From Desulfosporosinus sp. Sb-LF (GTDB lineage: Bacteria > Bacillota > Desulfitobacteriia > Desulfitobacteriales > Desulfitobacteriaceae): a stretch of DNA of 64,000 nt. The stretch is from NCBI RefSeq assembly GCF_004766055.1, contig NZ_SPQR01000009.1, forward strand, positions 1-64,000, given 5' to 3'. Within the stretch, counting starts at the first letter, position 1. Every line of letters starts with the position of its first letter. The notes beneath the pieces are model-generated. The model searched no databases, was not told the DNA's origin, and saw nothing but the letters and a program-made list of their open reading frames with translations. The translations under genes were made by a program, and so were the position numbers. This document shows positions 1-64,000 of this stretch, piece by piece.

Positions 1-78
1 AAGCGCTTGTGTTAATTTTTTAACTTTGGCGAGATTGCCACTGATAACGCTTTTTGATAGTTCTTCAAAGTTTGCCAT
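1..78 (-). CDS. Corrinoid (B12-binding) methyl-carrier protein, N-terminal fragment
   Basis: Only the first 26 codons lie in the window; the gene runs off the left edge. The visible start (MANFEELSKSVISGNLAKV) resembles the helical cap that opens MtbC/MttC-type corrinoid proteins, which carry a methyl group on cobalamin between a substrate methyltransferase and a methyl-THF methyltransferase. An AAAGGGG ribosome site lies about 10 bases before the ATG, and a sigma-54 promoter lies about 45 bases upstream. The neighbouring methyl-THF:corrinoid methyltransferase gene fits this role. The cobalamin-binding DxHxxG domain is outside the window, so the call rests on the short N-terminus and context. 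Confidence 0.6.
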   Translation of the reverse strand, partial: MANFEELSKSVISGNLAKVKKLTQAL

Positions 79-120
79 TGGTCTAATAACCCCTTTCAAA
101 TCAATCTATTGGTAATTACT

Positions 121-137
121 TGCAAATGTTATGCCAA
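121..137 (-). promoter_or_regulatory. Sigma-54 (-24/-12) promoter before the corrinoid protein gene
   Basis: The minus strand reads TTGGCAT-AACAT-TTGCA, with the invariant GG and GC at the spacing typical of RpoN promoters. It lies in the gap between the methyltransferase stop and the corrinoid protein start. It matches three other sites in the window in both sequence and spacing. Confidence 0.75.
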
Positions 138-152
138 TCGCAACGAAAAAGC

Positions 153-950
153 CTATTCCAATTTGCCGCCTCGGTACGCACCTAAATAATTAGCACAATA
201 GCTATCGCGACCCGCAATGGTCTCAGCGGCTATTATATTAGCCATCATTTGCTTATCTAAAGGATTGATGATTAAACCGTCTAAACCTCGATCAATCGCC
301 ATTACTGCAAAAGACTGGTTCAATAATTTCCGGATGGGTAATCCGTAAGAAATGTTCGACAAACCACACATGGTGTGAACCCCTTTATAGGTCGTCATAA
401 TCTTTTCAACCGCTTCTAAGAACTCAATTCCAAAAGCATCTTTCGTGGACACTGGCTGTACTAGCGGATCGACAAAAATATTGTCCATTGGGATATTATT
501 CTGAACTAGCCCATTAATAAGTTTATCTGCAATGGAGAGCCTAGCATCTGTGGTTTCAGGCATCCCCTCGTCACTCATGCACAGAGCTACAACTTTGTGT
601 TCTGTACCAGCGATCAAAGGCAAAAGAGCTTTGTAGCGTTCTTTTTCTAAAGAGATAGAATTAATCATAGCGACCCCTTTATGTACGGAAAGCGCTTTTT
701 CAATAGCTTTTGGATCCGGACTATCGATGCAACAGGGAGCACCCTCTGTAGCCTCCTGCACAATTTCTACAAGCCATTTTAAATAGTCGGCCTCTTTACC
801 TACAAAAATCCCGGCGTTTACATCGATATAATTGGCCCCCGCTTCTAATTGATCTACCGCCACTTTTTGAATTGCCACTGTGTCTTGTGTTTCAATCGCA
901 GCTCGAATAGCCTTGCGGCTCGCATTGATTAACTCTCCAACTATAAACAC
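153..950 (-). CDS. Methyltetrahydrofolate:corrinoid methyltransferase (MtgA/AcsE-like)
   Basis: A 265-residue soluble protein of the dihydropteroate-synthase-like TIM-barrel family. It is expected to move a methyl group from a methyl-corrinoid protein to tetrahydrofolate, or the reverse. Visible pterin-binding barrel motifs are GANYIDVNAG (38-47), CIDSPDP (about 73-79), NSIS (about 97), DPLVQPVST (about 162) and GLSNISYGLP (about 197-206). Length equals that of MtgA of Desulfitobacterium and of AcsE. The next gene downstream encodes a corrinoid protein and a sigma-54 promoter lies about 50 bases upstream, so it probably serves methylamine or betaine demethylation rather than the acetyl-CoA pathway. 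The physiological direction cannot be read from sequence. Confidence 0.85.
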   Translation of the reverse strand: MFIVGELINASRKAIRAAIETQDTVAIQKVAVDQLEAGANYIDVNAGIFVGKEADYLKWLVEIVQEATEGAPCCIDSPDPKAIEKALSVHKGVAMINSISLEKERYKALLPLIAGTEHKVVALCMSDEGMPETTDARLSIADKLINGLVQNNIPMDNIFVDPLVQPVSTKDAFGIEFLEAVEKIMTTYKGVHTMCGLSNISYGLPIRKLLNQSFAVMAIDRGLDGLIINPLDKQMMANIIAAETIAGRDSYCANYLGAYRGGKLE

Positions 951-998
951 GATCGATCACTCCTTTATATTTCTGAATCTTCCTTTTCTTTACTATTA

Positions 999-1015
999 TG
1001 CAAGAATTGTGCCAA
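999..1015 (-). promoter_or_regulatory. Sigma-54 promoter before the methyl-THF methyltransferase gene
   Basis: The minus strand reads TTGGCAC-AATTC-TTGCA, a near-perfect RpoN consensus, about 50 bases upstream of the methyltransferase start. A gene for a sigma-54 activator lies just upstream, at 1253-3076. Confidence 0.85.
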
Positions 1016-1083
1016 CCCTTAGACCACCTATCTCTTGCCTTAGTCCACTAAAACCAGAAAATAGATTTGCCTATTAACAATCG

Positions 1084-1180
1084 ATGTCTCAAATTAGGAT
1101 GTAACGCGTGGTAAATCCCCATAAATGGCTTATTGGCGTTTATGTCATTATAGGAAATATATCCTATTATTTTGAGACAT
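1084..1180. repeat. 97-bp segment bounded by inverted repeats; candidate activator-binding region
   Basis: The left end reads ATGTCTCAAATTAGGAT and the right end is its near-perfect reverse complement (ATCCTAT...TTTTGAGACAT), with about 60 bases between. It lies 70-165 bp upstream of the sigma-54 promoter at 999-1015, where enhancer sites for sigma-54 activators usually sit. It could instead be the remains of a small mobile element. The rest of the 951-1252 gap shows no gene. Confidence 0.4.
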
Positions 1181-1183
1181 GGA

Positions 1184-1223
1184 CAATATAAGAACCTACC
1201 CCCTCGGGTAGGTTCTTATATTG
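1184..1223. terminator. Hairpin, probable terminator of the sigma-54 activator gene
   Basis: An 18-bp perfect inverted repeat (CAATATAAGAACCTACCC and its complement) with a 4-base loop lies 30 bases after the stop codon at 1253. No clear T-run follows on the minus strand, so its efficiency as an intrinsic terminator is uncertain. Confidence 0.6.
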
Positions 1224-1252
1224 CTATCTTTCGCCTATAAATTAAGGCTTTT

Positions 1253-3076
1253 TTATTGAAGTCCTTTCGCATTAATCTGATCCTCTAAATCCATCTCCTT
1301 TATTTTTCTATAAAGAGTTGAACGACTCATTCCTAGTGATCTCGCAGCTCTTTCTTTGGCACGGCTGCCCGGACCAAACCTATTTAAAGCCTCAGTTAGG
1401 GCATTTCTCTCCAAATCCGCGATTGATTGAATACGCTCTTGGTGCTGATTCACTGGTATAGTCGTAGCATGTTTAATAATTCGATCAGGTAGATAGTTTA
1501 CATCAATCAACGAATCAGTGCAGACGTTAGCAGAGTACTCAAATGCATTTTCTAATTCCCGAACATTGCCCGGCCAAGGGTATTCGAGCATTTTCGTTAG
1601 AGCTTCCTTTGTATATCCTTGAATATGTTTTTCCAGAATCAAATTGTACTTTTGGATAAAACAGTGAATCAGCAACTTCAGATCCTCCTTTCTTTCCCTC
1701 AAAGGTGGAATATGGAAAGGGATAACACTTAAGCGATAAAATAAATCGCTTCGGAATTGGTTTGCCTGTATCATCTCTTCCAAGTTCCTATTGGTGGCAG
1801 CGATAATTCGAACATCCACAACTAAAGGTTTGATCCCGCCCACTCGCTCAATTGTAAAGTCTTGGAGTACGCGCAAGAGTTTGACTTGTAAATGTAATGG
1901 CATGTCACCGATCTCGTCAAGCAATATGGTTCCACCATTGGCCAATTCGAATTTTCCTGGTTTACCAGCACGTCGCGCTCCTGTGAATGCTCCTTCTTCA
2001 TAGCCAAACAACTCACTCTCAAGTAGGCTTTCGGGAATAGCTCCGCAATTTACTGCAATAAAAGGAGCATTCTTCCGCATGCTTTCTTGATGAATCGCAC
2101 GTGCAAACAGCTCCTTACCTGTGCCGCTTTCACCCGTGATCAGAACCGTTGAATCCGTTGTCGCTACTCTACACATTTTCTTTTTAATATCAGTCATTGC
2201 CGTGCTTTGGCCAAGAATACCATCAAACGTATGCTTGCGTTCTTCCCGAATAACACGCCCAGCCAACTTACGCATTTCTCCGATTGAGCGAATAGAAATT
2301 ACGAATCCCCCAACTTCTTCTCCATACTTGACTTCCGTAATTGTACTCATGAAATGCAATGTTTTTTGATCTTTCTTATAAAATACATCTTGCTCTACAT
2401 AAGGTTGAGTCATCTTTAGGAGCGTACCCATGCTGATTCCTGAAAAGACTTCTTCAACCCGTCTTCCATTTAGCAGATTAGATTGTACCATGAGAAGATT
2501 TTCAGCTGAGCGATTAAGGTGGGTTATTTTGCCATGATAATTTACCGCCACAATTCCTTCACGTACAGAATTAATCAAGGTATTAAATTGTTCAGCCACC
2601 TCCTTTGATTGTTTGTATAGTGCCATTTCATTAAGTTTTCCTGATATTAATTCAACGACATGCTGTAAAAACGTTTCGAGTTTAGCGAAATCTTTTAATA
2701 GATTTTCTTTTTGCGTTTCATTGAATGCGTACAGTGAGATTGAACCAAATACCTTATCTCTAAGCTTAATTGGGTATAACAGGCCCGCCAATACCTTGCA
2801 GGTCTCCTTGAGATTACAATTCTGACACAGCTGACCTTTCATGGGATCGGATACTAAGAAACTCTTCTGTGTGCATCGCAACTGATAACTTATTGATCCT
2901 GTACCATAAATAACTCCAATTTGATCTTTATACTTTCCAGTACCCGCTATGACCTCTAGGTTCTCATCTACAATGGCTACTTCGAAATCAAGTACTGCTG
3001 CAAATGCATCTGCTACGCTTTGGATATAATCTTGCACTGACTTAAGATTAGAAAAGCTTGTGTAATTTTTCTTCAA
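1253..3076 (-). CDS. Sigma-54-dependent transcriptional activator (sensor-PAS-AAA+-Fis HTH)
   Basis: A 607-residue enhancer-binding protein. The N-terminal sensory part carries a cysteine cluster (CQNCNLKETC, about residues 97-106), followed by a PAS-like domain (about 170-270) beginning FNTLINSVREGIVAVN. The central AAA+ module has Walker A GESGTGKE, the sigma-54 contact loop GAFTGA and Walker B TILLDEIGD. A C-terminal Fis-type helix-turn-helix (AARSLGMSRSTLYRKI) binds DNA. I chose the TTG at 3076 because AAAGGGAGGT lies directly before it; an in-frame ATG at 3121 with GGGGGA upstream would add 15 residues. It sits next to genes with sigma-54 promoters and so is a likely regulator of the methyltransferase and grd operons. 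The inducer is unknown; the cysteines could bind metal or Fe-S. Confidence 0.9.
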   Translation of the reverse strand: MKKNYTSFSNLKSVQDYIQSVADAFAAVLDFEVAIVDENLEVIAGTGKYKDQIGVIYGTGSISYQLRCTQKSFLVSDPMKGQLCQNCNLKETCKVLAGLLYPIKLRDKVFGSISLYAFNETQKENLLKDFAKLETFLQHVVELISGKLNEMALYKQSKEVAEQFNTLINSVREGIVAVNYHGKITHLNRSAENLLMVQSNLLNGRRVEEVFSGISMGTLLKMTQPYVEQDVFYKKDQKTLHFMSTITEVKYGEEVGGFVISIRSIGEMRKLAGRVIREERKHTFDGILGQSTAMTDIKKKMCRVATTDSTVLITGESGTGKELFARAIHQESMRKNAPFIAVNCGAIPESLLESELFGYEEGAFTGARRAGKPGKFELANGGTILLDEIGDMPLHLQVKLLRVLQDFTIERVGGIKPLVVDVRIIAATNRNLEEMIQANQFRSDLFYRLSVIPFHIPPLRERKEDLKLLIHCFIQKYNLILEKHIQGYTKEALTKMLEYPWPGNVRELENAFEYSANVCTDSLIDVNYLPDRIIKHATTIPVNQHQERIQSIADLERNALTEALNRFGPGSRAKERAARSLGMSRSTLYRKIKEMDLEDQINAKGLQ

Positions 3077-3277
3077 GCTATTACCTCCCTTTATCTCCAG
3101 GCGACATATATTTATAGGCATAGCTTATCCCCCAATTAGGATGGAGTGGGATATAAAAACCTCATGGCCAATAACACCTTCTATCCATATTTATCCATTG
3201 TCTTAGTGTACACCTTTTGCAGCTATATTCCAATATGTTCCATTTATATATTTATTGAAAATTACAAATAAAAAGCA

Positions 3278-3315
3278 ATAACTATATTCGACTTCGAAAA
3301 GTCGAATATAGTTAT
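3278..3315 (-). terminator. Intrinsic terminator ending the grd/permease operon
   Basis: A 17-bp perfect stem (ATAACTATATTCGACTT and its complement) with loop CGAA is followed on the minus strand by TGCTTTTTATT. It lies immediately after the stop codon of the last operon gene (3319). Confidence 0.85.
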
Positions 3316-3318
3316 CCT

Positions 3319-3858
3319 TTATTGATTAATTAACTCAATAAGCTTTTCTTCGATATACGCTAACAATTCTTTTTCACCAATATGAACTTGCTCATTTATA
3401 TCATTTGGTTTCACAACAAAGAAGTTGATGATGAGCTTATTATTTTCAATGAAATATTCCTCAAGATGAAGGGGCAAAAAAATTACTTCTAATTCCTTAA
3501 AAAGCTTGTTGCTTTTAGTTGGATCAATTTTCTCTACTAAAGATTGCAAATTGAGTTTCTTAAGCGGCCGAATCATTTTATCAGTGTAAGTGAGATCTTC
3601 TAACATCCATAGGTTATTGCTATAAAAACGACCTTCTTTTTTATTTTTGCCGGAAAAGGATTCTCGATTTGTGATAGCACTTAGCGCTTTACGTACAGAC
3701 TCCGGTGTAAATTCGTCGTCATAGGCATATTTCAATCCTGGCATATCCATTACGTCAAATATGAATAATTCGGAAACCTTGTTCCTCTCTTTTATGGAGT
3801 GCCAGTAGAACAGCAGAGCCTCCACAACATCTAAGTTCACCATAATTCTTTCGATCAT
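3319..3858 (-). CDS. Uncharacterised soluble protein, last gene of the grd operon
   Basis: I do not recognise this 179-residue protein. It has no signal peptide or membrane segment. It begins MIERIMVNLDVVEALLFYW and ends with a helical, lysine/glutamate-rich tail (LLAYIEEKLIELINQ). The ATG at 3858 lies one base after the stop of the APC permease (TAATATG), so translation is probably coupled; a longer upstream start inside the permease has no ribosome site. It is followed at once by a strong terminator. Position suggests a role connected with transport or regulation of the Grd substrate, but nothing in the sequence proves one. Confidence 0.75.
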   Translation of the reverse strand: MIERIMVNLDVVEALLFYWHSIKERNKVSELFIFDVMDMPGLKYAYDDEFTPESVRKALSAITNRESFSGKNKKEGRFYSNNLWMLEDLTYTDKMIRPLKKLNLQSLVEKIDPTKSNKLFKELEVIFLPLHLEEYFIENNKLIINFFVVKPNDINEQVHIGEKELLAYIEEKLIELINQ

Positions 3859-3859
3859 A

Positions 3860-5260
3860 TTAGTACCCCCGCGGTCTAGGCCAACTTTTAGCACCAGCCT
3901 TAATAAACGATGTAGTATTTACAAATTTATACCGGTGAAATTTAAACCACAATGAGGCGAGTATATAGAATAGAAAACCGGACAGGATGTTTACCCAGTA
4001 ACCGAAGTACATCCCCCCTAAGGTAGCAATGGCCAGAATCAGTAAGATAACAGCTGGCATGGGATGCCAAGGCGCAGTATACCCTCTCTTAATAGTCCCT
4101 AACGGATACATTGATCGGAACTTAAACATCATCACTGCAGTTAGTACGTATACCATTATGGCCGAAAATATGGAAAAGGTAATGACTTGGTCCAAAAGTC
4201 CCGTAAAGCCAAAGGCTATTGAAATAGGTAGCAGGAAAAGGATGGCTCGATACGGGGTTTTATACTTTGGATGGGTTGCGGCAAAGACTCCAGGAATTAA
4301 GGTATCTCGGGACATAGCAAACCAGGCCCGACTGGAATCGTTAATACATCCATTTGCACTAGCAAGGCAGGCTAGAATGGTGCCGATAAAGAGGGCTAGA
4401 ATGATGTAAGGTTTCCCTGTCGCTAAGGCCGCATCATATAAAGGAAATACAGATTTCCCCAATTTTTCAGCTCCGACCATACCAGAACATACAAACCAAG
4501 TTGTAGTGGCACCCACAATTAGGGTGACTAATCCTACCATAGTTCCTACAGGTAGTGCTCGACTAGTGGATCGACATTCTTCTGCCGCCAAAGCAGTCCC
4601 TTCAATTCCCAAATAGAACCAGATTCCGAATTGTAAGGCAGCGATGATGCCTACCCATCCGTAGGGCAGTCCATCTGTAAGTTGCTTAATCTGAAGGAGG
4701 CTAGTAGCGGGATCATAAAATTTTGTCCCAAGGAGCAAGATGAAAATCGTGACGAAGGCAATGGCTGTAATGAAGAAGTTCAAGGTCAACGTAGCATATA
4801 CTCCTCGATAGTTTAAATAGGTGAGAAGCAGTAAACTCAAAATGATGTAGGGTAGTGCTTGAACATCAGGATTCAGTGATTTAAGGATCTGCCCTACCAC
4901 GAGTGCATCTGCTGCTTCGAGCATCACGTATTCGAAAACGAGCATGAGCCCGACGTTAAATGAAGCAAGTGGACCCAACATATATTTTGCCATGGCATAT
5001 TGACCACCCGCTTCAGGAATAACGGATCCAATTTCAGTGTTTATCATGACTAGAGCGATAAAGAGTATCCCTATAACCCAACAGGCAATAATTGCCCCTA
5101 AGGATCCCCCTTTAGCAATCGTAAAATTCCATCCCATGAATTCACCGACTAAAACAATCCCTACTCCAAGTGCCCAAATATGCATGGGGCCAAGTACTTT
5201 AAGAAGATGCGATTCTTTAGTCTTGTCACTTGTCTGATTTAGTACAGGCTTTTCTTCCAC
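3860..5260 (-). CDS. APC-superfamily amino acid/amine permease
   Basis: A 466-residue integral membrane protein with about 12 hydrophobic segments. The APC-type first helix (MHIWALGVGIVLVGEFMGWN) is followed by the conserved helix-2/3 region PEAGGQYAMAKYMLGP. The EEC segment after the sixth helix (ALAAEECRSTSRALP) is similar to the ethanolamine permease branch. The start is GTG with GGAGGAGG upstream. It lies downstream of three small membrane-protein genes and the selenoprotein B gene, so it probably brings in a Grd substrate such as glycine, sarcosine or betaine, or a related amine. Substrate specificity cannot be assigned from sequence. Confidence 0.85.
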   Translation of the reverse strand: MEEKPVLNQTSDKTKESHLLKVLGPMHIWALGVGIVLVGEFMGWNFTIAKGGSLGAIIACWVIGILFIALVMINTEIGSVIPEAGGQYAMAKYMLGPLASFNVGLMLVFEYVMLEAADALVVGQILKSLNPDVQALPYIILSLLLLTYLNYRGVYATLTLNFFITAIAFVTIFILLLGTKFYDPATSLLQIKQLTDGLPYGWVGIIAALQFGIWFYLGIEGTALAAEECRSTSRALPVGTMVGLVTLIVGATTTWFVCSGMVGAEKLGKSVFPLYDAALATGKPYIILALFIGTILACLASANGCINDSSRAWFAMSRDTLIPGVFAATHPKYKTPYRAILFLLPISIAFGFTGLLDQVITFSIFSAIMVYVLTAVMMFKFRSMYPLGTIKRGYTAPWHPMPAVILLILAIATLGGMYFGYWVNILSGFLFYILASLWFKFHRYKFVNTTSFIKAGAKSWPRPRGY

Positions 5261-5307
5261 CTTGCCTCCTCCACCCTTTCTCGCTAAGTTATTACTTTCA
5301 AGTGAAA

Positions 5308-5421
5308 CTACTTCTTAGCGTTTTGTTCTTTTTCCACTAGGATGAAATCACTCATAATCAGGAGGAAAATTACACCACACATCCCCCAAGCAACCCAGTT
5401 CATGATGCTCCAGAAACTCAT
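5308..5421 (-). CDS. 37-residue single-span membrane protein
   Basis: A tiny gene with an ideal ribosome site (GGAGGT, then six A bases, then ATG). Its ATG overlaps the stop of the preceding gene (ATGA), so translation is coupled. The product begins MSFWSIMNWVAWGMCGVIF, has one hydrophobic helix (about residues 8-28) and a charged tail (EKEQNAKK). The size and topology recall small accessory subunits of sodium symporters such as MetS. No family was recognised. Position directly before the APC permease suggests a permease partner. Confidence 0.75.
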   Translation of the reverse strand: MSFWSIMNWVAWGMCGVIFLLIMSDFILVEKEQNAKK

Positions 5422-5699
5422 TTTTTTACCTCCTTGGGGTTCAGATACACCTGCTTGACCATGACTCTTAACTCTTTTTCACTTTGAGGAATAATAAAGA
5501 TGAGGTAGCCAACAAACCCCGCTACAATCACTAGAAAAGTGCTGATTTTAAAGACATAATGTATACCCGAAGTAGAATCACCGACGAGTACTCCGCCCTG
5601 CATCAACATCGTCGTAAGTAGAGTGGCAAAGCATAATATCATAATAAATAATACATCAAAAATTCCCATCAACCGGGTGTTCTTTGGCGTTTCATTCAT
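5418..5699 (-). CDS. Small two-span membrane protein
   Basis: A 93-residue protein with two hydrophobic helices (about 10-35 and 47-67) and a basic C-terminus (KELRVMVKQVYLNPKEVKK). I chose the ATG at 5699 because GAGGGCG lies just before it; an upstream ATG at 5717 has no good ribosome site. Its stop overlaps the start of the 37-residue gene by four bases. The fold pattern is like DUF485-type partners of symporters, but I cannot claim membership. It is co-transcribed with the APC permease. Confidence 0.75.
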   Translation of the reverse strand: MNETPKNTRLMGIFDVLFIMILCFATLLTTMLMQGGVLVGDSTSGIHYVFKISTFLVIVAGFVGYLIFIIPQSEKELRVMVKQVYLNPKEVKK

Positions 5700-5725
5700 T
5701 CTATCGCCCTCGATCATTTATTTCT

Positions 5726-5986
5726 CTACGAATTGGACCCCATGATGTCTTCACTATAGAGTTCGTTTCGATGCTTTTTTAGGTGAGCTAGTACTGCGAT
5801 GGAAGCAGAGGTAACAGACAAGCCTGCAATCATTCCGACTGTTAGAGCAATCAGACGAACTGTTGCTGTGGGGGCCAGCTTACTAACCACCGTCATCGTA
5901 TAGATTAGAACTACCCATAGAAAGAGGATAAAGGCAGTCATTAGACTGCGGTCCCTGAAATGCATTTTTAGGATTTTTTCTTCCAT
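5726..5986 (-). CDS. Small two-span membrane protein
   Basis: An 86-residue protein starting MEEKILKMHFRDRSL, with two hydrophobic segments (about 17-37 and 46-68) and a charged tail containing HLKKHRNELYSED. The start at 5986 follows GAAGGG; the ATG at 6022 lacks a ribosome site. It is the first of three tiny membrane genes between the selenoprotein and the APC permease. No homologous family was recognised. The conserved arrangement of charge and helices suggests a transporter subunit. Confidence 0.7.
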   Translation of the reverse strand: MEEKILKMHFRDRSLMTAFILFLWVVLIYTMTVVSKLAPTATVRLIALTVGMIAGLSVTSASIAVLAHLKKHRNELYSEDIMGSNS

Positions 5987-6036
5987 TTTTTTACCCTTCG
6001 TCTTCTGATAATTAAAAACCAAATTAATCTAATTTC

Positions 6037-6065
6037 GAGGACCGGAAATTTTGCTGCCGGTCCTC
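6037..6065. other. Intercistronic hairpin after the selenoprotein B gene
   Basis: GAGGACCGG pairs with CCGGTCCTC across an 11-base loop, between the selenoprotein B stop and the first small membrane gene. No T-run follows on the minus strand. It may be a processing or stability element, or a partial terminator setting the ratio of reductase to permease expression. Confidence 0.5.
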
Positions 6066-6080
6066 TACAATAGTATTGAC

Positions 6081-7391
6081 TTACTCAAAATGAGTCGGCT
6101 TGGTAACTTCAATAGTCAAAGCGTCCACAGCCTTTTTAACTAAGTTTCTTCTAAGGGTATGCTCATTTTCCTTGTTAAGTTTTGGATTTCCTACCGGGAA
6201 AGGAATAGCTATCGTCGGAACAATTCTGTTTGCGCCGACTGACTCAGAAATAGTCGTAATAGTTGCCATGTGAACAATAGGAATACCATATCGTTCGATT
6301 TCTTTTACAATCGTTGCGCCGCAACGAGTACAAGTCCCTCAGGTTGAGGTTAAAATAACACCATCTACCCCTGCAGCTTTTAATTCTGCTCCGATTTGTA
6401 CCCCAAATTCCACAGATTTACCGACAGCTGTTCCCGTTCCGGTGGTCGTATAGAACCAGTCGAAGACCTTTCCAATATATCCTTCAGCCTCAAATTCTTT
6501 TAACACATCTAAAGGCGCAACGCGGTCAGGCATCTCATTAGCATAGACTGGGTCATAGCCCCCATGGGTTGTATAATAGCAAGGAGCCTCAAGTGCATTA
6601 ATTTGGCTAATGTTGTATTTACCCCATTTTTGAGCACTGGCTGACTGTATATGATCCGGATTTCCTGCAGGAACGATGCCACCCGAAGTGCACAAAGCAA
6701 TGGTTGCCTTGCTTAAATCTTTAATGGCTGCAGCCGGTGAAACCACGTCGAACACAGGCATTGGCATTTCCGTTTCAAAGGGCTTGCCTTGTAGGCGGTT
6801 AATCAGCATTTCTACCGCTCTTTGTGAGCCTCTTTTTTCCACGAAGAGAGTCTTTCTCATGCCACGGGCAATGTAGCCTTCTACTTCGGGAGGTCCTACT
6901 TCGATTCCTTTGGCTAATTTGCAGGTTAGAGAAGCCATTATAGGTAATGCCTTGCGCATTCCGCCTGCAGAATCACTCGTACCGACTACGTAAGCAATCT
7001 CTTTGCAAAGATCTAATCCCGGGTTTTCCAAGTACATGCCCGTTATTACCGGGATGTTTAGTTCTTTAGAAACGGCTATAGAAATCTCTGCACAGGCGAC
7101 TCCATACCGACCAGCATTAAAAGCGGGTCCTGCTACAAACACATCCGGAGAAGCTTCTTTAATGGTGTTTAGAATGCTTTCCATTACCTCTTGTTTGTTC
7201 TCATTAAAGTAATTATCACCACAGATAATCGTGCCAACGACTTCGCCCTCTCCTTTAATCAACGTGTTAAAGCCTGTAGCGGGGCCGACCGTTTCCGGCC
7301 TGTACTCGGGAGGCATACTCGCTTTATCTTCACCTCCTACCTGGCCAAAAAATTGGTTTACGTAGTAAACAACTCTAAATTTATCTGACAT
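6081..7391 (-). CDS. Grd component B selenoprotein subunit (GrdB/GrdF/GrdH family), with selenocysteine
   Basis: This is the substrate-binding selenoprotein of glycine/sarcosine/betaine reductase. It makes a selenium-bound carboxymethyl adduct from the substrate and passes it to GrdA. The frame is broken by one UGA at codon 351 (6339-6341). Reading it as selenocysteine joins ...GVILTST to GTCTRCGATIVKEIER and gives the family signature U-x-x-C-x-x-C in a 436-residue protein, the usual length. The ATG at 7391 follows GGGGGA. The gene lies 19 bases after the component B alpha/beta gene. Automated calling would split it at the UGA. The sequence alone does not tell whether the substrate is betaine, sarcosine or glycine. 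Confidence 0.92.
6311..6341 (-). promoter_or_regulatory. UGA selenocysteine codon and SECIS-like hairpin in the component B gene
   Basis: Eleven bases after the UGA the mRNA has a 7-bp perfect stem TCGTTGC / GCAACGA with loop GGC. Its position and size fit bacterial SECIS elements bound by SelB. No selA, selB, selC or selD gene is seen in the window. Confidence 0.75.
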
Positions 7392-7410
7392 CACATATCC
7401 CCCTTTGCGA

Positions 7411-8697
7411 TTAATACAATCTACAGGTCACATTGTGAAAGCCAATTTCCGAAGTGGCACCTATTACCGCATTCAATTCACACATCAAAGTACCATCTTC
7501 CAACAAAGCACCCTCCCAGCCACCGGCCAAGACAGCAATAGCAGCCGCATTTCCAATGATCTTATCAGCAGGAGGCAAGGTAACCACGTGACTCACATTT
7601 CCACCCGATACGACTGCTACTGCTTCTACTGCTGTATCTGCTAAGGGTTGAGACATGCCGTCTCTTCCTGCACACTCGTCGGTCATCAAGACTGTTTTAA
7701 TTCCGGAGTTTTCACATTTCTTGCAAATCATTAGTAGATCTGAATCAGGATTTCCGTAGCCTTCTTCGGAAACAATGACTGCATCCGCACCGAATAGTTT
7801 CGCCAATTTAACCGTGTAGTCGGAGGCACGGAGTTTTCCCGCTAGGGTCGTATGTTCGGGAACCATGATGCATCCCATGAAATTGATGGTCTTACCATGC
7901 TGTGCATATAGGTCAAGGATCATCGAATTGTTTTGATGCTGGTAAGTCGTGATTTTATCACAGGCTGCAACACAGTTTCCGCTAATAACAGCATTGTCTA
8001 ATTCTTCATTAGGATGGAGTATAGACGGCAAAATAGTCTGGGCGTTGACACCGTAGATATAGGTATCATGGAGTAAACCCTGAGTAATCATCATCTCAGC
8101 ATACAAAACTTTGGGCAATTCAGGATATTTAGCCGTTTCTTCAAAAACGTTACCAATTTCAAAGGTTAATACCTCATCTGGAACGAGATCCTTTCCTGCT
8201 TGCCCAATATAAGTTGCTGCCCGCAAGCCAGCGAACCGGACCGTTTCTTCATGGGTATGCGGAGCGAGATCTTCGACCACACGAATATCCACCGTCAAAT
8301 TATTCGTCTTGGAAAATGGGGTCCATTTAGCCCCTTCACCCCACATGTCAATAACGCCTTCCTGAAAACCTACCACATCACCCACGGTTACCACAGCACA
8401 ACCCGATAATACATGGGTTCTTCCTTCCCCACACTGAGCCTGCTTCTCAGTGACCCCTGGAAACCCGTTATTGCCCCCTTGAATTTTCACCCTGGGCTCA
8501 ATCACGTCTTTCACAGGAATAATCCTTACTTTTTCTCCCGGCATAGCCACATCAAGGATGACGTCTTTGATTCGTTCGTCTTCTTTTAAATAGGCAATCA
8601 AGCCCATCTTATCTACTGTCAAGACGCCATTACTTATAGAGCACTCATTACCGAACTGGATATCGTTAATATGAATCCGCCCAATTTCCAGTTTCAT
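7411..8697 (-). CDS. Grd component B alpha/beta precursor (GrdE/GrdG/GrdI family)
   Basis: A 428-residue proprotein, the standard family length. GrdE-type precursors are cut at an internal Asn-Cys bond, leaving a pyruvoyl group from the cysteine on the larger fragment that helps bind the substrate amine. The expected site is visible in VISGNCVAACDKITTYQHQN, at about residue 240. The N-terminal part starts MKLEIGRIHINDIQFGN, and the middle contains GGNNGFPG. The ATG at 8697 follows AGGGAG with good spacing; a GTG three codons upstream is less likely. It is encoded just before the selenoprotein subunit with which it forms component B. Glycine, sarcosine and betaine types are not safely separable by eye. 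Confidence 0.9.
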   Translation of the reverse strand: MKLEIGRIHINDIQFGNECSISNGVLTVDKMGLIAYLKEDERIKDVILDVAMPGEKVRIIPVKDVIEPRVKIQGGNNGFPGVTEKQAQCGEGRTHVLSGCAVVTVGDVVGFQEGVIDMWGEGAKWTPFSKTNNLTVDIRVVEDLAPHTHEETVRFAGLRAATYIGQAGKDLVPDEVLTFEIGNVFEETAKYPELPKVLYAEMMITQGLLHDTYIYGVNAQTILPSILHPNEELDNAVISGNCVAACDKITTYQHQNNSMILDLYAQHGKTINFMGCIMVPEHTTLAGKLRASDYTVKLAKLFGADAVIVSEEGYGNPDSDLLMICKKCENSGIKTVLMTDECAGRDGMSQPLADTAVEAVAVVSGGNVSHVVTLPPADKIIGNAAAIAVLAGGWEGALLEDGTLMCELNAVIGATSEIGFHNVTCRLY

Positions 8698-8726
8698 TTT
8701 ATTCACTCCCTATGTTTTGACTTGCA

Positions 8727-9095
8727 TCACCATGTTGCCATTTGTTCCTTTATGGCTGATTCGAGAAGTAGCTGGTCTAACTTTTTGTAGTCATCCCCAT
8801 TGACGGTATCGGCTTTACGAAAATCCATATGATTTTTGAATTTGATAATGCTATCCTCAATGATTTCTGCATCCAAGAAATTCATACTTTCCAATTTTCT
8901 CCCAATAATAATGGAGCGAAATGGAGAGAACATCATCCTTAGGCTCGCCGGCAACGGGTGACTGATTAACTCATAACCCTCATGGACTAAATCCCGCACT
9001 TTAATCAGAATCTCTTCCACTGATCCATCCAGGAAAAGGACATGGTCATGTTTTTCGGCGACGATGGGGTTATTGGTGATGATCACGTTTTTCAA
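8727..9095 (-). CDS. grdX: GrdX family protein
   Basis: A 122-residue soluble protein matching GrdX, a small protein of unknown function found in grd operons. The N-terminus MKNVIITNNPIVAEKHDHVLF and the centre HPLPASLRMMFSPFRSIIIG are typical of the family. The start is TTG at 9095, with GAGGGGAAG about ten bases upstream. It lies between grdD and the component B genes, all on the same strand with short gaps. No catalytic motif is visible. Confidence 0.8.
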   Translation of the reverse strand: MKNVIITNNPIVAEKHDHVLFLDGSVEEILIKVRDLVHEGYELISHPLPASLRMMFSPFRSIIIGRKLESMNFLDAEIIEDSIIKFKNHMDFRKADTVNGDDYKKLDQLLLESAIKEQMATW

Positions 9096-9133
9096 TCAAG
9101 CTCTTCCCCTCTCAACGCAATTCATCCGTGGGG

Positions 9134-10306
9134 TTATAGAAAATCACTTTTTTTCAAGATTTCTAAGGCTTTTTCCCTATCTTCTGGGGCAATTAGAACA
9201 ATAGGCCCCGTGCAACCCATGCCACTCTCGGCATAAATGTTGACTTCCCACAACACCTGGACAGCGTCTTCCAATTGCATTACTTCAATACCAGGAATGG
9301 CATCGGTTACTGGCTTTTTCAGTGGAGGTGTCACGTTACTTTCCTTTTTGCTAATCATTCCTCCTTGCCTCACGGATTCAAGTAAATCCTCCCACCCTGC
9401 TTTTCGGGCAACCGCAAATTCGGTTTTAATCGTTTCTGTCAGGTTTCCTTTGACACAATCCGCCGCAAATCGAAGAGCACCTGATACGACCGGGGCCCCT
9501 GAAGCCCTGGAGATAATGCCAATGATTCGGTTAAAGTCTTCTCCTACTCCGGGTCCATAGCCATATCCAGATGCTTCATAATTTCCGCCGGTATTACAGG
9601 CCGAAAACACCTTCATTAAGACGTTTCCAGTTAGACTATCTTGAACCATGACATCAGGTACACCCATGAGCAAGTCGTTACCCCGCATGACTAAACCGCC
9701 ATCCGCCCTGGCTGATTCTGTGAAAGTAATGGGGTAACCCCCTTCTTTCAGCTTGACTAGGGCTCTTTCCAGTTGTCTTGCGCCCTCAATATTTAAGATT
9801 CCTACTGTGGGATTCGTCTTCCCACAAGCTTTCGCTACGGCTATCCCATAGATCGTATTCCTGAGCATGGCGGGTATCCGTTCTATGGCCGCGGTACCCG
9901 TCGTGGTTGCCAGAAACATTTCTCTCCCCTTAGCCGGAGTGATGACCCTGCCAACCGTCGATACCCCAATGGGGAAACTGTAATGCATCGTTACCGCAGC
10001 ATCGAGAGTATGGTTTAGTAACATTTCATCCATCAGCGCATGGGCTTTTTCTTCATCGGATGCCGCCACAGTTTCCAAGTGCGTTTGGACCCCATTGCCC
10101 AGTAAGACAACTTGGATGTCCGGATTCAGAGCTTGGGCAAGTTCTCCCCCGCGTACAAGTTCCTCAGGCCCATGTTCACTTCCGAGGATGGTTAGACCTA
10201 CTCTGACCTTTTTACCAAAAGAATTGGCAGCAGCATTGGCTTCGAGATGCTGAGCAATTTCTTCAAAAACATCTGCGATAGTCGAACGAATCGATTCCTT
10301 TTTCAT
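9134..10306 (-). CDS. grdD: Grd component C, alpha subunit (GrdD)
   Basis: A 390-residue soluble protein. Together with GrdC it takes the carboxymethyl-selenide from GrdA, releases an acetyl thioester and converts it with phosphate to acetyl phosphate. It resembles fatty-acid-synthesis PlsX/phosphate acetyltransferase-type folds, visible in VRVGLTILGSEHGPEELVRG, NTIYGIAVAKACGKTNPTVG and CTGPIVLIAPEDREKALEIL. The start at 10306 is chosen for GGGAGGT about eight bases upstream; a GTG four codons earlier overlaps that ribosome site. It follows grdC by 36 bases. Confidence 0.9.
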   Translation of the reverse strand: MKKESIRSTIADVFEEIAQHLEANAAANSFGKKVRVGLTILGSEHGPEELVRGGELAQALNPDIQVVLLGNGVQTHLETVAASDEEKAHALMDEMLLNHTLDAAVTMHYSFPIGVSTVGRVITPAKGREMFLATTTGTAAIERIPAMLRNTIYGIAVAKACGKTNPTVGILNIEGARQLERALVKLKEGGYPITFTESARADGGLVMRGNDLLMGVPDVMVQDSLTGNVLMKVFSACNTGGNYEASGYGYGPGVGEDFNRIIGIISRASGAPVVSGALRFAADCVKGNLTETIKTEFAVARKAGWEDLLESVRQGGMISKKESNVTPPLKKPVTDAIPGIEVMQLEDAVQVLWEVNIYAESGMGCTGPIVLIAPEDREKALEILKKSDFL

Positions 10307-10342
10307 GATTAATTTCACCTCCCTTTGGGATGCATATCATCA

Positions 10343-11881
10343 TCAATCGTTTGCCAAAGCCTTAGAAAGATCTCGCATGGCTTCCGCAATCATTAAACGC
10401 ACGTCTTCTTTTTTGAATCCGATATCAAGCATTCCATTGTTCTTTTCTATAGTGAAGGAGACACCGTCAAAAAGATTGGTCAACCTTCCCAAGAAAAGAC
10501 TGCCTTTTCCAATGATCATAGCTCTGGAAATATCTCCAGCGAGGATCATCTCTCGGGCGTGACCAATAAATGGAATTCCCGAGGGAATGTGGCCCTGAGT
10601 TGGGGCAAATCCAGGCATGCCGAATCCCGCAACAACCTTCGCTAAATCTCCCTTTTCTAATTCCCCTCGTTTAACTCCCAGTGCCCCGATCATTTTGTAG
10701 TTGGCAAGGGGCACGTCGCCTGCTCCAGCCGGTTCAGTAATTTCCGGGTTTTGCAATTCAGCCGCATAACGATCGACTTCGGAAATCTTATACCCCATCC
10801 TGTCCAGTGGATCGGTCACAATGGCCGTCATTACAGCCTGAGGAGAGGCCCCTGAGCCAATTTTATGTCGTCCAACCCCATCGGTACGAATCACGGGGTT
10901 GATACCGTCATTTTCAGCAACGTGAATCGCGAAGGCCCCAAGCATGTCTTCCAAAGCAGGCAGTCCCTTTTTAACATGATCCTTAGAATTCATCCCGAGT
11001 TTGGTGGAGGCACCACCGGCTAGGACGACAATGTTTTTATAAATTCCGCTTTGAGCTAGGGCAGCTGCTTCAATGAGTGCATGAGTAGGTCCAGCACAAA
11101 AACTCCGGGTATCTGAGCCCGTAGCATTTACACAACCACACATCTCTCCAATGGCTTTGGCAAAGTTTCCGCCCCCACGTTGGTTCATATCTCCACACGC
11201 TTCCTCTGAGCATTCGATGAGATATTCGACTTCTTCTGCTTTTAAATCTGTTTTCATCAAGAGCAGTTGTAAAGCAAATGCAGCCGAAGCTTTACTTACG
11301 AGATTTTCCATCATGACATGGTCTGATAACGCTTCATCAAACTCATGAGCTTTTTTTACACACCCCACTAACTTGGCGTTAAAGTACAGCGGCTGGGCTA
11401 AATGATTATCCACTAACTTCTGAATTTCTTCCGCTATGCCAGGTTGTTTTTCGAGTTTATCCAGTCCTTTCAGTTTGTTGAGTATGATATGGTTTGCAAC
11501 TTTTTCTTTAACTTCAGTCTGAAATTGTCCCTCTAAAATGACCAAATCAAAGACATCCACCATTTTCATTAACCCTATAAATTCATCTTCTGGCATAATT
11601 TCACCAAATTTACCGTCCCGACTCGTACTCAAATCCAAGTGTTCATACCAGGGACGAGCGTAGTCCTTCAACTCATCCGGTGATATATTTCCTATGTACA
11701 CCTGGTTAGGTGGATACGACACCGCGTGGTCAAAGCTTCTTAAGTGCTTTGGGAGGTCTTGAAGGTGATCTGATTCGGCATTCTTACGTCGTTCCGATGT
11801 CTGGGTGGTACCATGATGAACAAGCATGTCGTTCGCTTGGATTAAAGCATAAGCAGCACCTTTTACCACTGGAAAATTCAT
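10343..11881 (-). CDS. grdC: Grd component C, beta subunit (GrdC)
   Basis: A 512-residue soluble protein of the thiolase/KAS III-like family, which forms the acetyl-enzyme on the way to acetyl phosphate. It begins MNFPVVKGAAYALIQANDM and contains the active-site region SDTRSFCAGPTHALIEAAAL. The ATG at 11881 follows GAGGTGAT; an upstream in-frame start at 11932 would add 17 residues that do not fit the family. It lies between grdA and grdD in the usual grd order. Confidence 0.92.
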   Translation of the reverse strand: MNFPVVKGAAYALIQANDMLVHHGTTQTSERRKNAESDHLQDLPKHLRSFDHAVSYPPNQVYIGNISPDELKDYARPWYEHLDLSTSRDGKFGEIMPEDEFIGLMKMVDVFDLVILEGQFQTEVKEKVANHIILNKLKGLDKLEKQPGIAEEIQKLVDNHLAQPLYFNAKLVGCVKKAHEFDEALSDHVMMENLVSKASAAFALQLLLMKTDLKAEEVEYLIECSEEACGDMNQRGGGNFAKAIGEMCGCVNATGSDTRSFCAGPTHALIEAAALAQSGIYKNIVVLAGGASTKLGMNSKDHVKKGLPALEDMLGAFAIHVAENDGINPVIRTDGVGRHKIGSGASPQAVMTAIVTDPLDRMGYKISEVDRYAAELQNPEITEPAGAGDVPLANYKMIGALGVKRGELEKGDLAKVVAGFGMPGFAPTQGHIPSGIPFIGHAREMILAGDISRAMIIGKGSLFLGRLTNLFDGVSFTIEKNNGMLDIGFKKEDVRLMIAEAMRDLSKALAND

Positions 11882-11954
11882 TACATCACCTCTATAAATT
11901 ACGCAAAGGGTAATGGAAATAAAAAACTTCATTTATCATTACCCTTGCGAAATA

Positions 11955-12398
11955 CTATTTACGATAGGTTTTCACTTCTTCTATGATCTCATCTACATTG
12001 AGTACCATTTCCATCATGCTGATCTGTTCGTCATAGACATCAGCATCAACCTGGTCCTTCAATTCGAACACGTGATAAGCTTTGAGTCCCAACGAGACTC
12101 CGGATAACGGACCTGCAAACGTAGGATCGCCGGTTGATACGGTTTCTGCAGCTAGGCCGGAAGCTTCTGCCTCCGCTCCTCCTAACACCACGATGAAATC
12201 TTCCTTACCGTATTTTTCCGCTAAATCCTTGATACGCGTTTGGTTTTCCAGATCCATTGCCCCAGCGGCAGTTCAAACAAAGCACTCTGTCGTGGAGAAT
12301 ACCACGTCTGCTCCAGCTGATTTGATACATTCTTCGATGGCAGGCCCTGGTATACCGTCGCGATCACCCAAAATGGCTACTTTTTTACCTTTCAGCAT
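11955..12398 (-). CDS. grdA: Glycine/sarcosine/betaine reductase selenoprotein A (GrdA)
   Basis: A 147-residue selenoprotein that receives the carboxymethyl group from component B on selenium and delivers it to component C. It is itself reduced by thioredoxin. Codon 42 is an in-frame UGA (12273-12275). Reading it as selenocysteine gives the diagnostic [13 protein letters not shown] motif and joins [20 protein letters not shown] to the intact C-terminal part. The ATG at 12398 follows GGGAGAG; an in-frame ATG five codons upstream is also possible. It lies 16 bases after trxA and before grdC, the standard arrangement. A caller blind to selenocysteine would report only the last 100 residues. Confidence 0.95.
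12258..12275 (-). promoter_or_regulatory. UGA selenocysteine codon and short SECIS-like hairpin in grdA
   Basis: Directly after the UGA the mRNA can form TGCC / GGCA with the loop GCTGG. It is short but correctly placed for SelB-dependent decoding. Confidence 0.55.
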
Positions 12399-12414
12399 TT
12401 CACTCTCTCCCATC

Positions 12415-12729
12415 CTAAATTAGTTCTTGAAGTTTAGCTTCCACATCTTCAATGGAAAACTCCTTACAAAGTTCTCCCACTATTTTACCCTCTCGGTAAA
12501 ATAGAATGGTGGGTAAGCCCAAGACCTTTTGGCTAATGGCTAGTCTCTTACTATTGGTGGTATCAAGACTGCAAAATTTGGCTTTTTCAGCGTTTCTGTC
12601 GGCTAGTTCATGAACACTGGGCATCATTGCTTTGCACGGTTCACATTTTGGCCCCCAAAAATCGACCATGACTAGACCTTCTGCTTTTAACACCTCTTCT
12701 TCAAAGTTCTCCTTGGTTAGTACGATCAC
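12415..12729 (-). CDS. trxA: Grd-associated thioredoxin with CEPC active site
   Basis: A 104-residue thioredoxin. The active site reads [16 protein letters not shown], so the redox pair is C-E-P-C rather than the usual C-G-P-C; altered CxPC sites are known for thioredoxins of grd operons. It should pass electrons from TrxB to GrdA after each turnover. The remaining family marks are the cis-proline loop [13 protein letters not shown] and the C-terminal helix. The start is GTG at 12729 with AAAGGAGA upstream. It lies between trxB and grdA. Confidence 0.9.
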
Positions 12730-12764
12730 GTTGATTCATCTCCTTTTAGGATAAACTCTCCTCA

Positions 12765-13697
12765 TTATTGGGTAATATATTTTTCAGCCTGTGTTGCAGC
12801 AATAGCACCATCAGACACAGCTGTAACCACCTGACGAAGTGACTTTTTCCGTACGTCACCAGCGGCAAACACGCCCAGGATGTTAGTCTTCATTTCATCG
12901 TCGGTTAAGATGTAGCCACTGTCCATTTTGACCTTATTTTCGAACAAGCTACTTAAGGGTACAAAGCCAACGAATACGAACACACCGAAGGCGCCGTCCT
13001 CCTCCGGTGCAAAGATTTCAGTCTCCTCACCACTTTTAACATGCTTGACTACCATACTCTCAAGTAGTCCATCACCTTTAAGTTCTGTGATAACCGTGTC
13101 CCATAAAAAGGCAATTTTCGGATTGGCAAAAGCCTTTTCCTGTATGGATTTGGCTGCCCGAAGTTCGTCTCTCCGGTGGATAATGGTGACTTTGCGAGCA
13201 AACCTTGTAAGATACAAAGCCTCTTCCACCGCTGCATCTCCCCCACCGATTACATAGATTTCCATGTCCTCAAATAAGGCCCCATCACAGGTAGCACAGT
13301 AGGATACACCCTTCCCCACAAGCTTTTTCTCCCCAGGACAGCCGATGGGGCGTGGAAACGCACCGGTGGCTAAAATAACTGTTTTGGCAAGATACTCGCC
13401 TCTTTTACCAGTGATCTTTTTCACTTCGCCCTCAAGCTCCACATTCACGATGGTGTCGTATACCTTCGCGGTACCGAAATGCTCCGCCTGATGCACCATG
13501 CGTTCAATGAGCGATGGACCGGTTTCGCCCTCTATGCTGCCAGGATAATTTTCAATTTCAGAGGTGATAACAATTTGTCCTCCGTCCTTTTCCTTTTCTA
13601 CAATTAAGGTATCCAACTTTGACCTACCTGCATAGATACCTGCTGATAGCCCTGCCGGACCTGCACCGATAATAATCAGATCATATATTCTCTCCAC
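12765..13697 (-). CDS. trxB: Thioredoxin reductase, NADPH/FAD-dependent
   Basis: A 310-residue flavoprotein. It has the FAD dinucleotide motif DLIIIGAGPAGLSAGIYAGR at the N-terminus, redox-active CATC in GVSYCATCDGALFED, the NAD(P)-binding motif YVIGGGDAAVEEA and the C-terminal FAD motif GVFAAGDVRKKSLRQ. The start is GTG at 13697 with GGGGAG upstream. It is the first gene of the grd operon and supplies reductant to TrxA and then GrdA. A sigma-54 promoter lies about 220 bases upstream. Confidence 0.93.
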   Translation of the reverse strand: MERIYDLIIIGAGPAGLSAGIYAGRSKLDTLIVEKEKDGGQIVITSEIENYPGSIEGETGPSLIERMVHQAEHFGTAKVYDTIVNVELEGEVKKITGKRGEYLAKTVILATGAFPRPIGCPGEKKLVGKGVSYCATCDGALFEDMEIYVIGGGDAAVEEALYLTRFARKVTIIHRRDELRAAKSIQEKAFANPKIAFLWDTVITELKGDGLLESMVVKHVKSGEETEIFAPEEDGAFGVFVFVGFVPLSSLFENKVKMDSGYILTDDEMKTNILGVFAAGDVRKKSLRQVVTAVSDGAIAATQAEKYITQ

Positions 13698-13733
13698 TGT
13701 AACTCACTCCCCACAAAACCTTTGTCTCTTTTT

Positions 13734-13869
13734 CTAAAATCCCTGTTTTTTAAATACGATCTTAATCCGTAAAGCGCTGCAGTCATCCCGCCCGGACCGC
13801 CGCCAACAATGAGAACATCATAGACCTCAGACGTTTCTGCTCCTCCTTCAAGAAATTCAGACCTTTTGA
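13734..13869 (-). pseudogene. Remnant of a second thioredoxin-reductase-like gene (N-terminal fragment)
   Basis: The minus strand encodes, without a start codon, ...SEVYDVLIVGGGPGGMTAALYGLRS, clearly the FAD-binding N-terminus of a TrxB-type flavoprotein. After that the frame degenerates and runs into the trxB start region. A GAAGGAGGAG sequence lies near its beginning. It sits between the sigma-54 promoter and intact trxB, so it is transcribed as operon leader. Probably the residue of a duplicated or replaced trxB. Confidence 0.75.
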
Positions 13870-13917
13870 ATCTTCTTTAAACAGGTGATTTACGCTCTCT
13901 GTCTGAGATTTAATTTA

Positions 13918-13934
13918 TGCAATTATTATGCCAA
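13918..13934 (-). promoter_or_regulatory. Sigma-54 promoter of the trxB-trxA-grd operon
   Basis: The minus strand reads TTGGCAT-AATAA-TTGCA, the same spacing as the other three RpoN sites in the window. It is the only such element upstream of the 10-kb operon. The predicted transcript would have a leader of about 210 bases that includes the flavoprotein remnant. Confidence 0.8.
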
Positions 13935-14063
13935 CTTTAAATGGTACTGCTAAGCAGGCATTTGAAGCATGGGGGTCAAACTAAAAAAGTAACTCGTCTC
14001 ATTTTCGAACGAAGATCTGTAATATTTATGAAAATAGGCCATTCTAACTCATGGAATTAATAA

Positions 14064-14088
14064 AAACAGTCCCATTTTAGGACTGTTT
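14064..14088 (-). terminator. Hairpin terminator
   Basis: AAACAGTCC and GGACTGTTT form a 9-bp stem with a 7-base loop. On the minus strand it is followed by TTATTAATT, after TTT in the stem. Confidence 0.55.
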
Positions 14089-14137
14089 CTATAGAAAGAC
14101 TTTAAAATTATTCCAAAATTAAAACCAAATAGTTAAA

Positions 14138-14176
14138 AAACGTAGGCCTCACTCTCTTGATGTGAGGCCTACGTTT
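14138..14176 (-). terminator. Strong hairpin terminator after the short basic frame
   Basis: A 15-bp perfect stem (AAACGTAGGCCTCAC and its complement) with a 9-base loop is followed on the minus strand by TTTAACT. It lies just after the stop of the frame at 14187-14342. Confidence 0.75.
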
Positions 14177-14186
14177 GAACAACGTA

Positions 14187-14342
14187 TTATCTCATATTTT
14201 TCTTGAATCCTTTTTTTGGAGAGACCAATGGAATATTCAGTAACTTAGACGGTTTTAGGGCTTTTCTTCTTTTAGGACGGATTTTCTCATTTTGAAACCT
14301 TTGCGACACGTCTTTTTGATAATCGAGTAGGAGTCTACCCAT
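14187..14342 (-). CDS. Short basic protein or C-terminal gene fragment
   Basis: A 51-residue frame, MGRLLLDYQKDVSQRFQ..., ends in a lysine/arginine-rich tail and is followed by a terminator. It has no ribosome site, and the open frame continues upstream for some codons without a start. It is therefore probably the tail of a larger gene cut off when the adjoining intron or a deletion entered. The family was not recognised. Confidence 0.35.
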   Translation of the reverse strand: MGRLLLDYQKDVSQRFQNEKIRPKRRKALKPSKLLNIPLVSPKKGFKKNMR

Positions 14343-14583
14343 TATTTGAGTAGCCGACCTCGCATGACAAATCTTGTTTCAACCGTGATTGAAACTTATC
14401 TCTTCGCGTCCATGATACCTCCTACGGTAAGACGATTCACTTTCATTCCATGCACCAACATCATTTACACTGGTATGTCTGTGTAATTAATTGGACTTCG
14501 TTTTGTTTAGCAAACTCGTCCCATATCCTATGCCTGATCATAGTGGACTTTCACCACCAAGTTAATCGCCATGTGTGGCGCAC
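14343..14583 (-). mobile_element. Truncated group II intron, 5' part only
   Basis: The minus strand begins GTGCGCCACACATGGCG, followed by GATTAACTTGGTGGTGAAAG and then a TCCAC segment, like the 5' ends of bacterial group II introns. The start lies directly after the T-run of a terminator hairpin (14586-14630), the insertion preference of bacterial class C introns. No reverse transcriptase and no domain V/VI end is seen, so only about 240 bases remain. The inner boundary is approximate. Confidence 0.55.
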
Positions 14584-14585
14584 CG

Positions 14586-14630
14586 AAAAGGGAGCGTAAC
14601 GAAACTTTAGTTTCGCTACGCCCCCTTTTT
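14586..14630. terminator. Bidirectional terminator after the first ABC-F gene
   Basis: A 17-bp stem (GGGAGCGTAACGAAACT with AGTTTCGCTACGCCCCC, one A/C and one G/T-type variation) is flanked by AAAA and TTTTT. It ends the ABC-F transcript on the minus strand. It is also the apparent target of the group II intron. Confidence 0.8.
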
Positions 14631-14716
14631 ATATAGGTATCTAATGGGCTGATCATTATGACAGCTATTGAATGGGTGATCGTTCTAAAGTGCTGCTGCT
14701 CCTTATACCCTTTATC

Positions 14717-16273
14717 TTAGACGATCTTAGTGGTCCACTCTTCCAAATTCCACACATCCGTTACCCAATCTTCGTAGAAGTCTGGTTCATGGGAAACGAC
14801 AAGCACTGTCCCTTTATAGTCAGTAATGGCTTTCTTAAGTTCTGCCTTAGCCTCAACATCTAAATGATTGGTAGGCTCGTCGAGAACCAGCCAATTTACA
14901 TCCTTCAGCATAAGTTTACATAGTCGAACTTTAGCGTTCTCTCCACCGCTCAACACCATCATCTTACTGGAGATGTGTTCACTGGTCAAACCACACTTCG
15001 CTAAGGCCGAACGCACCTCGCCATTCGAGAGTCCTGGAAACTCGCCCCACACTTCATCCAGCGCCGTTTTCGCGTTCTTGCGACTAGATTCCTGCTCGAA
15101 ATAACCAGGATATAAATAGTCTCCAAGTTCAACTTCACCAGAAACCGGCGGAATATGCCCAAGCAAGGTCTTTAACAAGGTGGATTTACCTAACCCGTTG
15201 ACCCCACGAATCGCAACCTTTTGCCCTCGCTCCAGAGATAAATCTAAGGGTCGGGTCAAAGGTTCATCATAACCCAACACGACATTCTTTGCCTCGAAAA
15301 TCACCTTTCCTGGCGACCGAGCTTCTCTAAATCTAAACTTGGGTTGGATCTTCTCTCTTGGTCGCTCAAGCAGGTCCATCTTTTCCAACTGCTTCTGGCG
15401 ACTTTTGGCCCGACCCGTCGTTGAAATTCGAGCTTTGTTCCGGGCAATAAAATCTTCAAGCCGATCTACTTCTTTTTGCTGCTTATCGTAAGCTTTAATT
15501 TCTTGAACCTTACGGGTTTCGAAGAGAGCCATGAATTGCTCGTAGTTTCCGGTATAGCGAGTTAAATTGGCATTTTCAACATGATAAATAACGTTCACAA
15601 CGCTATTCATAAAAGGCACGTCGTGGGAAACGAGGATAAATGCATTTTCATACTGATTAAGATAGCGCTTCAACCACTCAATATGCTCCACATCCAAGAA
15701 ATTCGTCGGCTCGTCGAGAATCAATATACTCGGATTTTGGAGCAAAAGTTTCGTGAGTAAGACCTTTGTTCGTTGCCCTCCGCTTAAATCCGTGACATCT
15801 TTGTCCAAACCGACTTCGCCAAGACCCAGTCCATTGGCAATTTCTTCAATCTTCGTATCAATCATATAAAAACCATTGTGTTCTAGTATGCTCTGAATTT
15901 CCCCGACATCTTCCAACATCTTGTTCATTTCGCTTTCCGAAACACTGCCCATTCGGTCGTAAAGTTCTAACGTCTCCGCTTCCAAATCAAACATTCCTTG
16001 AAACGCCTCTTTGAGAACATCGCGGATTGTTTTTCCTTTTTCCAAAACTGTATGCTGGTCCAGATAACCGACCGTCACCCGGTTTGACCATTCAACGTTC
16101 CCTTTGTCAGGCATAAGCTTTCCAGTAATAATATCAAGAAACGTTGATTTTCCTTCCCCATTTGCCCCAACTAAGCCAACGTGCTCCCCTTTTAATAAGC
16201 GAAAGCTAACCTCTTCCAAAATCTTACGTCCGCCAAACCCGTGGCTAACGTTTTCTACATTCAATATGCTCAT
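14717..16273 (-). CDS. ABC-F family ATPase (YkpA/YbiT type)
   Basis: A 518-residue cytoplasmic protein with two ABC domains and no membrane segment. Walker A motifs are GANGEGKST (about 37-45) and GVNGLGKST (about 350). Signatures are LSGGQRTK and LSGGENAK, with Walker B LILDEPTN and LVLDEPTNHLD. The linker between the domains contains the charged helical segment typical of the ABC-F P-site tRNA interaction motif. ABC-F proteins act on ribosomes as translation factors or antibiotic protection factors. The N-terminus MSILNVENVSHGFGGRKILEEVSF resembles YkpA/YbiT. It is followed by a strong terminator. Confidence 0.88.
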   Translation of the reverse strand: MSILNVENVSHGFGGRKILEEVSFRLLKGEHVGLVGANGEGKSTFLDIITGKLMPDKGNVEWSNRVTVGYLDQHTVLEKGKTIRDVLKEAFQGMFDLEAETLELYDRMGSVSESEMNKMLEDVGEIQSILEHNGFYMIDTKIEEIANGLGLGEVGLDKDVTDLSGGQRTKVLLTKLLLQNPSILILDEPTNFLDVEHIEWLKRYLNQYENAFILVSHDVPFMNSVVNVIYHVENANLTRYTGNYEQFMALFETRKVQEIKAYDKQQKEVDRLEDFIARNKARISTTGRAKSRQKQLEKMDLLERPREKIQPKFRFREARSPGKVIFEAKNVVLGYDEPLTRPLDLSLERGQKVAIRGVNGLGKSTLLKTLLGHIPPVSGEVELGDYLYPGYFEQESSRKNAKTALDEVWGEFPGLSNGEVRSALAKCGLTSEHISSKMMVLSGGENAKVRLCKLMLKDVNWLVLDEPTNHLDVEAKAELKKAITDYKGTVLVVSHEPDFYEDWVTDVWNLEEWTTKIV

Positions 16274-16303
16274 GTGACTTGACTTCTCTCCTTAATTGCA
16301 ACT

Positions 16304-16459
16304 TTACTTATCGAACATTCCGCCAACTTTGCGACGTTTAATACCTTTTCTCTTCTCACCGATTTTCTGCGTGGCTTTGGTCGGTCCACCTTGTTCAGAA
16401 CTCTTCCGCTTTTTCTCTTCAACTAACCGTTTCATCTGTTCCAAAGCTTTATCATCCAT
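16304..16459 (-). CDS. Small basic protein, 51 residues
   Basis: Begins MDDKALEQMKRLVEEKKRKS and ends GIKRRKVGGMFDK. It is highly charged, with no membrane helix. The ATG at 16459 has GGAGG about ten bases before it. It lies between two ABC-F genes on the same strand. The strongly basic C-terminus suggests a nucleic-acid or ribosome partner, but the family was not recognised. Confidence 0.7.
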   Translation of the reverse strand: MDDKALEQMKRLVEEKKRKSSEQGGPTKATQKIGEKRKGIKRRKVGGMFDK

Positions 16460-16564
16460 ATTATAATACATCCTCCAATTATTTTAAGGTAAAATTCGAT
16501 TCTTTCGATTCAACACTTTTAGCTTATAACTTTTAGCCTTTTAACTTTTTAACGGACGACTATC

Positions 16565-18511
16565 CTATCCTTTATTTTGAGCTATTTTTTCCGCTAGTTC
16601 GTTCAAATGCGTCCAACGCTCGAGCATATCGTCCAGTTTTTGCTCTAAGGCTTGTTGAATTGCCACTAACTCAGTTAGCTTTCCAAAATCACTGCCCACA
16701 TCATTCATAAGTTGATTGTTTTTTTGAAGTTCCTCTTCCGTTTGCGAAATTTGAGCCTCAATTTGTTCATAATCCTGCTGTTCTTTATAGGTCATTTTAA
16801 GCGGGCGTTCTTTCTTCCTCTCAGGTTCAACATTTTCCGACTGAACGTCCGTCTTTCGATACGTTTTAGCCAAAGAAGCTAAGTTATCCGCCTGAGCCTC
16901 CGCTTGAGCTATCGCATAGATTTGTTCACGATAGTCCGAGTAATTTCCCACGTACGACCGAATAACCCCCTCTCCTTCAAAGGAGAAAATCTTATCCGTG
17001 ATTCGGTCGAGAAAATACCGATCATGGGAAACAGTAATGACTGCCCCTGGAAATTCATCCAGATATCCCTCTAAAATCGTTAAAGTTTGAATGTCCAAAT
17101 CATTGGTCGGCTCGTCCAATAAAAGGACATTCGGAGCACCCATCAAAATCCTCAACAGATAAAGTCTACGTTTTTCCCCTCCGGAAAGTTTCCCTATCTG
17201 CGTCCATTGAACAGCTGGTGGAAATAAAAAGCGTTCCAGCATTTGAGACGCAGTCAAAAAGCCCCCATCAGCCGTGGGAATCACTTCAGCCACCGCTTTG
17301 ATTTCATCAATTACACGAATGTCCGGATTCAAATACGTATTTTCCTGAGTAAAATACCCCATATTGACCGTGGAACCTAGCTCTATACTTCCCCTATCTG
17401 GGGTGAGGCGACCAGCAATCAAGTTTAATAAGGTCGACTTACCACTTCCATTAGGGCCGATTATCCCAATTCGATCATTTCTCAAGAGAATATAATTGAA
17501 ATCTTCGATCACGACACCCCGGTCAGGAAACTCTTTTCGCACATCTGTACATTCTAAGATTTTTTTTCCTAAGCGTGAAGCCCCAGCAGGCATTTCAAGT
17601 CGATCAGCGTGCTCCATCGGTTTATCTGCCTGAAGCTTTTCAAAACGATCGATCCTTGCCTTCTGCTTAGTCGTACGGGCCTTAGCTCCTCGACGCATCC
17701 ATGCAAGTTCACTGCGGAAAAGGTTTTGCCGTTTTCTCTCGGTTGCCTCGACTTGCTCTTCCCGCTCCACTTTCAATTCTAAGAAACGACTATAATTTCC
17801 AGGGTAAGGATAAAGTTTTCCCTGGTCTAACTCTAGCACCCGGCCAACGACACGATCAAGAAAATACCGATCGTGCGTAATCATGACCAGCGCACCTTTG
17901 CGTTTATTCAAATACTGTTCCAGCCAATCCACCGTATCATTGTCAATGTGGTTCGTCGGCTCATCGAGAATCAGAATATCCGTTGGGTTGATGAGCGCAC
18001 TTGCTAAAGCCACTCGTTTTCTCTGCCCGCCTGATAGAGTCCCTACCAAGGTATCGAATTTAGAAATTCCGAGTTTATTCAGAATGGATTTAGCTTCGTT
18101 TTCCAGTTGCCAAGCATCCAGCTCATCCATTTGTTGCCCTAGCGCAATCAGCGTTTGTTGAAGCCTCGGCTGATCTGGGTCTTCATCCAGCTTTTCCAAG
18201 GCCATTTCATACTCCCGCAACAATTGCATAACAGGGGAATTCCCCTTAAAAACCTGCTGTAAGACAGTCGCTTCATCTTCAAAATCTGGATTCTGAGGGA
18301 GATACTCTAGGCGCACGCTATTTCCCATCGTGACTTTGCCCTGATCCGGCCATTCCACTCCCGCCAAGATTTTGAGCAGAGTGGATTTACCCGTCCCATT
18401 AACCCCGATGAGCCCTATTTTTTCTCCGTCGTCAATCCCAAAGGAAATATCAGCAAACAGTACTTTTTCGCCATAACTTTTCGTCAAATTCTCAGCAGTT
18501 AAGATGTTCAT
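16565..18511 (-). CDS. ABC-F family ATPase (Uup-like) with C-terminal coiled coil
   Basis: A 648-residue cytoplasmic protein with duplicated ABC domains: Walker A GVNGTGKST (about 37) and GPNGSGKST (about 350), signatures LSGGQRKRVALA and LSGGEKRRLYLL, Walker B ILILDEPTNHID and VLLLDEPTNDLD. The C-terminal 80 residues (YKEQQDYEQIEAQISQTEEE onward) form a coiled coil as in Uup, which binds DNA or ribosomes. Probably a translation factor for stalled or modified ribosomes. It lies two genes upstream of the other ABC-F, in the same direction. Confidence 0.88.
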   Translation of the reverse strand: MNILTAENLTKSYGEKVLFADISFGIDDGEKIGLIGVNGTGKSTLLKILAGVEWPDQGKVTMGNSVRLEYLPQNPDFEDEATVLQQVFKGNSPVMQLLREYEMALEKLDEDPDQPRLQQTLIALGQQMDELDAWQLENEAKSILNKLGISKFDTLVGTLSGGQRKRVALASALINPTDILILDEPTNHIDNDTVDWLEQYLNKRKGALVMITHDRYFLDRVVGRVLELDQGKLYPYPGNYSRFLELKVEREEQVEATERKRQNLFRSELAWMRRGAKARTTKQKARIDRFEKLQADKPMEHADRLEMPAGASRLGKKILECTDVRKEFPDRGVVIEDFNYILLRNDRIGIIGPNGSGKSTLLNLIAGRLTPDRGSIELGSTVNMGYFTQENTYLNPDIRVIDEIKAVAEVIPTADGGFLTASQMLERFLFPPAVQWTQIGKLSGGEKRRLYLLRILMGAPNVLLLDEPTNDLDIQTLTILEGYLDEFPGAVITVSHDRYFLDRITDKIFSFEGEGVIRSYVGNYSDYREQIYAIAQAEAQADNLASLAKTYRKTDVQSENVEPERKKERPLKMTYKEQQDYEQIEAQISQTEEELQKNNQLMNDVGSDFGKLTELVAIQQALEQKLDDMLERWTHLNELAEKIAQNKG

Positions 18512-18591
18512 GTTTTGTTCCTCTTCCCCTTACCAAAAGCTGTAGAACACCTTATTATATCATAGTTCACTAAAACGTGCCGAAACAAAAA

Positions 18592-18625
18592 TCCCATAAC
18601 CGTGCAGAAATGCACGGTCATGGGA
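18592..18625 (-). terminator. Intrinsic terminator after the hut-side transcript
   Basis: TCCCATAACCGTGCA pairs with TGCACGGTCATGGGA around GAAA. On the minus strand it is followed by TTTTTGTTTCG. Confidence 0.85.
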
Positions 18626-18675
18626 CTAACTTATCTTATCTATAACATTGACCCTATTATCAATTATACCTAGCC

Positions 18676-19018
18676 TTAAGATACCTCTTCATTGGCTAAT
18701 CCGTTCAAAATTTCATGAGCACCACGACGAATAGCGCCAAATTATCTTAGCCGACTCCATTTTTAATTGATCCCTCTCTATTTCGGAAATGGAGCCTTTC
18801 TCTTCCAACGTCTTCATCCGCTGGCGACTTTCTTCAGATCCTTTCAACATGAGATACATCTCATCTTGACGTGAACCCATGAAATCCATTCTCTGGTTCA
18901 TGACATCCATTCTCTGGTTTAATCCTGCCACGTCTGTCTTCAATACTTGCACGTCCGTTTTCACGGTCTCAAGTAAGCCTAGGACTTTTCCAAACATCTC
19001 TCGAGTTTCTTGATCCAC
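18676..19018 (-). pseudogene. Coiled-coil protein gene with a frameshift near its 3' end
   Basis: The first frame encodes MDQETREMFGKVLGLLETVK and a heptad-rich coiled coil with QRMD repeats, then stops after ...ESAKIIWRYSSWCS. One base out of frame, from about 18742, the sequence FGAIRRGAHEILNGLANEEVS continues to a stop at 18676. This looks like the proper C-terminus displaced by a one-base indel (or a sequencing error) around 18738-18744. The function is unknown; it lies between hutI and the ABC-F genes. Confidence 0.6.
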
Positions 19019-19080
19019 TTCATTACTCCTCCCCGAGCTTGTTTTCTATCCTCTCCCATATGTTTCCATATTACAAATCT

Positions 19081-20364
19081 TCAAGTAGTTTGTCTATCAA
19101 AAATCTTGGAATCCCATACCACGTTCCCCCGTTTAATCACCGTCCCAACCGGATTATTTCCAAAATGATACGGCAAATAATTCAAATTCGGTATGTCGAG
19201 AATAAGAACATCCCCCTGTTTCCCCACTTCTAAACTTCCCACCTCATTCGCCCTACCAATGGCATGTGCAGCATTGATTGTCGCCGCCGTCAAGGCTTCC
19301 TCAGGAGTAAGGCGAAGATAAAGACAAGCAAGGGTCAAAACTAGGGGCATGGACTCTGTAGGGGATGACCCAGGGTTCGAATCTGTGGCCAAAGCCACAG
19401 GCACCCCAGCACTGATCATTTCTCTTGCTCTTGCATACGAATTCTTGGCAAGATTAAACGACGTCGCCGGAAGTAGTACCGCGATCACTCCTTGTTTAGC
19501 AAGAGCGGTAATCCCTTCATCCGAAGCCTGAAGTAAATGGTCCGCACTCGTCACGCTCAGTTTCGCTGCCAATTCTGCTCCTCCTGCCGGATCTAATTCA
19601 TCGGCATGGATCTTCAACTTAAAGTTAAGTTGTTTAGCTTTAGATAAAATTCGCTCACTTGAGTTGACGCTGAACACCCCAGGCTCGCAGAAAACATCAC
19701 AGAACTCTGCAAGACCCTCAGCTGCAACGTTTGGCAGCATATCTTCAATAATGTAATCTGTAAACTCCTCTTCGCTAAAACCCGGCGGAACCGCATGTGC
19801 TCCCATAAATGTAGGTACTAGATCGATTACCTGTTCATGGTTTAATTCCTTAATAAGACGCAACGCCCGCATTTCTTCATCTAACGTTAAACCATACCCG
19901 CTCTTCACCTCAACCGTCGTCGTTCCCAGACTAAGCATCGTCTGAAGTCGGCGGCTTGTTTGAGCCTTAATCTCTCCATCCGTAGCCTGTTTTGTACTCC
20001 GAACCGTTGAGAGAATTCCCCCGCCTTGTTTAAGAATCTCAAGGTAAGGAACTCCTCTAAGTTTCAAGGACAATTCATTTTCGCGCGAACCAGCATAGAT
20101 AACGTGCGTGTGTGGATCAACAAACCCCGGAGACACAACCTTACCCTGGGCACCAATTCGCCTAGTTTCCGGCCCAACCAATCCACTAGCAAGAACCTCT
20201 TCCGTTGTGCCTACCGCTACAATCTTACCCTCTCGAATAGCCACAGCACCGTCTTCAATCAAACCAATCTCGGACATACCTTCCCCACGAGCCGGACATC
20301 CAGAGTGACCCTTCATCGTCACCATCACCTGCGCAGAATGGATCAAAAGATCCGCATACAGCAC
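19081..20364 (-). CDS. hutI: Imidazolonepropionase
   Basis: A 427-residue metal-dependent hydrolase that opens 4-imidazolone-5-propionate to N-formimino-L-glutamate, the third step of histidine degradation. It has the amidohydrolase metal motif FVDPHTHVIYAGSRENE (about residues 71-87). Further family marks are GGGILSTVRSTK, VEVKSGYG, MGAHAVP, a metal-binding HADE (KIHADELDPAGGAEL) and the catalytic ATDSNPGSSPT. The start is GTG at 20364 (or the adjacent TTG at 20367) after AAGGAGA. It is last in the hut cluster on the minus strand, downstream of ftcD with a repeat-filled gap between. Confidence 0.93.
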   Translation of the reverse strand: MLYADLLIHSAQVMVTMKGHSGCPARGEGMSEIGLIEDGAVAIREGKIVAVGTTEEVLASGLVGPETRRIGAQGKVVSPGFVDPHTHVIYAGSRENELSLKLRGVPYLEILKQGGGILSTVRSTKQATDGEIKAQTSRRLQTMLSLGTTTVEVKSGYGLTLDEEMRALRLIKELNHEQVIDLVPTFMGAHAVPPGFSEEEFTDYIIEDMLPNVAAEGLAEFCDVFCEPGVFSVNSSERILSKAKQLNFKLKIHADELDPAGGAELAAKLSVTSADHLLQASDEGITALAKQGVIAVLLPATSFNLAKNSYARAREMISAGVPVALATDSNPGSSPTESMPLVLTLACLYLRLTPEEALTAATINAAHAIGRANEVGSLEVGKQGDVLILDIPNLNYLPYHFGNNPVGTVIKRGNVVWDSKIFDRQTT

Positions 20365-20412
20365 CAAACCATCTCCTTTAAAAGCTTATCAACCTCGTTC
20401 CCAGCCCCACGG

Positions 20413-20515
20413 CACAGCACCCAAGCAGAGGTGCGATTTTCTTAGAGAGCATGTCAGCGGCGTTGCGTCAAACAATAGCATGCAGCGCATGTATACGTAG
20501 AAAGCTCTCCTCGTC
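20413..20515. repeat. Shortened copy of the hut-cluster structured repeat
   Basis: It shares the block CAGCACC-x-AAGCAG-x-GG with the copy at 21853. It then joins the left end (GCGTCAA) straight to the right end (AATAGC-ATGCAGCG), lacking the central 130 bases. Terminal GAGAGC and GCTCTC pair. Confidence 0.6.
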
Positions 20516-20544
20516 GTTCCAATCCCCTTCCGACCCCAGACCAG

Positions 20545-20778
20545 AGGAAGTTTCTTAGCTTAGAGAAGCACTTTAGCGGAATCGCGTCAATGAGCGCAGA
20601 CGATAAAGCGTAAAGAAACTCAACGGGACTTGTCCATGGATGGACTGATGCCGCGGTGCCAAGGATGGCAAGGAGCGGCGCACTACAGAACGCCCCAGGG
20701 TTTTGCGTTTTAGCCTTATCGTCAAGCGAATAGCGATGCAGCGTGTGCGATCACGATAGTCTCCGGTGGAGACTATCG
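20545..20778. repeat. Structured repeat, copy A (hutI-ftcD gap)
   Basis: About 230 bases, almost identical over its core to the copy at 22940. The left stem arm 20599-20609 (GACGATAAAGC) pairs with 20713-20723 (GCCTTATCGTC). The apical part contains GCCGC/GCGGC enclosing TGCCA/TGGCA. The right end carries an extra 11-bp perfect hairpin, CGATAGTCTCC-GGT-GGAGACTATCG (20754-20778), absent from the other copies. Frames across it are not genes. The rest of the 20368-20839 gap is the shortened copy. Confidence 0.8.
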
Positions 20779-20839
20779 CCAAAGGCGCTTACCTAAAACG
20801 AACACATACCGCCGTAGGATGCTATGACACTTCCTTCCC

Positions 20840-21736
20840 CTAAAACCCAAACACACGCTTCTCTAAAATCTGCTCACTTGAAAAATCACGCAAACCCAAA
20901 TAGTAGGTTGCCACATCCATCATAGCATCAAGCGGAACCAGACCAACAATTTCGCTACCGACAATCGGCACTCCGAAGTGAGCGGCTTCAGTTTTAATAA
21001 ACTCCATAGCCCGATACAGTGGAGTTCCTTCGGTATCCACCATATTCATTGAGATTTGCACAAGACCTTGCTCGGAAAGATCAATCCCCAGCGCCTTGAC
21101 GTTGACAAATCCTCCGGAGCTCCCACGAATCCCCTTGGCAATAGCCTTACCAATCTCAATATTTGTAGTTCCAAGGTTTACATTAAACGCAACAAGAGGC
21201 GGACGAGCCCCAATGGCAATCGCTCCCGCCTTTCCCAAAACACTCGGTCCATAATCCGGAGCACGCTCAGGCGTCGTGATACTCTCCTTCAGTCCTTCAT
21301 ATTGCCCTCTACGAACCTCCGCGAGATTCCGTCTTTCGGCCCTTGTCGCCGCCTTCTCATAGAGATAGACAGGGATTGAAAGTTCTCGTCCAACCCGTTC
21401 CCCTAACGTTTTAGCCAGCTCAACACACTCTTCCATGGACATACCCCGTACAGGAACGAAAGGAACAACATCCGTAGCTCCCATCCTTGGATGTTCTCCC
21501 TGATGTTGATCAAGATCAATCTTCTCGGCCGCTTTAGAAATCAGCCTCCAGGCAGCTTCAAGCACCTTCTCTGGTTCACCAATCATACTAATAACCGTCC
21601 GATTGTGGTCCGCATTACTAGAATAATCCAGCAAAGTAACACCCGCTACCTGCCTCACCTCAGCAAGAATTTCATCTACAACATCCAGCCGCCTACCCTC
21701 ACTAATATTTGGAATACATTCTACGACTTTTACCAC
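20840..21736 (-). CDS. ftcD: Glutamate formimidoyltransferase
   Basis: A 298-residue protein that moves the formimino group from formiminoglutamate to THF, giving 5-formimino-THF and glutamate. Family marks are VVECIPNISEGR at the N-terminus, LLDYSSNADHNRTVIS, DQHQGEHPRMGATDVVPFVP (about 78-97), LYEKAATRAERRNLAEVRRG and GFVNVKALGIDL. The start is taken as GTG at 21736 (MVKVVEC...), with GGGAGA about nine bases before; the ATG at 21745 overlaps that ribosome site. It lies between fchA and hutI, feeding histidine carbon into the THF pool. Confidence 0.93.
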   Translation of the reverse strand: MVKVVECIPNISEGRRLDVVDEILAEVRQVAGVTLLDYSSNADHNRTVISMIGEPEKVLEAAWRLISKAAEKIDLDQHQGEHPRMGATDVVPFVPVRGMSMEECVELAKTLGERVGRELSIPVYLYEKAATRAERRNLAEVRRGQYEGLKESITTPERAPDYGPSVLGKAGAIAIGARPPLVAFNVNLGTTNIEIGKAIAKGIRGSSGGFVNVKALGIDLSEQGLVQISMNMVDTEGTPLYRAMEFIKTEAAHFGVPIVGSEIVGLVPLDAMMDVATYYLGLRDFSSEQILEKRVFGF

Positions 21737-21852
21737 ATACAACATCTCCCTAAAACTACTAATCCTTGTATCTCAATATTCCATTTCCCACATTCCGTAT
21801 CCTATATCCCGCAGGCCCGTTTTCACGTATTCATGTATTCCCGTATCCTGAT

Positions 21853-22135
21853 CCCCGGCGCAGCACCGAAGCAGGGGGGCGATTTGCCTCAAGCCAGAAA
21901 CTATCCCCAATGTGCGTCCGTGATCCAACCCTGAATCGCTTCAATGAGCGCAAACGCCAAGGCGTTAAGAAACGCAACGGAACTTGTCCATGACTCGAAC
22001 AGGACGTTTGAGGTTAGAGCATCGCCATGGATGGCAAGGAGCGGCGCACTTACAGAACAACCTAGAGGTTTTGCGTTTTAGCCTCGGCGTCAAGCGAATA
22101 GCGATGGAGCGTGTGCGAACGGGCTAAGACACTGA
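21853..22135. repeat. Structured repeat, copy C (ftcD-fchA gap)
   Basis: The most diverged copy. The left half contains CAGCACCGAAGCAGG. The stem arm 21953-21963 (AACGCCAAGGC) pairs with 22081-22091 (GCCTCGGCGTC), with the two A/C positions becoming U-G pairs in minus-strand RNA. It is joined to the conserved ATGGATGGCAAGGAGCGGCG apical segment and to GTGTGCGAACGGGCTAAG at the right end. It fills the whole intergenic gap. Confidence 0.75.
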
Positions 22136-22140
22136 CTCTT

Positions 22141-22827
22141 CTACTTCAACCTCTCCAACACCGTACCCTGACATTCCTCGAACAATCGATTTCCCTCAGA
22201 ACGTATCACTTGGCATTCCACCAACAAATCCTCTTTCGTTTCAATGGACTTTAACCCCAACGCATTAATTTGCACATTATAGAGAGCTCCCTCAAGACCC
22301 GACTTGAACATTAAAGCCGCAACTCCCATGTCACTCAAAGCGTTGGGATTTCCCTTAGCAAGCAAACTAGGGATTTCACGTAAACCTGCCAAACACTCCT
22401 TAGCCGTTCGCAAGGGAATCTCCGCCGCCTTAATTGTGGCCACTTCCAAAGCCTCACGACGAAGCATCTTTTCATCCTCAGTATTCTTCGGAAGACCCAA
22501 GGCCTCCATCACGACCTTGAAACCATGGGTATCCTCATCAACTAAAGCCAATAACAATTCTTGCCTCGCCACTGCCATGTCCATTAATGACCTCATCTCA
22601 TCCTGAACAGCAGCAAACTTCTCCCGCCCAATCGTCAATCGACAAACCATAGCCACCAGCGCATATCCTTGAGCCCCAGCATAAGCAGCCACACTCCCGC
22701 CACCCGGCGCAGGCGACGACGAAGCCACTTCACGGGCAAATTCACTTAAACTCAAATCCCTAAGATTCAAATTACCCACACCCTTCGTTAGTGTCAACCC
22801 AAAATTCCCCAAATCAAGAACTCCCAC
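22141..22827 (-). CDS. fchA: Formimidoyltetrahydrofolate cyclodeaminase
   Basis: A 228-residue helical protein of the cyclodeaminase/cyclohydrolase family. It converts 5-formimino-THF to 5,10-methenyl-THF plus ammonia. The signature SSPAPGGGSVAAYAGAQGYAL lies at about 34-54, followed by MVCRLTIGREKF and NALSDMGVAALM. It starts at GTG 22827 with only a weak ribosome site; internal starts at KGVGN (GTG) or NLN (TTG) are possible and would shorten it by about 15-20 residues. It lies between hutU and ftcD. Confidence 0.9.
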   Translation of the reverse strand: MGVLDLGNFGLTLTKGVGNLNLRDLSLSEFAREVASSSPAPGGGSVAAYAGAQGYALVAMVCRLTIGREKFAAVQDEMRSLMDMAVARQELLLALVDEDTHGFKVVMEALGLPKNTEDEKMLRREALEVATIKAAEIPLRTAKECLAGLREIPSLLAKGNPNALSDMGVAALMFKSGLEGALYNVQINALGLKSIETKEDLLVECQVIRSEGNRLFEECQGTVLERLK

Positions 22828-22939
22828 TGTATCCGTTAACGTTAGCCAAGCCTACGTCCCTCGTCCCCCGCTTAACAAACGCTTTTTCGTCAAAGACGCA
22901 AACATCCTCACACGTTCCAACCCCGTCGACCCACAAACC

Positions 22940-23176
22940 CAAGGGAGTTTCTTAGCTCAGAGAAGCACGAAGAGCGGAATCGCGTCAATGAGCGCAGATG
23001 CTAAGGCGTAAAGAAACGCAACGGGACTTGTCCATGGATGGACTGATGCCGCGGTGCCAAGGATGGCAAGGAGCGGCGCACTTGCAGAACAGCCCCAGGG
23101 TTTTGCGTTTTAGCCTTAGCATCAAGCGAATAGCGATGCAGCGTGTGCGAACGGGCTAAGAAACTTCCTCCTCGAT
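22940..23176. repeat. Structured repeat, copy B (fchA-hutU gap), the most complete copy
   Basis: Its ends are complementary: AGTTTCTTAGCTC (22946-22958) with GGGCTAAGAAACT (23153-23165). The inner stem GATGCTAAGGC (22997-23007) pairs perfectly with GCCTTAGCATC (23113-23123). It continues after an internal loop with AAACGCAA (23014-23021) and TTGCGTTT (23103-23110). The right end is partly duplicated at 23178-23205 (GCAGCGTGTTTCTAAGAAAC). It is more than 90% like copy A in the core by eye. Confidence 0.8.
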
Positions 23177-23190
23177 ACAGCAGCGTGTTT

Positions 23191-25227
23191 CTAAGAAACT
23201 TCCCCCCCGAACAACCCCTCAACTAACCTATCCACCAATTCCTCCTTAGGAATAAAAGGAACCGTAATATGTCCTAAACCCTTATAACGCTCATTAAACT
23301 CAATGCTCGTTTCAATAGAGTGTTCGTTTCTAGCCCAAGACCGCCGTGCCACTCCGCCCATGACGTCCCATAACAGAGCGGACTTAATCACGTTATCCAC
23401 TCGCTCGCTCCCATCGAGTACCAAGCCAAAACCACCATTGATAGCTTTTCCAATGCCTACTCCCCCACCGTTGTGAAGGGATACAAGGCTCATTCCTCTA
23501 GCGGCGTCTCCGGCAAAGCTTTGTACAGCCATATCTGCCATAACATTACTGCCATCTTTGATATTGGCGGTTTCCCTAAACGGTGAATCCGTCCCGCTCA
23601 CATCATGATGATCCCGTCCGAGCATAACCGGTCCGATCTCGCCCGTGCGAACCATTTCGTTGAATTTAAGCGCGATCTTTATCCGCCCTTCAGCATCCTG
23701 ATATAGGATTCTAGCTTGCGTGCCGACCACGAGTTTATTTTTCTCAGCATCCTTAATCCAGATATAGTTATCCCTATCTTGGCCCCGACGATTTGGATCG
23801 ATACAAGACATCGCTGCCTCATCCGTTTTTCTCAAATCTTCTTTTTTGCCGCTGAGGCAAACCCATCTAAAAGGCCCATACCCATAATCAAAGAGTTCTG
23901 GCCCCATAATATCTTCAACATAGGACGGGAAAATAAAGCCATCCTTTTCATCTACACCGTTTTTGGATATCTCATTCACCCCAGCATCATAAACCGCTTT
24001 CATGAAAGAATTTCCATAATCAAAGAAATAGGTGCCTTGTTCTACTAAAGTACTGATCAACTCGAATTGACGCTTTAAACTCCGATCGACGAGTTCCTTA
24101 AATTCAGCCCGATTCGTGCTAAGAAGCCTTGTCCTCTCTTCAAAAGAAATACCCTGCGGGCAATAGCCCCCTTCATAAGCAACATGGCAAGACGTCTGAT
24201 CTGAGAGCAAATCCACTTTGATCTTATTTTCAACCGCATACTCCAGCAAGTCCACGACATTCCCTTGGTAAGCAATCGACATAGGTTCTTTCTTCTGCAC
24301 ATACTCATCAGCAATACGGAAAACTTCGTCAAGATCAGCCGACACACGACTAACCCAGCCCTGAGCATAGCGGGTCTTTATCCTCGACTCATCGACTTCC
24401 GCGATAATCCCAACCCCTTGGGCTATTTCCACGGATTTCCCTTGAGCCCCACTCATACCACCAAGACCCGACGAGATAAATAATCGTCCTCGTATATCCC
24501 CATCATGAGGAACCCCTAACATTAATCTTCCGGCATTGAGCAAAGTGTTGAACGTACCATGCACAATTCCCTGGGGTCCGATATACATCCAGCCGCCCGC
24601 CGTCATTTGACCATAATTGGCCACACCCATTTGTTCAGCAACTTCCCAATCCTTCTGATTGTCAAACATACCGACCATCAAAGAATTGGTTATAATCACC
24701 CTAGGCGCTTCTGGCCGCGAGGGGAATAGTCCTACTGGGTGGCCCGATTCCATGACCAAGGTCTGATGATCTGTTATCACTTCAAGATATTTCTTAATCA
24801 AACGATACTGCAGCCAGTTTTGACAGACACTCCCCGTTTCACCATAGGTGACAAGTTCATAGGGATAAAGGGCTACTTCAAAATCCAGGTTATTATCGAT
24901 CATAACCTGGAAGGCCTTACCTTCAATGCAGTTCCCTTTATAGTCATCGATTGGCTTCCCATGCAATGGCCCGGCTGGACGAAAACGATAAGCGTAAATC
25001 CTACCTCTGGTCCGCAATTCTTCGAGAAATTCCGGGGCCAATGTTTCATGCAGTTCCTCAGGCACATAGCGCAGAGCATTTTTCAAAGCGATCTTCGTTT
25101 GAGCCTGTGATAGACTAAACCCCCTGTCAGGAGCCCTTCTGATTCCTTCTACAAACTCCTGTATTTCTGGGAGTTCCGGTTTTAGCTTTATGGTCATGGC
25201 TTGTGAGATGTCATAATTATTGATCAT
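23191..25227 (-). CDS. hutU: Urocanate hydratase
   Basis: A 678-residue NAD-dependent enzyme converting urocanate to imidazolonepropionate. Visible marks are GRIYAYRFRPAGPLHGKPID, the substrate/NAD region FISSGLGGMSGAQGKSVEIA, the active-site-type cysteine segment DQTSCHVAYEGGYCPQGISF and LHNGGGVGIGKAINGGFG near the C-terminus. It belongs to the longer class of urocanate hydratases (about 670 residues rather than 550). The ATG at 25227 follows GAGGAGG; an upstream start at 25248 overlaps that site. It is first in the visible hut cluster; no histidine ammonia-lyase gene is in the window. Confidence 0.93.
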   Translation of the reverse strand: MINNYDISQAMTIKLKPELPEIQEFVEGIRRAPDRGFSLSQAQTKIALKNALRYVPEELHETLAPEFLEELRTRGRIYAYRFRPAGPLHGKPIDDYKGNCIEGKAFQVMIDNNLDFEVALYPYELVTYGETGSVCQNWLQYRLIKKYLEVITDHQTLVMESGHPVGLFPSRPEAPRVIITNSLMVGMFDNQKDWEVAEQMGVANYGQMTAGGWMYIGPQGIVHGTFNTLLNAGRLMLGVPHDGDIRGRLFISSGLGGMSGAQGKSVEIAQGVGIIAEVDESRIKTRYAQGWVSRVSADLDEVFRIADEYVQKKEPMSIAYQGNVVDLLEYAVENKIKVDLLSDQTSCHVAYEGGYCPQGISFEERTRLLSTNRAEFKELVDRSLKRQFELISTLVEQGTYFFDYGNSFMKAVYDAGVNEISKNGVDEKDGFIFPSYVEDIMGPELFDYGYGPFRWVCLSGKKEDLRKTDEAAMSCIDPNRRGQDRDNYIWIKDAEKNKLVVGTQARILYQDAEGRIKIALKFNEMVRTGEIGPVMLGRDHHDVSGTDSPFRETANIKDGSNVMADMAVQSFAGDAARGMSLVSLHNGGGVGIGKAINGGFGLVLDGSERVDNVIKSALLWDVMGGVARRSWARNEHSIETSIEFNERYKGLGHITVPFIPKEELVDRLVEGLFGGEVS

Positions 25228-25377
25228 AACATAGTCCTCCTCACCCAAATAAGAGATTTACAATCCAGTAATATGCAACAGCCTTAGTTTCAAGTTTCCT
25301 ACCCATCTTGATATATATCAAAGTATTAAAAACTTAGAATTAGCCTTCCCCAAAACCAGCAGAGTTTTCCAAACAGC

Positions 25378-25403
25378 TACAGTAGCCCCTTAGGGCTACT
25401 GTA
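25378..25403 (-). terminator. Hairpin terminator after the MttB-homologue pair
   Basis: An 11-bp perfect stem (TACAGTAGCCC and its complement) with loop CTTA, 11 bases after the stop of the second methyltransferase gene. No long T-run follows. The rest of the 25249-25377 gap shows nothing else. Confidence 0.65.
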
Positions 25404-25413
25404 TTCATTATCT

Positions 25414-26874
25414 CTACAGATCGTTGACTCCGAACTTGTCCCTTGCTTGTCTAAGAACAGCGTTAATTCCTTCCTTGACTTCCTCACTAACAGGATTTGG
25501 CTGGTGCGTCTCTAGGATATGTTTAATTCTCTCTCTAGCACGGTCAACCATCGTCTTACTCCCGTTCCCTGACCAACTTTGATAACTATCGAAATCCGAG
25601 AGATCAGGGAACCAATTCTTTCTAAAATGATTAACCGTATGTTCATCTCCCAGGAAATTACCTCCCGGGCCAACCCTCATGATCGCGTCGACCCCTAAGG
25701 ATTCTTTATCAGTGTCAATCCCTCTTAGCAATCGTCTGGTTCGACCAATAACCTCATTGGAAATCAGCAGCAACTCTAATGATCCAGTTAAGCCAAATTC
25801 CATATAGAAAACATCATGCATAATGTTGCACCCTTGAAGCGCCCCCATCAAGGTGAACATGGTCGATTCTGCAATGGCCTGTTCGTCGCAAACCTTCGAG
25901 TTGCAGCATCCGGCATAGCCCCAAGATGGCAGCTGGTAGTAATGCGCTAAATCGACAGCCCCTCCTTGGAAAAGCACAGCTTCGGGTGTACCATAAACCG
26001 CTTGCATGGTCCGCATATCTAACGGAGAATTACCATAGCCATAAACAAAAGGCGCCCCCGGAGCTTTCAACTGGTGAATAACTAAACCACTCAAGGCTTC
26101 GGCATTAGCCTGAACTAAAGCCCCTCCAACCGTCGTAGGCACTGAAGCTCCCGCTACACCACCACACGCGAAATTGGTCGGAACCCCATTTTCTGCGGCA
26201 ATTAACAATTTATCCACAGATTCTTGCGGATGCTGAAGCGGAGACGTCGGTTCAGTGTAAATCATGAACAGAGGCCTCTGACGCAAGCGTTCTTTCCCGC
26301 CCACTGCCACCGCTGCCATCTCGATAATATCCCGCAGAGTATCCCCGTCCTCAGCAATGACCACCTGAGGCTTCACGGTATTTTGCACCATGATGGCATA
26401 TTGTTCTCGATTAATCATATGGGGACTGACATCGGACAGTAGACCCATAGACATGACAAAATCAATATTTTCCAGATTGTCACATATTCTTATGGCCTGC
26501 GCCACGTCCTCTTGGCGCCAACTACGCCTTTCTTGACTAAACGGATCTAAATAATTAAGCGTGTCTGATCCAGTACCAAAATGCACGTTGGTTCCTTCTA
26601 AATTCAGTGCTGCCTCTCCATTACGATTGTATAGCGTCACGCGCGAAGGTGCAGTCTGCAGTGCTTTCTTCACAAGATGTGTTGGGAAATAGACCCGATT
26701 ACCGTTTTCTACATAGGCCCCTGCCTGCCGAAGCAGCTCGACCGCTTCCTCATGGTAAATCACCATACCGGTCTCTTCAAGTATCTTACAACTGGCAAGA
26801 TGAATCTCCTCTGCCTGTTTTTCAGACAAAGTGCGGAAAAACAGCCCGTTTCCGTGTGAACTTCCCACTCCCAT
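25414..26874 (-). CDS. MttB-superfamily methyltransferase without pyrrolysine (second of pair)
   Basis: A 486-residue TIM-barrel protein of the trimethylamine methyltransferase superfamily. The N-terminus FFRTLSEKQAEEIHLASCKI is typical. The barrel contains NTVKPQVVIAEDG, MIYTEPTSPLQHP and GPGGNFLGDEHTVNHFRKNW. No in-frame UAG interrupts the region where true MttB has pyrrolysine (here SWGYAGCCNSKVCDEQA), so it belongs to the non-Pyl branch that includes glycine betaine methyltransferase MtgB and carnitine/proline-betaine enzymes. The ATG at 26874 follows GGGGG. It lies 40 bases after a paralogue and shares the sigma-54 promoter upstream of that gene. The substrate is unknown; a quaternary amine is likely. 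Confidence 0.88.
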   Translation of the reverse strand: MGVGSSHGNGLFFRTLSEKQAEEIHLASCKILEETGMVIYHEEAVELLRQAGAYVENGNRVYFPTHLVKKALQTAPSRVTLYNRNGEAALNLEGTNVHFGTGSDTLNYLDPFSQERRSWRQEDVAQAIRICDNLENIDFVMSMGLLSDVSPHMINREQYAIMVQNTVKPQVVIAEDGDTLRDIIEMAAVAVGGKERLRQRPLFMIYTEPTSPLQHPQESVDKLLIAAENGVPTNFACGGVAGASVPTTVGGALVQANAEALSGLVIHQLKAPGAPFVYGYGNSPLDMRTMQAVYGTPEAVLFQGGAVDLAHYYQLPSWGYAGCCNSKVCDEQAIAESTMFTLMGALQGCNIMHDVFYMEFGLTGSLELLLISNEVIGRTRRLLRGIDTDKESLGVDAIMRVGPGGNFLGDEHTVNHFRKNWFPDLSDFDSYQSWSGNGSKTMVDRARERIKHILETHQPNPVSEEVKEGINAVLRQARDKFGVNDL

Positions 26875-26914
26875 AACGATACCCCCTTTTCTTTCAAACA
26901 AACCTATGGATAGC

Positions 26915-28378
26915 TTAAAGGTCTTTATTAATTTTTTCTGTTTCTGCAATAATATCATTCAACCCTTGGCGGATCGTTTCATCTAACAACATAGGAACGT
27001 GGGTGGCAACGATTTCTTTGGCCAAATCAGCGGCATGGTCTTCAACCGTTTTAGATCCCTGTTCTTCCCAAACTTCCCAGAACGAACGGTTAAACTGTTT
27101 GGGCATCCAAATTTCTTCACGGAAGTGGTCAAACGTGTGCTGATGACAAACATAGTTTCCACCAGGGCCCACTTCATCAATCACATCGACTGCAAGCGTC
27201 TCCTCATCGATGCGTGTTCCCCCACCTATGTAACGTGCGTTATCCATAAAATCATTACACATCGTGAGGAAGGTGAGCGAACCGGTTTTTCCGCCTTCTA
27301 GGTACCCTACATCATGGACTAAGTTAGCTCCCATTAATTGAGCCATCAAAATACCGTTTCCTGCTTCCATACCTGCCTGAGCATCTGGCACTGGAGAATT
27401 GACACATCCCGCTTCGGTGAAGTTAGGAATTCCGTAAAACTGGGATAATTGCGTCATGATCGCATAATTCATCATGGTCTCCGGAGATCCATACAAGGTT
27501 GCAGTGGTTCCCATGTCCATAGGGGTCGCTCCACCACCAATGATGATAGGGGCACCTTTGCACTTTAATTGAGCCATCACGACCCCAGCTAAAGCTTCAG
27601 CATTCATTAAGACGATTGTCCCAGCTTTCGTCACGGGTGTGGTAGCTCCAGACAAGATCCCCGGAGTATAAACCACCGGCACTCCATATTCAAAGCAGGC
27701 AAACATTTTTGCAATCCCATCATTCGTGTGGACCAAAGGAGAAATCGGCTCAGAGTAAAGGACGATGAACGGGTTTTTCCGAAGTTCTTCCTTCCCGCCA
27801 GCCACTAAGGCTGCCATCTCTAATTGAGCACGCATGTTTATCTCATCATGTGCGGTCACTATAATGGGTTTAACGGTATTGGAAACCATGGCTTCTAGTT
27901 GATGAAGATCGCTTACTTTGCTACTTTGGTCAGAAGCGATGGCATAACTCATGACAAAATCATAGTTCGGCAAATAATCCATGACCCGACACGCTAATTC
28001 CACGTCTTTTTTCGTAGAGCGCCTTCTCATACCCGTTTCAAGATCGATCGTAAAGGGAAGATCTGAGCCCGTTCCGAAATACGTTCTATTCTTCTCCAGA
28101 GGCATTACGCGCTTACCTGTTCGATTTGCTACGACGATCTTGCTCGGGGCCAGACGAATGCATTCTTCAACGAGCCAACTCGGAATCCGTACACGGTGCT
28201 CATTCACAATACAGCCAGCATCTTTGAGTAGCTGTAACGCTTCCGGGTGGTCTACTTTAACTCCAGTGCGCTCAAGGACCTCCAATGTCGCGAAATGGAT
28301 TTGCTCTATCTGTCCCTCACTAGCCCAACGTAACTGGGGAGTCAAATTCTCTATACTATTGGAACGAATCTTTTTCAT
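26915..28378 (-). CDS. MttB-superfamily methyltransferase without pyrrolysine (first of pair)
   Basis: A 487-residue paralogue of the next gene, begins MKKIRSNSIENLTPQLRWAS. Shared barrel motifs are SNTVKPIIVTAHDE, IVLYSEPISPLVH, GGGATPMDMGTTATLYGSPE and VGPGGNYVCHQHTFDHFRE. At the pyrrolysine position it reads TEAGCVNSPVPDAQAG with no stop codon, so it is a non-Pyl homologue. It should transfer a methyl group from a quaternary amine to a corrinoid protein. The nearby betaine-type ABC importer, methyl-THF methyltransferase and sigma-54 promoter support this. It shares moderate identity with its neighbour, so the two may take different substrates. Confidence 0.88.
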   Translation of the reverse strand: MKKIRSNSIENLTPQLRWASEGQIEQIHFATLEVLERTGVKVDHPEALQLLKDAGCIVNEHRVRIPSWLVEECIRLAPSKIVVANRTGKRVMPLEKNRTYFGTGSDLPFTIDLETGMRRRSTKKDVELACRVMDYLPNYDFVMSYAIASDQSSKVSDLHQLEAMVSNTVKPIIVTAHDEINMRAQLEMAALVAGGKEELRKNPFIVLYSEPISPLVHTNDGIAKMFACFEYGVPVVYTPGILSGATTPVTKAGTIVLMNAEALAGVVMAQLKCKGAPIIIGGGATPMDMGTTATLYGSPETMMNYAIMTQLSQFYGIPNFTEAGCVNSPVPDAQAGMEAGNGILMAQLMGANLVHDVGYLEGGKTGSLTFLTMCNDFMDNARYIGGGTRIDEETLAVDVIDEVGPGGNYVCHQHTFDHFREEIWMPKQFNRSFWEVWEEQGSKTVEDHAADLAKEIVATHVPMLLDETIRQGLNDIIAETEKINKDL

Positions 28379-28907
28379 GGGTTAATTACCTGCCCTTCAG
28401 AATAGTTTATTACCTTCACCAAGCTTTAAAAGCCACAATCATGATCTTCCAAACTACTAACAGGAACTAGCTGCCTTCTATAAAGGCTTTGCGATCGATC
28501 GATAATCAAGGATACTTTCTGCATTCAATACTGTTAATAAAGTAAGCTTGCAACATTTGTGCCAGACCCTCATCAAAGTACATTTTGGTCCGAACGATCC
28601 TTTTTCTTAGTAAGAGTAGGCTATATAGCCCTTTTCTAATACGATGCAATTCTTCATCTATGAACTAGTGAAAATTTCTAACGCATAAAATGTTTGCTAT
28701 AAATCATCTTTTTGAATTCCTATTAACAAATTAGAGATCTCTATAGATTCTTCCCCACAGTGATGTCTTAAGGATTTATTTCAACGTTTATAGAAAGGGT
28801 GCATAATTCTTTTGCACTTACCGAAATTTTGCTACAAATATACCTTCAAACCCTTTAGGGTCTTCTAAGTAACTGTCAGTACCTAACTCTCAGGACAGCC
28901 CTTCTTT
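28379..28907. other. 529-base intergenic region upstream of the mttB pair
   Basis: It holds the sigma-54 promoter at 28548-28565 and, about 170 bases further upstream, a 12-base palindrome TAGAGATCTCTA at about 28732. No gene, tRNA or clear terminator was found in the rest; the sequence is AT-rich. Confidence 0.5.
28548..28565 (-). promoter_or_regulatory. Sigma-54 promoter of the MttB-homologue operon
   Basis: The minus strand reads CTGGCAC-AAATG-TTGCAA, a near-perfect RpoN site 170 bases upstream of the first methyltransferase start. Spacing is identical to the sites at 121, 999 and 13918. Confidence 0.85.
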
Positions 28908-29891
28908 TTAGCCTACCCTAACCATTGTGATAGCCTTATCTGAGCAAGTTTCGACACAGATCCCACATCCCCAACATTGTTCCGGATCGAACTCCACTTT
29001 CCTCCGTATTTTCCCGTCGATTACGGTTTCTGTCTCTCCTAAACTAAACGCTGAAAAATTACATCTTTTAGTACAAGCCCCACAATGCGAACATTTATCT
29101 TCGTCGCGCTGGGCCACGTATTGGATCACCGGAAAAACGCCCTTCGTTCCCTTTTCTAAAGCCAGACGCGTAGGATAACAACAGCAAGCACAACAATTAC
29201 ATATCCAAGCTAGACCATTTGTCCGCCAGTCACTGTTTACTTGATGCATCAGACCCTTCCGATGCGCCATTTTTACGATCTCTTTCGCTTCTTCCTTCGT
29301 TAGAGACTGACCAAAGGTACGATCTGTAATGGAATGATCAAAGCCTAAACAAGTTCCAGTTGGCTTAGTACACTGGCCCGCGAGCTTTCGGCAATTGCAA
29401 GGAACTAGGCGTATTTCGCGAACAGAATCCAATAATTCTTCAAGGTTCTCTATCAGCTCAAACGTTTCTGGTACCCTATCTACCGTCTCCCCATTTTGAA
29501 GTGATTCAAGATATGGCCCCATTCTCTCTGTGTAAACTTCATAGCACCAATGATCCAACGCCTGACGCAATTCTGGTCCAACTTTCATTTGATAGTTTTC
29601 ATCAAATTTGCATACATAATCTAACCGTTCATAGAAATCAGCTGCAAAATAAACGAGTTCTTCCCCACGCTTCTCTCTATTGACAATATGCTTATTGTAA
29701 CAGCCTTCTAATAGATCTTGTGCCTGCTCCGAAGTGCATTCCATCCTGATGGCGATTTCAGAGACAGAACACAACTGACCGTCCATCCCGACCACCAAAT
29801 CCATATCCCGGTCTGACACAAAACTAGACATATGAGGAACAACGAATTCAGGCACCCCAAACAAGGTGGCAAATTTCTCAATCAAGGCCAT
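28908..29891 (-). CDS. Cysteine-rich 4Fe-4S protein, candidate electron donor or activator of corrinoid proteins
   Basis: A 327-residue soluble protein. The N-terminal part (about 1-90) is helical and looks like a winged-helix domain (CSVSEIAIRMECTSEQAQDL). The middle has C-N-C-R-K, a further C in GQCTKPTGTC and then the dense WICNCCACCCYP cluster. The C-terminus carries two classical ferredoxin motifs, CSHCGACTKRCNFSAF and CWGCGICVETCSDKAI, for two [4Fe-4S] clusters. The start at 29891 follows AAAGGAGG. It lies between the MttB pair and the ABC importer. Reductive activation of Co(II) corrinoid proteins by an Fe-S protein is known for RamA; this protein is different, so that role is only inferred. 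Confidence 0.8.
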   Translation of the reverse strand: MALIEKFATLFGVPEFVVPHMSSFVSDRDMDLVVGMDGQLCSVSEIAIRMECTSEQAQDLLEGCYNKHIVNREKRGEELVYFAADFYERLDYVCKFDENYQMKVGPELRQALDHWCYEVYTERMGPYLESLQNGETVDRVPETFELIENLEELLDSVREIRLVPCNCRKLAGQCTKPTGTCLGFDHSITDRTFGQSLTKEEAKEIVKMAHRKGLMHQVNSDWRTNGLAWICNCCACCCYPTRLALEKGTKGVFPVIQYVAQRDEDKCSHCGACTKRCNFSAFSLGETETVIDGKIRRKVEFDPEQCWGCGICVETCSDKAITMVRVG

Positions 29892-30027
29892 AAGAAATCC
29901 TCCTTTCACTCGCTTTCATTTTAAGCCTGGATAAAGGCCACTTTACACCCCCAAAACAAGCCGAGAGGCATTTTCAGGGAATAAAGTGGCCAATTTTAAG
30001 AGGAGGGGGGAGTTAATGAAGGGGGAC

Positions 30028-30975
30028 TTACTTCAGCAAACCTTTGCTCTTTAGGAACGTCGTCGAAACTTCTTCAATAGACTTCTTCTCAATATCTGCC
30101 TGCATATTCAATTCTGTAATTGTCTTGGTATCCAGAATTGAACTCAATTTCTTAAGGTCAGCAGCCAAAGTCGGATAAGCATCGACAATTTGCTTTCTAA
30201 CGACAGGGCAAGCATTGTAGACAGGAAAAGCCTTCTTATCGTCTTGGAGCATGACAAGCTTATCAGCAACAATTCTCGGTTCTGTGGTGAAGGCCAAGGC
30301 CAAATCCCCTTTTTTGGCTTTGAGAGTATCGTAGTTTAGCCCCATAGCCACATCGACAATATCGTCTTTCGGCATTTTGAAATCATACGACTTTTCAAAC
30401 GATGGCAACCCATCTGCACGACCATCCCATTCAGGGAAGCTAACGAATTTCAAGTGTTCACCCTTCTTCACTTGAGCAACATAGTCCGAGGTCGTTTTTA
30501 GGTTGTACTTCTCAGCGACATCTGAACGAACGACGATCCCATAGGTATCATCCATGGGAGCATAATCCAGCCATTCAATCCCGTTCTTGGCATCCCATTC
30601 TTTAATGAGTTTGTAGCTTTCTTGCGCTTCAAACACAGGTGCATGATTCATTAAGTTCATGACGCCCGTGCCAGTGTACTCCCAATAAAGATCAATTTGA
30701 CCAGATGTCAGAGCTGGTCTGATGACAGCCAGTTCACCAAGTCCCATCTTGTTTTCGACGGGGTATCCCAGGCCTTTTAGATATTGCAAGCTAAGCGTTC
30801 CCAGTAGTGACGCTTCCGTGAAAGTCTTCGATGAGATCTTAATAGTAGGTCCCTTTTTTGCCGTTTCAGCTTCAGCACCTTTGCTGGCTGTCTGTGAACC
30901 GCAGCCCACAACACCCCCCAATGCTAGTGCCAAGGACAAGACTGCAACAATGAAAACTAATGATCGTTTTTTCAT
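30028..30975 (-). CDS. Glycine betaine/carnitine/choline ABC importer, substrate-binding lipoprotein (OpuCC-like)
   Basis: A 315-residue exported lipoprotein. The signal peptide MKKRSLVFIVAVLSLALA ends in lipobox GGVVGC, with lipidation at that cysteine. The mature part starts with a linker and then IKISSKTFTEASLLGTLSLQ, the family opening. DLYWEYTGTG, the other hallmark of OpuC/ProX type binding proteins, follows. The ATG at 30975 has GGAGT eight bases upstream. It is last in the order permease-ATPase-permease-binding protein. Ligand preference (betaine, carnitine, choline) needs the aromatic cage residues to be modelled. Confidence 0.9.
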   Translation of the reverse strand: MKKRSLVFIVAVLSLALALGGVVGCGSQTASKGAEAETAKKGPTIKISSKTFTEASLLGTLSLQYLKGLGYPVENKMGLGELAVIRPALTSGQIDLYWEYTGTGVMNLMNHAPVFEAQESYKLIKEWDAKNGIEWLDYAPMDDTYGIVVRSDVAEKYNLKTTSDYVAQVKKGEHLKFVSFPEWDGRADGLPSFEKSYDFKMPKDDIVDVAMGLNYDTLKAKKGDLALAFTTEPRIVADKLVMLQDDKKAFPVYNACPVVRKQIVDAYPTLAADLKKLSSILDTKTITELNMQADIEKKSIEEVSTTFLKSKGLLK

Positions 30976-31106
30976 GCACATACTCCTTCCTTAGGATAAG
31001 TAATCATTGACTAAGTATTAATGGTCATCCTCTCAGAGCCCTTGGTTTATGTTTCAGTCCCCTTACCTAGTTGATCCCCCTCCCTTCAACCGTTCATCAA
31101 AGTATA

Positions 31107-31751
31107 TTATTCAACATGCATGCCCGGTGGAGTGATCCGATACTCGATGTAACTTAAAACACGGTCCAGAAGAATTGCCATCAATGCTCCCAAACCTGCT
31201 CCGACCAGCAAGTATTCCGGTCGAAAGAGTGCTAATCCGCCTATAATGAGATTGCCCAAACCTCCTGCCCCGATCAGAGCCGCTAATGTACCAATACTGA
31301 CTACGTAAACAGTAGCCGTTCGAATACCGCTTAGTATGATCGGCATAGCCAGCGGAATTTCCACCTCATAAAGGATTCTTCCTTGGGACATCCCCATACC
31401 TGCAGCCGCTTCCTTCACATCCGGGCTTACCTCTATCAAACCAGCAATCGTATTTCTGACGATGGGCAACAGACTCTGGAATAGCAACGCAAGCACTGCA
31501 GGTTTCATTCCCAATCCCAGGATCGGCAAAGCCAGGGCAATAATTGCCAAGCCAGGAATCGACTGCAAGACATTCAGCAAATTCAGGGTCACCATGCCGA
31601 ACGACTTGAATTTGGGTCGAGACAGAAATATCCCGAGCGGAATAGAAATCAAGATCGCTAGAGTGATGGTGATCAAAACGATCAGTGAATGGGTCAGAAG
31701 AGCATCCGGGGCCTTTTCGAATAGGGCAACCCTGAAATTCTCCCAAGTCAT
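31107..31751 (-). CDS. OpuC-type ABC importer permease
   Basis: A 214-residue membrane protein with about six hydrophobic helices. It has the permease EAA loop EAAAGMGMSQGRILYEVEIP-LAMP (about 118-141), which contacts the ATPase. The ATG directly follows the stop of the ATPase gene (TAAATG), so the two are coupled. It pairs with the homologous permease at 32893 to form the heterodimeric channel. The extended C-terminal end (ITPPGMHVE) is normal. Confidence 0.9.
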   Translation of the reverse strand: MTWENFRVALFEKAPDALLTHSLIVLITITLAILISIPLGIFLSRPKFKSFGMVTLNLLNVLQSIPGLAIIALALPILGLGMKPAVLALLFQSLLPIVRNTIAGLIEVSPDVKEAAAGMGMSQGRILYEVEIPLAMPIILSGIRTATVYVVSIGTLAALIGAGGLGNLIIGGLALFRPEYLLVGAGLGALMAILLDRVLSYIEYRITPPGMHVE

Positions 31752-32867
31752 TTACTCACCCTCTTTCCTGTAAACATGTTTCCTAATGTCTTTGAAAGAG
31801 AGCATCCCAACGAGTTCTTGGCCCTTAAGAATCCCAAGATAATCAGCATCAAATTCCAGCAACAAGGAGAGCGCATCGGGTAGGGAGGTTGTCGTTTGGG
31901 CGAAAGCTTTCTGAGTGCGAAGAACTCGCTTTCTTAAGCCCTCCAGGTCACTCCCAAAATCCCTCAAATCTTCCAGAGTAAAATACCCGGAAGGCTTACC
32001 CTCCTTATTCAAGAGGAACCCCACCTCAGCACCCGCATCCTTCATTTTCTGGGCGGCACTTCGCAATTCAGGGTCTCCTACGATGCAACCGACGGATTTC
32101 ATGGCTTCAGCAACACGATATAAGTTCAATTTTTTGACGACCCGATCATGACCAATAAAATTCTCAACAAACTCATTCACCGGATTAGTTAAGATCTTTT
32201 CAGGCGTGCCAAATTGAACTAACTTACCAGCATTAAAGATGGCGATCTTGTCTCCCATCTTAATAGCTTCATTAATGTCATGCGTGACGAAAACAATGGT
32301 CTTCTTAATCTCCTTTTGCAAACGTAGGAATTCATCCTGCAAGCGGGCGCGTGCTATGGGATCGACTGCTCCGAAGGGCTCATCCATCAGCATAATCGGA
32401 GGATCCACGGCCATTGCCCTGGCTACCCCTACCCTTTGCATTTGCCCACCGCTAAGTTGAGAGGGATATTTTCCCGCAGTCTTTTCCGGATCAAGCCCCA
32501 TCATGACGAGGAGCTCTTCCACACGTTTCGCGATCTTTTCCTTTGGCCATTTGTACAACCGTGGCACGATAGCAATATTTTCAGCGATCGTCCGGTGCGG
32601 CAGTAAGCCAATCTGCTGAATCACATAGCCAATCCCCATTCTCAACTGATCCGTGTTCGTGCGTGTAATATCTTCTCCGTTAATTTTGATGACACCAGAA
32701 GTCGGTTCGATCATGCGGTTAATCATGCGCAAGGTAGTGCTTTTTCCACAGCCCGAGGGACCCACTAAAACGCAAATCTCTCCTTCTGGAATGGAAAGAG
32801 ACAATTGGTCCACGGCCGGTATCACTTGACTGGGATATTGTTTTGAGATTTGCTTTAGTTCAATCAT
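31752..32867 (-). CDS. OpuC-type ABC importer ATPase with CBS domains
   Basis: A 371-residue cytoplasmic ATPase. Walker A is GPSGCGKST (about 35-43), signature LSGGQMQRVGVARA, Walker B IMLMDEPFGAVDP and switch His FVTHDINEA. The C-terminal 120 residues form a CBS pair (VGCIVGDPELRSAAQKMKDA and YLGILKGQELVGMLSFKDI), which in OpuA/OpuC senses ionic strength or nucleotides. The ATG at 32867 follows GGGGGA. It lies between the two permease genes. CBS regulation points to osmotic as well as nutritional use of the importer. Confidence 0.92.
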   Translation of the reverse strand: MIELKQISKQYPSQVIPAVDQLSLSIPEGEICVLVGPSGCGKSTTLRMINRMIEPTSGVIKINGEDITRTNTDQLRMGIGYVIQQIGLLPHRTIAENIAIVPRLYKWPKEKIAKRVEELLVMMGLDPEKTAGKYPSQLSGGQMQRVGVARAMAVDPPIMLMDEPFGAVDPIARARLQDEFLRLQKEIKKTIVFVTHDINEAIKMGDKIAIFNAGKLVQFGTPEKILTNPVNEFVENFIGHDRVVKKLNLYRVAEAMKSVGCIVGDPELRSAAQKMKDAGAEVGFLLNKEGKPSGYFTLEDLRDFGSDLEGLRKRVLRTQKAFAQTTTSLPDALSLLLEFDADYLGILKGQELVGMLSFKDIRKHVYRKEGE

Positions 32868-32892
32868 CTGGATCCCCCTTAGCAACTTTATC

Positions 32893-33549
32893 CTAGCGGT
32901 TAATTCTTAATCCACGTGGAACAATTCTCTTCTCGATCGCCCCAAGGATTGTGTCTAATCCAATGGCAATCACAGAGATAATCAAGGCTCCAGTGACCAT
33001 CATGGGAGTGTTTGAACGAACAAGCCCTTCCGAAATAAAGCGCCCCAAATTGCGTTCTCCGATATAAGTAGCAATAGCGGCAATACCTGTAGTCATGACC
33101 ACTGTAATCCGAAAACCAGCAAAAATAATGGGCATACCTAAAGGGACAAGGATTTCGCGCATGATCTTCCCCGAACTCATCCCCATCCCTTTAGCAGCTT
33201 CGATGACATTCCGATCAACGTTTTTAACCCCGTCATAAACACTGCGAATTAAAGGCATCATTGCATAGAGAACTAAGGCAAACAGAGCCGACTTTCGTCC
33301 CAATCCGAAGTAAGGGATAGCAACCAAAATAGCAAACATCGACAAACTTGGAATGCAAAAAATCGTGTTCGCCAGTGCTAAGACCCGAGCTGCCCATTTA
33401 TCGCTTTTTGTCAACAACAGTCCAACAGGTACCCAGATCACTAAGGAAATTGTCACTGCCAACAGAACAAGGGTGAAATGATTCTTGCTATATTCCATGA
33501 TCGTCCCAGTATTTTTTGCGAAAAAATTCATAAAGTCGTTTAAGGTCAC
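32893..33549 (-). CDS. OpuC-type ABC importer permease
   Basis: A 218-residue membrane protein with about six helices and an EAA loop (EAAKGMGMSSGKIMREILVP, about 118-137). It is first in the importer operon. The start is GTG at 33549 with AGAGGGAT upstream. It is homologous to the other permease of this cluster and together they form the channel. It lies 100 bases after a sigma-54 activator gene in the same direction, but no clear -24/-12 site was found in that gap. Confidence 0.9.
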   Translation of the reverse strand: MTLNDFMNFFAKNTGTIMEYSKNHFTLVLLAVTISLVIWVPVGLLLTKSDKWAARVLALANTIFCIPSLSMFAILVAIPYFGLGRKSALFALVLYAMMPLIRSVYDGVKNVDRNVIEAAKGMGMSSGKIMREILVPLGMPIIFAGFRITVVMTTGIAAIATYIGERNLGRFISEGLVRSNTPMMVTGALIISVIAIGLDTILGAIEKRIVPRGLRINR

Positions 33550-33649
33550 TCGCTATCATCCCTCTTTCTTTTCATGCATTTTTTCCCTCTGGGACGCTTT
33601 AACGCATTATCGATCGGAGAGTCTCCTCTTAAAGGGTGGAACCTAATCG

Positions 33650-35083
33650 TTAGTTGCACGAATTGTGAATCCCCAACTTTTTTATTCGGTATTGCAGATT
33701 CTGCCTGGCTATTCCGATAGAATCGGCAGCCTTGGTAATGTTTCCGCTGTGGCTTTTCAACGCTTCCCAAAGCACTTGCTTTTCCACCTCACGCAAAACG
33801 CTGGCTAACGTGTTGGAACCCTTATTGTAGAGTTCAGAGAACGCTCCATTCTTACTAAGAAATTTCGATTTTAGATAATGGGGTAAATGGTCAATAGTTA
33901 TCACGTTTCGGCCATCCAGCATGTTCATAGCACTTTCAATAATATGCTCTAATTCACGAACATTACCTGGCCACTGGTACTTTTTGAAAACATTTTTTAA
34001 TTCAGCACTCATTAAAACGCTTTCTAAGCCATAAATTCTTTGATATTTGTTCAGGAAATAATCGATTAAGGTCTCTATATCTTCCTTCCGTTCTTTTAGC
34101 GGAGGAATGAAGAGTGTCATAACCGCTAAGCGATAAAAAAGATCGTTGCGCAAACTTCCGTTATCGACCGATTCCCATGGATCGACATTGGTCGAACTGA
34201 TGACCCTGCAATGAACCGGAATCTCCGTGGTCCCCCCGACGCGCCTCACCATCTTTTCTTGCAAGACACGTAAGAGCTTAGCCTGGAGGGCAATACTCAT
34301 GGAATTCAGTTCATCCAAAAACAAAGTCCCATTCCCCGCTTGTTGAAACAGCCCCTTCGATTCTACTGCCCCTGTAAAAGCTCCTTTCGCCGTGCCAAAA
34401 AGAATACTTTCCAGCAAAGTTTCAGGAATCGCGGCACAGTTAATGGCCACGAAGGGTTCATATTTTCGAGCACTGTGATTATGGATCGCTTGGACCACTA
34501 ATTCCTTGCCTGTGCCTGTTTCTCCGAAGACTAAGATAAATCCATCTGCCAAGGCCGCTTTCTTTGCTGAATCAATTAGGCTCTGCATCACCGGACTTGA
34601 AAAGACGATCGAAGCGAAGGTATAGCGAGTGCCATTATTCCCACGCTCGTCAAGCCCTTCCAAACCAATTTGATCCTGTAACTGCATAGTCTTAGTCAAC
34701 AACTCTTTGTATTTAGTAATGTTTTTACACACCGAGTAGACAGCTACAACCTCACCATTTTCTACCACTGGAAAGGTACTGGCAACAATGTTGACCTCTT
34801 TCCCTTGGTTGGTAAAATAAGTTTTATGCTTATCCAGAACAGGTTCTTTCGTGAAGACAACCCTTAAATGCTCACTGCTTTCTACCGTCACCGCATCGTA
34901 TACTTCTGTTAAATACTTCCCGACCACGTTTTCCGATATTAAGTCTTCGAGTTTTGCCATTTCGGAGTTGTAGAAAATTATTTTTCCCTCGCAGTCTGTA
35001 ACAATGACCCCTTCTTCAATCGAATTAAAGAGTTGCCTAAAAACTTGCGTTAAAACATCCATGGGCAAACTATCACTAGGCAC
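33650..35083 (-). CDS. Sigma-54-dependent transcriptional activator (PAS-AAA+-Fis HTH, RocR-like)
   Basis: A 477-residue enhancer-binding protein. PAS domain at about 10-130 (FNSIEEGVIVTDCEGKIIFY). AAA+ domain with Walker A GETGTGKE, contact loop GAFTGA, Walker B TLFLDELNS and arginine-finger region WPGNVRELEHI. The C-terminal Fis-type HTH ends GIARQNLQYRIKKLG. The start is GTG at 35083 with GGGAGGT upstream. The gene begins four bases after the stop of an FAD-binding dehydrogenase subunit and precedes the ABC importer. It is the second activator available for the sigma-54 promoters of this window. The inducer is unknown. Confidence 0.92.
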   Translation of the reverse strand: MPSDSLPMDVLTQVFRQLFNSIEEGVIVTDCEGKIIFYNSEMAKLEDLISENVVGKYLTEVYDAVTVESSEHLRVVFTKEPVLDKHKTYFTNQGKEVNIVASTFPVVENGEVVAVYSVCKNITKYKELLTKTMQLQDQIGLEGLDERGNNGTRYTFASIVFSSPVMQSLIDSAKKAALADGFILVFGETGTGKELVVQAIHNHSARKYEPFVAINCAAIPETLLESILFGTAKGAFTGAVESKGLFQQAGNGTLFLDELNSMSIALQAKLLRVLQEKMVRRVGGTTEIPVHCRVISSTNVDPWESVDNGSLRNDLFYRLAVMTLFIPPLKERKEDIETLIDYFLNKYQRIYGLESVLMSAELKNVFKKYQWPGNVRELEHIIESAMNMLDGRNVITIDHLPHYLKSKFLSKNGAFSELYNKGSNTLASVLREVEKQVLWEALKSHSGNITKAADSIGIARQNLQYRIKKLGIHNSCN

Positions 35084-35087
35084 TCTG

Positions 35088-35996
35088 TTACCTCCCGTTT
35101 TGGTTCAAATACATAGACATCTGCCCTGGAAATAGATCTGCAAGAAGATCATAGGCTAAACCCTGAATGGCCTGGCGTTTATAGTCTTGCGAATACCGAC
35201 CAGGAATAGCCCGATCGACGGCCTCAGTCAATCTCTCGGCAATCTCTTGTGCGAGACCCTCATTTACGCTCTTTCCCTGCAACGCCTGTTCTAGCTCTGC
35301 CAGACGAAATGGAGTCCGCCCTAAGGCTCCCACAGCCCATCTTGATTGATGTATACGTCCGCTTTCTGAGTCCACTTCAAACCACGCCGCCATATTCAGA
35401 CGAGCAATGGTTACCGTAGTACGACTGCCCACTTTGGCAAATCCGCTTAGGACTTGTGCTTTCGCCTCTGTTTCCCATACCGGGAAGTCAATTTCCGTGA
35501 TCAATTCTTTGGCCTGTAGGCCTGCTCCGCCGCTTGCTGCTTGTAGCTCTGCAAACGAGACTCTCCTTGACCCCCGGGGTCCTAGAATACTCACCCATGC
35601 TTCAAGAGCTAACAATGTAGGAAGGCTATCGCCTGCTGGTGAGGCCTGGGCAATATTACCTCCCAGAGTAGCTCGGTTGCGAATCTGAGTGGAACCAACC
35701 TGAGAAGCAGCTTGCCCCAGACATCGAGCATTCTTCCAGATGAGACTGTTCTCACGGATTTGAGTGAACGTTGTGGCACTCCCAATTCTGAGCCTGCCCT
35801 TTTCTTCTTTTATGTAATTAAGCTCTGGAATTTGGGATAGATCAACAACCCAAGCCGGCTTAATCTGCCCGCTATTTAACTGAAGGACCAGATCAGTCCC
35901 TCCACTTATGAAAATAACTTCCCCCTCAAGGCGCGGAAGGGTGTCAGCAACCTCTAGAATATTAATTGGACAGACAAACTGAAATTCCTGCATCAT
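35088..35996 (-). CDS. FAD-binding subunit of a molybdenum hydroxylase (XdhB/CoxM-like), orphan
   Basis: A 302-residue protein of the xanthine-dehydrogenase medium-subunit family, which binds FAD and passes electrons from 2Fe-2S clusters to an acceptor. FAD motifs are ISGGTDLVLQLNSG (about 31-44) and ATLGGNIAQASPAGDSLPTL (about 112-131). The C-terminal CO-dehydrogenase flavoprotein domain contains VGALGRTPFRL. No large molybdopterin subunit or 2Fe-2S subunit is nearby. Instead it is followed at four bases by a sigma-54 activator gene, suggesting one transcript. Either a partner gene is elsewhere or it is a relic. Confidence 0.87.
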   Translation of the reverse strand: MMQEFQFVCPINILEVADTLPRLEGEVIFISGGTDLVLQLNSGQIKPAWVVDLSQIPELNYIKEEKGRLRIGSATTFTQIRENSLIWKNARCLGQAASQVGSTQIRNRATLGGNIAQASPAGDSLPTLLALEAWVSILGPRGSRRVSFAELQAASGGAGLQAKELITEIDFPVWETEAKAQVLSGFAKVGSRTTVTIARLNMAAWFEVDSESGRIHQSRWAVGALGRTPFRLAELEQALQGKSVNEGLAQEIAERLTEAVDRAIPGRYSQDYKRQAIQGLAYDLLADLFPGQMSMYLNQNGR

Positions 35997-36190
35997 GATT
36001 CAAGTCCCTTCATGTTTCTGGCTCATCTATCACTAAAATATCCCAGTTATATTTAATTGATATTAATTCGATGGCAAGCTTAAGATCCCTTCTTCATCAC
36101 AACAGAAAAGGCTTAATTATTTTGCACTACCCCTAAAATTTTGGCACCCTTCGTATATCTTCCTCGACAGATAATGCATTGTGCAAGCTA

Positions 36191-36231
36191 AAAAGGAGAG
36201 GGCCTAGACGTTTCACGTCCAAACCCTCTCC
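36191..36231 (-). terminator. Intrinsic terminator of the large surface-protein gene
   Basis: GGAGAGGG and CCCTCTCC enclose an inner GACGT/ACGTC stem. On the minus strand it is followed by TTTTTAGC. It lies 57 bases after the stop at 36288. Confidence 0.8.
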
Positions 36232-36287
36232 AAAAGGATATATCCTGCTCCCCCAATCTCGTTGCCTACGCTTATTGGCACCCCTGC

Positions 36288-39200
36288 TTAATAATTTGTC
36301 ACGCTGTCAGCAGCTTGAAACCATTTCAATACTTGAAGTAAATCAATTGTGGTTGTTTCATCGAGAGCTTTGGTTGAATCTGTTAAATCGTTTGCATTAG
36401 TTACTGAGTTGTTACTTAGATCATACCATAAGCCATTGAAAGATTTGAAGTAGATATGTTGGCCAGGTGCTGTAGCCATTGCTTCTAGAACATTAGCTTG
36501 AGTTAATCCATTTGTGTTCAATCGTTGGAATAAATATTTGCCAACTAGCACTGAGTTGTTGAGAACATAAGCTTTAATAGTACCCAAAGTAGTCGTACCA
36601 CTAATCGCAGCCGGTACTGTAAACGTATTCGCGCTCATCTGTTGCTCGCTCAAGTAACTCACGCTATAGACAACGTTTTGATTAAACGAAACGGGCTTGA
36701 TGTTTGGCACGTTCAAATAAAGTGTCACATTATCTCCACCAGTGTAACTTGCACTAACTGGGATCGGTGCACTACCATTAATGGACATTGTCACTAAAAA
36801 CATAGATGTTGTCGGCCCCCCAGTTGAATTCCAGGATGGATCAACTCCGCTCATGGTTAATGTGATTGTTCCATTTACTGCTGATACGTGTTGCAAAGTA
36901 ACTGCTCCGCCTGAATTACTCACCGTCAAATTGAATGAACCAGTGATACTGCTTCCAGTACTATCCGTCACTGTCACCGGTATACCATTCCAAGTTCCTC
37001 CCATTATTGGTGTCCCGCTCAATACCCCATTCGAACTAATGCTGAGACCATCAGGATAATCTGAAGGCTCCCCGGCTGGAATAGGTAGGCTGAATGTATA
37101 TCCACTGCCCCCGGTCGCAACAAAAGTATAGCTATACGGTGTACCTACCACTGCTTGAGGTAGATCCTGTGGACTCACAAACGCCAGGAGAGTATTTGTT
37201 GCATCTATAGCTTCGAACGCTCTGTTATATTTTGCAGCATAATCTTTTGCAGTAGATGAGACATATCCTATAATCTTTGTGGCGGCTGGAATTGTGTATG
37301 AACCATCAATTATTGTTGTTGCCGAGTTAAATCTAATAGCAGATAAGCCTGTGCAACCATCAAAAACATCGTTGCCTATACTTGCTACTCCTGCAGGAAT
37401 ACTAATCGTAGTTAGGCCTGTGCAACCGGCAAAAGTCACGTTGCCGATACTTGTTACTCCTTGCGGAATAGTAATACTCGTTAAGCCTGTACAATTTATA
37501 AAGGCCCTGTCGCCGATACTTGTTACACTCTCCGGTATGCTAACAGAAGTTAAGATTGAGTAATAGGCAAAAGCCTGGTAACCAATACTTGTTACCGGAA
37601 ACCCTCCCAAGGAATTTGGTATTGTAACATCTCCTCCAGTCCCTGTGTATCCCGTAATTTGGGCTTTGCCATCTGCTACATTATAAGAATAATCAGGCAT
37701 CTGTGGAGCGGCTACTATCTGCACTTTGTACGTGACAGTCTTACCACCCACTGTTATTGTAAGCACTTGGTCTGTCGCTGCTACTGTATTGTCAAAGCCC
37801 GTTATATTCGCAGCAGTTATGGCCTCAGGCGTAGTGCTACCATCGTTAAATGTACCAATTATCACCAATCCTGTAATATCTAGTGCATCCCCTACGGTAT
37901 AGTGTAATTTGGTGGCTGGAGTACTTATGGTAATACTTTGTAGAATATTTGTTGCGTCTATAGCTTCGAATGTTCTTCCATATTTTATAGCGTAATCTTT
38001 TGCGGTAGATGGGTCATATCCTATAATTTTTGTAGCTGTCGGAATTGTACTCGCGCCAATAATTATTGTTGTTGTCGAATTAAATACTATAGTATTTAAG
38101 CCTGTGCAACCTTTAAAAGCCGACTCTCCGATACTTATTACTCCTTGTGGTATGCTGATACTTGTTAAGCCTGTGCAATCCTGAAAAGCCAAATCACCGA
38201 TACTTGTTACAGGAAGTCCACCTAATGCACTTGGTATTGTAACATCTCCTCCAGCCCCTGTGTACCCCGTAATTTGGGCTCCGCTAGCTGTTAGAATATA
38301 AGTATAATCGTTTGCCGGTTTCTGCTCAAACACCGCTGTCACTGTAACATTTGCTGCTGGCATAGTGAAGCTTGTGCCGATGATGACGTGATCCGTTCCA
38401 TCATTGTACTTCAGCGTTCCTGCTTTCAGTTGCATACCTTCATCTGGAGTTATTGTGAGATTGATGGCTGTCCCGGTAATTGCCAATGTTGGGTTCGCTG
38501 TAATATTACCATCTGTTAGAGTTCCAATACTGACGCTGTAGTTTGTTGTGCCAATAGCTTCGAACGCCCTGTTATATTTTGCAGCATAATCTTTTGCAGT
38601 AGATGGGTCATATCCTATAATCGTTGTTGTAGACGGAATTGTATCTATACCATCATTATTAGATATTGTTGTTGTTGACGAGTTAAACCTGAGAGTAGTT
38701 AAGCTATCGCAGAAAGCGAACGCCCCCCAGCCGATACTTGTTACACTTTGCGGAATGCTAATACTAGTTAAGTGATCGCAGTTGTAAAAAGCCTGGTAGC
38801 CGATACTTGTTACACTTTGCGGTATGCTAATACTAGTCAAACCTCTGCATGAGCTAAAAGTCCCTTCGCTTATACTTGTGACTCCTTGCGGAATGCTGAT
38901 ACTAGTTAAGCTTCGGCATCCGAAAAAGGCCCCTTCGCTTATATCTGTAACTCCTTGCGGAATGCTGATACTAGTTAAACCTTCGGGACATGCTATTAAA
39001 CTAGTCCCTGCTTTGTTATAAAGCACACCATCTATACTCTCATAGTTTAAATTATCAACAGCTACTGAAATACTAGTTAAGGAATCGCAATTTTCAAAAG
39101 CATAGTCGCCGATACTTGTTACCCCTTGCGGAATATTTATAGTAGTCAAACCAAAGCATCCGCCAAAAGCTCCCCAGCCGATATTTGTTACTCCTTGCGG

Positions 39201-40979
39201 TATGTTAATATTAGTTAATAACCATCCGCAATAGAAAAAAGCCCCGTCGCCGATACTTGTTACCCCTTGCGGAATGCTAATACTAGTTAAGGGGCAAAAT
39301 TGAAAAGCATAGTTGCCGATACTTGTTACTGGGGCTCCTCCTAATGTACCTGGTATTACAACATCTCCTCCAGACCCTGTGTACTTCGTAATTTGGGCTT
39401 CGCCATCTGTTACCGTGTATGTGTAATCAGGGTTTACATTTGCTGCTACGTTGACTGTAATTGCCTGGCTAGTAGTTTTACCGTTGACCGTGATCAAAAT
39501 TGCCGTATCTGCCAGAATAAGGGCATCGCCATCTGCTTTGATTGTTGCTATGTTATTCTCAGCAAAATTTGAAAGAGCAACATCTTGTATGGTTGAATCT
39601 GATTTGTTTAAGGATACAACTAAACCGCTTAAGTCTAAGGTATCACCGGCATAATAAGCTACTTTTGTTGGTGCTGTTTTTACTACTACACTGTTTACTG
39701 TTACTGCAAGATTTACCGTCCACTTCGCGTATAGCGAAATATCCGTCATCACGCTATCAGTACTGAAATCCCACGCATTGATGCAACTAGATTCCTTGTA
39801 CCAGCCACCGAAGGCGTATCCCGTCCGTGTCGGAGCTGTCGGTGCGATTATGGCGGAGCCGGAGGTGACATTGTTTATGCTCGATACCGCACTGCCTTCC
39901 TGAGAGTCAAAGGTCACGGTATAGGATGATACAGATTGAATGATCGTACCGTAGTCGCCCACCGCCACGAATGTGCTGTTGCCGCAGGTTACTCCTCTGA
40001 GAGGATAACTGGTGTTTGACCAATTCCAGGTCGCTCCGTCCAGTGAGGTCAAGAACTTGCCGTATTTGCTCACCGCTACGAAGGTATTGTTGCCGTAAGT
40101 TACTCCGCTGGGATAATAGTTGCTGCTTGAAATACGGGTTGTCCAGACCGCTCCGTCCGGTGAGGTCAGGATCACTCCGTTGTAACCCATCGCCACGAAT
40201 GTGCTGTTGCCGTAGGTTACTCCTTTGAAAAAATCTTCGCTCCATGATCTTCGGGTTGTCCAGGTTGCTCCGTCCGGTGAGGTCAGGATCGTGCCGTACC
40301 AGTTCGTGTATCCGTCCGCGCCGTAGGCACCCACTGCCACGAATGTGCTGTTGCCGTAGGTTACTCCACTGAGAGAATTGGCGGTGATTGCGTTTCGGGT
40401 TGTCCAGGTCGCTCCGTCCGGTGAGGTCAGGATCGTGCCGGCGTCGCCCACCGCCACGAATGTGCTGTTACCGTAGGTTACTCCAACGAGAGAATTGGTG
40501 CTGCCTGAGCTTCGGGTTGTCCAGCTCGCTCCGTCCGGTGAGGTCAGGATCGTGCCAGCGTCGCCCACTGCCACGAATGTACTGTTGCCGTAGGTTACTC
40601 CAGCGAGAGAATTGGTGCTGCCTGAGCTTCGGGTTGTCCAGCTCGCTCCGTCCGGTGAGGTCAGGATCGTGCCAGCGTCGCCCACTGCCACGAATGTACT
40701 GTTGCCGTAGGTTACTCCAGCGAGAGAATTGGTGCTGCCTGAGCTTCGGGTTGTCCAGCTCGCTCCGTCCGGTGAGGTCAGGATCGTGCCAGCGTCGCCC
40801 ACTGCCACGAATGTACTGTTGCCGTAGGTTACTCCAGCGAGAGAATTGGTGCTGCCTGAGCTTCGGGTTGTCCAGCTCGAACCGTTTGCTGAGGCTGATC
40901 CTGGGACACCCACTATAAAAATAACCAACAACATAAAGGAAAGTACTAAATACATAAACTGATTAAATTGTTTTATCAT
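36288..40979 (-). CDS. Large secreted repeat protein (propeller-like repeats, Ig-like and BspA leucine-rich repeats)
   Basis: A 1563-residue exported protein. The signal peptide is about residues 1-33, ending VPGSASA. Then come eight repeats of about 39 residues with core GVTYGNSTFVAVGDAGTILT, the first four almost identical, likely a beta-propeller. Next are a Listeria-Bacteroides (InlB-B) repeat (YAFGGWYKE), an Ig-like segment, several BspA-type LRR blocks (VTSIGDGAF, LTSISIPQG) separated by Ig-like segments, and a putative He_PIG domain. No sortase or SLH anchor is seen at the C-terminus. The ATG at 40979 follows GGGAGG. It is probably a surface-associated adhesin or binding protein; the ligand is unknown. 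Confidence 0.87.
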   Translation of the reverse strand: MIKQFNQFMYLVLSFMLLVIFIVGVPGSASANGSSWTTRSSGSTNSLAGVTYGNSTFVAVGDAGTILTSPDGASWTTRSSGSTNSLAGVTYGNSTFVAVGDAGTILTSPDGASWTTRSSGSTNSLAGVTYGNSTFVAVGDAGTILTSPDGASWTTRSSGSTNSLVGVTYGNSTFVAVGDAGTILTSPDGATWTTRNAITANSLSGVTYGNSTFVAVGAYGADGYTNWYGTILTSPDGATWTTRRSWSEDFFKGVTYGNSTFVAMGYNGVILTSPDGAVWTTRISSSNYYPSGVTYGNNTFVAVSKYGKFLTSLDGATWNWSNTSYPLRGVTCGNSTFVAVGDYGTIIQSVSSYTVTFDSQEGSAVSSINNVTSGSAIIAPTAPTRTGYAFGGWYKESSCINAWDFSTDSVMTDISLYAKWTVNLAVTVNSVVVKTAPTKVAYYAGDTLDLSGLVVSLNKSDSTIQDVALSNFAENNIATIKADGDALILADTAILITVNGKTTSQAITVNVAANVNPDYTYTVTDGEAQITKYTGSGGDVVIPGTLGGAPVTSIGNYAFQFCPLTSISIPQGVTSIGDGAFFYCGWLLTNINIPQGVTNIGWGAFGGCFGLTTINIPQGVTSIGDYAFENCDSLTSISVAVDNLNYESIDGVLYNKAGTSLIACPEGLTSISIPQGVTDISEGAFFGCRSLTSISIPQGVTSISEGTFSSCRGLTSISIPQSVTSIGYQAFYNCDHLTSISIPQSVTSIGWGAFAFCDSLTTLRFNSSTTTISNNDGIDTIPSTTTIIGYDPSTAKDYAAKYNRAFEAIGTTNYSVSIGTLTDGNITANPTLAITGTAINLTITPDEGMQLKAGTLKYNDGTDHVIIGTSFTMPAANVTVTAVFEQKPANDYTYILTASGAQITGYTGAGGDVTIPSALGGLPVTSIGDLAFQDCTGLTSISIPQGVISIGESAFKGCTGLNTIVFNSTTTIIIGASTIPTATKIIGYDPSTAKDYAIKYGRTFEAIDATNILQSITISTPATKLHYTVGDALDITGLVIIGTFNDGSTTPEAITAANITGFDNTVAATDQVLTITVGGKTVTYKVQIVAAPQMPDYSYNVADGKAQITGYTGTGGDVTIPNSLGGFPVTSIGYQAFAYYSILTSVSIPESVTSIGDRAFINCTGLTSITIPQGVTSIGNVTFAGCTGLTTISIPAGVASIGNDVFDGCTGLSAIRFNSATTIIDGSYTIPAATKIIGYVSSTAKDYAAKYNRAFEAIDATNTLLAFVSPQDLPQAVVGTPYSYTFVATGGSGYTFSLPIPAGEPSDYPDGLSISSNGVLSGTPIMGGTWNGIPVTVTDSTGSSITGSFNLTVSNSGGAVTLQHVSAVNGTITLTMSGVDPSWNSTGGPTTSMFLVTMSINGSAPIPVSASYTGGDNVTLYLNVPNIKPVSFNQNVVYSVSYLSEQQMSANTFTVPAAISGTTTLGTIKAYVLNNSVLVGKYLFQRLNTNGLTQANVLEAMATAPGQHIYFKSFNGLWYDLSNNSVTNANDLTDSTKALDETTTIDLLQVLKWFQAADSVTNY
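40367..40880. repeat. 117-bp tandem DNA repeat inside the surface-protein gene
   Basis: Units start with C-A-(G/A)-C-GAGAGAATTGGTG at 40484, 40601, 40718 and 40835, exactly 117 bp (39 codons) apart. The three central ones are nearly identical in DNA as well as protein. Diverged units continue to about 39930. High identity at silent sites indicates recent duplication or gene conversion. Confidence 0.9.
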
Positions 40980-41128
40980 ATTAATCCTCCCACTACTTAA
41001 ATTTTCCCTGACCAAGAATTAAGACACCTCCGTACGTATTTCCCCGCACTCCATCCTAAACCATAAAAATTGATGCATTGAATTAGTTCCTGACCATTTC
41101 GCAGTGGGAGAGTTCTTAGACGCCTTCT

Positions 41129-41218
41129 TTATTGCATTTCCATCTTACATTGCACAATAGGGTTTCTACCCTGGCATAACGCAAGCACAAATAACTTCTT
41201 TAAGCCTTTGTCCCTCAT
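41129..41218 (-). CDS. Possible 29-residue peptide after the FecR-domain gene
   Basis: Starts MRDKGLKKLFVLALCQGR, with GAGAGG seven bases upstream, 16 bases after the stop of the FecR gene. There is no family and no clear membrane span. The remainder of the 40980-41234 gap has a small hairpin (AGGGT/ACCCT) but no recognised riboswitch. Confidence 0.25.
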   Translation of the reverse strand: MRDKGLKKLFVLALCQGRNPIVQCKMEMQ

Positions 41219-41234
41219 GGATATCCTCTCAATG

Positions 41235-42998
41235 TTAATAATTCATTGCACCCGAACCGTTGCCATTTGTTGTAGTTCCGCTCAAAATCGATTGACCAAC
41301 TTGATTTCCAGATGCATCGAATAGTTTAACTGTTAATTGGGTCATGTCTCCAAAGGCAACACTCAACGTTCTGAAGTAGTTATTGGCTCCAATGATATTT
41401 ATTTTGCCTGAAATCGCACTGCCGTTCGCCCAAACCTCATATTGAGTGGCTTCACTAATGCCAATTACATTGATTGTAAAATCGCTGGTTATGGCATCAT
41501 TAAAGGTTTTCCCTAAATTCCAAGTACCGGTTACAGGAGTAACCATCATTTGTCCAGATCCTGCACCATCAACTACTGTTCCCGACAGAATGCCTTTAGC
41601 GATCATTTGTATGCCTCCGGCATCTTTGTAAAACTTTACTACTAATTGAGATGGATCACTGAATACGATGCTACCTGTTCTGATAGTCGCATTGGTAGCT
41701 TTATACGTATCGATTTGAGCTCCGTCAGTTGTAAATAATCCATAATACGTTGCCCCAGCCGGTACAGCGCTGGCATTTAGGGTAAAGTCACTGGCGTTTC
41801 CGCCATCTACTGATTCAACTAACCAATTAGCAATGGTACTATTATTTTGAGAATTTTGGCCCCGTGACGGAGTTTGGGTTGGTTCCGGTGTTGGATTTTG
41901 AGTCGGCTCAGAAGCCGGTGTCGTAGCAACACCTATAGCCTCTTTCCCAATACTATCAATTTGTTCCTGACTCACTCCGGCTGCCTTCGCAGCTTCAACC
42001 ACTTCAGACTTGATGACCTCAGTCTCGGATTTTATCGTATCGATGGTCTTTAGCACTTGTTCTATAGTCTGCTGGTTATCTTGAAGAACTTGCTTCACGG
42101 CTTCCAATTTATCAGATTTCTGCAGACTACTCATAAACTCTTTGCCAAAACTAGCTAGCTCAACTAATTTAGAGGACGTACCAATAGCCGCTTTAATATC
42201 ATTAATATTGCCCGTTTGGCTGAAGGTTTTCTGTTGCTCCTTAGTTTTATCCGCCAACTCCATCGTCCGTTCAGTAATATCATTAATTAAATGCACAAGG
42301 ATTTCTGGTTGAGTATTCTTGATCAATCTCTGAGGATCTATTGCTTGCTTATCTGGCAACGGCTCGGTTAATGAAACCAGTTTCAAGGTCTGACCCATTG
42401 TCACTAACTGGACTGGTGCAGCCTTAGTATCTTCATTATTTTGCGTAACTCCTACTGTACCATCAATAACGTCACTTTGGGTTGAACCCGTTTCTTGATC
42501 GATACTAACCAAATATAAGGTACCACGCACGCCCATCACCGCCGTTGGCGTCTCAACTTCATATTTGTCATCAATATTTACAAGGCTTTTAACTTTACTC
42601 CAAACACTACCCGCCCACAATTGAATAGAAGACTGGTGTCCATCTTTCCAGGATGTGATACGAGCTTGACGTCGAGAGGATACCGAAATAGTATCACTTG
42701 AGGTTAATTGTTGAATATTTATGTAGGAGCTAGCTCCAATAGTGGCTTCTGTTCCGTCTTCATACGAGAGTTTGGCAGTACCGTTCTTACCTGTACGCAG
42801 CCAATCGCCCTGAACCAGTTCAGTCCCATCCACAGCAGGGAATTCACGCAGCCCTCCCCCTATCTTGATGATTACTTCCCCTTTGACACTGCTCAATTTC
42901 ACCGTAGGCTGGGCAGCTGAAGCTTTCTTAGGTGAAAGGATCACTTGGCTACAAATAAGGACCAGTACTATAAAAATAGTTGTTAATTTAATTTTCAT
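41235..42998 (-). CDS. Secreted FecR-domain protein
   Basis: A 587-residue exported protein. Signal peptide MKIKLTTIFIVLVLICSQV... ends near KKASA. A FecR domain (about 30-200) has GEVIIKIGGGLREFPAVDG, LVQGDWLRTGKNGTAKLSY and TPTAVMGVRGTLYLVSID. A helical region (about 230-360) and a proline/threonine-rich linker (EPTQNPTPEPTQTPSRGQN) follow, then two similar beta modules (SDFTLNASAVPAGATYYG and SDFTINVIGISEATQYEV). Without a TonB system or outer membrane, the FecR domain here is likely a wall-associated binding or scaffolding module. It lies just upstream of the large repeat protein; the two may work together. Confidence 0.85.
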   Translation of the reverse strand: MKIKLTTIFIVLVLICSQVILSPKKASAAQPTVKLSSVKGEVIIKIGGGLREFPAVDGTELVQGDWLRTGKNGTAKLSYEDGTEATIGASSYINIQQLTSSDTISVSSRRQARITSWKDGHQSSIQLWAGSVWSKVKSLVNIDDKYEVETPTAVMGVRGTLYLVSIDQETGSTQSDVIDGTVGVTQNNEDTKAAPVQLVTMGQTLKLVSLTEPLPDKQAIDPQRLIKNTQPEILVHLINDITERTMELADKTKEQQKTFSQTGNINDIKAAIGTSSKLVELASFGKEFMSSLQKSDKLEAVKQVLQDNQQTIEQVLKTIDTIKSETEVIKSEVVEAAKAAGVSQEQIDSIGKEAIGVATTPASEPTQNPTPEPTQTPSRGQNSQNNSTIANWLVESVDGGNASDFTLNASAVPAGATYYGLFTTDGAQIDTYKATNATIRTGSIVFSDPSQLVVKFYKDAGGIQMIAKGILSGTVVDGAGSGQMMVTPVTGTWNLGKTFNDAITSDFTINVIGISEATQYEVWANGSAISGKINIIGANNYFRTLSVAFGDMTQLTVKLFDASGNQVGQSILSGTTTNGNGSGAMNY

Positions 42999-43125
42999 TT
43001 TTCGTCGAACTCTCCCTCTATATTGAAATGGCGCAACTTGGATATATGGGCGTTTTCAAGTAGATATCTTCCTATTTATTGCGTATGATGAATAATTACG
43101 AATTTGGAATATTCTTCATGAAACT

Positions 43126-43165
43126 AATAAAATCCTGCAATAATTTTGTATTGCAGGATTTTATT
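43126..43165. terminator. Hairpin, probable bidirectional terminator
   Basis: A 17-bp perfect stem (AATAAAATCCTGCAATA and its complement) with a 6-base loop, T-rich on both sides. Confidence 0.7.
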
Positions 43166-43213
43166 ATTAAATTTATTTAATTCTGTGTAAAATGATTGCG
43201 TTCAGTCTTCCCT

Positions 43214-43257
43214 ATAATTGGCTGTTTGACTATTTTGGTAGTCAAACAGCCAATTAT
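43214..43257. repeat. 19-bp perfect inverted repeat downstream of yhbY
   Basis: ATAATTGGCTGTTTGACTA and its exact complement, separated by 6 bases, 56 bases past the yhbY stop. No T-run follows; it may be a terminator or a protein site. The 42999-43312 gap otherwise holds only the hairpin at 43126. Confidence 0.55.
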
Positions 43258-43312
43258 CAGCATCAGAGCGCAAGAATCATACGGGTAACTGTACCTTTCC
43301 CATCACCAAGCC

Positions 43313-43606
43313 TTACTTCGGCAGAATTATCATCGGTTTAGTCTTAGACTGCCTGAACAACAAGAAATTCCGCCCGATGACTTGTACAAGTTCCGCCCCA
43401 GCCTGCTCGGCTAGCTCAGCCGCCAAGGTTTTGGGTTCATCAGGACTGTTTTGTAAAACCCGACACTTAATCAATTCTCGGGCCTCCAAAGCCTCGTTCG
43501 TTTGAGCAACCACCATTTCCCCAATTCCGCCCTTGCCCACTTGCAGAATAGGCACCATTTCATTTCCCATGGATCTTAAATGACGTTTTTGTTTACCTGT
43601 CAACAC
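43313..43606 (-). CDS. yhbY: Ribosome-assembly RNA-binding protein YhbY (CRS1-YhbY domain)
   Basis: A 97-residue basic protein that binds pre-50S ribosomal RNA. It begins LTGKQKRHLRSMGNEMVP and contains the GKGG RNA-binding loop (VGKGGIGEMVV) and LVQVIGRNFLLFR at the end, all typical. It is alone on the minus strand between surface proteins and an export cluster. The length equals that of family members. Confidence 0.93.
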   Translation of the reverse strand: MLTGKQKRHLRSMGNEMVPILQVGKGGIGEMVVAQTNEALEARELIKCRVLQNSPDEPKTLAAELAEQAGAELVQVIGRNFLLFRQSKTKPMIILPK

Positions 43607-43795
43607 GCATATTTCCTCCCAAATTTCAAACTGATATAGAAGAGCCGCAAACTAACAGCCTCAGGCCTACTCTTCAAATACACTACTTATACTTTTCAAT
43701 TACTACATTAAACATTTCTAACTAACTTTCTTAGATACTCTGAGATATCCCTAAGATTTTGAAGTATCCTAAAGTTTCGGCTCTCTTCTACACCT

Positions 43796-44995
43796 TTACT
43801 CATACCTCAACGCTGTCATCGGCTCTAGTTTAGCAGCCTTTACTGCCGGATAGAAACCGAAAAAGAGTCCCACTCCAATAGAGAAGGAAACAGCAAAGAC
43901 AATTGCCCATCCCGACAAGAGCGGGGGCCAATGCAAGAGATAGGCCACCATCAAGGCACTCCCAGCTCCTAATGCGATCCCCACGATTCCCCCGACCAGG
44001 GATAAAACCATGGCTTCTATTAGAAACTGCGTTAGAATATCACGTTCTTTCGCTCCCACAGCTTTACGCAACCCAATTTCACGAGTGCGTTCCGTCACAG
44101 AAACCAGCATAATGTTCATAATACCGATCCCTCCTACAAAAAGAGAAATTCCGGCCACCAAACCGATAACGCTTGTCAAGATACGCGTAATCTTATTGGC
44201 TGATTGAACCAACTGTTGCACATTATAAGCCTCATACTGATTCGTGGTGCCATGGCGCACGTTCAAGATACGCTTAGCATTTGAGATCGCACTTTCTAAA
44301 TCCGTCTCTCGTGAGGTTGCGCCTTCGAGTTGGTCGACACGCTGTGACTGAAAAACGTCCGACCACGTTCCCCAAGGAACATAGGCATAAGCATTCTGAG
44401 GCCCCACATCAAATTGGGCAAAAGCGGACTTATCCTTAGCCAAAACCCCAATCACCCGACAGGGCACATTGTTGATGATCACTTGCTGTCCAAGAGGATT
44501 TCCAGCGCCAAATAAAGCATCTCTCAACGTCTCATCGATCACCACCACTCGGCGTCCCGACGAAAATTCCTCATCCGTGAAAAACCGACCTTTGGCCGTT
44601 TCCCGACGGCGCAACTCAGCAAATTCAGGGGTCGTTCCCACGACCATGGCTGAAGAACGCTTTTGATTCACCTCTAACGCAGTATACTCAATACTCGCTG
44701 GCAGCAAGGTTTTGACTTGAGGTAGCGCCCGTCTCAAGCTTTCCCCATCCTGAATCGTCAAGCGATCCCCTTCGGCCTGTCCGGTATTTCCGACCGTTTT
44801 CGTATACAGTACGAACAAGTTGACCCCGCTTTTCTCCATTTCCTGCATGATGGCGGCCTTGCCCCCTAGCCCGATGGTAACGACGGCAATCACGGCAGCA
44901 ATTCCGATGATGATTCCCAACATCGTTAACCCTGTCCGCAGCTTATTCGTACGCAAGCTAAAGAGTGCTCCCCGTAGGGCTTCAAGCAGGTTCAT
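43796..44995 (-). CDS. MacB-like ABC exporter permease (FtsX family)
   Basis: A 399-residue membrane protein. The N-terminal helix (TMLGIIIGIAAVIAVVTIG) is followed by a large extracytoplasmic MacB periplasmic-core domain (about 45-250) and three C-terminal helices. The FtsX region has GGIGIMNIMLVSVTERTREI. It overlaps the adaptor gene by four bases. The ATPase that normally sits with such permeases is missing from this cluster, although a homologous complete cluster exists at 59074-61849. Confidence 0.88.
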   Translation of the reverse strand: MNLLEALRGALFSLRTNKLRTGLTMLGIIIGIAAVIAVVTIGLGGKAAIMQEMEKSGVNLFVLYTKTVGNTGQAEGDRLTIQDGESLRRALPQVKTLLPASIEYTALEVNQKRSSAMVVGTTPEFAELRRRETAKGRFFTDEEFSSGRRVVVIDETLRDALFGAGNPLGQQVIINNVPCRVIGVLAKDKSAFAQFDVGPQNAYAYVPWGTWSDVFQSQRVDQLEGATSRETDLESAISNAKRILNVRHGTTNQYEAYNVQQLVQSANKITRILTSVIGLVAGISLFVGGIGIMNIMLVSVTERTREIGLRKAVGAKERDILTQFLIEAMVLSLVGGIVGIALGAGSALMVAYLLHWPPLLSGWAIVFAVSFSIGVGLFFGFYPAVKAAKLEPMTALRYE

Positions 44996-46200
44996 GTACT
45001 CCCACTTCCCATATCAGGCGTTACCGGCATTCCTTCCGAAAACTCGGTTGAGGGATTCAGCATCACTAATTCCCCTACTTTTAGCCCGGCAGTGATTTCC
45101 TGATGCGTGTCATTCCCTATCCCAATCTTCACGTCCGTCTTTTGAAGACGACCCCCTTGGATACGATAGACATAACTTTTGTTCCCTTCCTGAAACAGAG
45201 CTTCTTGAGGTACCGCCAAGACTCCTTCTCTGGTGGCAACGACGATTCTTATCGTAACACTTGAACCCGGCTTCAGCCCAACGGGTACTTTATCTAAACT
45301 GATCTTCACGCCCACCGTCGGCGAGGAGTTCCCCTGGACACTCGGTTGAGCTACCGCCTCTGGTGCCATCTCGGCAATCGCGCCTTGAACCGACGCACTT
45401 CCCAGCACTTTACTGGTAACCGTCACTTTAAGACCAAGTTGAACTTTTCCCGCATCCACTTCATTCAGTTGCGACTCGACATTCATCTGGGAAAGATTTG
45501 CCAAGACCACAAGCGGTTGTTGAACAGAAGAAAGGTTCCCTTCCTGGGCATTGACCTCAAGGACAGTTCCAGCGATGGTCGATTTATAAACCATTTGGCT
45601 CTGTTGCACTTGAACAACCTTTAGAGCTTCCTGAGCCTGTTTTAAAGCTGCCTTGCTTTGTGCCAAAGCGCCCTCAGCCTGCCTAACCGTACTCGAATTA
45701 ATAGCATTCCCCTGAGGAATGCTATTTTGCTGATCAGCCGTAAACTGCGGAAGCGAGGAACCTGTAGCATCAGCACCGGAAGCACTTGCAGCACTGCTAA
45801 TACTGAGAACAGCGGAACTTTGAGCTTTCTTCAGCTCGTCTAAATTGGCTTGAGCTGAATTGACACCTGTTTGAGCTGCCTCGACATTCGCTTTAGCCTG
45901 AGCAACTTGGGCATCTGGAAGGGTTGAATCTAAAGTCACGAGAGTTTGGCCCGATTGGACGGAATCTCCAACCTTCACCGCCACCTTCGAGACAAGACCT
46001 GGGGTTAAAACACGAACCTCTTGGCGAGAAACTGGAACAACGCTCCCCGTCGCAAAGACTTCTTCCTGCATTGAGATCGGGGCTACCGCAATAGCCTTGA
46101 CCTTCATAGGTCCCTGGGACCTTCCCCACATCCACCATGCACCTGAGGCTAACGCAAGAATCAAGAGTATCCCAAATCCCCACCAAAGACGTTTCTTCAC
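44992..46200 (-). CDS. Efflux adaptor protein (MacA/HlyD family)
   Basis: A 402-residue protein with one N-terminal membrane anchor (LWWGFGILLILALASGAWW). It has a lipoyl/biotinyl-like domain (VSKVAVKVGDSVQSGQTLV), a coiled-coil hairpin (about 90-190) and a beta-barrel with GLKPGSSVTIRIVVATREG. The start is GTG at 46200 after GGGGG; an ATG at 46254 would add residues that fit no family. It probably links the downstream permease with its substrate outside the membrane; substrate unknown. Confidence 0.85.
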   Translation of the reverse strand: MKKRLWWGFGILLILALASGAWWMWGRSQGPMKVKAIAVAPISMQEEVFATGSVVPVSRQEVRVLTPGLVSKVAVKVGDSVQSGQTLVTLDSTLPDAQVAQAKANVEAAQTGVNSAQANLDELKKAQSSAVLSISSAASASGADATGSSLPQFTADQQNSIPQGNAINSSTVRQAEGALAQSKAALKQAQEALKVVQVQQSQMVYKSTIAGTVLEVNAQEGNLSSVQQPLVVLANLSQMNVESQLNEVDAGKVQLGLKVTVTSKVLGSASVQGAIAEMAPEAVAQPSVQGNSSPTVGVKISLDKVPVGLKPGSSVTIRIVVATREGVLAVPQEALFQEGNKSYVYRIQGGRLQKTDVKIGIGNDTHQEITAGLKVGELVMLNPSTEFSEGMPVTPDMGSGST

Positions 46201-46244
46201 ATTTTTACCCCCAAACGCCCAAAATTCCTTTCTCGAACGACCCT

Positions 46245-47519
46245 CTAAACCCAATCAAAGCTTACGCCAGCAATCTCCACTTTATCCCCCTCTTTAATCC
46301 CTTGCTCACGGAGGGCCTCATCAATTCCCATGGCTTTTAAAATATTTTGGAATCGATAAACACTCGCTTCACGCTCAAAGAAGGTCATCTTAACGTGTTT
46401 TTCAATTTCTTTACCAACTACGATAAACGAGCCCTCTTCCTTCAAGATTTCAAAGCGCTTATCGGACTGTGCCTTCGTCACCAAGTGTTCTGTCGGCAGG
46501 TTGAAAATCTCTGGTACCGGTGTATCCGGTAAGAGCTGTGCAATACGATAGATCAAGGGTTGTAGCCCTTCTCCCGTCGCGGCAGAAACTGCGAAAATCT
46601 CTTGACCCTCGTCCACTACTTCCTTCAAACGTTGCAAATTTTCCTCAGTACCCGGAATATCTATTTTATTGGCCACAATAATCACGGGTCGCTTGGCGAG
46701 TTCTGGACTGTAGAGCCGAAGCTCTTCCTGAATAATCCGTAAATCTTCTAACGGATCCCGCTCTTCTGACCCTGAGATGTCCAACACATGCAGGATCAAG
46801 CGAGTTCGCTCTGTATGCCGTAAAAATTCATGCCCTAATCCAGCCCCAGTATGAGCCCCCTCAATAAGCCCCGGAATATCGGCCATAACAAAACTCTGAC
46901 CATCTTCCAGCTCAACCACGCCTAGGTTTGGAACAAGGGTGGTAAAATGATAATCGGCAATCTTCGGCTTGGCCGCCGAGACCTTCGAAATGATCGTGGA
47001 CTTGCCCACATTCGGAAAACCAACCAGCCCAACATCCGCTAAGAGCTTTAGCTCCAAGCGCAGCCAATGTTCCACACCTGGTTCTCCGTTTTCAGCTAAC
47101 GTCGGGGCTTTATTCGTGTTACTCATAAACCGAGCATTGCCTCTGCCGCCCCGTCCACCGGCAGCAACAATGACACGCTGATCATGTTCGGTAATATCCG
47201 CAAGGACTTCACCCGTATCATCATCTAGGACGACCGTACCCACCGGAATACGAAGAATTGAATCTTCTCCACCTCGACCACTCATATTCTTCGCTTGTCC
47301 GTGGTCACCCCGATTCCCCTTGTAATGCCGCTTATAGCGAAAGTCTACAAGGGTTCTTAAACCTTCATCCCCAACAAAAACTATATTCCCCCCGCGGCCG
47401 CCATCTCCACCGCTTGGCCCGCCTTCTGGAACATACTTTTCCCGACGGAAGGCGACGGCTCCCGCCCCACCGTCTCCACCTTTAACATAAATCTTGGCCT
47501 GATCGTAAAACATAAACAT
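46245..47519 (-). CDS. obg: Obg GTPase
   Basis: A 424-residue essential GTPase of ribosome assembly and stress/sporulation control. The glycine-rich Obg fold occupies about 1-160 (GGDGGAGAVAFRREKYVPEG, GGRGGRGN). The G domain has G1 GFPNVGKST, G3 DIPGLIEGAH, G4 NKID and G5 SAATGEG. A C-terminal OCT domain (about 345-424) is the Firmicute form. The ATG follows AAGGAGA. It lies 38 bases downstream of spo0B, as in many spore formers. Confidence 0.96.
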   Translation of the reverse strand: MFMFYDQAKIYVKGGDGGAGAVAFRREKYVPEGGPSGGDGGRGGNIVFVGDEGLRTLVDFRYKRHYKGNRGDHGQAKNMSGRGGEDSILRIPVGTVVLDDDTGEVLADITEHDQRVIVAAGGRGGRGNARFMSNTNKAPTLAENGEPGVEHWLRLELKLLADVGLVGFPNVGKSTIISKVSAAKPKIADYHFTTLVPNLGVVELEDGQSFVMADIPGLIEGAHTGAGLGHEFLRHTERTRLILHVLDISGSEERDPLEDLRIIQEELRLYSPELAKRPVIIVANKIDIPGTEENLQRLKEVVDEGQEIFAVSAATGEGLQPLIYRIAQLLPDTPVPEIFNLPTEHLVTKAQSDKRFEILKEEGSFIVVGKEIEKHVKMTFFEREASVYRFQNILKAMGIDEALREQGIKEGDKVEIAGVSFDWV

Positions 47520-47557
47520 ACTTGATTCTCCTTAACTGTTAAGATCTCCTCAATGAA

Positions 47558-48073
47558 TCACTTTATTTCAGGGCTTTTAGTAAACCTAACCGTTTTATCA
47601 TAGAGAACAGTTTCCTCATCCGATAAGATATACTGACAAGAAAATCCTCCTGGTTCGTCATACAAATACACCTCAGAAATTAGATCTTTAAGCTGCTTAG
47701 ACTGTGAAGACACTTCCAAGCATTCTCTAGTGTACCCGTATAAGCCCTCTACATATTCTTCCTGCCAGTGAACTTGCCAAAAATCTTCTCGCTGCATCTC
47801 CTCGGGAAAATCAATCGAAGCGGTAATGCCTTCCAGCCTAAGACGAATAATAAAGCCCAGCAAGATCGCCGCAAGCCCTGATTCTGGAATTTGAGCCAAC
47901 TTCTGTTCTTCCAAAGACGCAGCGACCGTCTCCCGCATGTAGGCAAGAGCCTTTTCGGGTTGGTTAAGCTGTAGATTACCCATGATCACCTGCCAATGAT
48001 TCAGAAAGTCATGCCTCTGAAGGCGATACCACTGCAACAGCTCCGACAACAACATAGTTTCAACCTGTGCCAT
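47558..48073 (-). CDS. spo0B: Sporulation initiation phosphotransferase Spo0B
   Basis: A 171-residue protein of the sporulation phosphorelay, which moves phosphate from Spo0F to Spo0A. The phospho-accepting histidine is in RLQRHDFLNHWQVIMGNLQL (about residues 18-37), with helices forming the four-helix bundle. The C-terminal part is weakly ATPase-like. It is the gene next to obg and the rpmA operon, the classical position. The ATG at 48073 follows GAGAGG. In Clostridia orphan kinases often phosphorylate Spo0A directly, so its exact role may differ from that in Bacillus. Confidence 0.83.
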   Translation of the reverse strand: MAQVETMLLSELLQWYRLQRHDFLNHWQVIMGNLQLNQPEKALAYMRETVAASLEEQKLAQIPESGLAAILLGFIIRLRLEGITASIDFPEEMQREDFWQVHWQEEYVEGLYGYTRECLEVSSQSKQLKDLISEVYLYDEPGGFSCQYILSDEETVLYDKTVRFTKSPEIK

Positions 48074-48219
48074 ATAAATCAAATTCCTCTCATTGAGTTT
48101 GTACTATATGAGTTTTCGTAGAACTTATATAGTGCCCAGCGCCTATACATTGCTAAGTCCAAAATTCGAACCTCGAACTTTTACCTCAAGCCTTGGCATA
48201 TGTACCTATACACGAATAA

Positions 48220-48243
48220 AACCCCTGGGAAAACCCAGGGGTT
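48220..48243 (-). terminator. Terminator of the rplU-prp-rpmA operon
   Basis: AACCCCTGGG and CCCAGGGGTT around AAAA, followed on the minus strand by TTATTCG after the TTT of the stem. It is 16 bases after the rpmA stop. Confidence 0.8.
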
Positions 48244-48258
48244 AATAATCAAAACAGC

Positions 48259-48564
48259 TTATTGGGCTATAGCTACCGGTGTTGAACGTTCAGCATAAAT
48301 ACTTACTTGTTTGTGCAACCGATCTTTATGCTCGAATTTAACATAACCGTCAATCAGAGCAAACAAAGTATCATCTTTACCCAAACCACAATTCTTCGCG
48401 GGATGGAACTTTGTTCCGCGTTGACGTACGATAATCGTACCAGCTTGTACGAATTGACCGTCGCCACGTTTCACACCAAGACGTTGAGCGTTGCTATCCC
48501 GGCCGTTACGCGAGCTACCAACCCCTTTTTTATGGGCGAAAAGTTGAAGATTCATTTTTAGCAT
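48259..48564 (-). CDS. rpmA: 50S ribosomal protein L27
   Basis: A 101-residue ribosomal protein. The N-terminal extension MLKMNLQLF precedes [15 protein letters not shown]. Firmicute L27 is cut after this extension by the protease Prp, encoded just upstream, to expose the N-terminus that reaches the peptidyl-transferase centre. The ATG at 48564 follows GGAGG and overlaps the prp stop by 7 bases (ATGCTAA). Confidence 0.97.
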
Positions 48565-48890
48565 GGAGTCCACCTCCTTCGATCTATAAATATATAATCT
48601 TGACCGTAAGTCGTTTGTATTAATTCAATGCCTAACACCATGGTTTGCAAAATCCACTGAGCCTTCTCCAGTTCTTGCTCTGCGATACCAAAAAGCTGAC
48701 AGGCGAGATGTCCATCCCCCTGCTGTACTTTAGGAGCCACCGACAAGAAATGTTCCAACCCATTGTAGGCCGCAATGCTCAGTGCGGAAACACCTGCACA
48801 GACAATATCTTGACCCTCACTCGCAAAACCAGCATGTCCAGACAACTCGAATTCACGTATCCGCCCTTGATCATCCGCCCAAACTATCAA
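48558..48890 (-). CDS. prp: Ribosomal-processing cysteine protease Prp
   Basis: A 110-residue protease that removes the N-terminal extension of L27. The catalytic histidine and cysteine are in [20 protein letters not shown] (about residues 19-38). It starts at TTG 48890 after AGAAGG; a longer frame running back into rplU has no ribosome site and is not the gene. The order rplU-prp-rpmA is the conserved Firmicute arrangement. Confidence 0.93.
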
Positions 48891-48909
48891 GCGAATGCCT
48901 TCTTGACAC

Positions 48910-49221
48910 TTACGCTTGGAGCGCTTCGACAACAACTTTTGTGTAGGGTTGACGATGTCCTTGTTTGCGACGATAGTTTTTCTTAGACTTGAATTTGAAG
49001 ACAATAATCTTCTCCCCTTTGCCATGCTCAACAACCTTGAGCACTGCTGTAGCACCAGCCACGACTGGGGTTCCAATACTAACCACACCGTCTTTTTCCG
49101 TGAGGAGAACCTTATCAATCGTTACGGCATCCCCTACGTTGGCTTCTAATTTCTCAACGTAAAGTACATCGCCCTCTTGAACCTTGAATTGTTTACCACC
49201 GGTTTCAATCACTGCGTACAT
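48910..49221 (-). CDS. rplU: 50S ribosomal protein L21
   Basis: A 103-residue ribosomal protein, the normal length. It starts [20 protein letters not shown] and has the C-terminal RNA-binding segment [19 protein letters not shown]. The ATG at 49221 follows GGGAGG; an upstream start at 49239 would add six residues. It is first in the rplU-prp-rpmA operon. Confidence 0.97.
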
Positions 49222-49329
49222 TTTTATTACACCTCCCATGCCCTAGACTCGCCATTGCAGGTCGGTTTTTCTTAAACAAAAAAACCCGTTATACCTGATT
49301 CGCGCGGTTGCGGTGAGAAGTCACCACAT
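49222..49329 (-). ncRNA. L21-leader-like regulatory RNA
   Basis: The transcript leader between the sigma-A promoter and rplU has a small GGTGA-CTTC-TCACC hairpin, then a long bulged stem. In this stem CAGGT pairs with ACCTG and CGG(G)TTTTT with AAAAACCG. Position and size fit the L21 leader family, thought to mediate autoregulation. The assignment rests on context and hand folding. Confidence 0.55.
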
Positions 49330-49335
49330 TTAAGT

Positions 49336-49365
49336 ATTTTAGCATTTGAGCACTTCATTTGTCAA
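49336..49365 (-). promoter_or_regulatory. Sigma-A promoter of the rplU operon
   Basis: The minus strand reads TTGACA, an 18-base spacer, then TAAAAT. This is a near-consensus vegetative promoter placing the start of transcription about 108 bases before rplU. Confidence 0.8.
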
Positions 49366-49387
49366 ATAAAGTTTGCAACGACTGTTG

Positions 49388-49777
49388 TCAACGCCTCAAT
49401 AATTTCCTTAACCCACGAACACTCATAACAACACCCATATAAATTGCAAACGCGACTATGAAACCCCAGAGACCTTCTACAATATCTTGGAATTCCATAT
49501 TGCCACGACCTGTTATCTTTTGCTCAATCTCAATGGCGAAAACAAAAACAGCCATAACAGTAAACGTATAGAAAAAGGAAATCGCCGTGAGGCTATACTG
49601 GACAAGATACTTAAACAACTTATGAACAAAAAGAAAAAGTATAATTCCTATAAGCCCAATGACCAAGAAATGGAGTTGTTTATCGTTGAATTTTAGGCCC
49701 ATCAACTTCGTCAATAAGATTAATTTGTCGTGGAAATAGTTCACAATGCTAGTTATGAATTTCAACGTACTACTCAA
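49388..49777 (-). CDS. Four-span membrane protein of unknown function
   Basis: A 129-residue protein with about three to four hydrophobic segments (HFLVIGLIGIILFLFVHKLF, LTAISFFYTFTVMAVFVFAI and GLWGFIVAFAIYMGVVMSV). A conserved-looking acidic/polar piece, EIEQKITGRGNMEFQDIVEG, lies between the last two and recalls VanZ-like proteins. It starts at TTG 49777 after GGAGGT. It is a single gene; function unknown. Confidence 0.7.
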   Translation of the reverse strand: MSSTLKFITSIVNYFHDKLILLTKLMGLKFNDKQLHFLVIGLIGIILFLFVHKLFKYLVQYSLTAISFFYTFTVMAVFVFAIEIEQKITGRGNMEFQDIVEGLWGFIVAFAIYMGVVMSVRGLRKLLRR

Positions 49778-49994
49778 TATTATTTACCTCCGAGGGTTTC
49801 TTGCTTGAGCCCTCTATCTAAAGACCTTTTTCATACCTACTCGATACTAGAATTTCTGGAGCACAATCTTGCTAAACTCTTTCAAGTATGAACAATAGCT
49901 TCAATCTGAGAAGAATTAAGTGCAAGTGAATCGGTCAAAAAAATTCGTCCCCTCATCGAAGGTTGCTGCTAATTAATTAAGTTTTAGGAACTGT

Positions 49995-50393
49995 TTACTC
50001 ACCGAGTCTTATTTTAATTTCCTCAAGCAAATTAACAAGTGCAATGGCATATTTCGCTTGTATATTATGACATATTTCAATCGCCAATTGTTCATTGTAG
50101 ATGTGTGCTGTTGAATTTCTGTCACTGAGCATAGAAAGCCACAATTCGTCATCTTTGATAAGCTCTGCCGCAAAGGCTTCACGCAAGACCGTCTTCGGAG
50201 AATTCAGGCCTGTTAAGCCCTCATATTCAAAGACTGCCTTTAAAGTTTTCCACGCAAGCTCAAAGGTAAACACAAAACGCTGTATTACCCCATCTCTTAA
50301 CAGGTCATCGGATTCATCGTATTTGGCGATCCCTTCTTTTAGTCTGGAAAGTGCATTGTCAAAATTAGTGACTTTTATGTTTGGTTCGCTCAT
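49995..50393 (-). CDS. HepT/HI0074-type nucleotidyltransferase-substrate-binding protein
   Basis: A 132-residue all-helical protein of the HI0074/HepT-like superfamily. The R-x4-H motif is visible in SDRNSTAHIYNE (about residues 86-97), the site that in HepT toxins is essential and becomes AMPylated. The helix DGVIQRFVFTFELAWKTLKA is typical. It overlaps the upstream nucleotidyltransferase gene by 29 bases; the ATG at 50393 follows AAGGTG. Together they form a toxin-antitoxin-like (type VII) or two-protein nucleotidyltransferase unit. Confidence 0.88.
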   Translation of the reverse strand: MSEPNIKVTNFDNALSRLKEGIAKYDESDDLLRDGVIQRFVFTFELAWKTLKAVFEYEGLTGLNSPKTVLREAFAAELIKDDELWLSMLSDRNSTAHIYNEQLAIEICHNIQAKYAIALVNLLEEIKIRLGE

Positions 50394-50679
50394 ATAGAAA
50401 TACACCTTCTCTCTCGATGTTTTTCAATAATTCAGGATCAACATGTTCATTAATGAATACGATGTCTATTTTCAAGAGCGTATTAAGGTCGTCAAAGTCA
50501 CTACTCATATGCCCTCTGCTATCAAACTCTGGCAATAGAAAAACTGCAAGATCGATATCGCTTGTTGGCTTATGATCACCTCTTGCCCGTGACCCGAAAA
50601 GAACTATTTGTTCTATGGCATAGTTTTGACCAATTTCTTGGATACTCTGAATTAGTCGTTTGTCTAAATCAAAAGCCAT
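50365..50679 (-). CDS. Minimal nucleotidyltransferase (MntA/HI0073-like)
   Basis: A 104-residue protein of the polymerase-beta superfamily. It has the GSx10DxD catalytic motif in GSRARGDHKPTSDIDLAV (about residues 29-46), with a third acidic residue in IDIVFINE. MNT antitoxins of this type AMPylate a tyrosine near the R-x4-H motif of the HepT partner. The start follows GAGGAGG. The operon order antitoxin-toxin with overlap is standard. Confidence 0.9.
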   Translation of the reverse strand: MAFDLDKRLIQSIQEIGQNYAIEQIVLFGSRARGDHKPTSDIDLAVFLLPEFDSRGHMSSDFDDLNTLLKIDIVFINEHVDPELLKNIEREGVFLYERTKHKSH

Positions 50680-50904
50680 TCATGCGCCTCCTCTTAACAA
50701 GCTTTCTATTTGGCAAACTGCTAACATTCTCCCAAAGTAATATTTTACCATTTCCAGAGTGAATATTCAACGTAATTCCATTGTGTTACCCTGAGAAATC
50801 CCTTTAAACGCAGATACTACTGGCCTCCTGGGATCTTACAGTGTCATAATAGTGTGAAATAACGGAGATAAGAGGGGGTCCTGGAACCCACGACTATTCA
50901 TTCA

Positions 50905-50950
50905 CCGACTTTGTTAATTTCCTATAGCAAATTAACATTTAATGAATTTT
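50905..50950 (-). pseudogene. Decayed copy of the hepT 3' end
   Basis: The minus strand reads VNLL-stop-EINKVGE-stop. This matches the end of the hepT gene at 49995-50040 (LVNLLEEIKIRLGE) in sequence and order, with point changes. It shows that part of a second copy once lay upstream of the surface-protein gene. The rest of 50680-51049 holds an 8-codon frame (ATG at 50969) with GGGAGG before it, and otherwise nothing recognisable. Confidence 0.55.
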
Positions 50951-51049
50951 CCACCTCTGCAGGGAGGATTATGTCGATAAGAACAAGAATAAAGTAATTG
51001 ATTAAGTGACTATGAGAAATACTCTTAAAATAGCGGAGGAGGTAAATTA

Positions 51050-53458
51050 ATGAAAAAGCTCAATCTCAAATTAGTAGCCCTAGTACTATGTTTATTAATC
51101 TCAACCTTAATATTTCCGAAAAACAGTTTAGCGTTAAGTACCCCATCAACACCGACAAATCTTACAGCTACGGTCGCAAGTAGCAATCAGATATACCTGA
51201 CATGGAATCCTGTAAGTTCCGCAACTTACTATTATGTTTACAGGGCAACCACAACATCCGGAACTTATACAAATATTGCTTCGATTACAACCGCCAATTA
51301 TACAGATTCCAGCTTGTCACTAAACACTACCTACTGTTACAAAGTGCTGGCTGTAAACAGTGCCGGAACAAGCTCTGATTCCTCCATAGTTTATGCGACA
51401 ACGACTAATTCTAGCGGTGTTCCATCAACACCGACAAATCTTATCGCCACAGTTGCAAGTATCAATCAAATAAACCTAACATGGGATCCCATAAGTTCCG
51501 CAACCTACTATTATGTCTATAGATCAACCTCCCCCTATGGTACTTACAGCATTGTTGCTGTGCCAACAACCACAAATTATACAGATCCCAACTTGTCAAT
51601 AAACACTACCTATTATTACAAAGTACAGGCCGTTGGCAGCGTCGGAACAAGCTCAGATTCTTCGATAGTTTATGCGACAACTATTGTTTCTAACGGCGCT
51701 TTGTCTGCACCGACAAATCTTATAGCTACAGTTGCAAGTAGCAATCAGATATACCTGATATGGGATCCCGCAAGTTACACAACCTACTATGATGTCTACA
51801 GGTCGACCTCGCCAAATGGCACTTACACCATTATTGCTGTGCCAACAACCCCAAATTATACAGATTCTAACTTGTCACTGAACACTACTTATTATTACAA
51901 AGTACAGGCAGTAAACAGTTCTGGATCAAGCTCTTTTTCGTCGACAGTCTATGCGACAACGGCTAATTCTAATGGTGCTCTGCCAGCACCGACAACTCTC
52001 ACAACCACGGTCGCTAATTCCAATCAAATGTACCTGACATGGAATCCCGTAAGTTCCGCAGCTTACTATTATGTTTACCGGGCAACATCGCCCTCCAATG
52101 CCTACACTAATATTGCTACCATCACAACTACAAATTATACAGATTTCAACTTATCACAGAACACTACCTATTATTACAAAGTACAGGCAGTGAACAGTTC
52201 TGGATTAAGCTCTTTTTCATCGATAGCTTATGCAACCACTGCTAACACAGACAACACTGCTCCACCGGATGCTCCACCGGATGCTTCATCACAAATTCAG
52301 TCTGACCGATTAGCCGGAGAAGACATGTATGAAACTTCTGCAGAAGTTGCGGAATCGGGATGGAAAACCTCTTACTATGCCTTTATAGTCAGTGGGGAGA
52401 ATTTTTCTGATGCCTTATGCAGTGCCCCACTTGCCCAAAAATATAATGCTCCACTATTACTAACGCCAAAGGATACCTTAAACGAACAAACAAAGACTCA
52501 GCTTTTACGCTTAAAGGTGAAAAACGTTATCATTATAGGTGGATCAGGTGTTGTTTCATCGGTCGTTGAACAAAGCATAAAAAGTATGGGAATAGAAGTA
52601 TCAAGGATCGCGGGAAACGATCGCTACGAGACATCGATTAAAATTGCCCAATCGATGGGTCAATTTAACCAAGCTATAATTGCCAGTGGCGATACCTTTC
52701 CAGATGCTCTGTCAATTGCCCCAATTGCTGCAATGAAGAGAATTCCAATCCTTCTTACACCTAAGGATAGTTTACCTCAAAGCGTAAGAGCATATTTATT
52801 AAAAAATGTACAAAGCACCTATGTAGTTGGTGGGACTGGAGTTGTCAGTGAAAATGTACTTAAGCAACTTCCATCTCCCAAACGGCTAAGTGGGATCAAT
52901 AGATATGAAACTAACATTAGTATTATTAAAGAATTCGCAGACGAACTCGATTTTAATCTTTGCTACATATCAACAGGTGAATATTACGCTGATGCTTTGG
53001 CTGGTTCAACGTTAGCTTCATTAACAAATTCACCCGTCATCTTGGTTAGCAATCCTGTCGACCAATCAACCATAGACTTTTTTAGAGATAAAACTAGTAG
53101 TATCAAGAAAGAAATTGTTTTTGGAGGAACAGTCGTTGTACCTGAAAGTGTTTTAATAAGCTTAAATGGAACTACCGTTGGGACTGATACACCGTCCACA
53201 CCTGCAGGAGTAAGTGCAACAACCGTAAGTTCCAGCCAAATAAACCTTACTTGGGAGTCTGTTAGTGGAGCAACATCCTATTATGTTTACGGGGCAACCT
53301 CGTCTTCTGGGACTTATACCCATATTGCTACAGTTACAACCACTAGTTATGCAAATACCGGCCTATGGGCAGATACCACTTATTATTACAAAGTTCAGGC
53401 TGTAAACAGTGCAGGCTCAAGCTCAGATTCACCTCTAGCTTACGCAAAAACTACTTAG
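51050..53458 (+). CDS. Secreted cell-wall protein: fibronectin III repeats with cell-wall-binding repeat 2
   Basis: An 802-residue exported protein. Signal peptide about 1-29 (KLVALVLCLLISTLIFPKNS). Four fibronectin type III modules follow (each with NLTATVAS, YYYVYRATT and TTYYYKVQAVNSSG). Three cell-wall-binding repeat 2 modules span about 420-710 (RLAGEDMYETSAEVAE, SRIAGNDRYETSIKIAQ and RLSGINRYETNISIIKE), which anchor clostridial proteins to secondary wall polymers. A fifth Fn3 module ends the protein. The ribosome site is GGAGGAGG. It is a surface adhesin or scaffold. Confidence 0.9.
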   Translation: MKKLNLKLVALVLCLLISTLIFPKNSLALSTPSTPTNLTATVASSNQIYLTWNPVSSATYYYVYRATTTSGTYTNIASITTANYTDSSLSLNTTYCYKVLAVNSAGTSSDSSIVYATTTNSSGVPSTPTNLIATVASINQINLTWDPISSATYYYVYRSTSPYGTYSIVAVPTTTNYTDPNLSINTTYYYKVQAVGSVGTSSDSSIVYATTIVSNGALSAPTNLIATVASSNQIYLIWDPASYTTYYDVYRSTSPNGTYTIIAVPTTPNYTDSNLSLNTTYYYKVQAVNSSGSSSFSSTVYATTANSNGALPAPTTLTTTVANSNQMYLTWNPVSSAAYYYVYRATSPSNAYTNIATITTTNYTDFNLSQNTTYYYKVQAVNSSGLSSFSSIAYATTANTDNTAPPDAPPDASSQIQSDRLAGEDMYETSAEVAESGWKTSYYAFIVSGENFSDALCSAPLAQKYNAPLLLTPKDTLNEQTKTQLLRLKVKNVIIIGGSGVVSSVVEQSIKSMGIEVSRIAGNDRYETSIKIAQSMGQFNQAIIASGDTFPDALSIAPIAAMKRIPILLTPKDSLPQSVRAYLLKNVQSTYVVGGTGVVSENVLKQLPSPKRLSGINRYETNISIIKEFADELDFNLCYISTGEYYADALAGSTLASLTNSPVILVSNPVDQSTIDFFRDKTSSIKKEIVFGGTVVVPESVLISLNGTTVGTDTPSTPAGVSATTVSSSQINLTWESVSGATSYYVYGATSSSGTYTHIATVTTTSYANTGLWADTTYYYKVQAVNSAGSSSDSPLAYAKTT

Positions 53459-53529
53459 TCCAAGAGTCTTCCACCGCTCGACATCACGAGAAATTGAGCC
53501 GAACTGATATTTTGCCTGATATTATAAGA

Positions 53530-53565
53530 AATAAGCCGACTTCTAATTTTAGAAGTCGGCTTATT
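53530..53565 (+). terminator. Terminator after the Fn3/wall-binding protein gene
   Basis: A 17-bp perfect stem (AATAAGCCGACTTCTAA and its complement) with a 2-base loop, 72 bases past the stop. Confidence 0.7.
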
Positions 53566-53699
53566 CACTGTGACCCCGTCTACTCGTTTGTGTGTCCAAT
53601 GCGGCTTTTTAATCTTAGTTACGGTATTTTGATAAAAAGTAACAAGAAGTAATAAATGGCAATATATCCAATAGCCTTTTAATGTATTTTTTCGTTTAA

Positions 53700-53892
53700 T
53701 ATGTTAATATTCGATTGTCGAAAGAATTATATACGACAGCATTCGACCTTTTATTTGTTTCTTCATCCTTAGTTGTTCTAAAGGGTACGCCGCCGGAAGG
53801 ATAGATTTTTGGAGAGGACGCTTCCATAAAATCCGGTGGGAGACTTTTAGATGCTGCGCAATGTTCCAAATTGAGAGGAGATTTATTACAAC
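53700..53892 (+). promoter_or_regulatory. Long, possibly structured leader of the S-layer-like gene
   Basis: The leader contains CCGCCGGA pairing with TCCGGTGG across about 55 bases, plus smaller stems. The ribosome site AGAGGAG lies at about 53875-53881. No known riboswitch class was recognised. Long stable leaders are common for abundant S-layer mRNAs. The remainder of the 53459-53892 gap is the terminator at 53530. Confidence 0.4.
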
Positions 53893-56800
53893 ATGAATAA
53901 AACTAAAAAAACCTTAGCTTCATTAGCTATTGCAGGTATGACCTTAAGCATGCTACCATTCAACGCCTTTGCCTCTGGTACGGTTCCAACTCGCCTAGCC
54001 GGCACAACCGCTGCCCAAACTGCAGCAACCATCGCTGATCAAACTGGCTGGACAGGCACCGCAGTTCTGGCATCATCTGCCTCTTATGGCATGGTGGATG
54101 CACTGACATCTGGTCCGCTCGCTACGTTCCTTAATGCTCCAATTCTTCTACAAGAGCCTGGAAACGTTTTGAATGCTGATACTAAAGCTGAGCTCACAAA
54201 ACTGAATGTAAAAACAGTTTATGTAACTAGCGGAACTGCCGTGATCAGTCAAGCAGTGCTTGATCAATTAAAAGGTATGGGTATTACAGTTGTTCCCCTT
54301 GGTGGAGCAGACCGCTTCGAAACATCCGTGAATATAGCTAAGAAAATGGTAACCCTTGGCGCTCCCGTTTCTAAAGTTGCTGTTGCTTATGGCTGGTTGA
54401 ACCAAGACGCGCTCTCGATTGCTTCGATAGCCTCAGCTTCCAATGAGCCGATTCTCTTAACTGAAAGAGGTTCAGTTCCTGCGAGTGTACAAGCTTTCTT
54501 GACTGCCAACACAAGCATCATATCCTCGGATGTTATCGGCGGAACAGGCGTTATCAGTGATGCTGTAAAGGCTGCCTTTCCTGACGCAACCCGTCACGCT
54601 GGCAATACTGCCTATGACACTAACAACCAAGTCATCCAAGATTTCAGCTCATCTCTTGAGTTTAACAATGTCTATGTAGCTAACGGCGTAACAGGCATTG
54701 ATGCTCTTGCTGGTGCACCACTTGCAGCTCAGACTAAATCAGCAATTGTTCTCACGGACGGAACAGTTCCCGCTGCTGCTACGTTTGTTCACAGTAAACT
54801 TGCTGCTGGTAGTGTTGTTACAGCCCTCGGTGGTTCGGCCGTCGTTTCTGATTCAGTCCTAACCGGAGTGGTAAACGGCACTCCGACACCTGCACAAGGT
54901 AATCTCGCAGTTACATCCGTAAGTGCTATCAGCGCTTCGAGCTTCAAAGTAGTCTTCAACCAAGCTCCAGCAGATACTTCCAAGGTTACATTTACTGTGC
55001 AGAGATCAACGACTCCTGTTACGGTAACCATGACTTGGAATGCCGCTAAGACAGAAGCTACCGTGAGCAGTGCCTCCAATTTGCCAGAAGGATCTTATAC
55101 AGTAGCTGTTAAGAATGACACAACCGATCTTGGAACTTCAACTGTTGCTATATCCGCACAAAAGGTTGCCAAGATTAATATTACGTCGACTAAATTATCG
55201 ATCACCAGTGCAAATGTTGGGTATGCAACTTACAATGTCTTAGACCAATATGGAAATGATATTACAACGTCATCTCTTGCTAATAGTTTAACATTCCAAA
55301 GTGGAGCTGGTACTGTTACCATAAATAAAGGCTTGCTTAAATTAGACCCAGGTGCAGGTGGTCAGAATCTTATGCAGTCTCCTTCGATAAGCATAACTGG
55401 TTATGATTCAACGTCTGGAGTTTCAACCAATGCTACTTTAACTACGTCTTCAGCACTTGGCACATTAAGCAATATGACCCTGAATACCTTATCAAATGCT
55501 AATGGAAAAGTTTTGACAGATGGAGATACCTCAAGCGTATTCTATATTGATTATACTGCTACTGATGTAAGTGGTAATGCTACAAAAGATTATGACCTCG
55601 TAGTCAATGGTTTGATCACTAATACTATCAGCGGTAATCAGAATTGCTTAACGACTTCAAACTCTAATGTCCTAGCTCAAGTAGTCACGGACCCTAGCGA
55701 TTCTAACAAAGCGGCCATAAAAGTTACTGTTGTTGGTAATAGTAATCTTTCAATGGATCTTCCTGTAACAATTACAGCAATGTCATATTCAGGAACTACT
55801 TCAACCTTAAATGTAACCTTAAAGAAAGCCGCAACAGTCGATACCTTTACGCTAATGGTTCCAGCCTATGATATAGCTGTTAACGAACAAAAAGAGATTC
55901 CTTTTACAGCTTTTGATCAAAATGGCGTTGCTTTAACCAAGAAAAGTGATTTGACGGGTATTACCTTTACCGGAGCAACACTTGACACAAACATCGATGG
56001 AACAGCTGTGTTGAAAAACAACTCACAATCCGTTGACGGTCCTATGATCATAACAGCTATGACATCAACCGGTAAATTTAGTTCAATCACCATCAACATT
56101 CAAAAAGCTGTCAAAGCTGACACATTAAGTGTAGATTCTTCAATCCTAGTAAGCGCTATGCAAGCAGGTGCTGCTCAAAAAATCGACTTCGGTTATGATA
56201 AAGGTGGTTTATCTGTTAAAGATCAATATGGTAGACTCATTGATATGACAGGTGGTACCGACACTTACGAAGTTCTAGCTGTATCAAGTGATAACACTAT
56301 TGTAAGTACAACGGGACCAGCAAAGGTTGGCCAAAATCCAATTATGATTAACGCCGTAAAAACTGGAACTGCAACAGTCAACTTCCAATTAGTCGCTATA
56401 GCTGATCCAACCAAAGTGATTAACTCGCAATCAGTCACGTTCTCAGTCATAAAAAATGATGATATTAAAGGCTATACAGTCGATGCAGTGGCAAATCCAA
56501 TCTATGCTAATGCCGATTTGACTGCTATCACTGGAAGAGATACTGACTATCACGCTAATCCAAAAGTTTATGGTGCGACAGCAAGTGGAACAAAAGTACT
56601 ATTAGGTGGCACTCCAATCATTGGAGCATTTGTAGATAATACAAAAGACTTTGCTATCGAAACTCCAGTAGGTGCCTATGATACCGTAAAGGTAATTGCC
56701 GGGAAATTAGCTAATAATGTTACAGATTCAACCACAAATTTAACCGTAACGATATTAGGCACGGATGGCACTGTCAAGTCACTTACGACACCGATCAAAT

Positions 56801-57195
56801 CTTCGACTGCAGCACCTGTCGCTAGTACTCTTGTCGCTAAAGTTGATTCTTCTGTGCCTGGCGTTTCAGTAAGTTCCGACGGAACTACTGCAACAGTGAG
56901 TGTCGCTTCTGGTGTCTTAGCTCCCAACAAAGTTATGGCAAGATTTAATGCCGCTGGAAGTTCTACAGACAGAGCAGCCATTTACTTCTATGCTCTCGAT
57001 CAATATGGTACAAAAGGTATGAAATTAGCACAAATTACAAAGGTCGCTTCTGGAAGCACTTTAACGAATGACCAATTCAATGTCAATTCCGATGGCACGA
57101 TCACAGGTACTGGTGCAGTTGCTGGCGGAACCGTTACGCTCACTGGGGTTACCTCTAATGGATTAATAAAAACCATTAAGGTGATATTTAACTAA
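53893..57195 (+). CDS. Probable S-layer or major wall protein with cell-wall-binding repeat 2
   Basis: An 1100-residue exported protein. Signal peptide about 1-27, ending PFNAFA. Three wall-binding repeat 2 modules (about 30-330) are marked by TRLAGTTAAQTAATIAD, PLGGADRFETSVNIAKK and DATRHAGNTAYDTNNQVI. About 750 residues of Ig-like beta modules follow, containing VLDQYGNDIT, AFDQNGVAL, VKDQYGRLI and ALDQYGTKG. It is low in cysteine and rich in Thr/Ser/Ala/Val. A long leader and a strong terminator fit an abundant surface-layer protein. Confidence 0.87.
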   Translation: MNKTKKTLASLAIAGMTLSMLPFNAFASGTVPTRLAGTTAAQTAATIADQTGWTGTAVLASSASYGMVDALTSGPLATFLNAPILLQEPGNVLNADTKAELTKLNVKTVYVTSGTAVISQAVLDQLKGMGITVVPLGGADRFETSVNIAKKMVTLGAPVSKVAVAYGWLNQDALSIASIASASNEPILLTERGSVPASVQAFLTANTSIISSDVIGGTGVISDAVKAAFPDATRHAGNTAYDTNNQVIQDFSSSLEFNNVYVANGVTGIDALAGAPLAAQTKSAIVLTDGTVPAAATFVHSKLAAGSVVTALGGSAVVSDSVLTGVVNGTPTPAQGNLAVTSVSAISASSFKVVFNQAPADTSKVTFTVQRSTTPVTVTMTWNAAKTEATVSSASNLPEGSYTVAVKNDTTDLGTSTVAISAQKVAKINITSTKLSITSANVGYATYNVLDQYGNDITTSSLANSLTFQSGAGTVTINKGLLKLDPGAGGQNLMQSPSISITGYDSTSGVSTNATLTTSSALGTLSNMTLNTLSNANGKVLTDGDTSSVFYIDYTATDVSGNATKDYDLVVNGLITNTISGNQNCLTTSNSNVLAQVVTDPSDSNKAAIKVTVVGNSNLSMDLPVTITAMSYSGTTSTLNVTLKKAATVDTFTLMVPAYDIAVNEQKEIPFTAFDQNGVALTKKSDLTGITFTGATLDTNIDGTAVLKNNSQSVDGPMIITAMTSTGKFSSITINIQKAVKADTLSVDSSILVSAMQAGAAQKIDFGYDKGGLSVKDQYGRLIDMTGGTDTYEVLAVSSDNTIVSTTGPAKVGQNPIMINAVKTGTATVNFQLVAIADPTKVINSQSVTFSVIKNDDIKGYTVDAVANPIYANADLTAITGRDTDYHANPKVYGATASGTKVLLGGTPIIGAFVDNTKDFAIETPVGAYDTVKVIAGKLANNVTDSTTNLTVTILGTDGTVKSLTTPIKSSTAAPVASTLVAKVDSSVPGVSVSSDGTTATVSVASGVLAPNKVMARFNAAGSSTDRAAIYFYALDQYGTKGMKLAQITKVASGSTLTNDQFNVNSDGTITGTGAVAGGTVTLTGVTSNGLIKTIKVIFN

Positions 57196-57220
57196 TAGTA
57201 CCAAATTACAATTTAATGCC

Positions 57221-57261
57221 AAAATAAAGAGAAGGACAATTGCTGTCCTTCTCTTTATTTT
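57221..57261 (+). terminator. Intrinsic terminator of the S-layer-like gene
   Basis: AAAATAAAGAGAAGGACA and its complement form an 18-bp stem ending in TTTATTTT, 25 bases after the stop. Confidence 0.9.
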
Positions 57262-57324
57262 CCGTCCAAATTAACAAGTCGACGACATATTTTTATCATC
57301 TTGGAGAATATAGGCCTGTTAATC

Positions 57325-57352
57325 GAACCATGATCTTTTAAGATCATGGTTC
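57325..57352 (-). terminator. Hairpin after the 39-residue gene
   Basis: GAACCATGATCTT-TT-AAGATCATGGTTC, a 13-bp perfect stem, 9 bases past the small gene's stop on the minus strand. Confidence 0.6.
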
Positions 57353-57361
57353 TGTGAAGGA

Positions 57362-57481
57362 TTATTTATTGGTACTGTGCTGCTTATTGGGTAACTTTCT
57401 GTCTGGATTCCCTTTACCTTGATGCTTTTTATTTTGTTCGGCTTTCTCCTGCGTATCGTGTATTTTTTCTATTTCATCCAT
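57362..57481 (-). CDS. 39-residue hydrophilic protein
   Basis: Begins MDEIEKIHDTQEKAEQNKK and ends PNKQHSTNK, with a perfect AAGGAGGGG ribosome site seven bases before the ATG. It is rich in Lys, Gln, Asn and His, with no hydrophobic segment. Such composition occurs in small spore or desiccation proteins of Firmicutes, but no family was recognised. Confidence 0.65.
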   Translation of the reverse strand: MDEIEKIHDTQEKAEQNKKHQGKGNPDRKLPNKQHSTNK

Positions 57482-57610
57482 TGCTACCCCTCCTTGATTT
57501 ATTGAACCTTGGTTTATTTTGACCATACGTTCCTAAAAACATGCTCCCTCTCTTGCAGTCTTATATTTAGTCATTATTCTCATCTCATCCTCTGTAGATC
57601 AACAGCTAAC

Positions 57611-58309
57611 TTAAAGTATAATCTCTTGTCCCTTTTGAAAAAGAGTCAAAATTTTGCTGGGGCATTCCTGCATCTTGTTAGCAAACTTCGTGGCGATCTC
57701 AGGGCTATCTGCAAAGTGCATCGGAATGAAAATACGGGGGGCAAGCTCCTGAATAAAGTACTCCGCTCCTGCACTATAGTTTTGCTCGAGCCTCGGGTCG
57801 ACCGGGAAGAAAGCAATATCGATCGTTTCCCCCTTGATTTTTTGAACCTCGTCTTTAAAACCTTTTTCGGCCTTGATCATTTCCTCTGGGGTGTCACCAG
57901 ACCAGTACCACCAGTTTAAATCTCCGGCATGAAAGAATCGAATACCTTCTACTTCGACAAGAAAGGATACGCCTATATCCGTTGAATTGTAGGCCTTTAT
58001 TTTCAAGTCACCTAGTTCAAGCTTCTCATAGGGAGATAGAACGTTAATGTTCTCCATCGTTTGTGGAACACTAATATCAGAGCTTAAGATATATTTGATA
58101 TCTGGTCTGTCTTTTTGCCATTCTAGGATCACAGGATTAAAATGGTCAGGATGACTATGAGAGGAAAAGATAAAGATATGTTTAGAACTTTCTTTGACTA
58201 AACTTTCGGCCTCGCCTTGATAGTAATCAAATATAAGCAGATTTTTATCCGTTTCTACTAAGAAACCACTGTGATACAAATATTTAAGTTTGAAATTTTG
58301 GTTTACCAT
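57611..58309 (-). CDS. Metallo-beta-lactamase-fold hydrolase (UlaG-like)
   Basis: A 232-residue soluble hydrolase. The metal motif is FSSHSHPDHFNP (HxHxDH, about residues 48-59). Later metal-binding residues are HAGD (about 127) and IPMHFAD near the C-terminus. The start MVNQNFKLKYLYHSGFLVE at 58309 follows GAGGTGAT. It is similar to UlaG/YtkL-type lactonase-like proteins. It is a single gene divergent from the VOC gene. Substrate unknown. Confidence 0.85.
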   Translation of the reverse strand: MVNQNFKLKYLYHSGFLVETDKNLLIFDYYQGEAESLVKESSKHIFIFSSHSHPDHFNPVILEWQKDRPDIKYILSSDISVPQTMENINVLSPYEKLELGDLKIKAYNSTDIGVSFLVEVEGIRFFHAGDLNWWYWSGDTPEEMIKAEKGFKDEVQKIKGETIDIAFFPVDPRLEQNYSAGAEYFIQELAPRIFIPMHFADSPEIATKFANKMQECPSKILTLFQKGQEIIL

Positions 58310-58435
58310 TGTTATCACCTCGTCATGATTATACAATAATTATTGATCCCTATCAGTTAGCTAATCAAGTCTTAGGATAGGATTTTCCGAAAGAAACTAG
58401 TCAAGATCGACAAATGAAAGGAAGGAATTAGAACG

Positions 58436-58804
58436 ATGAAATTCAGATTTGACCATAACAATATCAATGTTTTTAATCTTGAGAAGAGCCTCAAGTTCTA
58501 CAAGGATGCCTTAGGATTAATAGAGGTTAAACGACATGAGCAGGCGAATGGGGACTTTATCCTTGTTTATCTTGGAGACGGTGTTACCCAGCATAGCTTG
58601 GAGCTAACTTGGCTGAAGGAGAGAACCGAAACCTATAACTTAGGAGAAAACGAATTCCACGTTGCGTTTACGGTCGATGATTTTGAAGCTGCATACGAAC
58701 ATCACAGGCAAATGGGTTGTATCTGCTACGAAAACAAGGAAATGGGCATCTACTTCATTAATGATCCAGATAATTACTGGGTAGAAATTTTACCTACCCG
58801 ATAA
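58436..58804 (+). CDS. VOC-superfamily protein (glyoxalase I-like)
   Basis: A 122-residue protein with two beta-alpha-beta-beta-beta modules: FDHNNINVFNLEKSLKFYKD at the N-terminus, HSLELTW in the middle, then EFHVAFTVDDFEAAYEHHR and NDPDNYWVEIL at the end. Metal ligands are probably H8, E at about 57, H at about 76 and E at about 118. It is similar to lactoylglutathione lyase, but the family includes many other activities. GGAAGGA is the ribosome site. Confidence 0.85.
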   Translation: MKFRFDHNNINVFNLEKSLKFYKDALGLIEVKRHEQANGDFILVYLGDGVTQHSLELTWLKERTETYNLGENEFHVAFTVDDFEAAYEHHRQMGCICYENKEMGIYFINDPDNYWVEILPTR

Positions 58805-58874
58805 TCTGTCCCTTATCATATTAGAACATAAAAGAACTTTAAAGAAATGTAACTTTATAGGACTGCGGAACAGC

Positions 58875-58921
58875 AAAGAATCCCTGGGATGCCTGTGTTA
58901 TTGGCCCCCCAGGGATTCTTT
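58875..58921 (+). terminator. Terminator after the VOC gene
   Basis: AAAGAATCCCTGGG pairs with CCCAGGGATTCTTT across a 19-base loop, 70 bases past the stop. Confidence 0.7.
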
Positions 58922-59073
58922 ACTGTTACATCCACCAGAACGGAAGTTTTCATAATCTCCTACAAGGAATTGCCCATAGGAAGACCCATCTCCCTTTACA
59001 CAAGTTTCTGGTATATTACTACGATTAATAGGCAAACTGCTAAAAAACAAAGCAAAAATAAGGGGTAATTATC

Positions 59074-59997
59074 ATGAAAAATAATAAAAAGGGAAATAGG
59101 AAGGTCATCATATGGTCAATCATCGGAGTTTTAGCCGTGGCATCAGGTATTGCACTTTATGCTATGCCTAAAAAAACAAACTATACCGAAGTTAAACCTA
59201 TGGTTGGAAATTTAGCAACCAATTACAGCTACTCGGGCAGCGTAGAGGCCAAAAACAGACAAACGGTTTTAGCGGATAAGACGATGCAAATCAACGAAAT
59301 TAAGGTTAAAGAGGGGCAACAGGTTACAACGGATTCTGTTTTAATGACGACCGTGATGGGCGGAGAGATAAAGCCAAAGATCGCTGGAGAAGTTTCAACC
59401 ATATATGTTGAAGAAAATGCACAGCTTATGCCTGGCTCAAAGCTGATTGATATTGTTGATTACTCTGATTTGCAGCTGAAAGTACAGGTTGATGAATACG
59501 ACCTGTCGGCTGTTTCGATAGGCAAGGACGCAACCGTTACCATTCATTCCTTTAGTAAAGATGTTAGTGGGAAAATAACCGATGTGTCTAAAGAGGGTGA
59601 ATACGCTAACGGTGTTACAAATTTTATAGCGACCATTTCACTCCCTAAGGATAGCAACCTGCGCGTAGGTATGTCGGCAGAAGCCAAGGTCTTAAATCAA
59701 AGCGTGTCTAATGTCGTTCTTCTACCGATGTCTGCCCTACAGTTTGACGCGAACAACAGTCCTTATGTCTTGATAAAAGACAGCAACAACAATAATACAC
59801 CCAAAACTGTCGCGGTAACACTAGGTATTAATGATGGAGTACACGTAGAGATTAAAAGTGGTGTGACCGCCAATGACACCGTACTAGTCCCTCCAACCGT
59901 TAAGCCCACCGGTTTTGGTTCTGGCTCCCCAATGAGGCAAAGCACCAAAGAAACCGCAACCCCTCAAGGAAGCTCCGGAGGTGCCAAGGGACAATGA
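59074..59997 (+). CDS. Efflux adaptor protein (HlyD/MacA family)
   Basis: A 307-residue protein with one N-terminal membrane helix (VIIWSIIGVLAVASGIALYA). It has a short lipoyl-type region split as KEGQQVTTDSVL and VYVEENAQLMPGSKL, and a beta-barrel (VDEYDLSAVSIGKDATVTI, RVGMSAEAKV). The coiled-coil hairpin is nearly absent, as in compact Gram-positive adaptors. Its end overlaps the ATPase start by four bases (ATGA). It is first gene of a complete adaptor-ATPase-permease operon. Confidence 0.86.
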   Translation: MKNNKKGNRKVIIWSIIGVLAVASGIALYAMPKKTNYTEVKPMVGNLATNYSYSGSVEAKNRQTVLADKTMQINEIKVKEGQQVTTDSVLMTTVMGGEIKPKIAGEVSTIYVEENAQLMPGSKLIDIVDYSDLQLKVQVDEYDLSAVSIGKDATVTIHSFSKDVSGKITDVSKEGEYANGVTNFIATISLPKDSNLRVGMSAEAKVLNQSVSNVVLLPMSALQFDANNSPYVLIKDSNNNNTPKTVAVTLGINDGVHVEIKSGVTANDTVLVPPTVKPTGFGSGSPMRQSTKETATPQGSSGGAKGQ

Positions 59998-60677
59998 GTG
60001 AAATTCTAAGTATGCAGGACATTGTCAAATGCTACTTTTTAGATGCTGAAGAACTCGTGGTACTTAATAATATCAATCTGAAAATTAATGAAGGTGAGTT
60101 TGTATCGATCTTAGGACCCTCCGGCTCCGGCAAATCCACCCTTATGAATATTATTGGCTGTCTTGATGTTCCTACCAGCGGAAACTATATGCTAGCCAAT
60201 CAAAATGTTGAAGATCTAGACGAAAAGGAATTAGCACGAATACGAAATCGAGAAATCGGTTTTGTGTTTCAGAGCTTTCAGCTTCTGCTGAGATTGAATG
60301 CCCTTGAAAACGTAGAATTGCCCATGATTTATGCGGGTGTATCGCCGGAAGACCGCAAAAAAAGAGCTGCAGCAATACTGGAACGTGTAGGCCTTGCCGG
60401 GAAAATGAATAACTACCCGAACCAGCTTTCGGGTGGACAACAACAGCGTGTTGCAATTGCCCGTTCTGTTGTGACTGAACCGTCAATCCTGCTGGCCGAC
60501 GAGCCAACCGGGGCACTGGACCAAAAGACCGGACAACAAATTATGCAGTTATTTAAGGAACTTAATGATGAAGGAAGAACGATTATTATGATTACCCATG
60601 ATACGAGTATTGCCAAACATTCTAAAAGAATTGTGAATATCCTTGATGGACGTTTAAGTGAGGAGGAAATGAACTAA
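59994..60677 (+). CDS. ABC exporter ATPase (MacB/LolD type)
   Basis: A 227-residue ATPase. Walker [10 protein letters not shown] (about 40-48), Q-loop FVFQSFQLL, signature [14 protein letters not shown], Walker [13 protein letters not shown] and switch MITHDTS. It is of the short MacB/LolD/FtsE class that works with FtsX-fold permeases. It shares one base with the permease gene's ATG (60677). An export or mechanotransmission role is likely; substrate unknown. Confidence 0.92.
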
Positions 60678-61849
60678 TGCTACAAGAAAGTATGAAAATG
60701 GCTTGGAGCAATATTACACATAATAAAATGCGTTCCTTTTTAACGGTCCTTGGTGTGCTAATAGGGGTATCTTCTATCATCGCGCTTATTACCATAGTAC
60801 AAGGTGCAACGGGAAGCATTACGAGCCAGATATCCTCACTGGGTGCCAATAAAATCACCATTACCGCTATGGGTACTCGGTTGAAACAAGGGCTGAGTGA
60901 AAAGGATTTAGAGCAGCTTTCAAGGGTGAATAATGTTAGTGGAGTTTCGCCGACTGTTTCGGGTAAAACCTCAATCGTGTATAACCGTCATGTAAAAACA
61001 GGCGTTTCTGTGCAAGGTAAAAATGATGTTTACTTCAAAACAGAACAGGAAAGTTTGGCAAGAGGCAGAGGTGTTAACATTCTTGATGTTAATACAAAAA
61101 ACCAAATTGCCGTACTGGGCAGCGACCTTGCAAAAGAGCTATTTTTCGGTGGTGAGCCCATTGGCCAGCCACTATTAATCAATGGCAATACAGTTACCAT
61201 TGTTGGCGTGTTAAACGCAACGAGTGGTTCGATCACGGGTTCGACCAACGATATCGTCATTATGCCCTACACCTCAGCTATGAAGACACTCGGAGTAAGG
61301 AACATTACAAATATTGATGTGTATATGAGCGATCCAACCAAGTCAGAGAGTATTATTAATGATGTTACCACAATTCTCAATTCTGCCTTTAACTACCGTG
61401 AAAACACCTTCAATGTGCTTAATATGCAGAATATCATTGATGTTATCGGTAATATAACAGGGATGCTAACCCTTTTGCTTGCCGGCATCGCCTCAATATC
61501 ACTGCTTGTCGGTGGAATTGGAATTATGAATATGATGCTTGTCTCCGTTACGGAACGCACGACAGAAATAGGGCTTCGAAAAGCGTTAGGAGCGGAGCCT
61601 GCCCAAATTCAATTACAATTTCTCATTGAATCTATCTTTATTTCCCTATTCGGGGGCATATTAGGGTTGATCATAGGAATCTTAGTGGCCTTAGCTGCGT
61701 CGATCATCATGGAATTCTCGTTTATAATTACAGCTTGGACAATTATACTCGCCGTTGGCTTCTCGGCAGCAGTGGGTATGATCTTTGGCCTAGCTCCTGC
61801 GAGAAAAGCAAGCAGATTAAATCCAATAGATGCACTAAGGCATGTATAA
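60677..61849 (+). CDS. ABC exporter permease (MacB/FtsX family)
   Basis: A 390-residue membrane protein with an N-terminal helix (FLTVLGVLIGVSSIIALITI), an extracytoplasmic MacB core domain (about 45-260) and three C-terminal helices with GGIGIMNMMLVSVTERTTEI. It is closely similar in layout to the permease at 43796-44995. It completes the adaptor-ATPase-permease operon. The family exports peptides, lipids or antibiotics. Confidence 0.9.
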   Translation: MLQESMKMAWSNITHNKMRSFLTVLGVLIGVSSIIALITIVQGATGSITSQISSLGANKITITAMGTRLKQGLSEKDLEQLSRVNNVSGVSPTVSGKTSIVYNRHVKTGVSVQGKNDVYFKTEQESLARGRGVNILDVNTKNQIAVLGSDLAKELFFGGEPIGQPLLINGNTVTIVGVLNATSGSITGSTNDIVIMPYTSAMKTLGVRNITNIDVYMSDPTKSESIINDVTTILNSAFNYRENTFNVLNMQNIIDVIGNITGMLTLLLAGIASISLLVGGIGIMNMMLVSVTERTTEIGLRKALGAEPAQIQLQFLIESIFISLFGGILGLIIGILVALAASIIMEFSFIITAWTIILAVGFSAAVGMIFGLAPARKASRLNPIDALRHV

Positions 61850-61958
61850 TCACTAATATCAGACTACACAACAAATGTGGGTTCACTGTTTTCTAGGGAC
61901 TGGCCCATTCGAGGAAATGTCGAATTAAAAGAGCGAAGCGGGTTCCTGGAACCCGCCA

Positions 61959-61996
61959 AGAGGTGATGTCAAGAATACCTTCTTGACATCACCTCT
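61959..61996. terminator. Hairpin between the exporter operon and the DUF134 gene
   Basis: A 17-bp perfect stem (AGAGGTGATGTCAAGAA and its complement) with loop TACC, overlapping the last codons of the DUF134 gene. A smaller GCGGGTTCC/GGAACCCGC hairpin precedes it at 61938-61957. Confidence 0.6.
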
Positions 61997-62429
61997 CACA
62001 TTCGGTATTACATTGTTTCCTATTACATACCACTTCATTTGATCCACAATGTTTGCACACTCGTCCCCGCTCCTCAAAGGTTATCATCGTTTCATTTCCA
62101 CAGGAACTACATTTGAAATTGCAGACATTTTTAGTATAGTGCCCTCCCCCTACAGTGATCGCTCTATTTTCTATGAGGGCTGTCGCAACTTTTTTCCTCG
62201 CCTCATCGATAATATTCTGAAAGGTTTGTCTAGAAATCTGCATCCTTCCGGCACACTCTTCCTGGGTGAGTCCTTCTATATCCTTAAGCCTCATGGCTTC
62301 TAATTCCTCTATTTTAAGTTGAACCTCTTGAATTCCCTCCAGGCATGCACATTTCCCCTTTGGACAGGGTGCGAAATATTTATTCTCGGGAATAGACTCA
62401 ACCCTTCTCCATTTAACTGGCCTAGGCAT
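61989..62429 (-). CDS. DUF134 family DNA-binding-like protein with C-terminal zinc-ribbon-like cysteines
   Basis: A 146-residue protein. The start MPRPVKWRRVESIPENKYFA is diagnostic of DUF134, followed by a helix-turn-helix (LTQEECAGRMQISRQTFQNI) like sigma-70 region 4. The C-terminal part has C-x-x-C pairs (CSSCG, CKHCG) and CNRKQCNTEC, probably metal binding. The ATG at 62429 follows GGAAGGTG. It is divergent from the flavoprotein at 62576, with a 19-bp palindrome between them that it may bind. Confidence 0.85.
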   Translation of the reverse strand: MPRPVKWRRVESIPENKYFAPCPKGKCACLEGIQEVQLKIEELEAMRLKDIEGLTQEECAGRMQISRQTFQNIIDEARKKVATALIENRAITVGGGHYTKNVCNFKCSSCGNETMITFEERGRVCKHCGSNEVVCNRKQCNTECER

Positions 62430-62471
62430 ATTATCACCTTCCAAATGATTTTCTATATTATTGCACAAAAG

Positions 62472-62517
62472 AATGATAGCATGATTATTGTCAAATGCCA
62501 ATAATCATGCTATCATT
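62472..62517. promoter_or_regulatory. 19-bp perfect palindrome between divergent genes, candidate operator
   Basis: AATGATAGCATGATTATTG and its exact complement, spaced by 8 bases, between the DUF134 start (62429) and the flavoprotein start (62576). It is placed where it could control both genes. Confidence 0.55.
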
Positions 62518-62575
62518 TTCACATAAACTTAAGTAACTTGGAGGTTAAATCTAACAGCTGAAGGAGACGTTATTC

Positions 62576-64000
62576 ATGAGCAAAAAGGTACTCATTGTTG
62601 GCGGAGTTGCTGGAGGAGCCAGCGCCGCGGCACGATTGCGCCGTTTGGATGAAGAAATGGAAATCATTATCTTTGAGCGTGGAGAACATATTTCCTATGC
62701 CAACTGTGGCTTACCCTATTATGTTAGTGGAGTCATTGTTGAGCGGAATGCACTTTTAGTTCAAACACCTGCTGGTATGAAAGAACGCTTTGATATCGAT
62801 GTTCGAATCCACAGTGAGGTCACCCGTATTTTTCCTGAGCAAAAAGAAATAGAAGTCAAAGAAGCTAATGGCCATATCTACCGAGAATCCTATGATGAAT
62901 TGATCCTTTCTCCAGGGGCAGCCCCGATTCGTCCACCTATTCCTGGGATCAACGATATCGAATCCTTTGTCGTGCGTAATGTTTCGGATATTGATCAGAT
63001 TAAGGGCTATATTGATGAACAGCAACCTCAAACCGCAGTTGTAGTAGGCGGTGGATTTATCGGCTTAGAAATGGCTGAAAATCTCCAGGCTCGAGGAGTC
63101 AATACAACGATTGTAGAAATGGGCGATCAGGTCATGGCTCCTCTAGATTTCGAAATGGCCGCAATTCTCCATGAACACATTTTCACCAAAGGAGTCAACC
63201 TTATTTTAGAAGATGGAGTAAAAGCCTTTGATAAAAAAGAGAATAAAACCATCCTTACGCTCCAAAGCGGTGAACAAATTGAAGCTGATTTAACAATCTT
63301 AGCCATTGGAGTAAAACCCGAAATAAAATTAGCTAAAGAAGCCGGACTGACGATCGGGGACTTAGGTGGAATAAAAGTTAATGAGAGACTACAGACCTCT
63401 GATCCTAATATTTACGCTGTGGGCGATGCTATCGAAGTCAAACACTTAATAACAGGACAAGCATCACTTATACCACTAGCCGGACCTGCCAATAAACAAG
63501 GTCGCATTGTTGCCGACGTTATCGCGGGTCGGAATAGTCAGTATAAGGGTACTCAGGGGACTTCTATCGCCAAGATTTTTGATCTGGCTGCGGCTTCGAC
63601 CGGTGCGAATGAAAAAACGCTCAAGAAATTAGGAATACCTTATGAAGTGTCCTATACTCACTCTGCTTCCAACGCAATGTATTATCCCGGAGCAACACGG
63701 TTATCCCTTAAGCTTATCTTTGAAAAAAGTGCTGGTCGAATTCTCGGGGCCCAAATTGTCGGGTCTCAAGGTGTCGATAAACGAATCGATGACATCGCTG
63801 GGGTAATCCGTCGCCAAGGCACTATCTATGATTTGCAAGAACTCGAGTTGGCTTATGCTCCACCGTTCTCATCGGCTAAAGATCCAGTTAACATGGCAGG
63901 CTACGTTGCTGAAAATATTATCAATGGAGATGTTCGTACGGTCCATTGGTATGACGTACAAAAAATGAACCCGAAAGAGGTCTGTATCGTCGATGTACGG
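62576..64000 (+). CDS. CoA-disulfide-reductase-type FAD-dependent oxidoreductase, probably with rhodanese domain (cut by window edge)
   Basis: At least 475 codons; the gene runs off the right edge. The FAD motif is VLIVGGVAGGASAAARLRRL. The single redox cysteine typical of CoA-disulfide reductases and NADH oxidases is in SYANCGLPYYVSG (about residue 43). An NAD motif (VVVGGGFIGLEMAENLQ) and FAD-2 motif (IYAVGDAIEV) follow. The final visible residues (YDVQKMNPKEVCIVDVR) look like the start of a rhodanese domain, as in CoADR-RHD fusion proteins that handle persulfides. AAGGAGA is the ribosome site. It is divergent from the DUF134 gene. Confidence 0.87.
   Translation, partial: MSKKVLIVGGVAGGASAAARLRRLDEEMEIIIFERGEHISYANCGLPYYVSGVIVERNALLVQTPAGMKERFDIDVRIHSEVTRIFPEQKEIEVKEANGHIYRESYDELILSPGAAPIRPPIPGINDIESFVVRNVSDIDQIKGYIDEQQPQTAVVVGGGFIGLEMAENLQARGVNTTIVEMGDQVMAPLDFEMAAILHEHIFTKGVNLILEDGVKAFDKKENKTILTLQSGEQIEADLTILAIGVKPEIKLAKEAGLTIGDLGGIKVNERLQTSDPNIYAVGDAIEVKHLITGQASLIPLAGPANKQGRIVADVIAGRNSQYKGTQGTSIAKIFDLAAASTGANEKTLKKLGIPYEVSYTHSASNAMYYPGATRLSLKLIFEKSAGRILGAQIVGSQGVDKRIDDIAGVIRRQGTIYDLQELELAYAPPFSSAKDPVNMAGYVAENIINGDVRTVHWYDVQKMNPKEVCIVDVR

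Follow-up and report, generated by a model that had tools for sequence, protein, structure and literature searches.

The repeat that fills the three gaps of the hut cluster in Desulfosporosinus sp. Sb-LF belongs to a large, non-coding, mobile family that has apparently not been described before, and whose fold has been kept throughout the class while its sequence has changed almost completely. On balance, we favour the view that its members are non-autonomous mobile elements that spread via a folded single plus strand, probably as RNA, and that they are passengers in the hut cluster.

The hut-gap copies and the reach of the family

In the 64,000-nt window (the whole stretch of DNA analysed), hutI, FtcD and hutU are matched by NCBIfam models above cut-off, and FchA is the sole match for its protein, at 160.5 bits and thus below the 275-bit cut-off. 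The first-pass annotation had placed a repeat in each of the three gaps, in the same orientation, together with a shortened copy. All of these were located, copies A, C and B with a covariance model and the shortened copy by eye, along with an additional end fragment. The features, in window positions, are:

20413..20512, plus strand: shortened copy with the middle deleted, as read by eye; no match to the covariance model
20513..20543, plus strand: 5' tail of copy A (CGTCGTTCCAA..GACCCCAG), conserved outside the outer stem
20544..20838, plus strand: copy A, long form with two extra hairpin modules (model match from 20544 to 20763)
20625..20683, plus strand: apical long-form module of copy A, with loops ATGGAT (20636-20641) and AAGGAT
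20750..20820, plus strand: second inserted hairpin module of copy A (ATCACGATAGTCTCC..GCCGTAGGAT)
21891..22138, plus strand: copy C (approximate model match), with a diverged left outer arm
21980..22050, plus strand: apical module of copy C, with an altered first hairpin and ATGGAT as second loop
22901..22940, plus strand: 5' tail of copy B
22941..23170, plus strand: copy B, full long form (model match)
23023..23081, plus strand: apical long-form module of copy B, with loops ATGGAT and AAGGAT
23180..23208 (approximate), plus strand: right-end fragment, whose minus-strand reading is the hutU C-terminus GEVS plus stop

The right arm of copy A (20821-20836) lies immediately ahead of the ftcD stop codon, the right end of copy C is 2 nt from that of fchA, and the TAG stop of hutU (23191-23193) is itself supplied by the right-end fragment, read on the minus strand.

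The hut gaps hold a small part of the family, which reaches far beyond hut. The wider search that the annotation had proposed gave 37 and 42 matches in the organism's own genome, and the element was matched in 23 of 29 Desulfosporosinus genomes. The covariance model found it in 55 of the 73 genomes of the order; in the class, 61 of 82 genomes had it, from 20 of 27 genera, and the other 21 genomes gave no match. Its length is about 175-300 nt, and inserted hairpins and ends can bring it to about 475 nt. The earlier remark that no known family fits also holds: Rfam gave no match at gathering or permissive thresholds, cmscan over 20400-23250 with E up to 5 gave none to any model, RF01731 (TwoAYGGAY) included, and the HEARO/omega RNA model did not match the element. 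A literature search found no described family matching it, and copy B had no blastn match among plasmid or phage records.

The analyses below draw on 106 Desulfosporosinus elements (80 fetched stretches, chosen as best matches, plus the window), on a set chosen among the short-form full-length Desulfosporosinus matches (A1), and on a wide alignment (A2) of 81 matches at 69 loci, taken from the 264 found in 15 genomes and 13 genera, which includes one genome of the window's own genus (G028). The genes around 64 of the 81 matches were read, and genes were called with a home-made hexamer script and no published caller.

Paired changes and the strand whose fold is kept

Selection for structure, proposed from the 11-bp stems of the hut copies, is borne out by both fold energies and paired changes. 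The stems read by eye as claimed, with compensatory changes, and the fold energy of copy B lies below that of shuffled sequences by 4.6 sd on the plus strand and 5.1 sd on the minus strand. In a set of 40 short-form copies from Desulfosporosinus, both members change at 21 of 55 pairs; shuffles give 6.4 such pairs, and slid partners 3-6. Covariation in a wider alignment, the check suggested at first pass, is stronger still: over the 13 genera 48 of the 55 pairs change on both sides, with 813 both-side-change cells where shuffling gives 224 and sliding no more than 217, and an alignment of 30 copies made from sequence only gives 44 of 55. The outer stems have unrelated sequences between genera and keep their complementarity. 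The internal loops are among the best-conserved parts. On the plus strand GA letters stand on both of their sides, and A makes up 38% of unpaired and 20% of paired positions, two features that also speak for the plus strand.

The paired changes could in principle come from correction between palindrome arms, which works by template switching, in an ordinary MITE- or ERIC-like DNA repeat with no selection on a single strand. We regard this as unlikely. Some copies do have changes clustered at adjacent pairs, and the terminal inverted repeats are nearly fixed within set A1, as such a repeat would have them, although they are not conserved in other genera; two insertions beside TA (see below) also fit. 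However, TA shows no enrichment overall, and arm correction should erase internal loops, which are instead highly conserved; it also predicts zero strand bias, whereas the observed bias is strong across genera and in both gene orientations. The MITE with set ends that the annotation had named as a refutation does not apply, as the outer stems vary in sequence.

That bias concerns which strand's fold is kept. The annotation had pointed to the minus strand, the sense of the hut mRNA, from the non-pairs of the 11-bp stem, and these three positions (one in copy A and two in C, with B fully paired), all A/C on the plus strand, do point that way; the counts across genera do not. Deviations from pairing over the 13 genera comprise 68 plus-strand G-U against 19 A-C, and when the same genera are aligned with a minus-strand model, 28 minus-strand G-U against 69 A-C. 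The plus-strand excess is present in both gene orientations (39:6 and 15:5) and in a structure-free alignment (50:21); in all these counts the unit is the sequence, not the evolutionary event. Because plus-strand G-U exceeds A-C across genera, the strand whose fold is kept is the one antisense to the hut mRNA. The Desulfosporosinus set A1 alone is not decisive, since a strand-neutral recount gave 28:20, a non-significant asymmetry that superseded a first plus-strand fold count of 20 G-U to 8 A-C; antisense copies in this genus have equal numbers (14:14). Tolerance of G-T is also expected of single-stranded DNA.

Mobility, position and candidate mobilisers

Among the possibilities raised at first pass was a mobile structured element, and this is supported by near-identical sets and by filled and empty sites. 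In genome G041 there are two sets of near-identical copies with common outer ends, no clear target duplication and different surroundings; upstream of one subfamily, conservation extends over only about 13 nt. Some relatives have the element in the orthologous hut gaps, whereas in others these gaps are tight and empty, so that a role tied to the hut mRNA is unsupported; filled and empty sites also occur at three more loci, which have matches in 24, 28 and 14 of 29 genomes. TA precedes the 5' end in the L144 and L155 comparisons, where the 3' boundary is blurred, and no target-site duplication was established. As a target, TA is suggested by these two loci and is not enriched overall, with 28 against 28 in the 9 nt ahead of 69 copies; in the same 9 nt TAG is enriched (23 against 7.5), as is GG.

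Desulfosporosinus copies often stand directly behind stop codons and antisense to genes (AA 60 versus SS 21, p = 2e-5), with 14 in convergent and 3 in divergent positions, and TAG accounts for 33 of 53 stops against 180 of 585. Orientation in G041 is unbiased (12:10; difference from Desulfosporosinus, p = 0.11). Replication and gene direction are inseparable as causes of the orientation bias, because the local GC skew follows the genes. A promoter scan of the hut gaps region gave a single weak plus-strand match, inside ftcD, and fewer than in shuffles.

Under our preferred reading, the element would propagate through its plus strand, folded as a single strand and most likely in the form of protein-bound RNA; spread would be limited to copies with an intact fold, and copies would decay after landing, with which the 14:14 count in the Desulfosporosinus antisense copies agrees. 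The hut copies would be passengers, their constrained strand antisense to the operon, and the position behind stop codons may be what allows them to survive in the cluster. A possible though less probable reading has the plus strand forming its hairpin as DNA, with an HUH- or integron-type enzyme doing the cutting and joining. Its single-strand part is common to the preferred reading, and the likelihoods of the two therefore overlap. A DNA hairpin would fit the strand-specific wobble tolerance, the common ends without clear duplication in G041, the constrained strand antisense to the gene at a site directly behind the stop codon, and the lack of a promoter in the hut gaps scan. Against it, the ends differ between genera, the GGA hairpin loops of the long form look RNA-like, and no such enzyme is known here, the enzyme searches having been for DDE_3 and IS1182.

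Of the conventional mobilisers, IS630 was rejected when DDE_3 was not found in the organism's own genome, where 42 of 46 matches to the element's ends lie at or beside known copies. A search of G041 for an autonomous version by the 3'-end pattern gave 44 places; no transposase was seen at the three core-less ones that were read, two of which are longer or damaged copies and one of which is cut by a contig end. In G050 all six fetched copies (of ten matches) lie upstream of an IS1182-type transposase, and in G051, G056 and G057 copies lie 93-100 nt upstream of one, in a common place and orientation (L385 and L418 are a single place in G057, as are L335 and L363 in G050). This agreement is what a leader RNA of IS1182-type transposases, with the free copies as remnants, would give. 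We nevertheless consider that origin very improbable: the element is in the leader of just 4 of 30 IS1182-relative loci, a relative 80% identical lacks it, IS1182 relatives were found neither in the organism's own genome nor in G041, and the 80 stretches fetched around Desulfosporosinus copies yielded no such transposase gene.

The long form and known systems

The ANGGAU hairpin loops of the long forms resemble CsrA sites. Of 50 distinct modules, 43 keep GGA in the first hexaloop, which in 42 of these reads ANGGAT (second letter T in 26, A in 13, C in 3), and the second loop is mostly AAGGAT; the 50 modules come from all fetched loci, and most are close relatives and not independent. A host regulatory RNA, in which the two hairpins would act as a CsrA sponge with a dose set by copy number, is improbable. 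The kept GGA and the presence of the module in another genus speak for it, as does a parallel proposal for TwoAYGGAY RNAs of Clostridia (PMC4333381). However, 45 of 62 full-length matches are shorter than 190 nt and hence without the module, no csrA gene turned up in the fetched loci, most of the modules are close relatives, and the copies, for which no promoter was seen, mostly run antisense to operons. More speculatively, the family could be a class-wide parasitic RNA, a non-coding mobile element that would spread through folded single-stranded RNA, for which the fold and a few loop motifs would suffice, and that would swap stems and hairpin domains freely and recruit CsrA through its long form.

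The apical module is like TwoAYGGAY (RF01731) and the CsrB/RsmZ sponges in its two A-N-GGA hairpin loops, and tandem GA is also reported for TwoAYGGAY (PMC4333381). Unlike these RNAs, the element has no Rfam match, its module is optional, and no RNA gene context was seen. AYGGAY-like loops occur in the long forms only, where the second letter of loop 1 is T or C but also A, and loop 2 is mostly AAGGAT.

HEARO/omega RNA, like other RNAs of mobile elements, is a structured non-coding unit spread by mobility, as the element appears to be; the latter has no Rfam match. Folded single-strand DNA is cut and joined by HUH- or integron-type enzymes in IS200/IS605 and attC bottom strands. attC sites are sequence-variable, folded and placed behind stop codons, with the antisense strand folding and with conserved R and L end boxes. 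The element shares the variable sequence, the folded antisense strand and the place directly behind stop codons, but it has no conserved end boxes, is longer, sits in ordinary operons and has conserved internal parts. IS1272 belongs to the IS1182 family. Its transposase targets inverted-repeat (hairpin) structures, which the IS replaces (PMC5678879), whereas our element sits inside a few IS copies.

Repeats of the ERIC, RUP, Correia/NEMIS and RU type are described as intergenic, palindromic and multicopy, about 100-200 bp long, often with TA at their termini and in some cases co-transcribed with operons (PMC2229807). Their terminal repeats are mostly fixed within one species group, while the termini of our element vary freely with class-wide pairing, and strand preference is a feature of the element. 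Covariation in an intergenic repeat need not imply regulation of adjoining genes, and the covariance model provides a means of finding such repeats. Bacterial interspersed palindromes are usually seen as DNA-level debris; here one strand's fold is kept and the copies move, and the idea that some bacterial repeats spread as folded single strands thereby becomes open to test.

A family of folded repeats

The repeats of the hut cluster belong to a real and unusual family of elements that is mobile, non-coding and maintained through the fold of one strand, as RNA or as DNA. The first-pass annotation placed a structured repeat in every gap of the cluster, and three copies and a shortened one were found at the positions it reported, with the 11-bp stems and the three A/C non-pairs reading as it described. 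The genes flanking the gaps are hutI, ftcD, an fchA-like gene (FchA is the sole match for its protein, yet scores under that model's cut-off) and hutU, whose nearest named relatives (90-92%) are from Desulfosporosinus. The features concerned, with the + strand antisense to the hut mRNA, are:

~20544-20838, + strand: copy A
~21891-22138, + strand: copy C
22941-23170, + strand: copy B
~23180-23208: right-end fragment of the element, supplying the last codons and the TAG stop of hutU

Copy B folds better than its shuffled versions by 4.6 sd on the + strand and by 5.1 sd on the - strand. Fragments of the 3' end (GAACGTGCTAAGACACTTCCTCC) are also repeated and stacked beyond the main copy, at the right ends of four fetched loci (L171, L178, L192 and L211) and at 23180-23208 of the window. 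A second repeat lies near copies at L171, L178, L207, L035 and other loci, and consists of hairpins whose loop, GGGGACGGTTCTT, is constant and whose stems differ in sequence yet remain complementary. The window has further RNA-family matches, all on the - strand: SECIS_4, a bacterial selenocysteine element, is matched strongly (6301-6338, 56.9 bits), and there are matches to a group II intron fragment (RF02001, 14465-14538, 40 bits) and to a ribosomal protein L21 leader (49235-49319, 36.4 bits against a gathering threshold of 36).

The genome of the window, that of a Desulfosporosinus, holds 37 or 42 matches, fragments counted, depending on the query, and 29 covariance-model matches under strict filters. 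Its contigs C6 and C9 (566 kb of 4.27 Mb) carry 36 of 46 end-sequence matches, at two ends per element, a regional clustering. Matches occur in 23 of 29 genomes of the genus. A covariance model, R1, was built from 40 short-form Desulfosporosinus copies (alignment A1), which lack an apical module of two hairpins. In a search kept within the class it matched 55/73 genomes of the order and 61/82 of the class, in 20 of 27 genera, leaving 21 class genomes without any match; beyond the order, six of nine genomes had matches, five of them holding 12-29.

Covariation and the constrained strand

Selection for structure, as claimed from the sequence alone, is borne out by A1, where 21 of 55 pairs show changes on both sides, against 6.4 in shuffled alignments and 3-6 with slid partners. 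In a wider, model-fitted alignment, A2 (81 matches from 69 loci in 13 genera, 61 distinct rows), both sides are altered in 48/55 pairs, with 813 cells against 224 shuffled and at most 217 slid. When 30 copies, seven of them from A1, were aligned by sequence only, RNAalifold gave 44/55 pairs with double changes. The outer stem differs greatly in sequence between genera and retains its pairing; conservation is found instead, on the + strand, in the apex GGTT-AC...CC...GAGGTTT and in internal loops that have GA on each side. At L074 (8213-8590), L406 and L035 (10200-10463), entire hairpins sit within hairpin loops of the element, resembling expansion segments.

A one-sided transition from a Watson-Crick majority pair appears as G-U in one strand and as A-C in its complement. 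After removal of copies more than 90% identical (38 remaining), the + strand had 68 G-U against 19 A-C, and 29 against 3 where both adjacent pairs were intact. As a control for alignment bias, a minus-strand model (R2, from alignment A3) was used for realignment (A4, 40 copies at the same threshold), and the minus strand had G-U 28 against A-C 69, or 3 against 23 with intact neighbours (binomial p at 90% removal, 1e-7 and 4e-5, uncorrected for relatedness). Removal at 80% made the bias smaller, 35:14 in 24 copies and 19:37 in the minus-strand realignment of 26. These counts reverse the earlier preference, at most positions, for the minus strand, the sense of the hut mRNA: its three A/C positions were a small sample pointing in the wrong direction. 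A mutation bias linked to transcription is an unlikely cause, since the G-U excess persists both in copies antisense to their neighbouring genes (39:6, 21 copies) and in sense copies (15:5, 9 copies). A1 alone gave a non-significant bias of 28:20, with 14:14 in 25 antisense and 13:4 in 9 sense copies, and this weakness may reflect decay of landed copies.

Insertion sites and carriers

Among 106 Desulfosporosinus elements, the + strand has antisense genes on both sides in 60 and sense genes in 21, the neighbours are convergent in 14 and divergent in 3, and the remaining 8 have no gene on one side; 64 copies of A2 gave 34, 18, 8 and 4, and genome G041, from another genus, an antisense:sense ratio of 12:10. 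Of the 75 cases where the gene beside the GGGAGGAAG end is antisense, 30 have that end no more than 10 nt from a stop codon or inside the end of the gene, and stops up to 60 nt away are TAG in 33/53, against 180/585 elsewhere (p 1e-5). These TAG stops may arise through insertion after TA, because at L155 AAAATA precedes the element, which lies 16 nt past the stop, at a site empty in a relative with 93% protein identity, and at L144 the empty relative reads TTTAAGGAG and the filled site TTTAGGAG, continuing into the element. Against this origin, the last 9 nt upstream of 69 copies show no excess of TA (28 vs 28), only of TAG (23 vs 7.5).

Eight hut loci from Desulfosporosinus and Paradesulfitobacterium were compared. 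Four (L035, L074, L036, L037) have a model match in at least one hut gap, always oriented as in the window, and L035 and L074 each have one tight empty gap (57 and 44 nt including flanks) where the window is filled. L032 holds a fragment only; L031, L033 and L034 have no model match between hutU and hutI, where a different gene lies, and inspection by eye reveals an apex-like stretch in L033 despite the absent match. Such a mix of filled and empty gaps speaks against a conserved role of the element in hut.

Mobility is seen in G041, where the near-identical 173-nt cores of two subfamilies lie in different surroundings, with opposite core orientations in the two and common outer ends CCCTG ... 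ATCAGTGGTGC hairpin GGRAGTC. CTGACTC-like heptamer arrays flank most near-identical copies there (L340-L357). In G050, all six fetched copies (of ten matches) lie ~97 nt upstream of a whole or broken IS1182-type transposase gene (Pfam PF13751, PF05598, PF01609), and a diverged copy shows paired changes in its outer stem. Only 4/30 IS1182-relative loci carry the element, which makes the insertion sequence a carrier and not its general source. We take IS1272 to be a member of the IS1182 family. The available text of PMC5678879 has IS1272 targeting inverted-repeat structures, and targeting of this kind could possibly explain the association.

The long form and known RNAs

Copies A, B and C are long forms, bearing the apical module (its first hairpin altered in C), which is also present in G041. 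In 50 distinct modules, loop 1 reads ATGGAT in 26, AAGGAT in 13, ACGGAT in 3, CTGGAT in 1 and otherwise in 7. A GGA hexaloop makes up loop 2 in 33 modules, and 33 have a third GGAG after it. GGA within hairpin loops is the signature of CsrA sites. By this analogy the long form is a candidate CsrA binder, which we treat as a lead only because 45 of 62 full-length matches are too short for the module.

The first-pass annotation knew of no family that fits, and a literature search, with most subscription papers outside its reach, likewise found no description of these elements: the portions available of PMC2864571, PMC2229807 and PMC4333381 describe none, and the relevant taxa, sought by term, do not appear in that of PMC3733652. 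Binding of CsrA, as considered here for the long form, was suggested for the TwoAYGGAY RNAs of Clostridia in the available part of PMC4333381.
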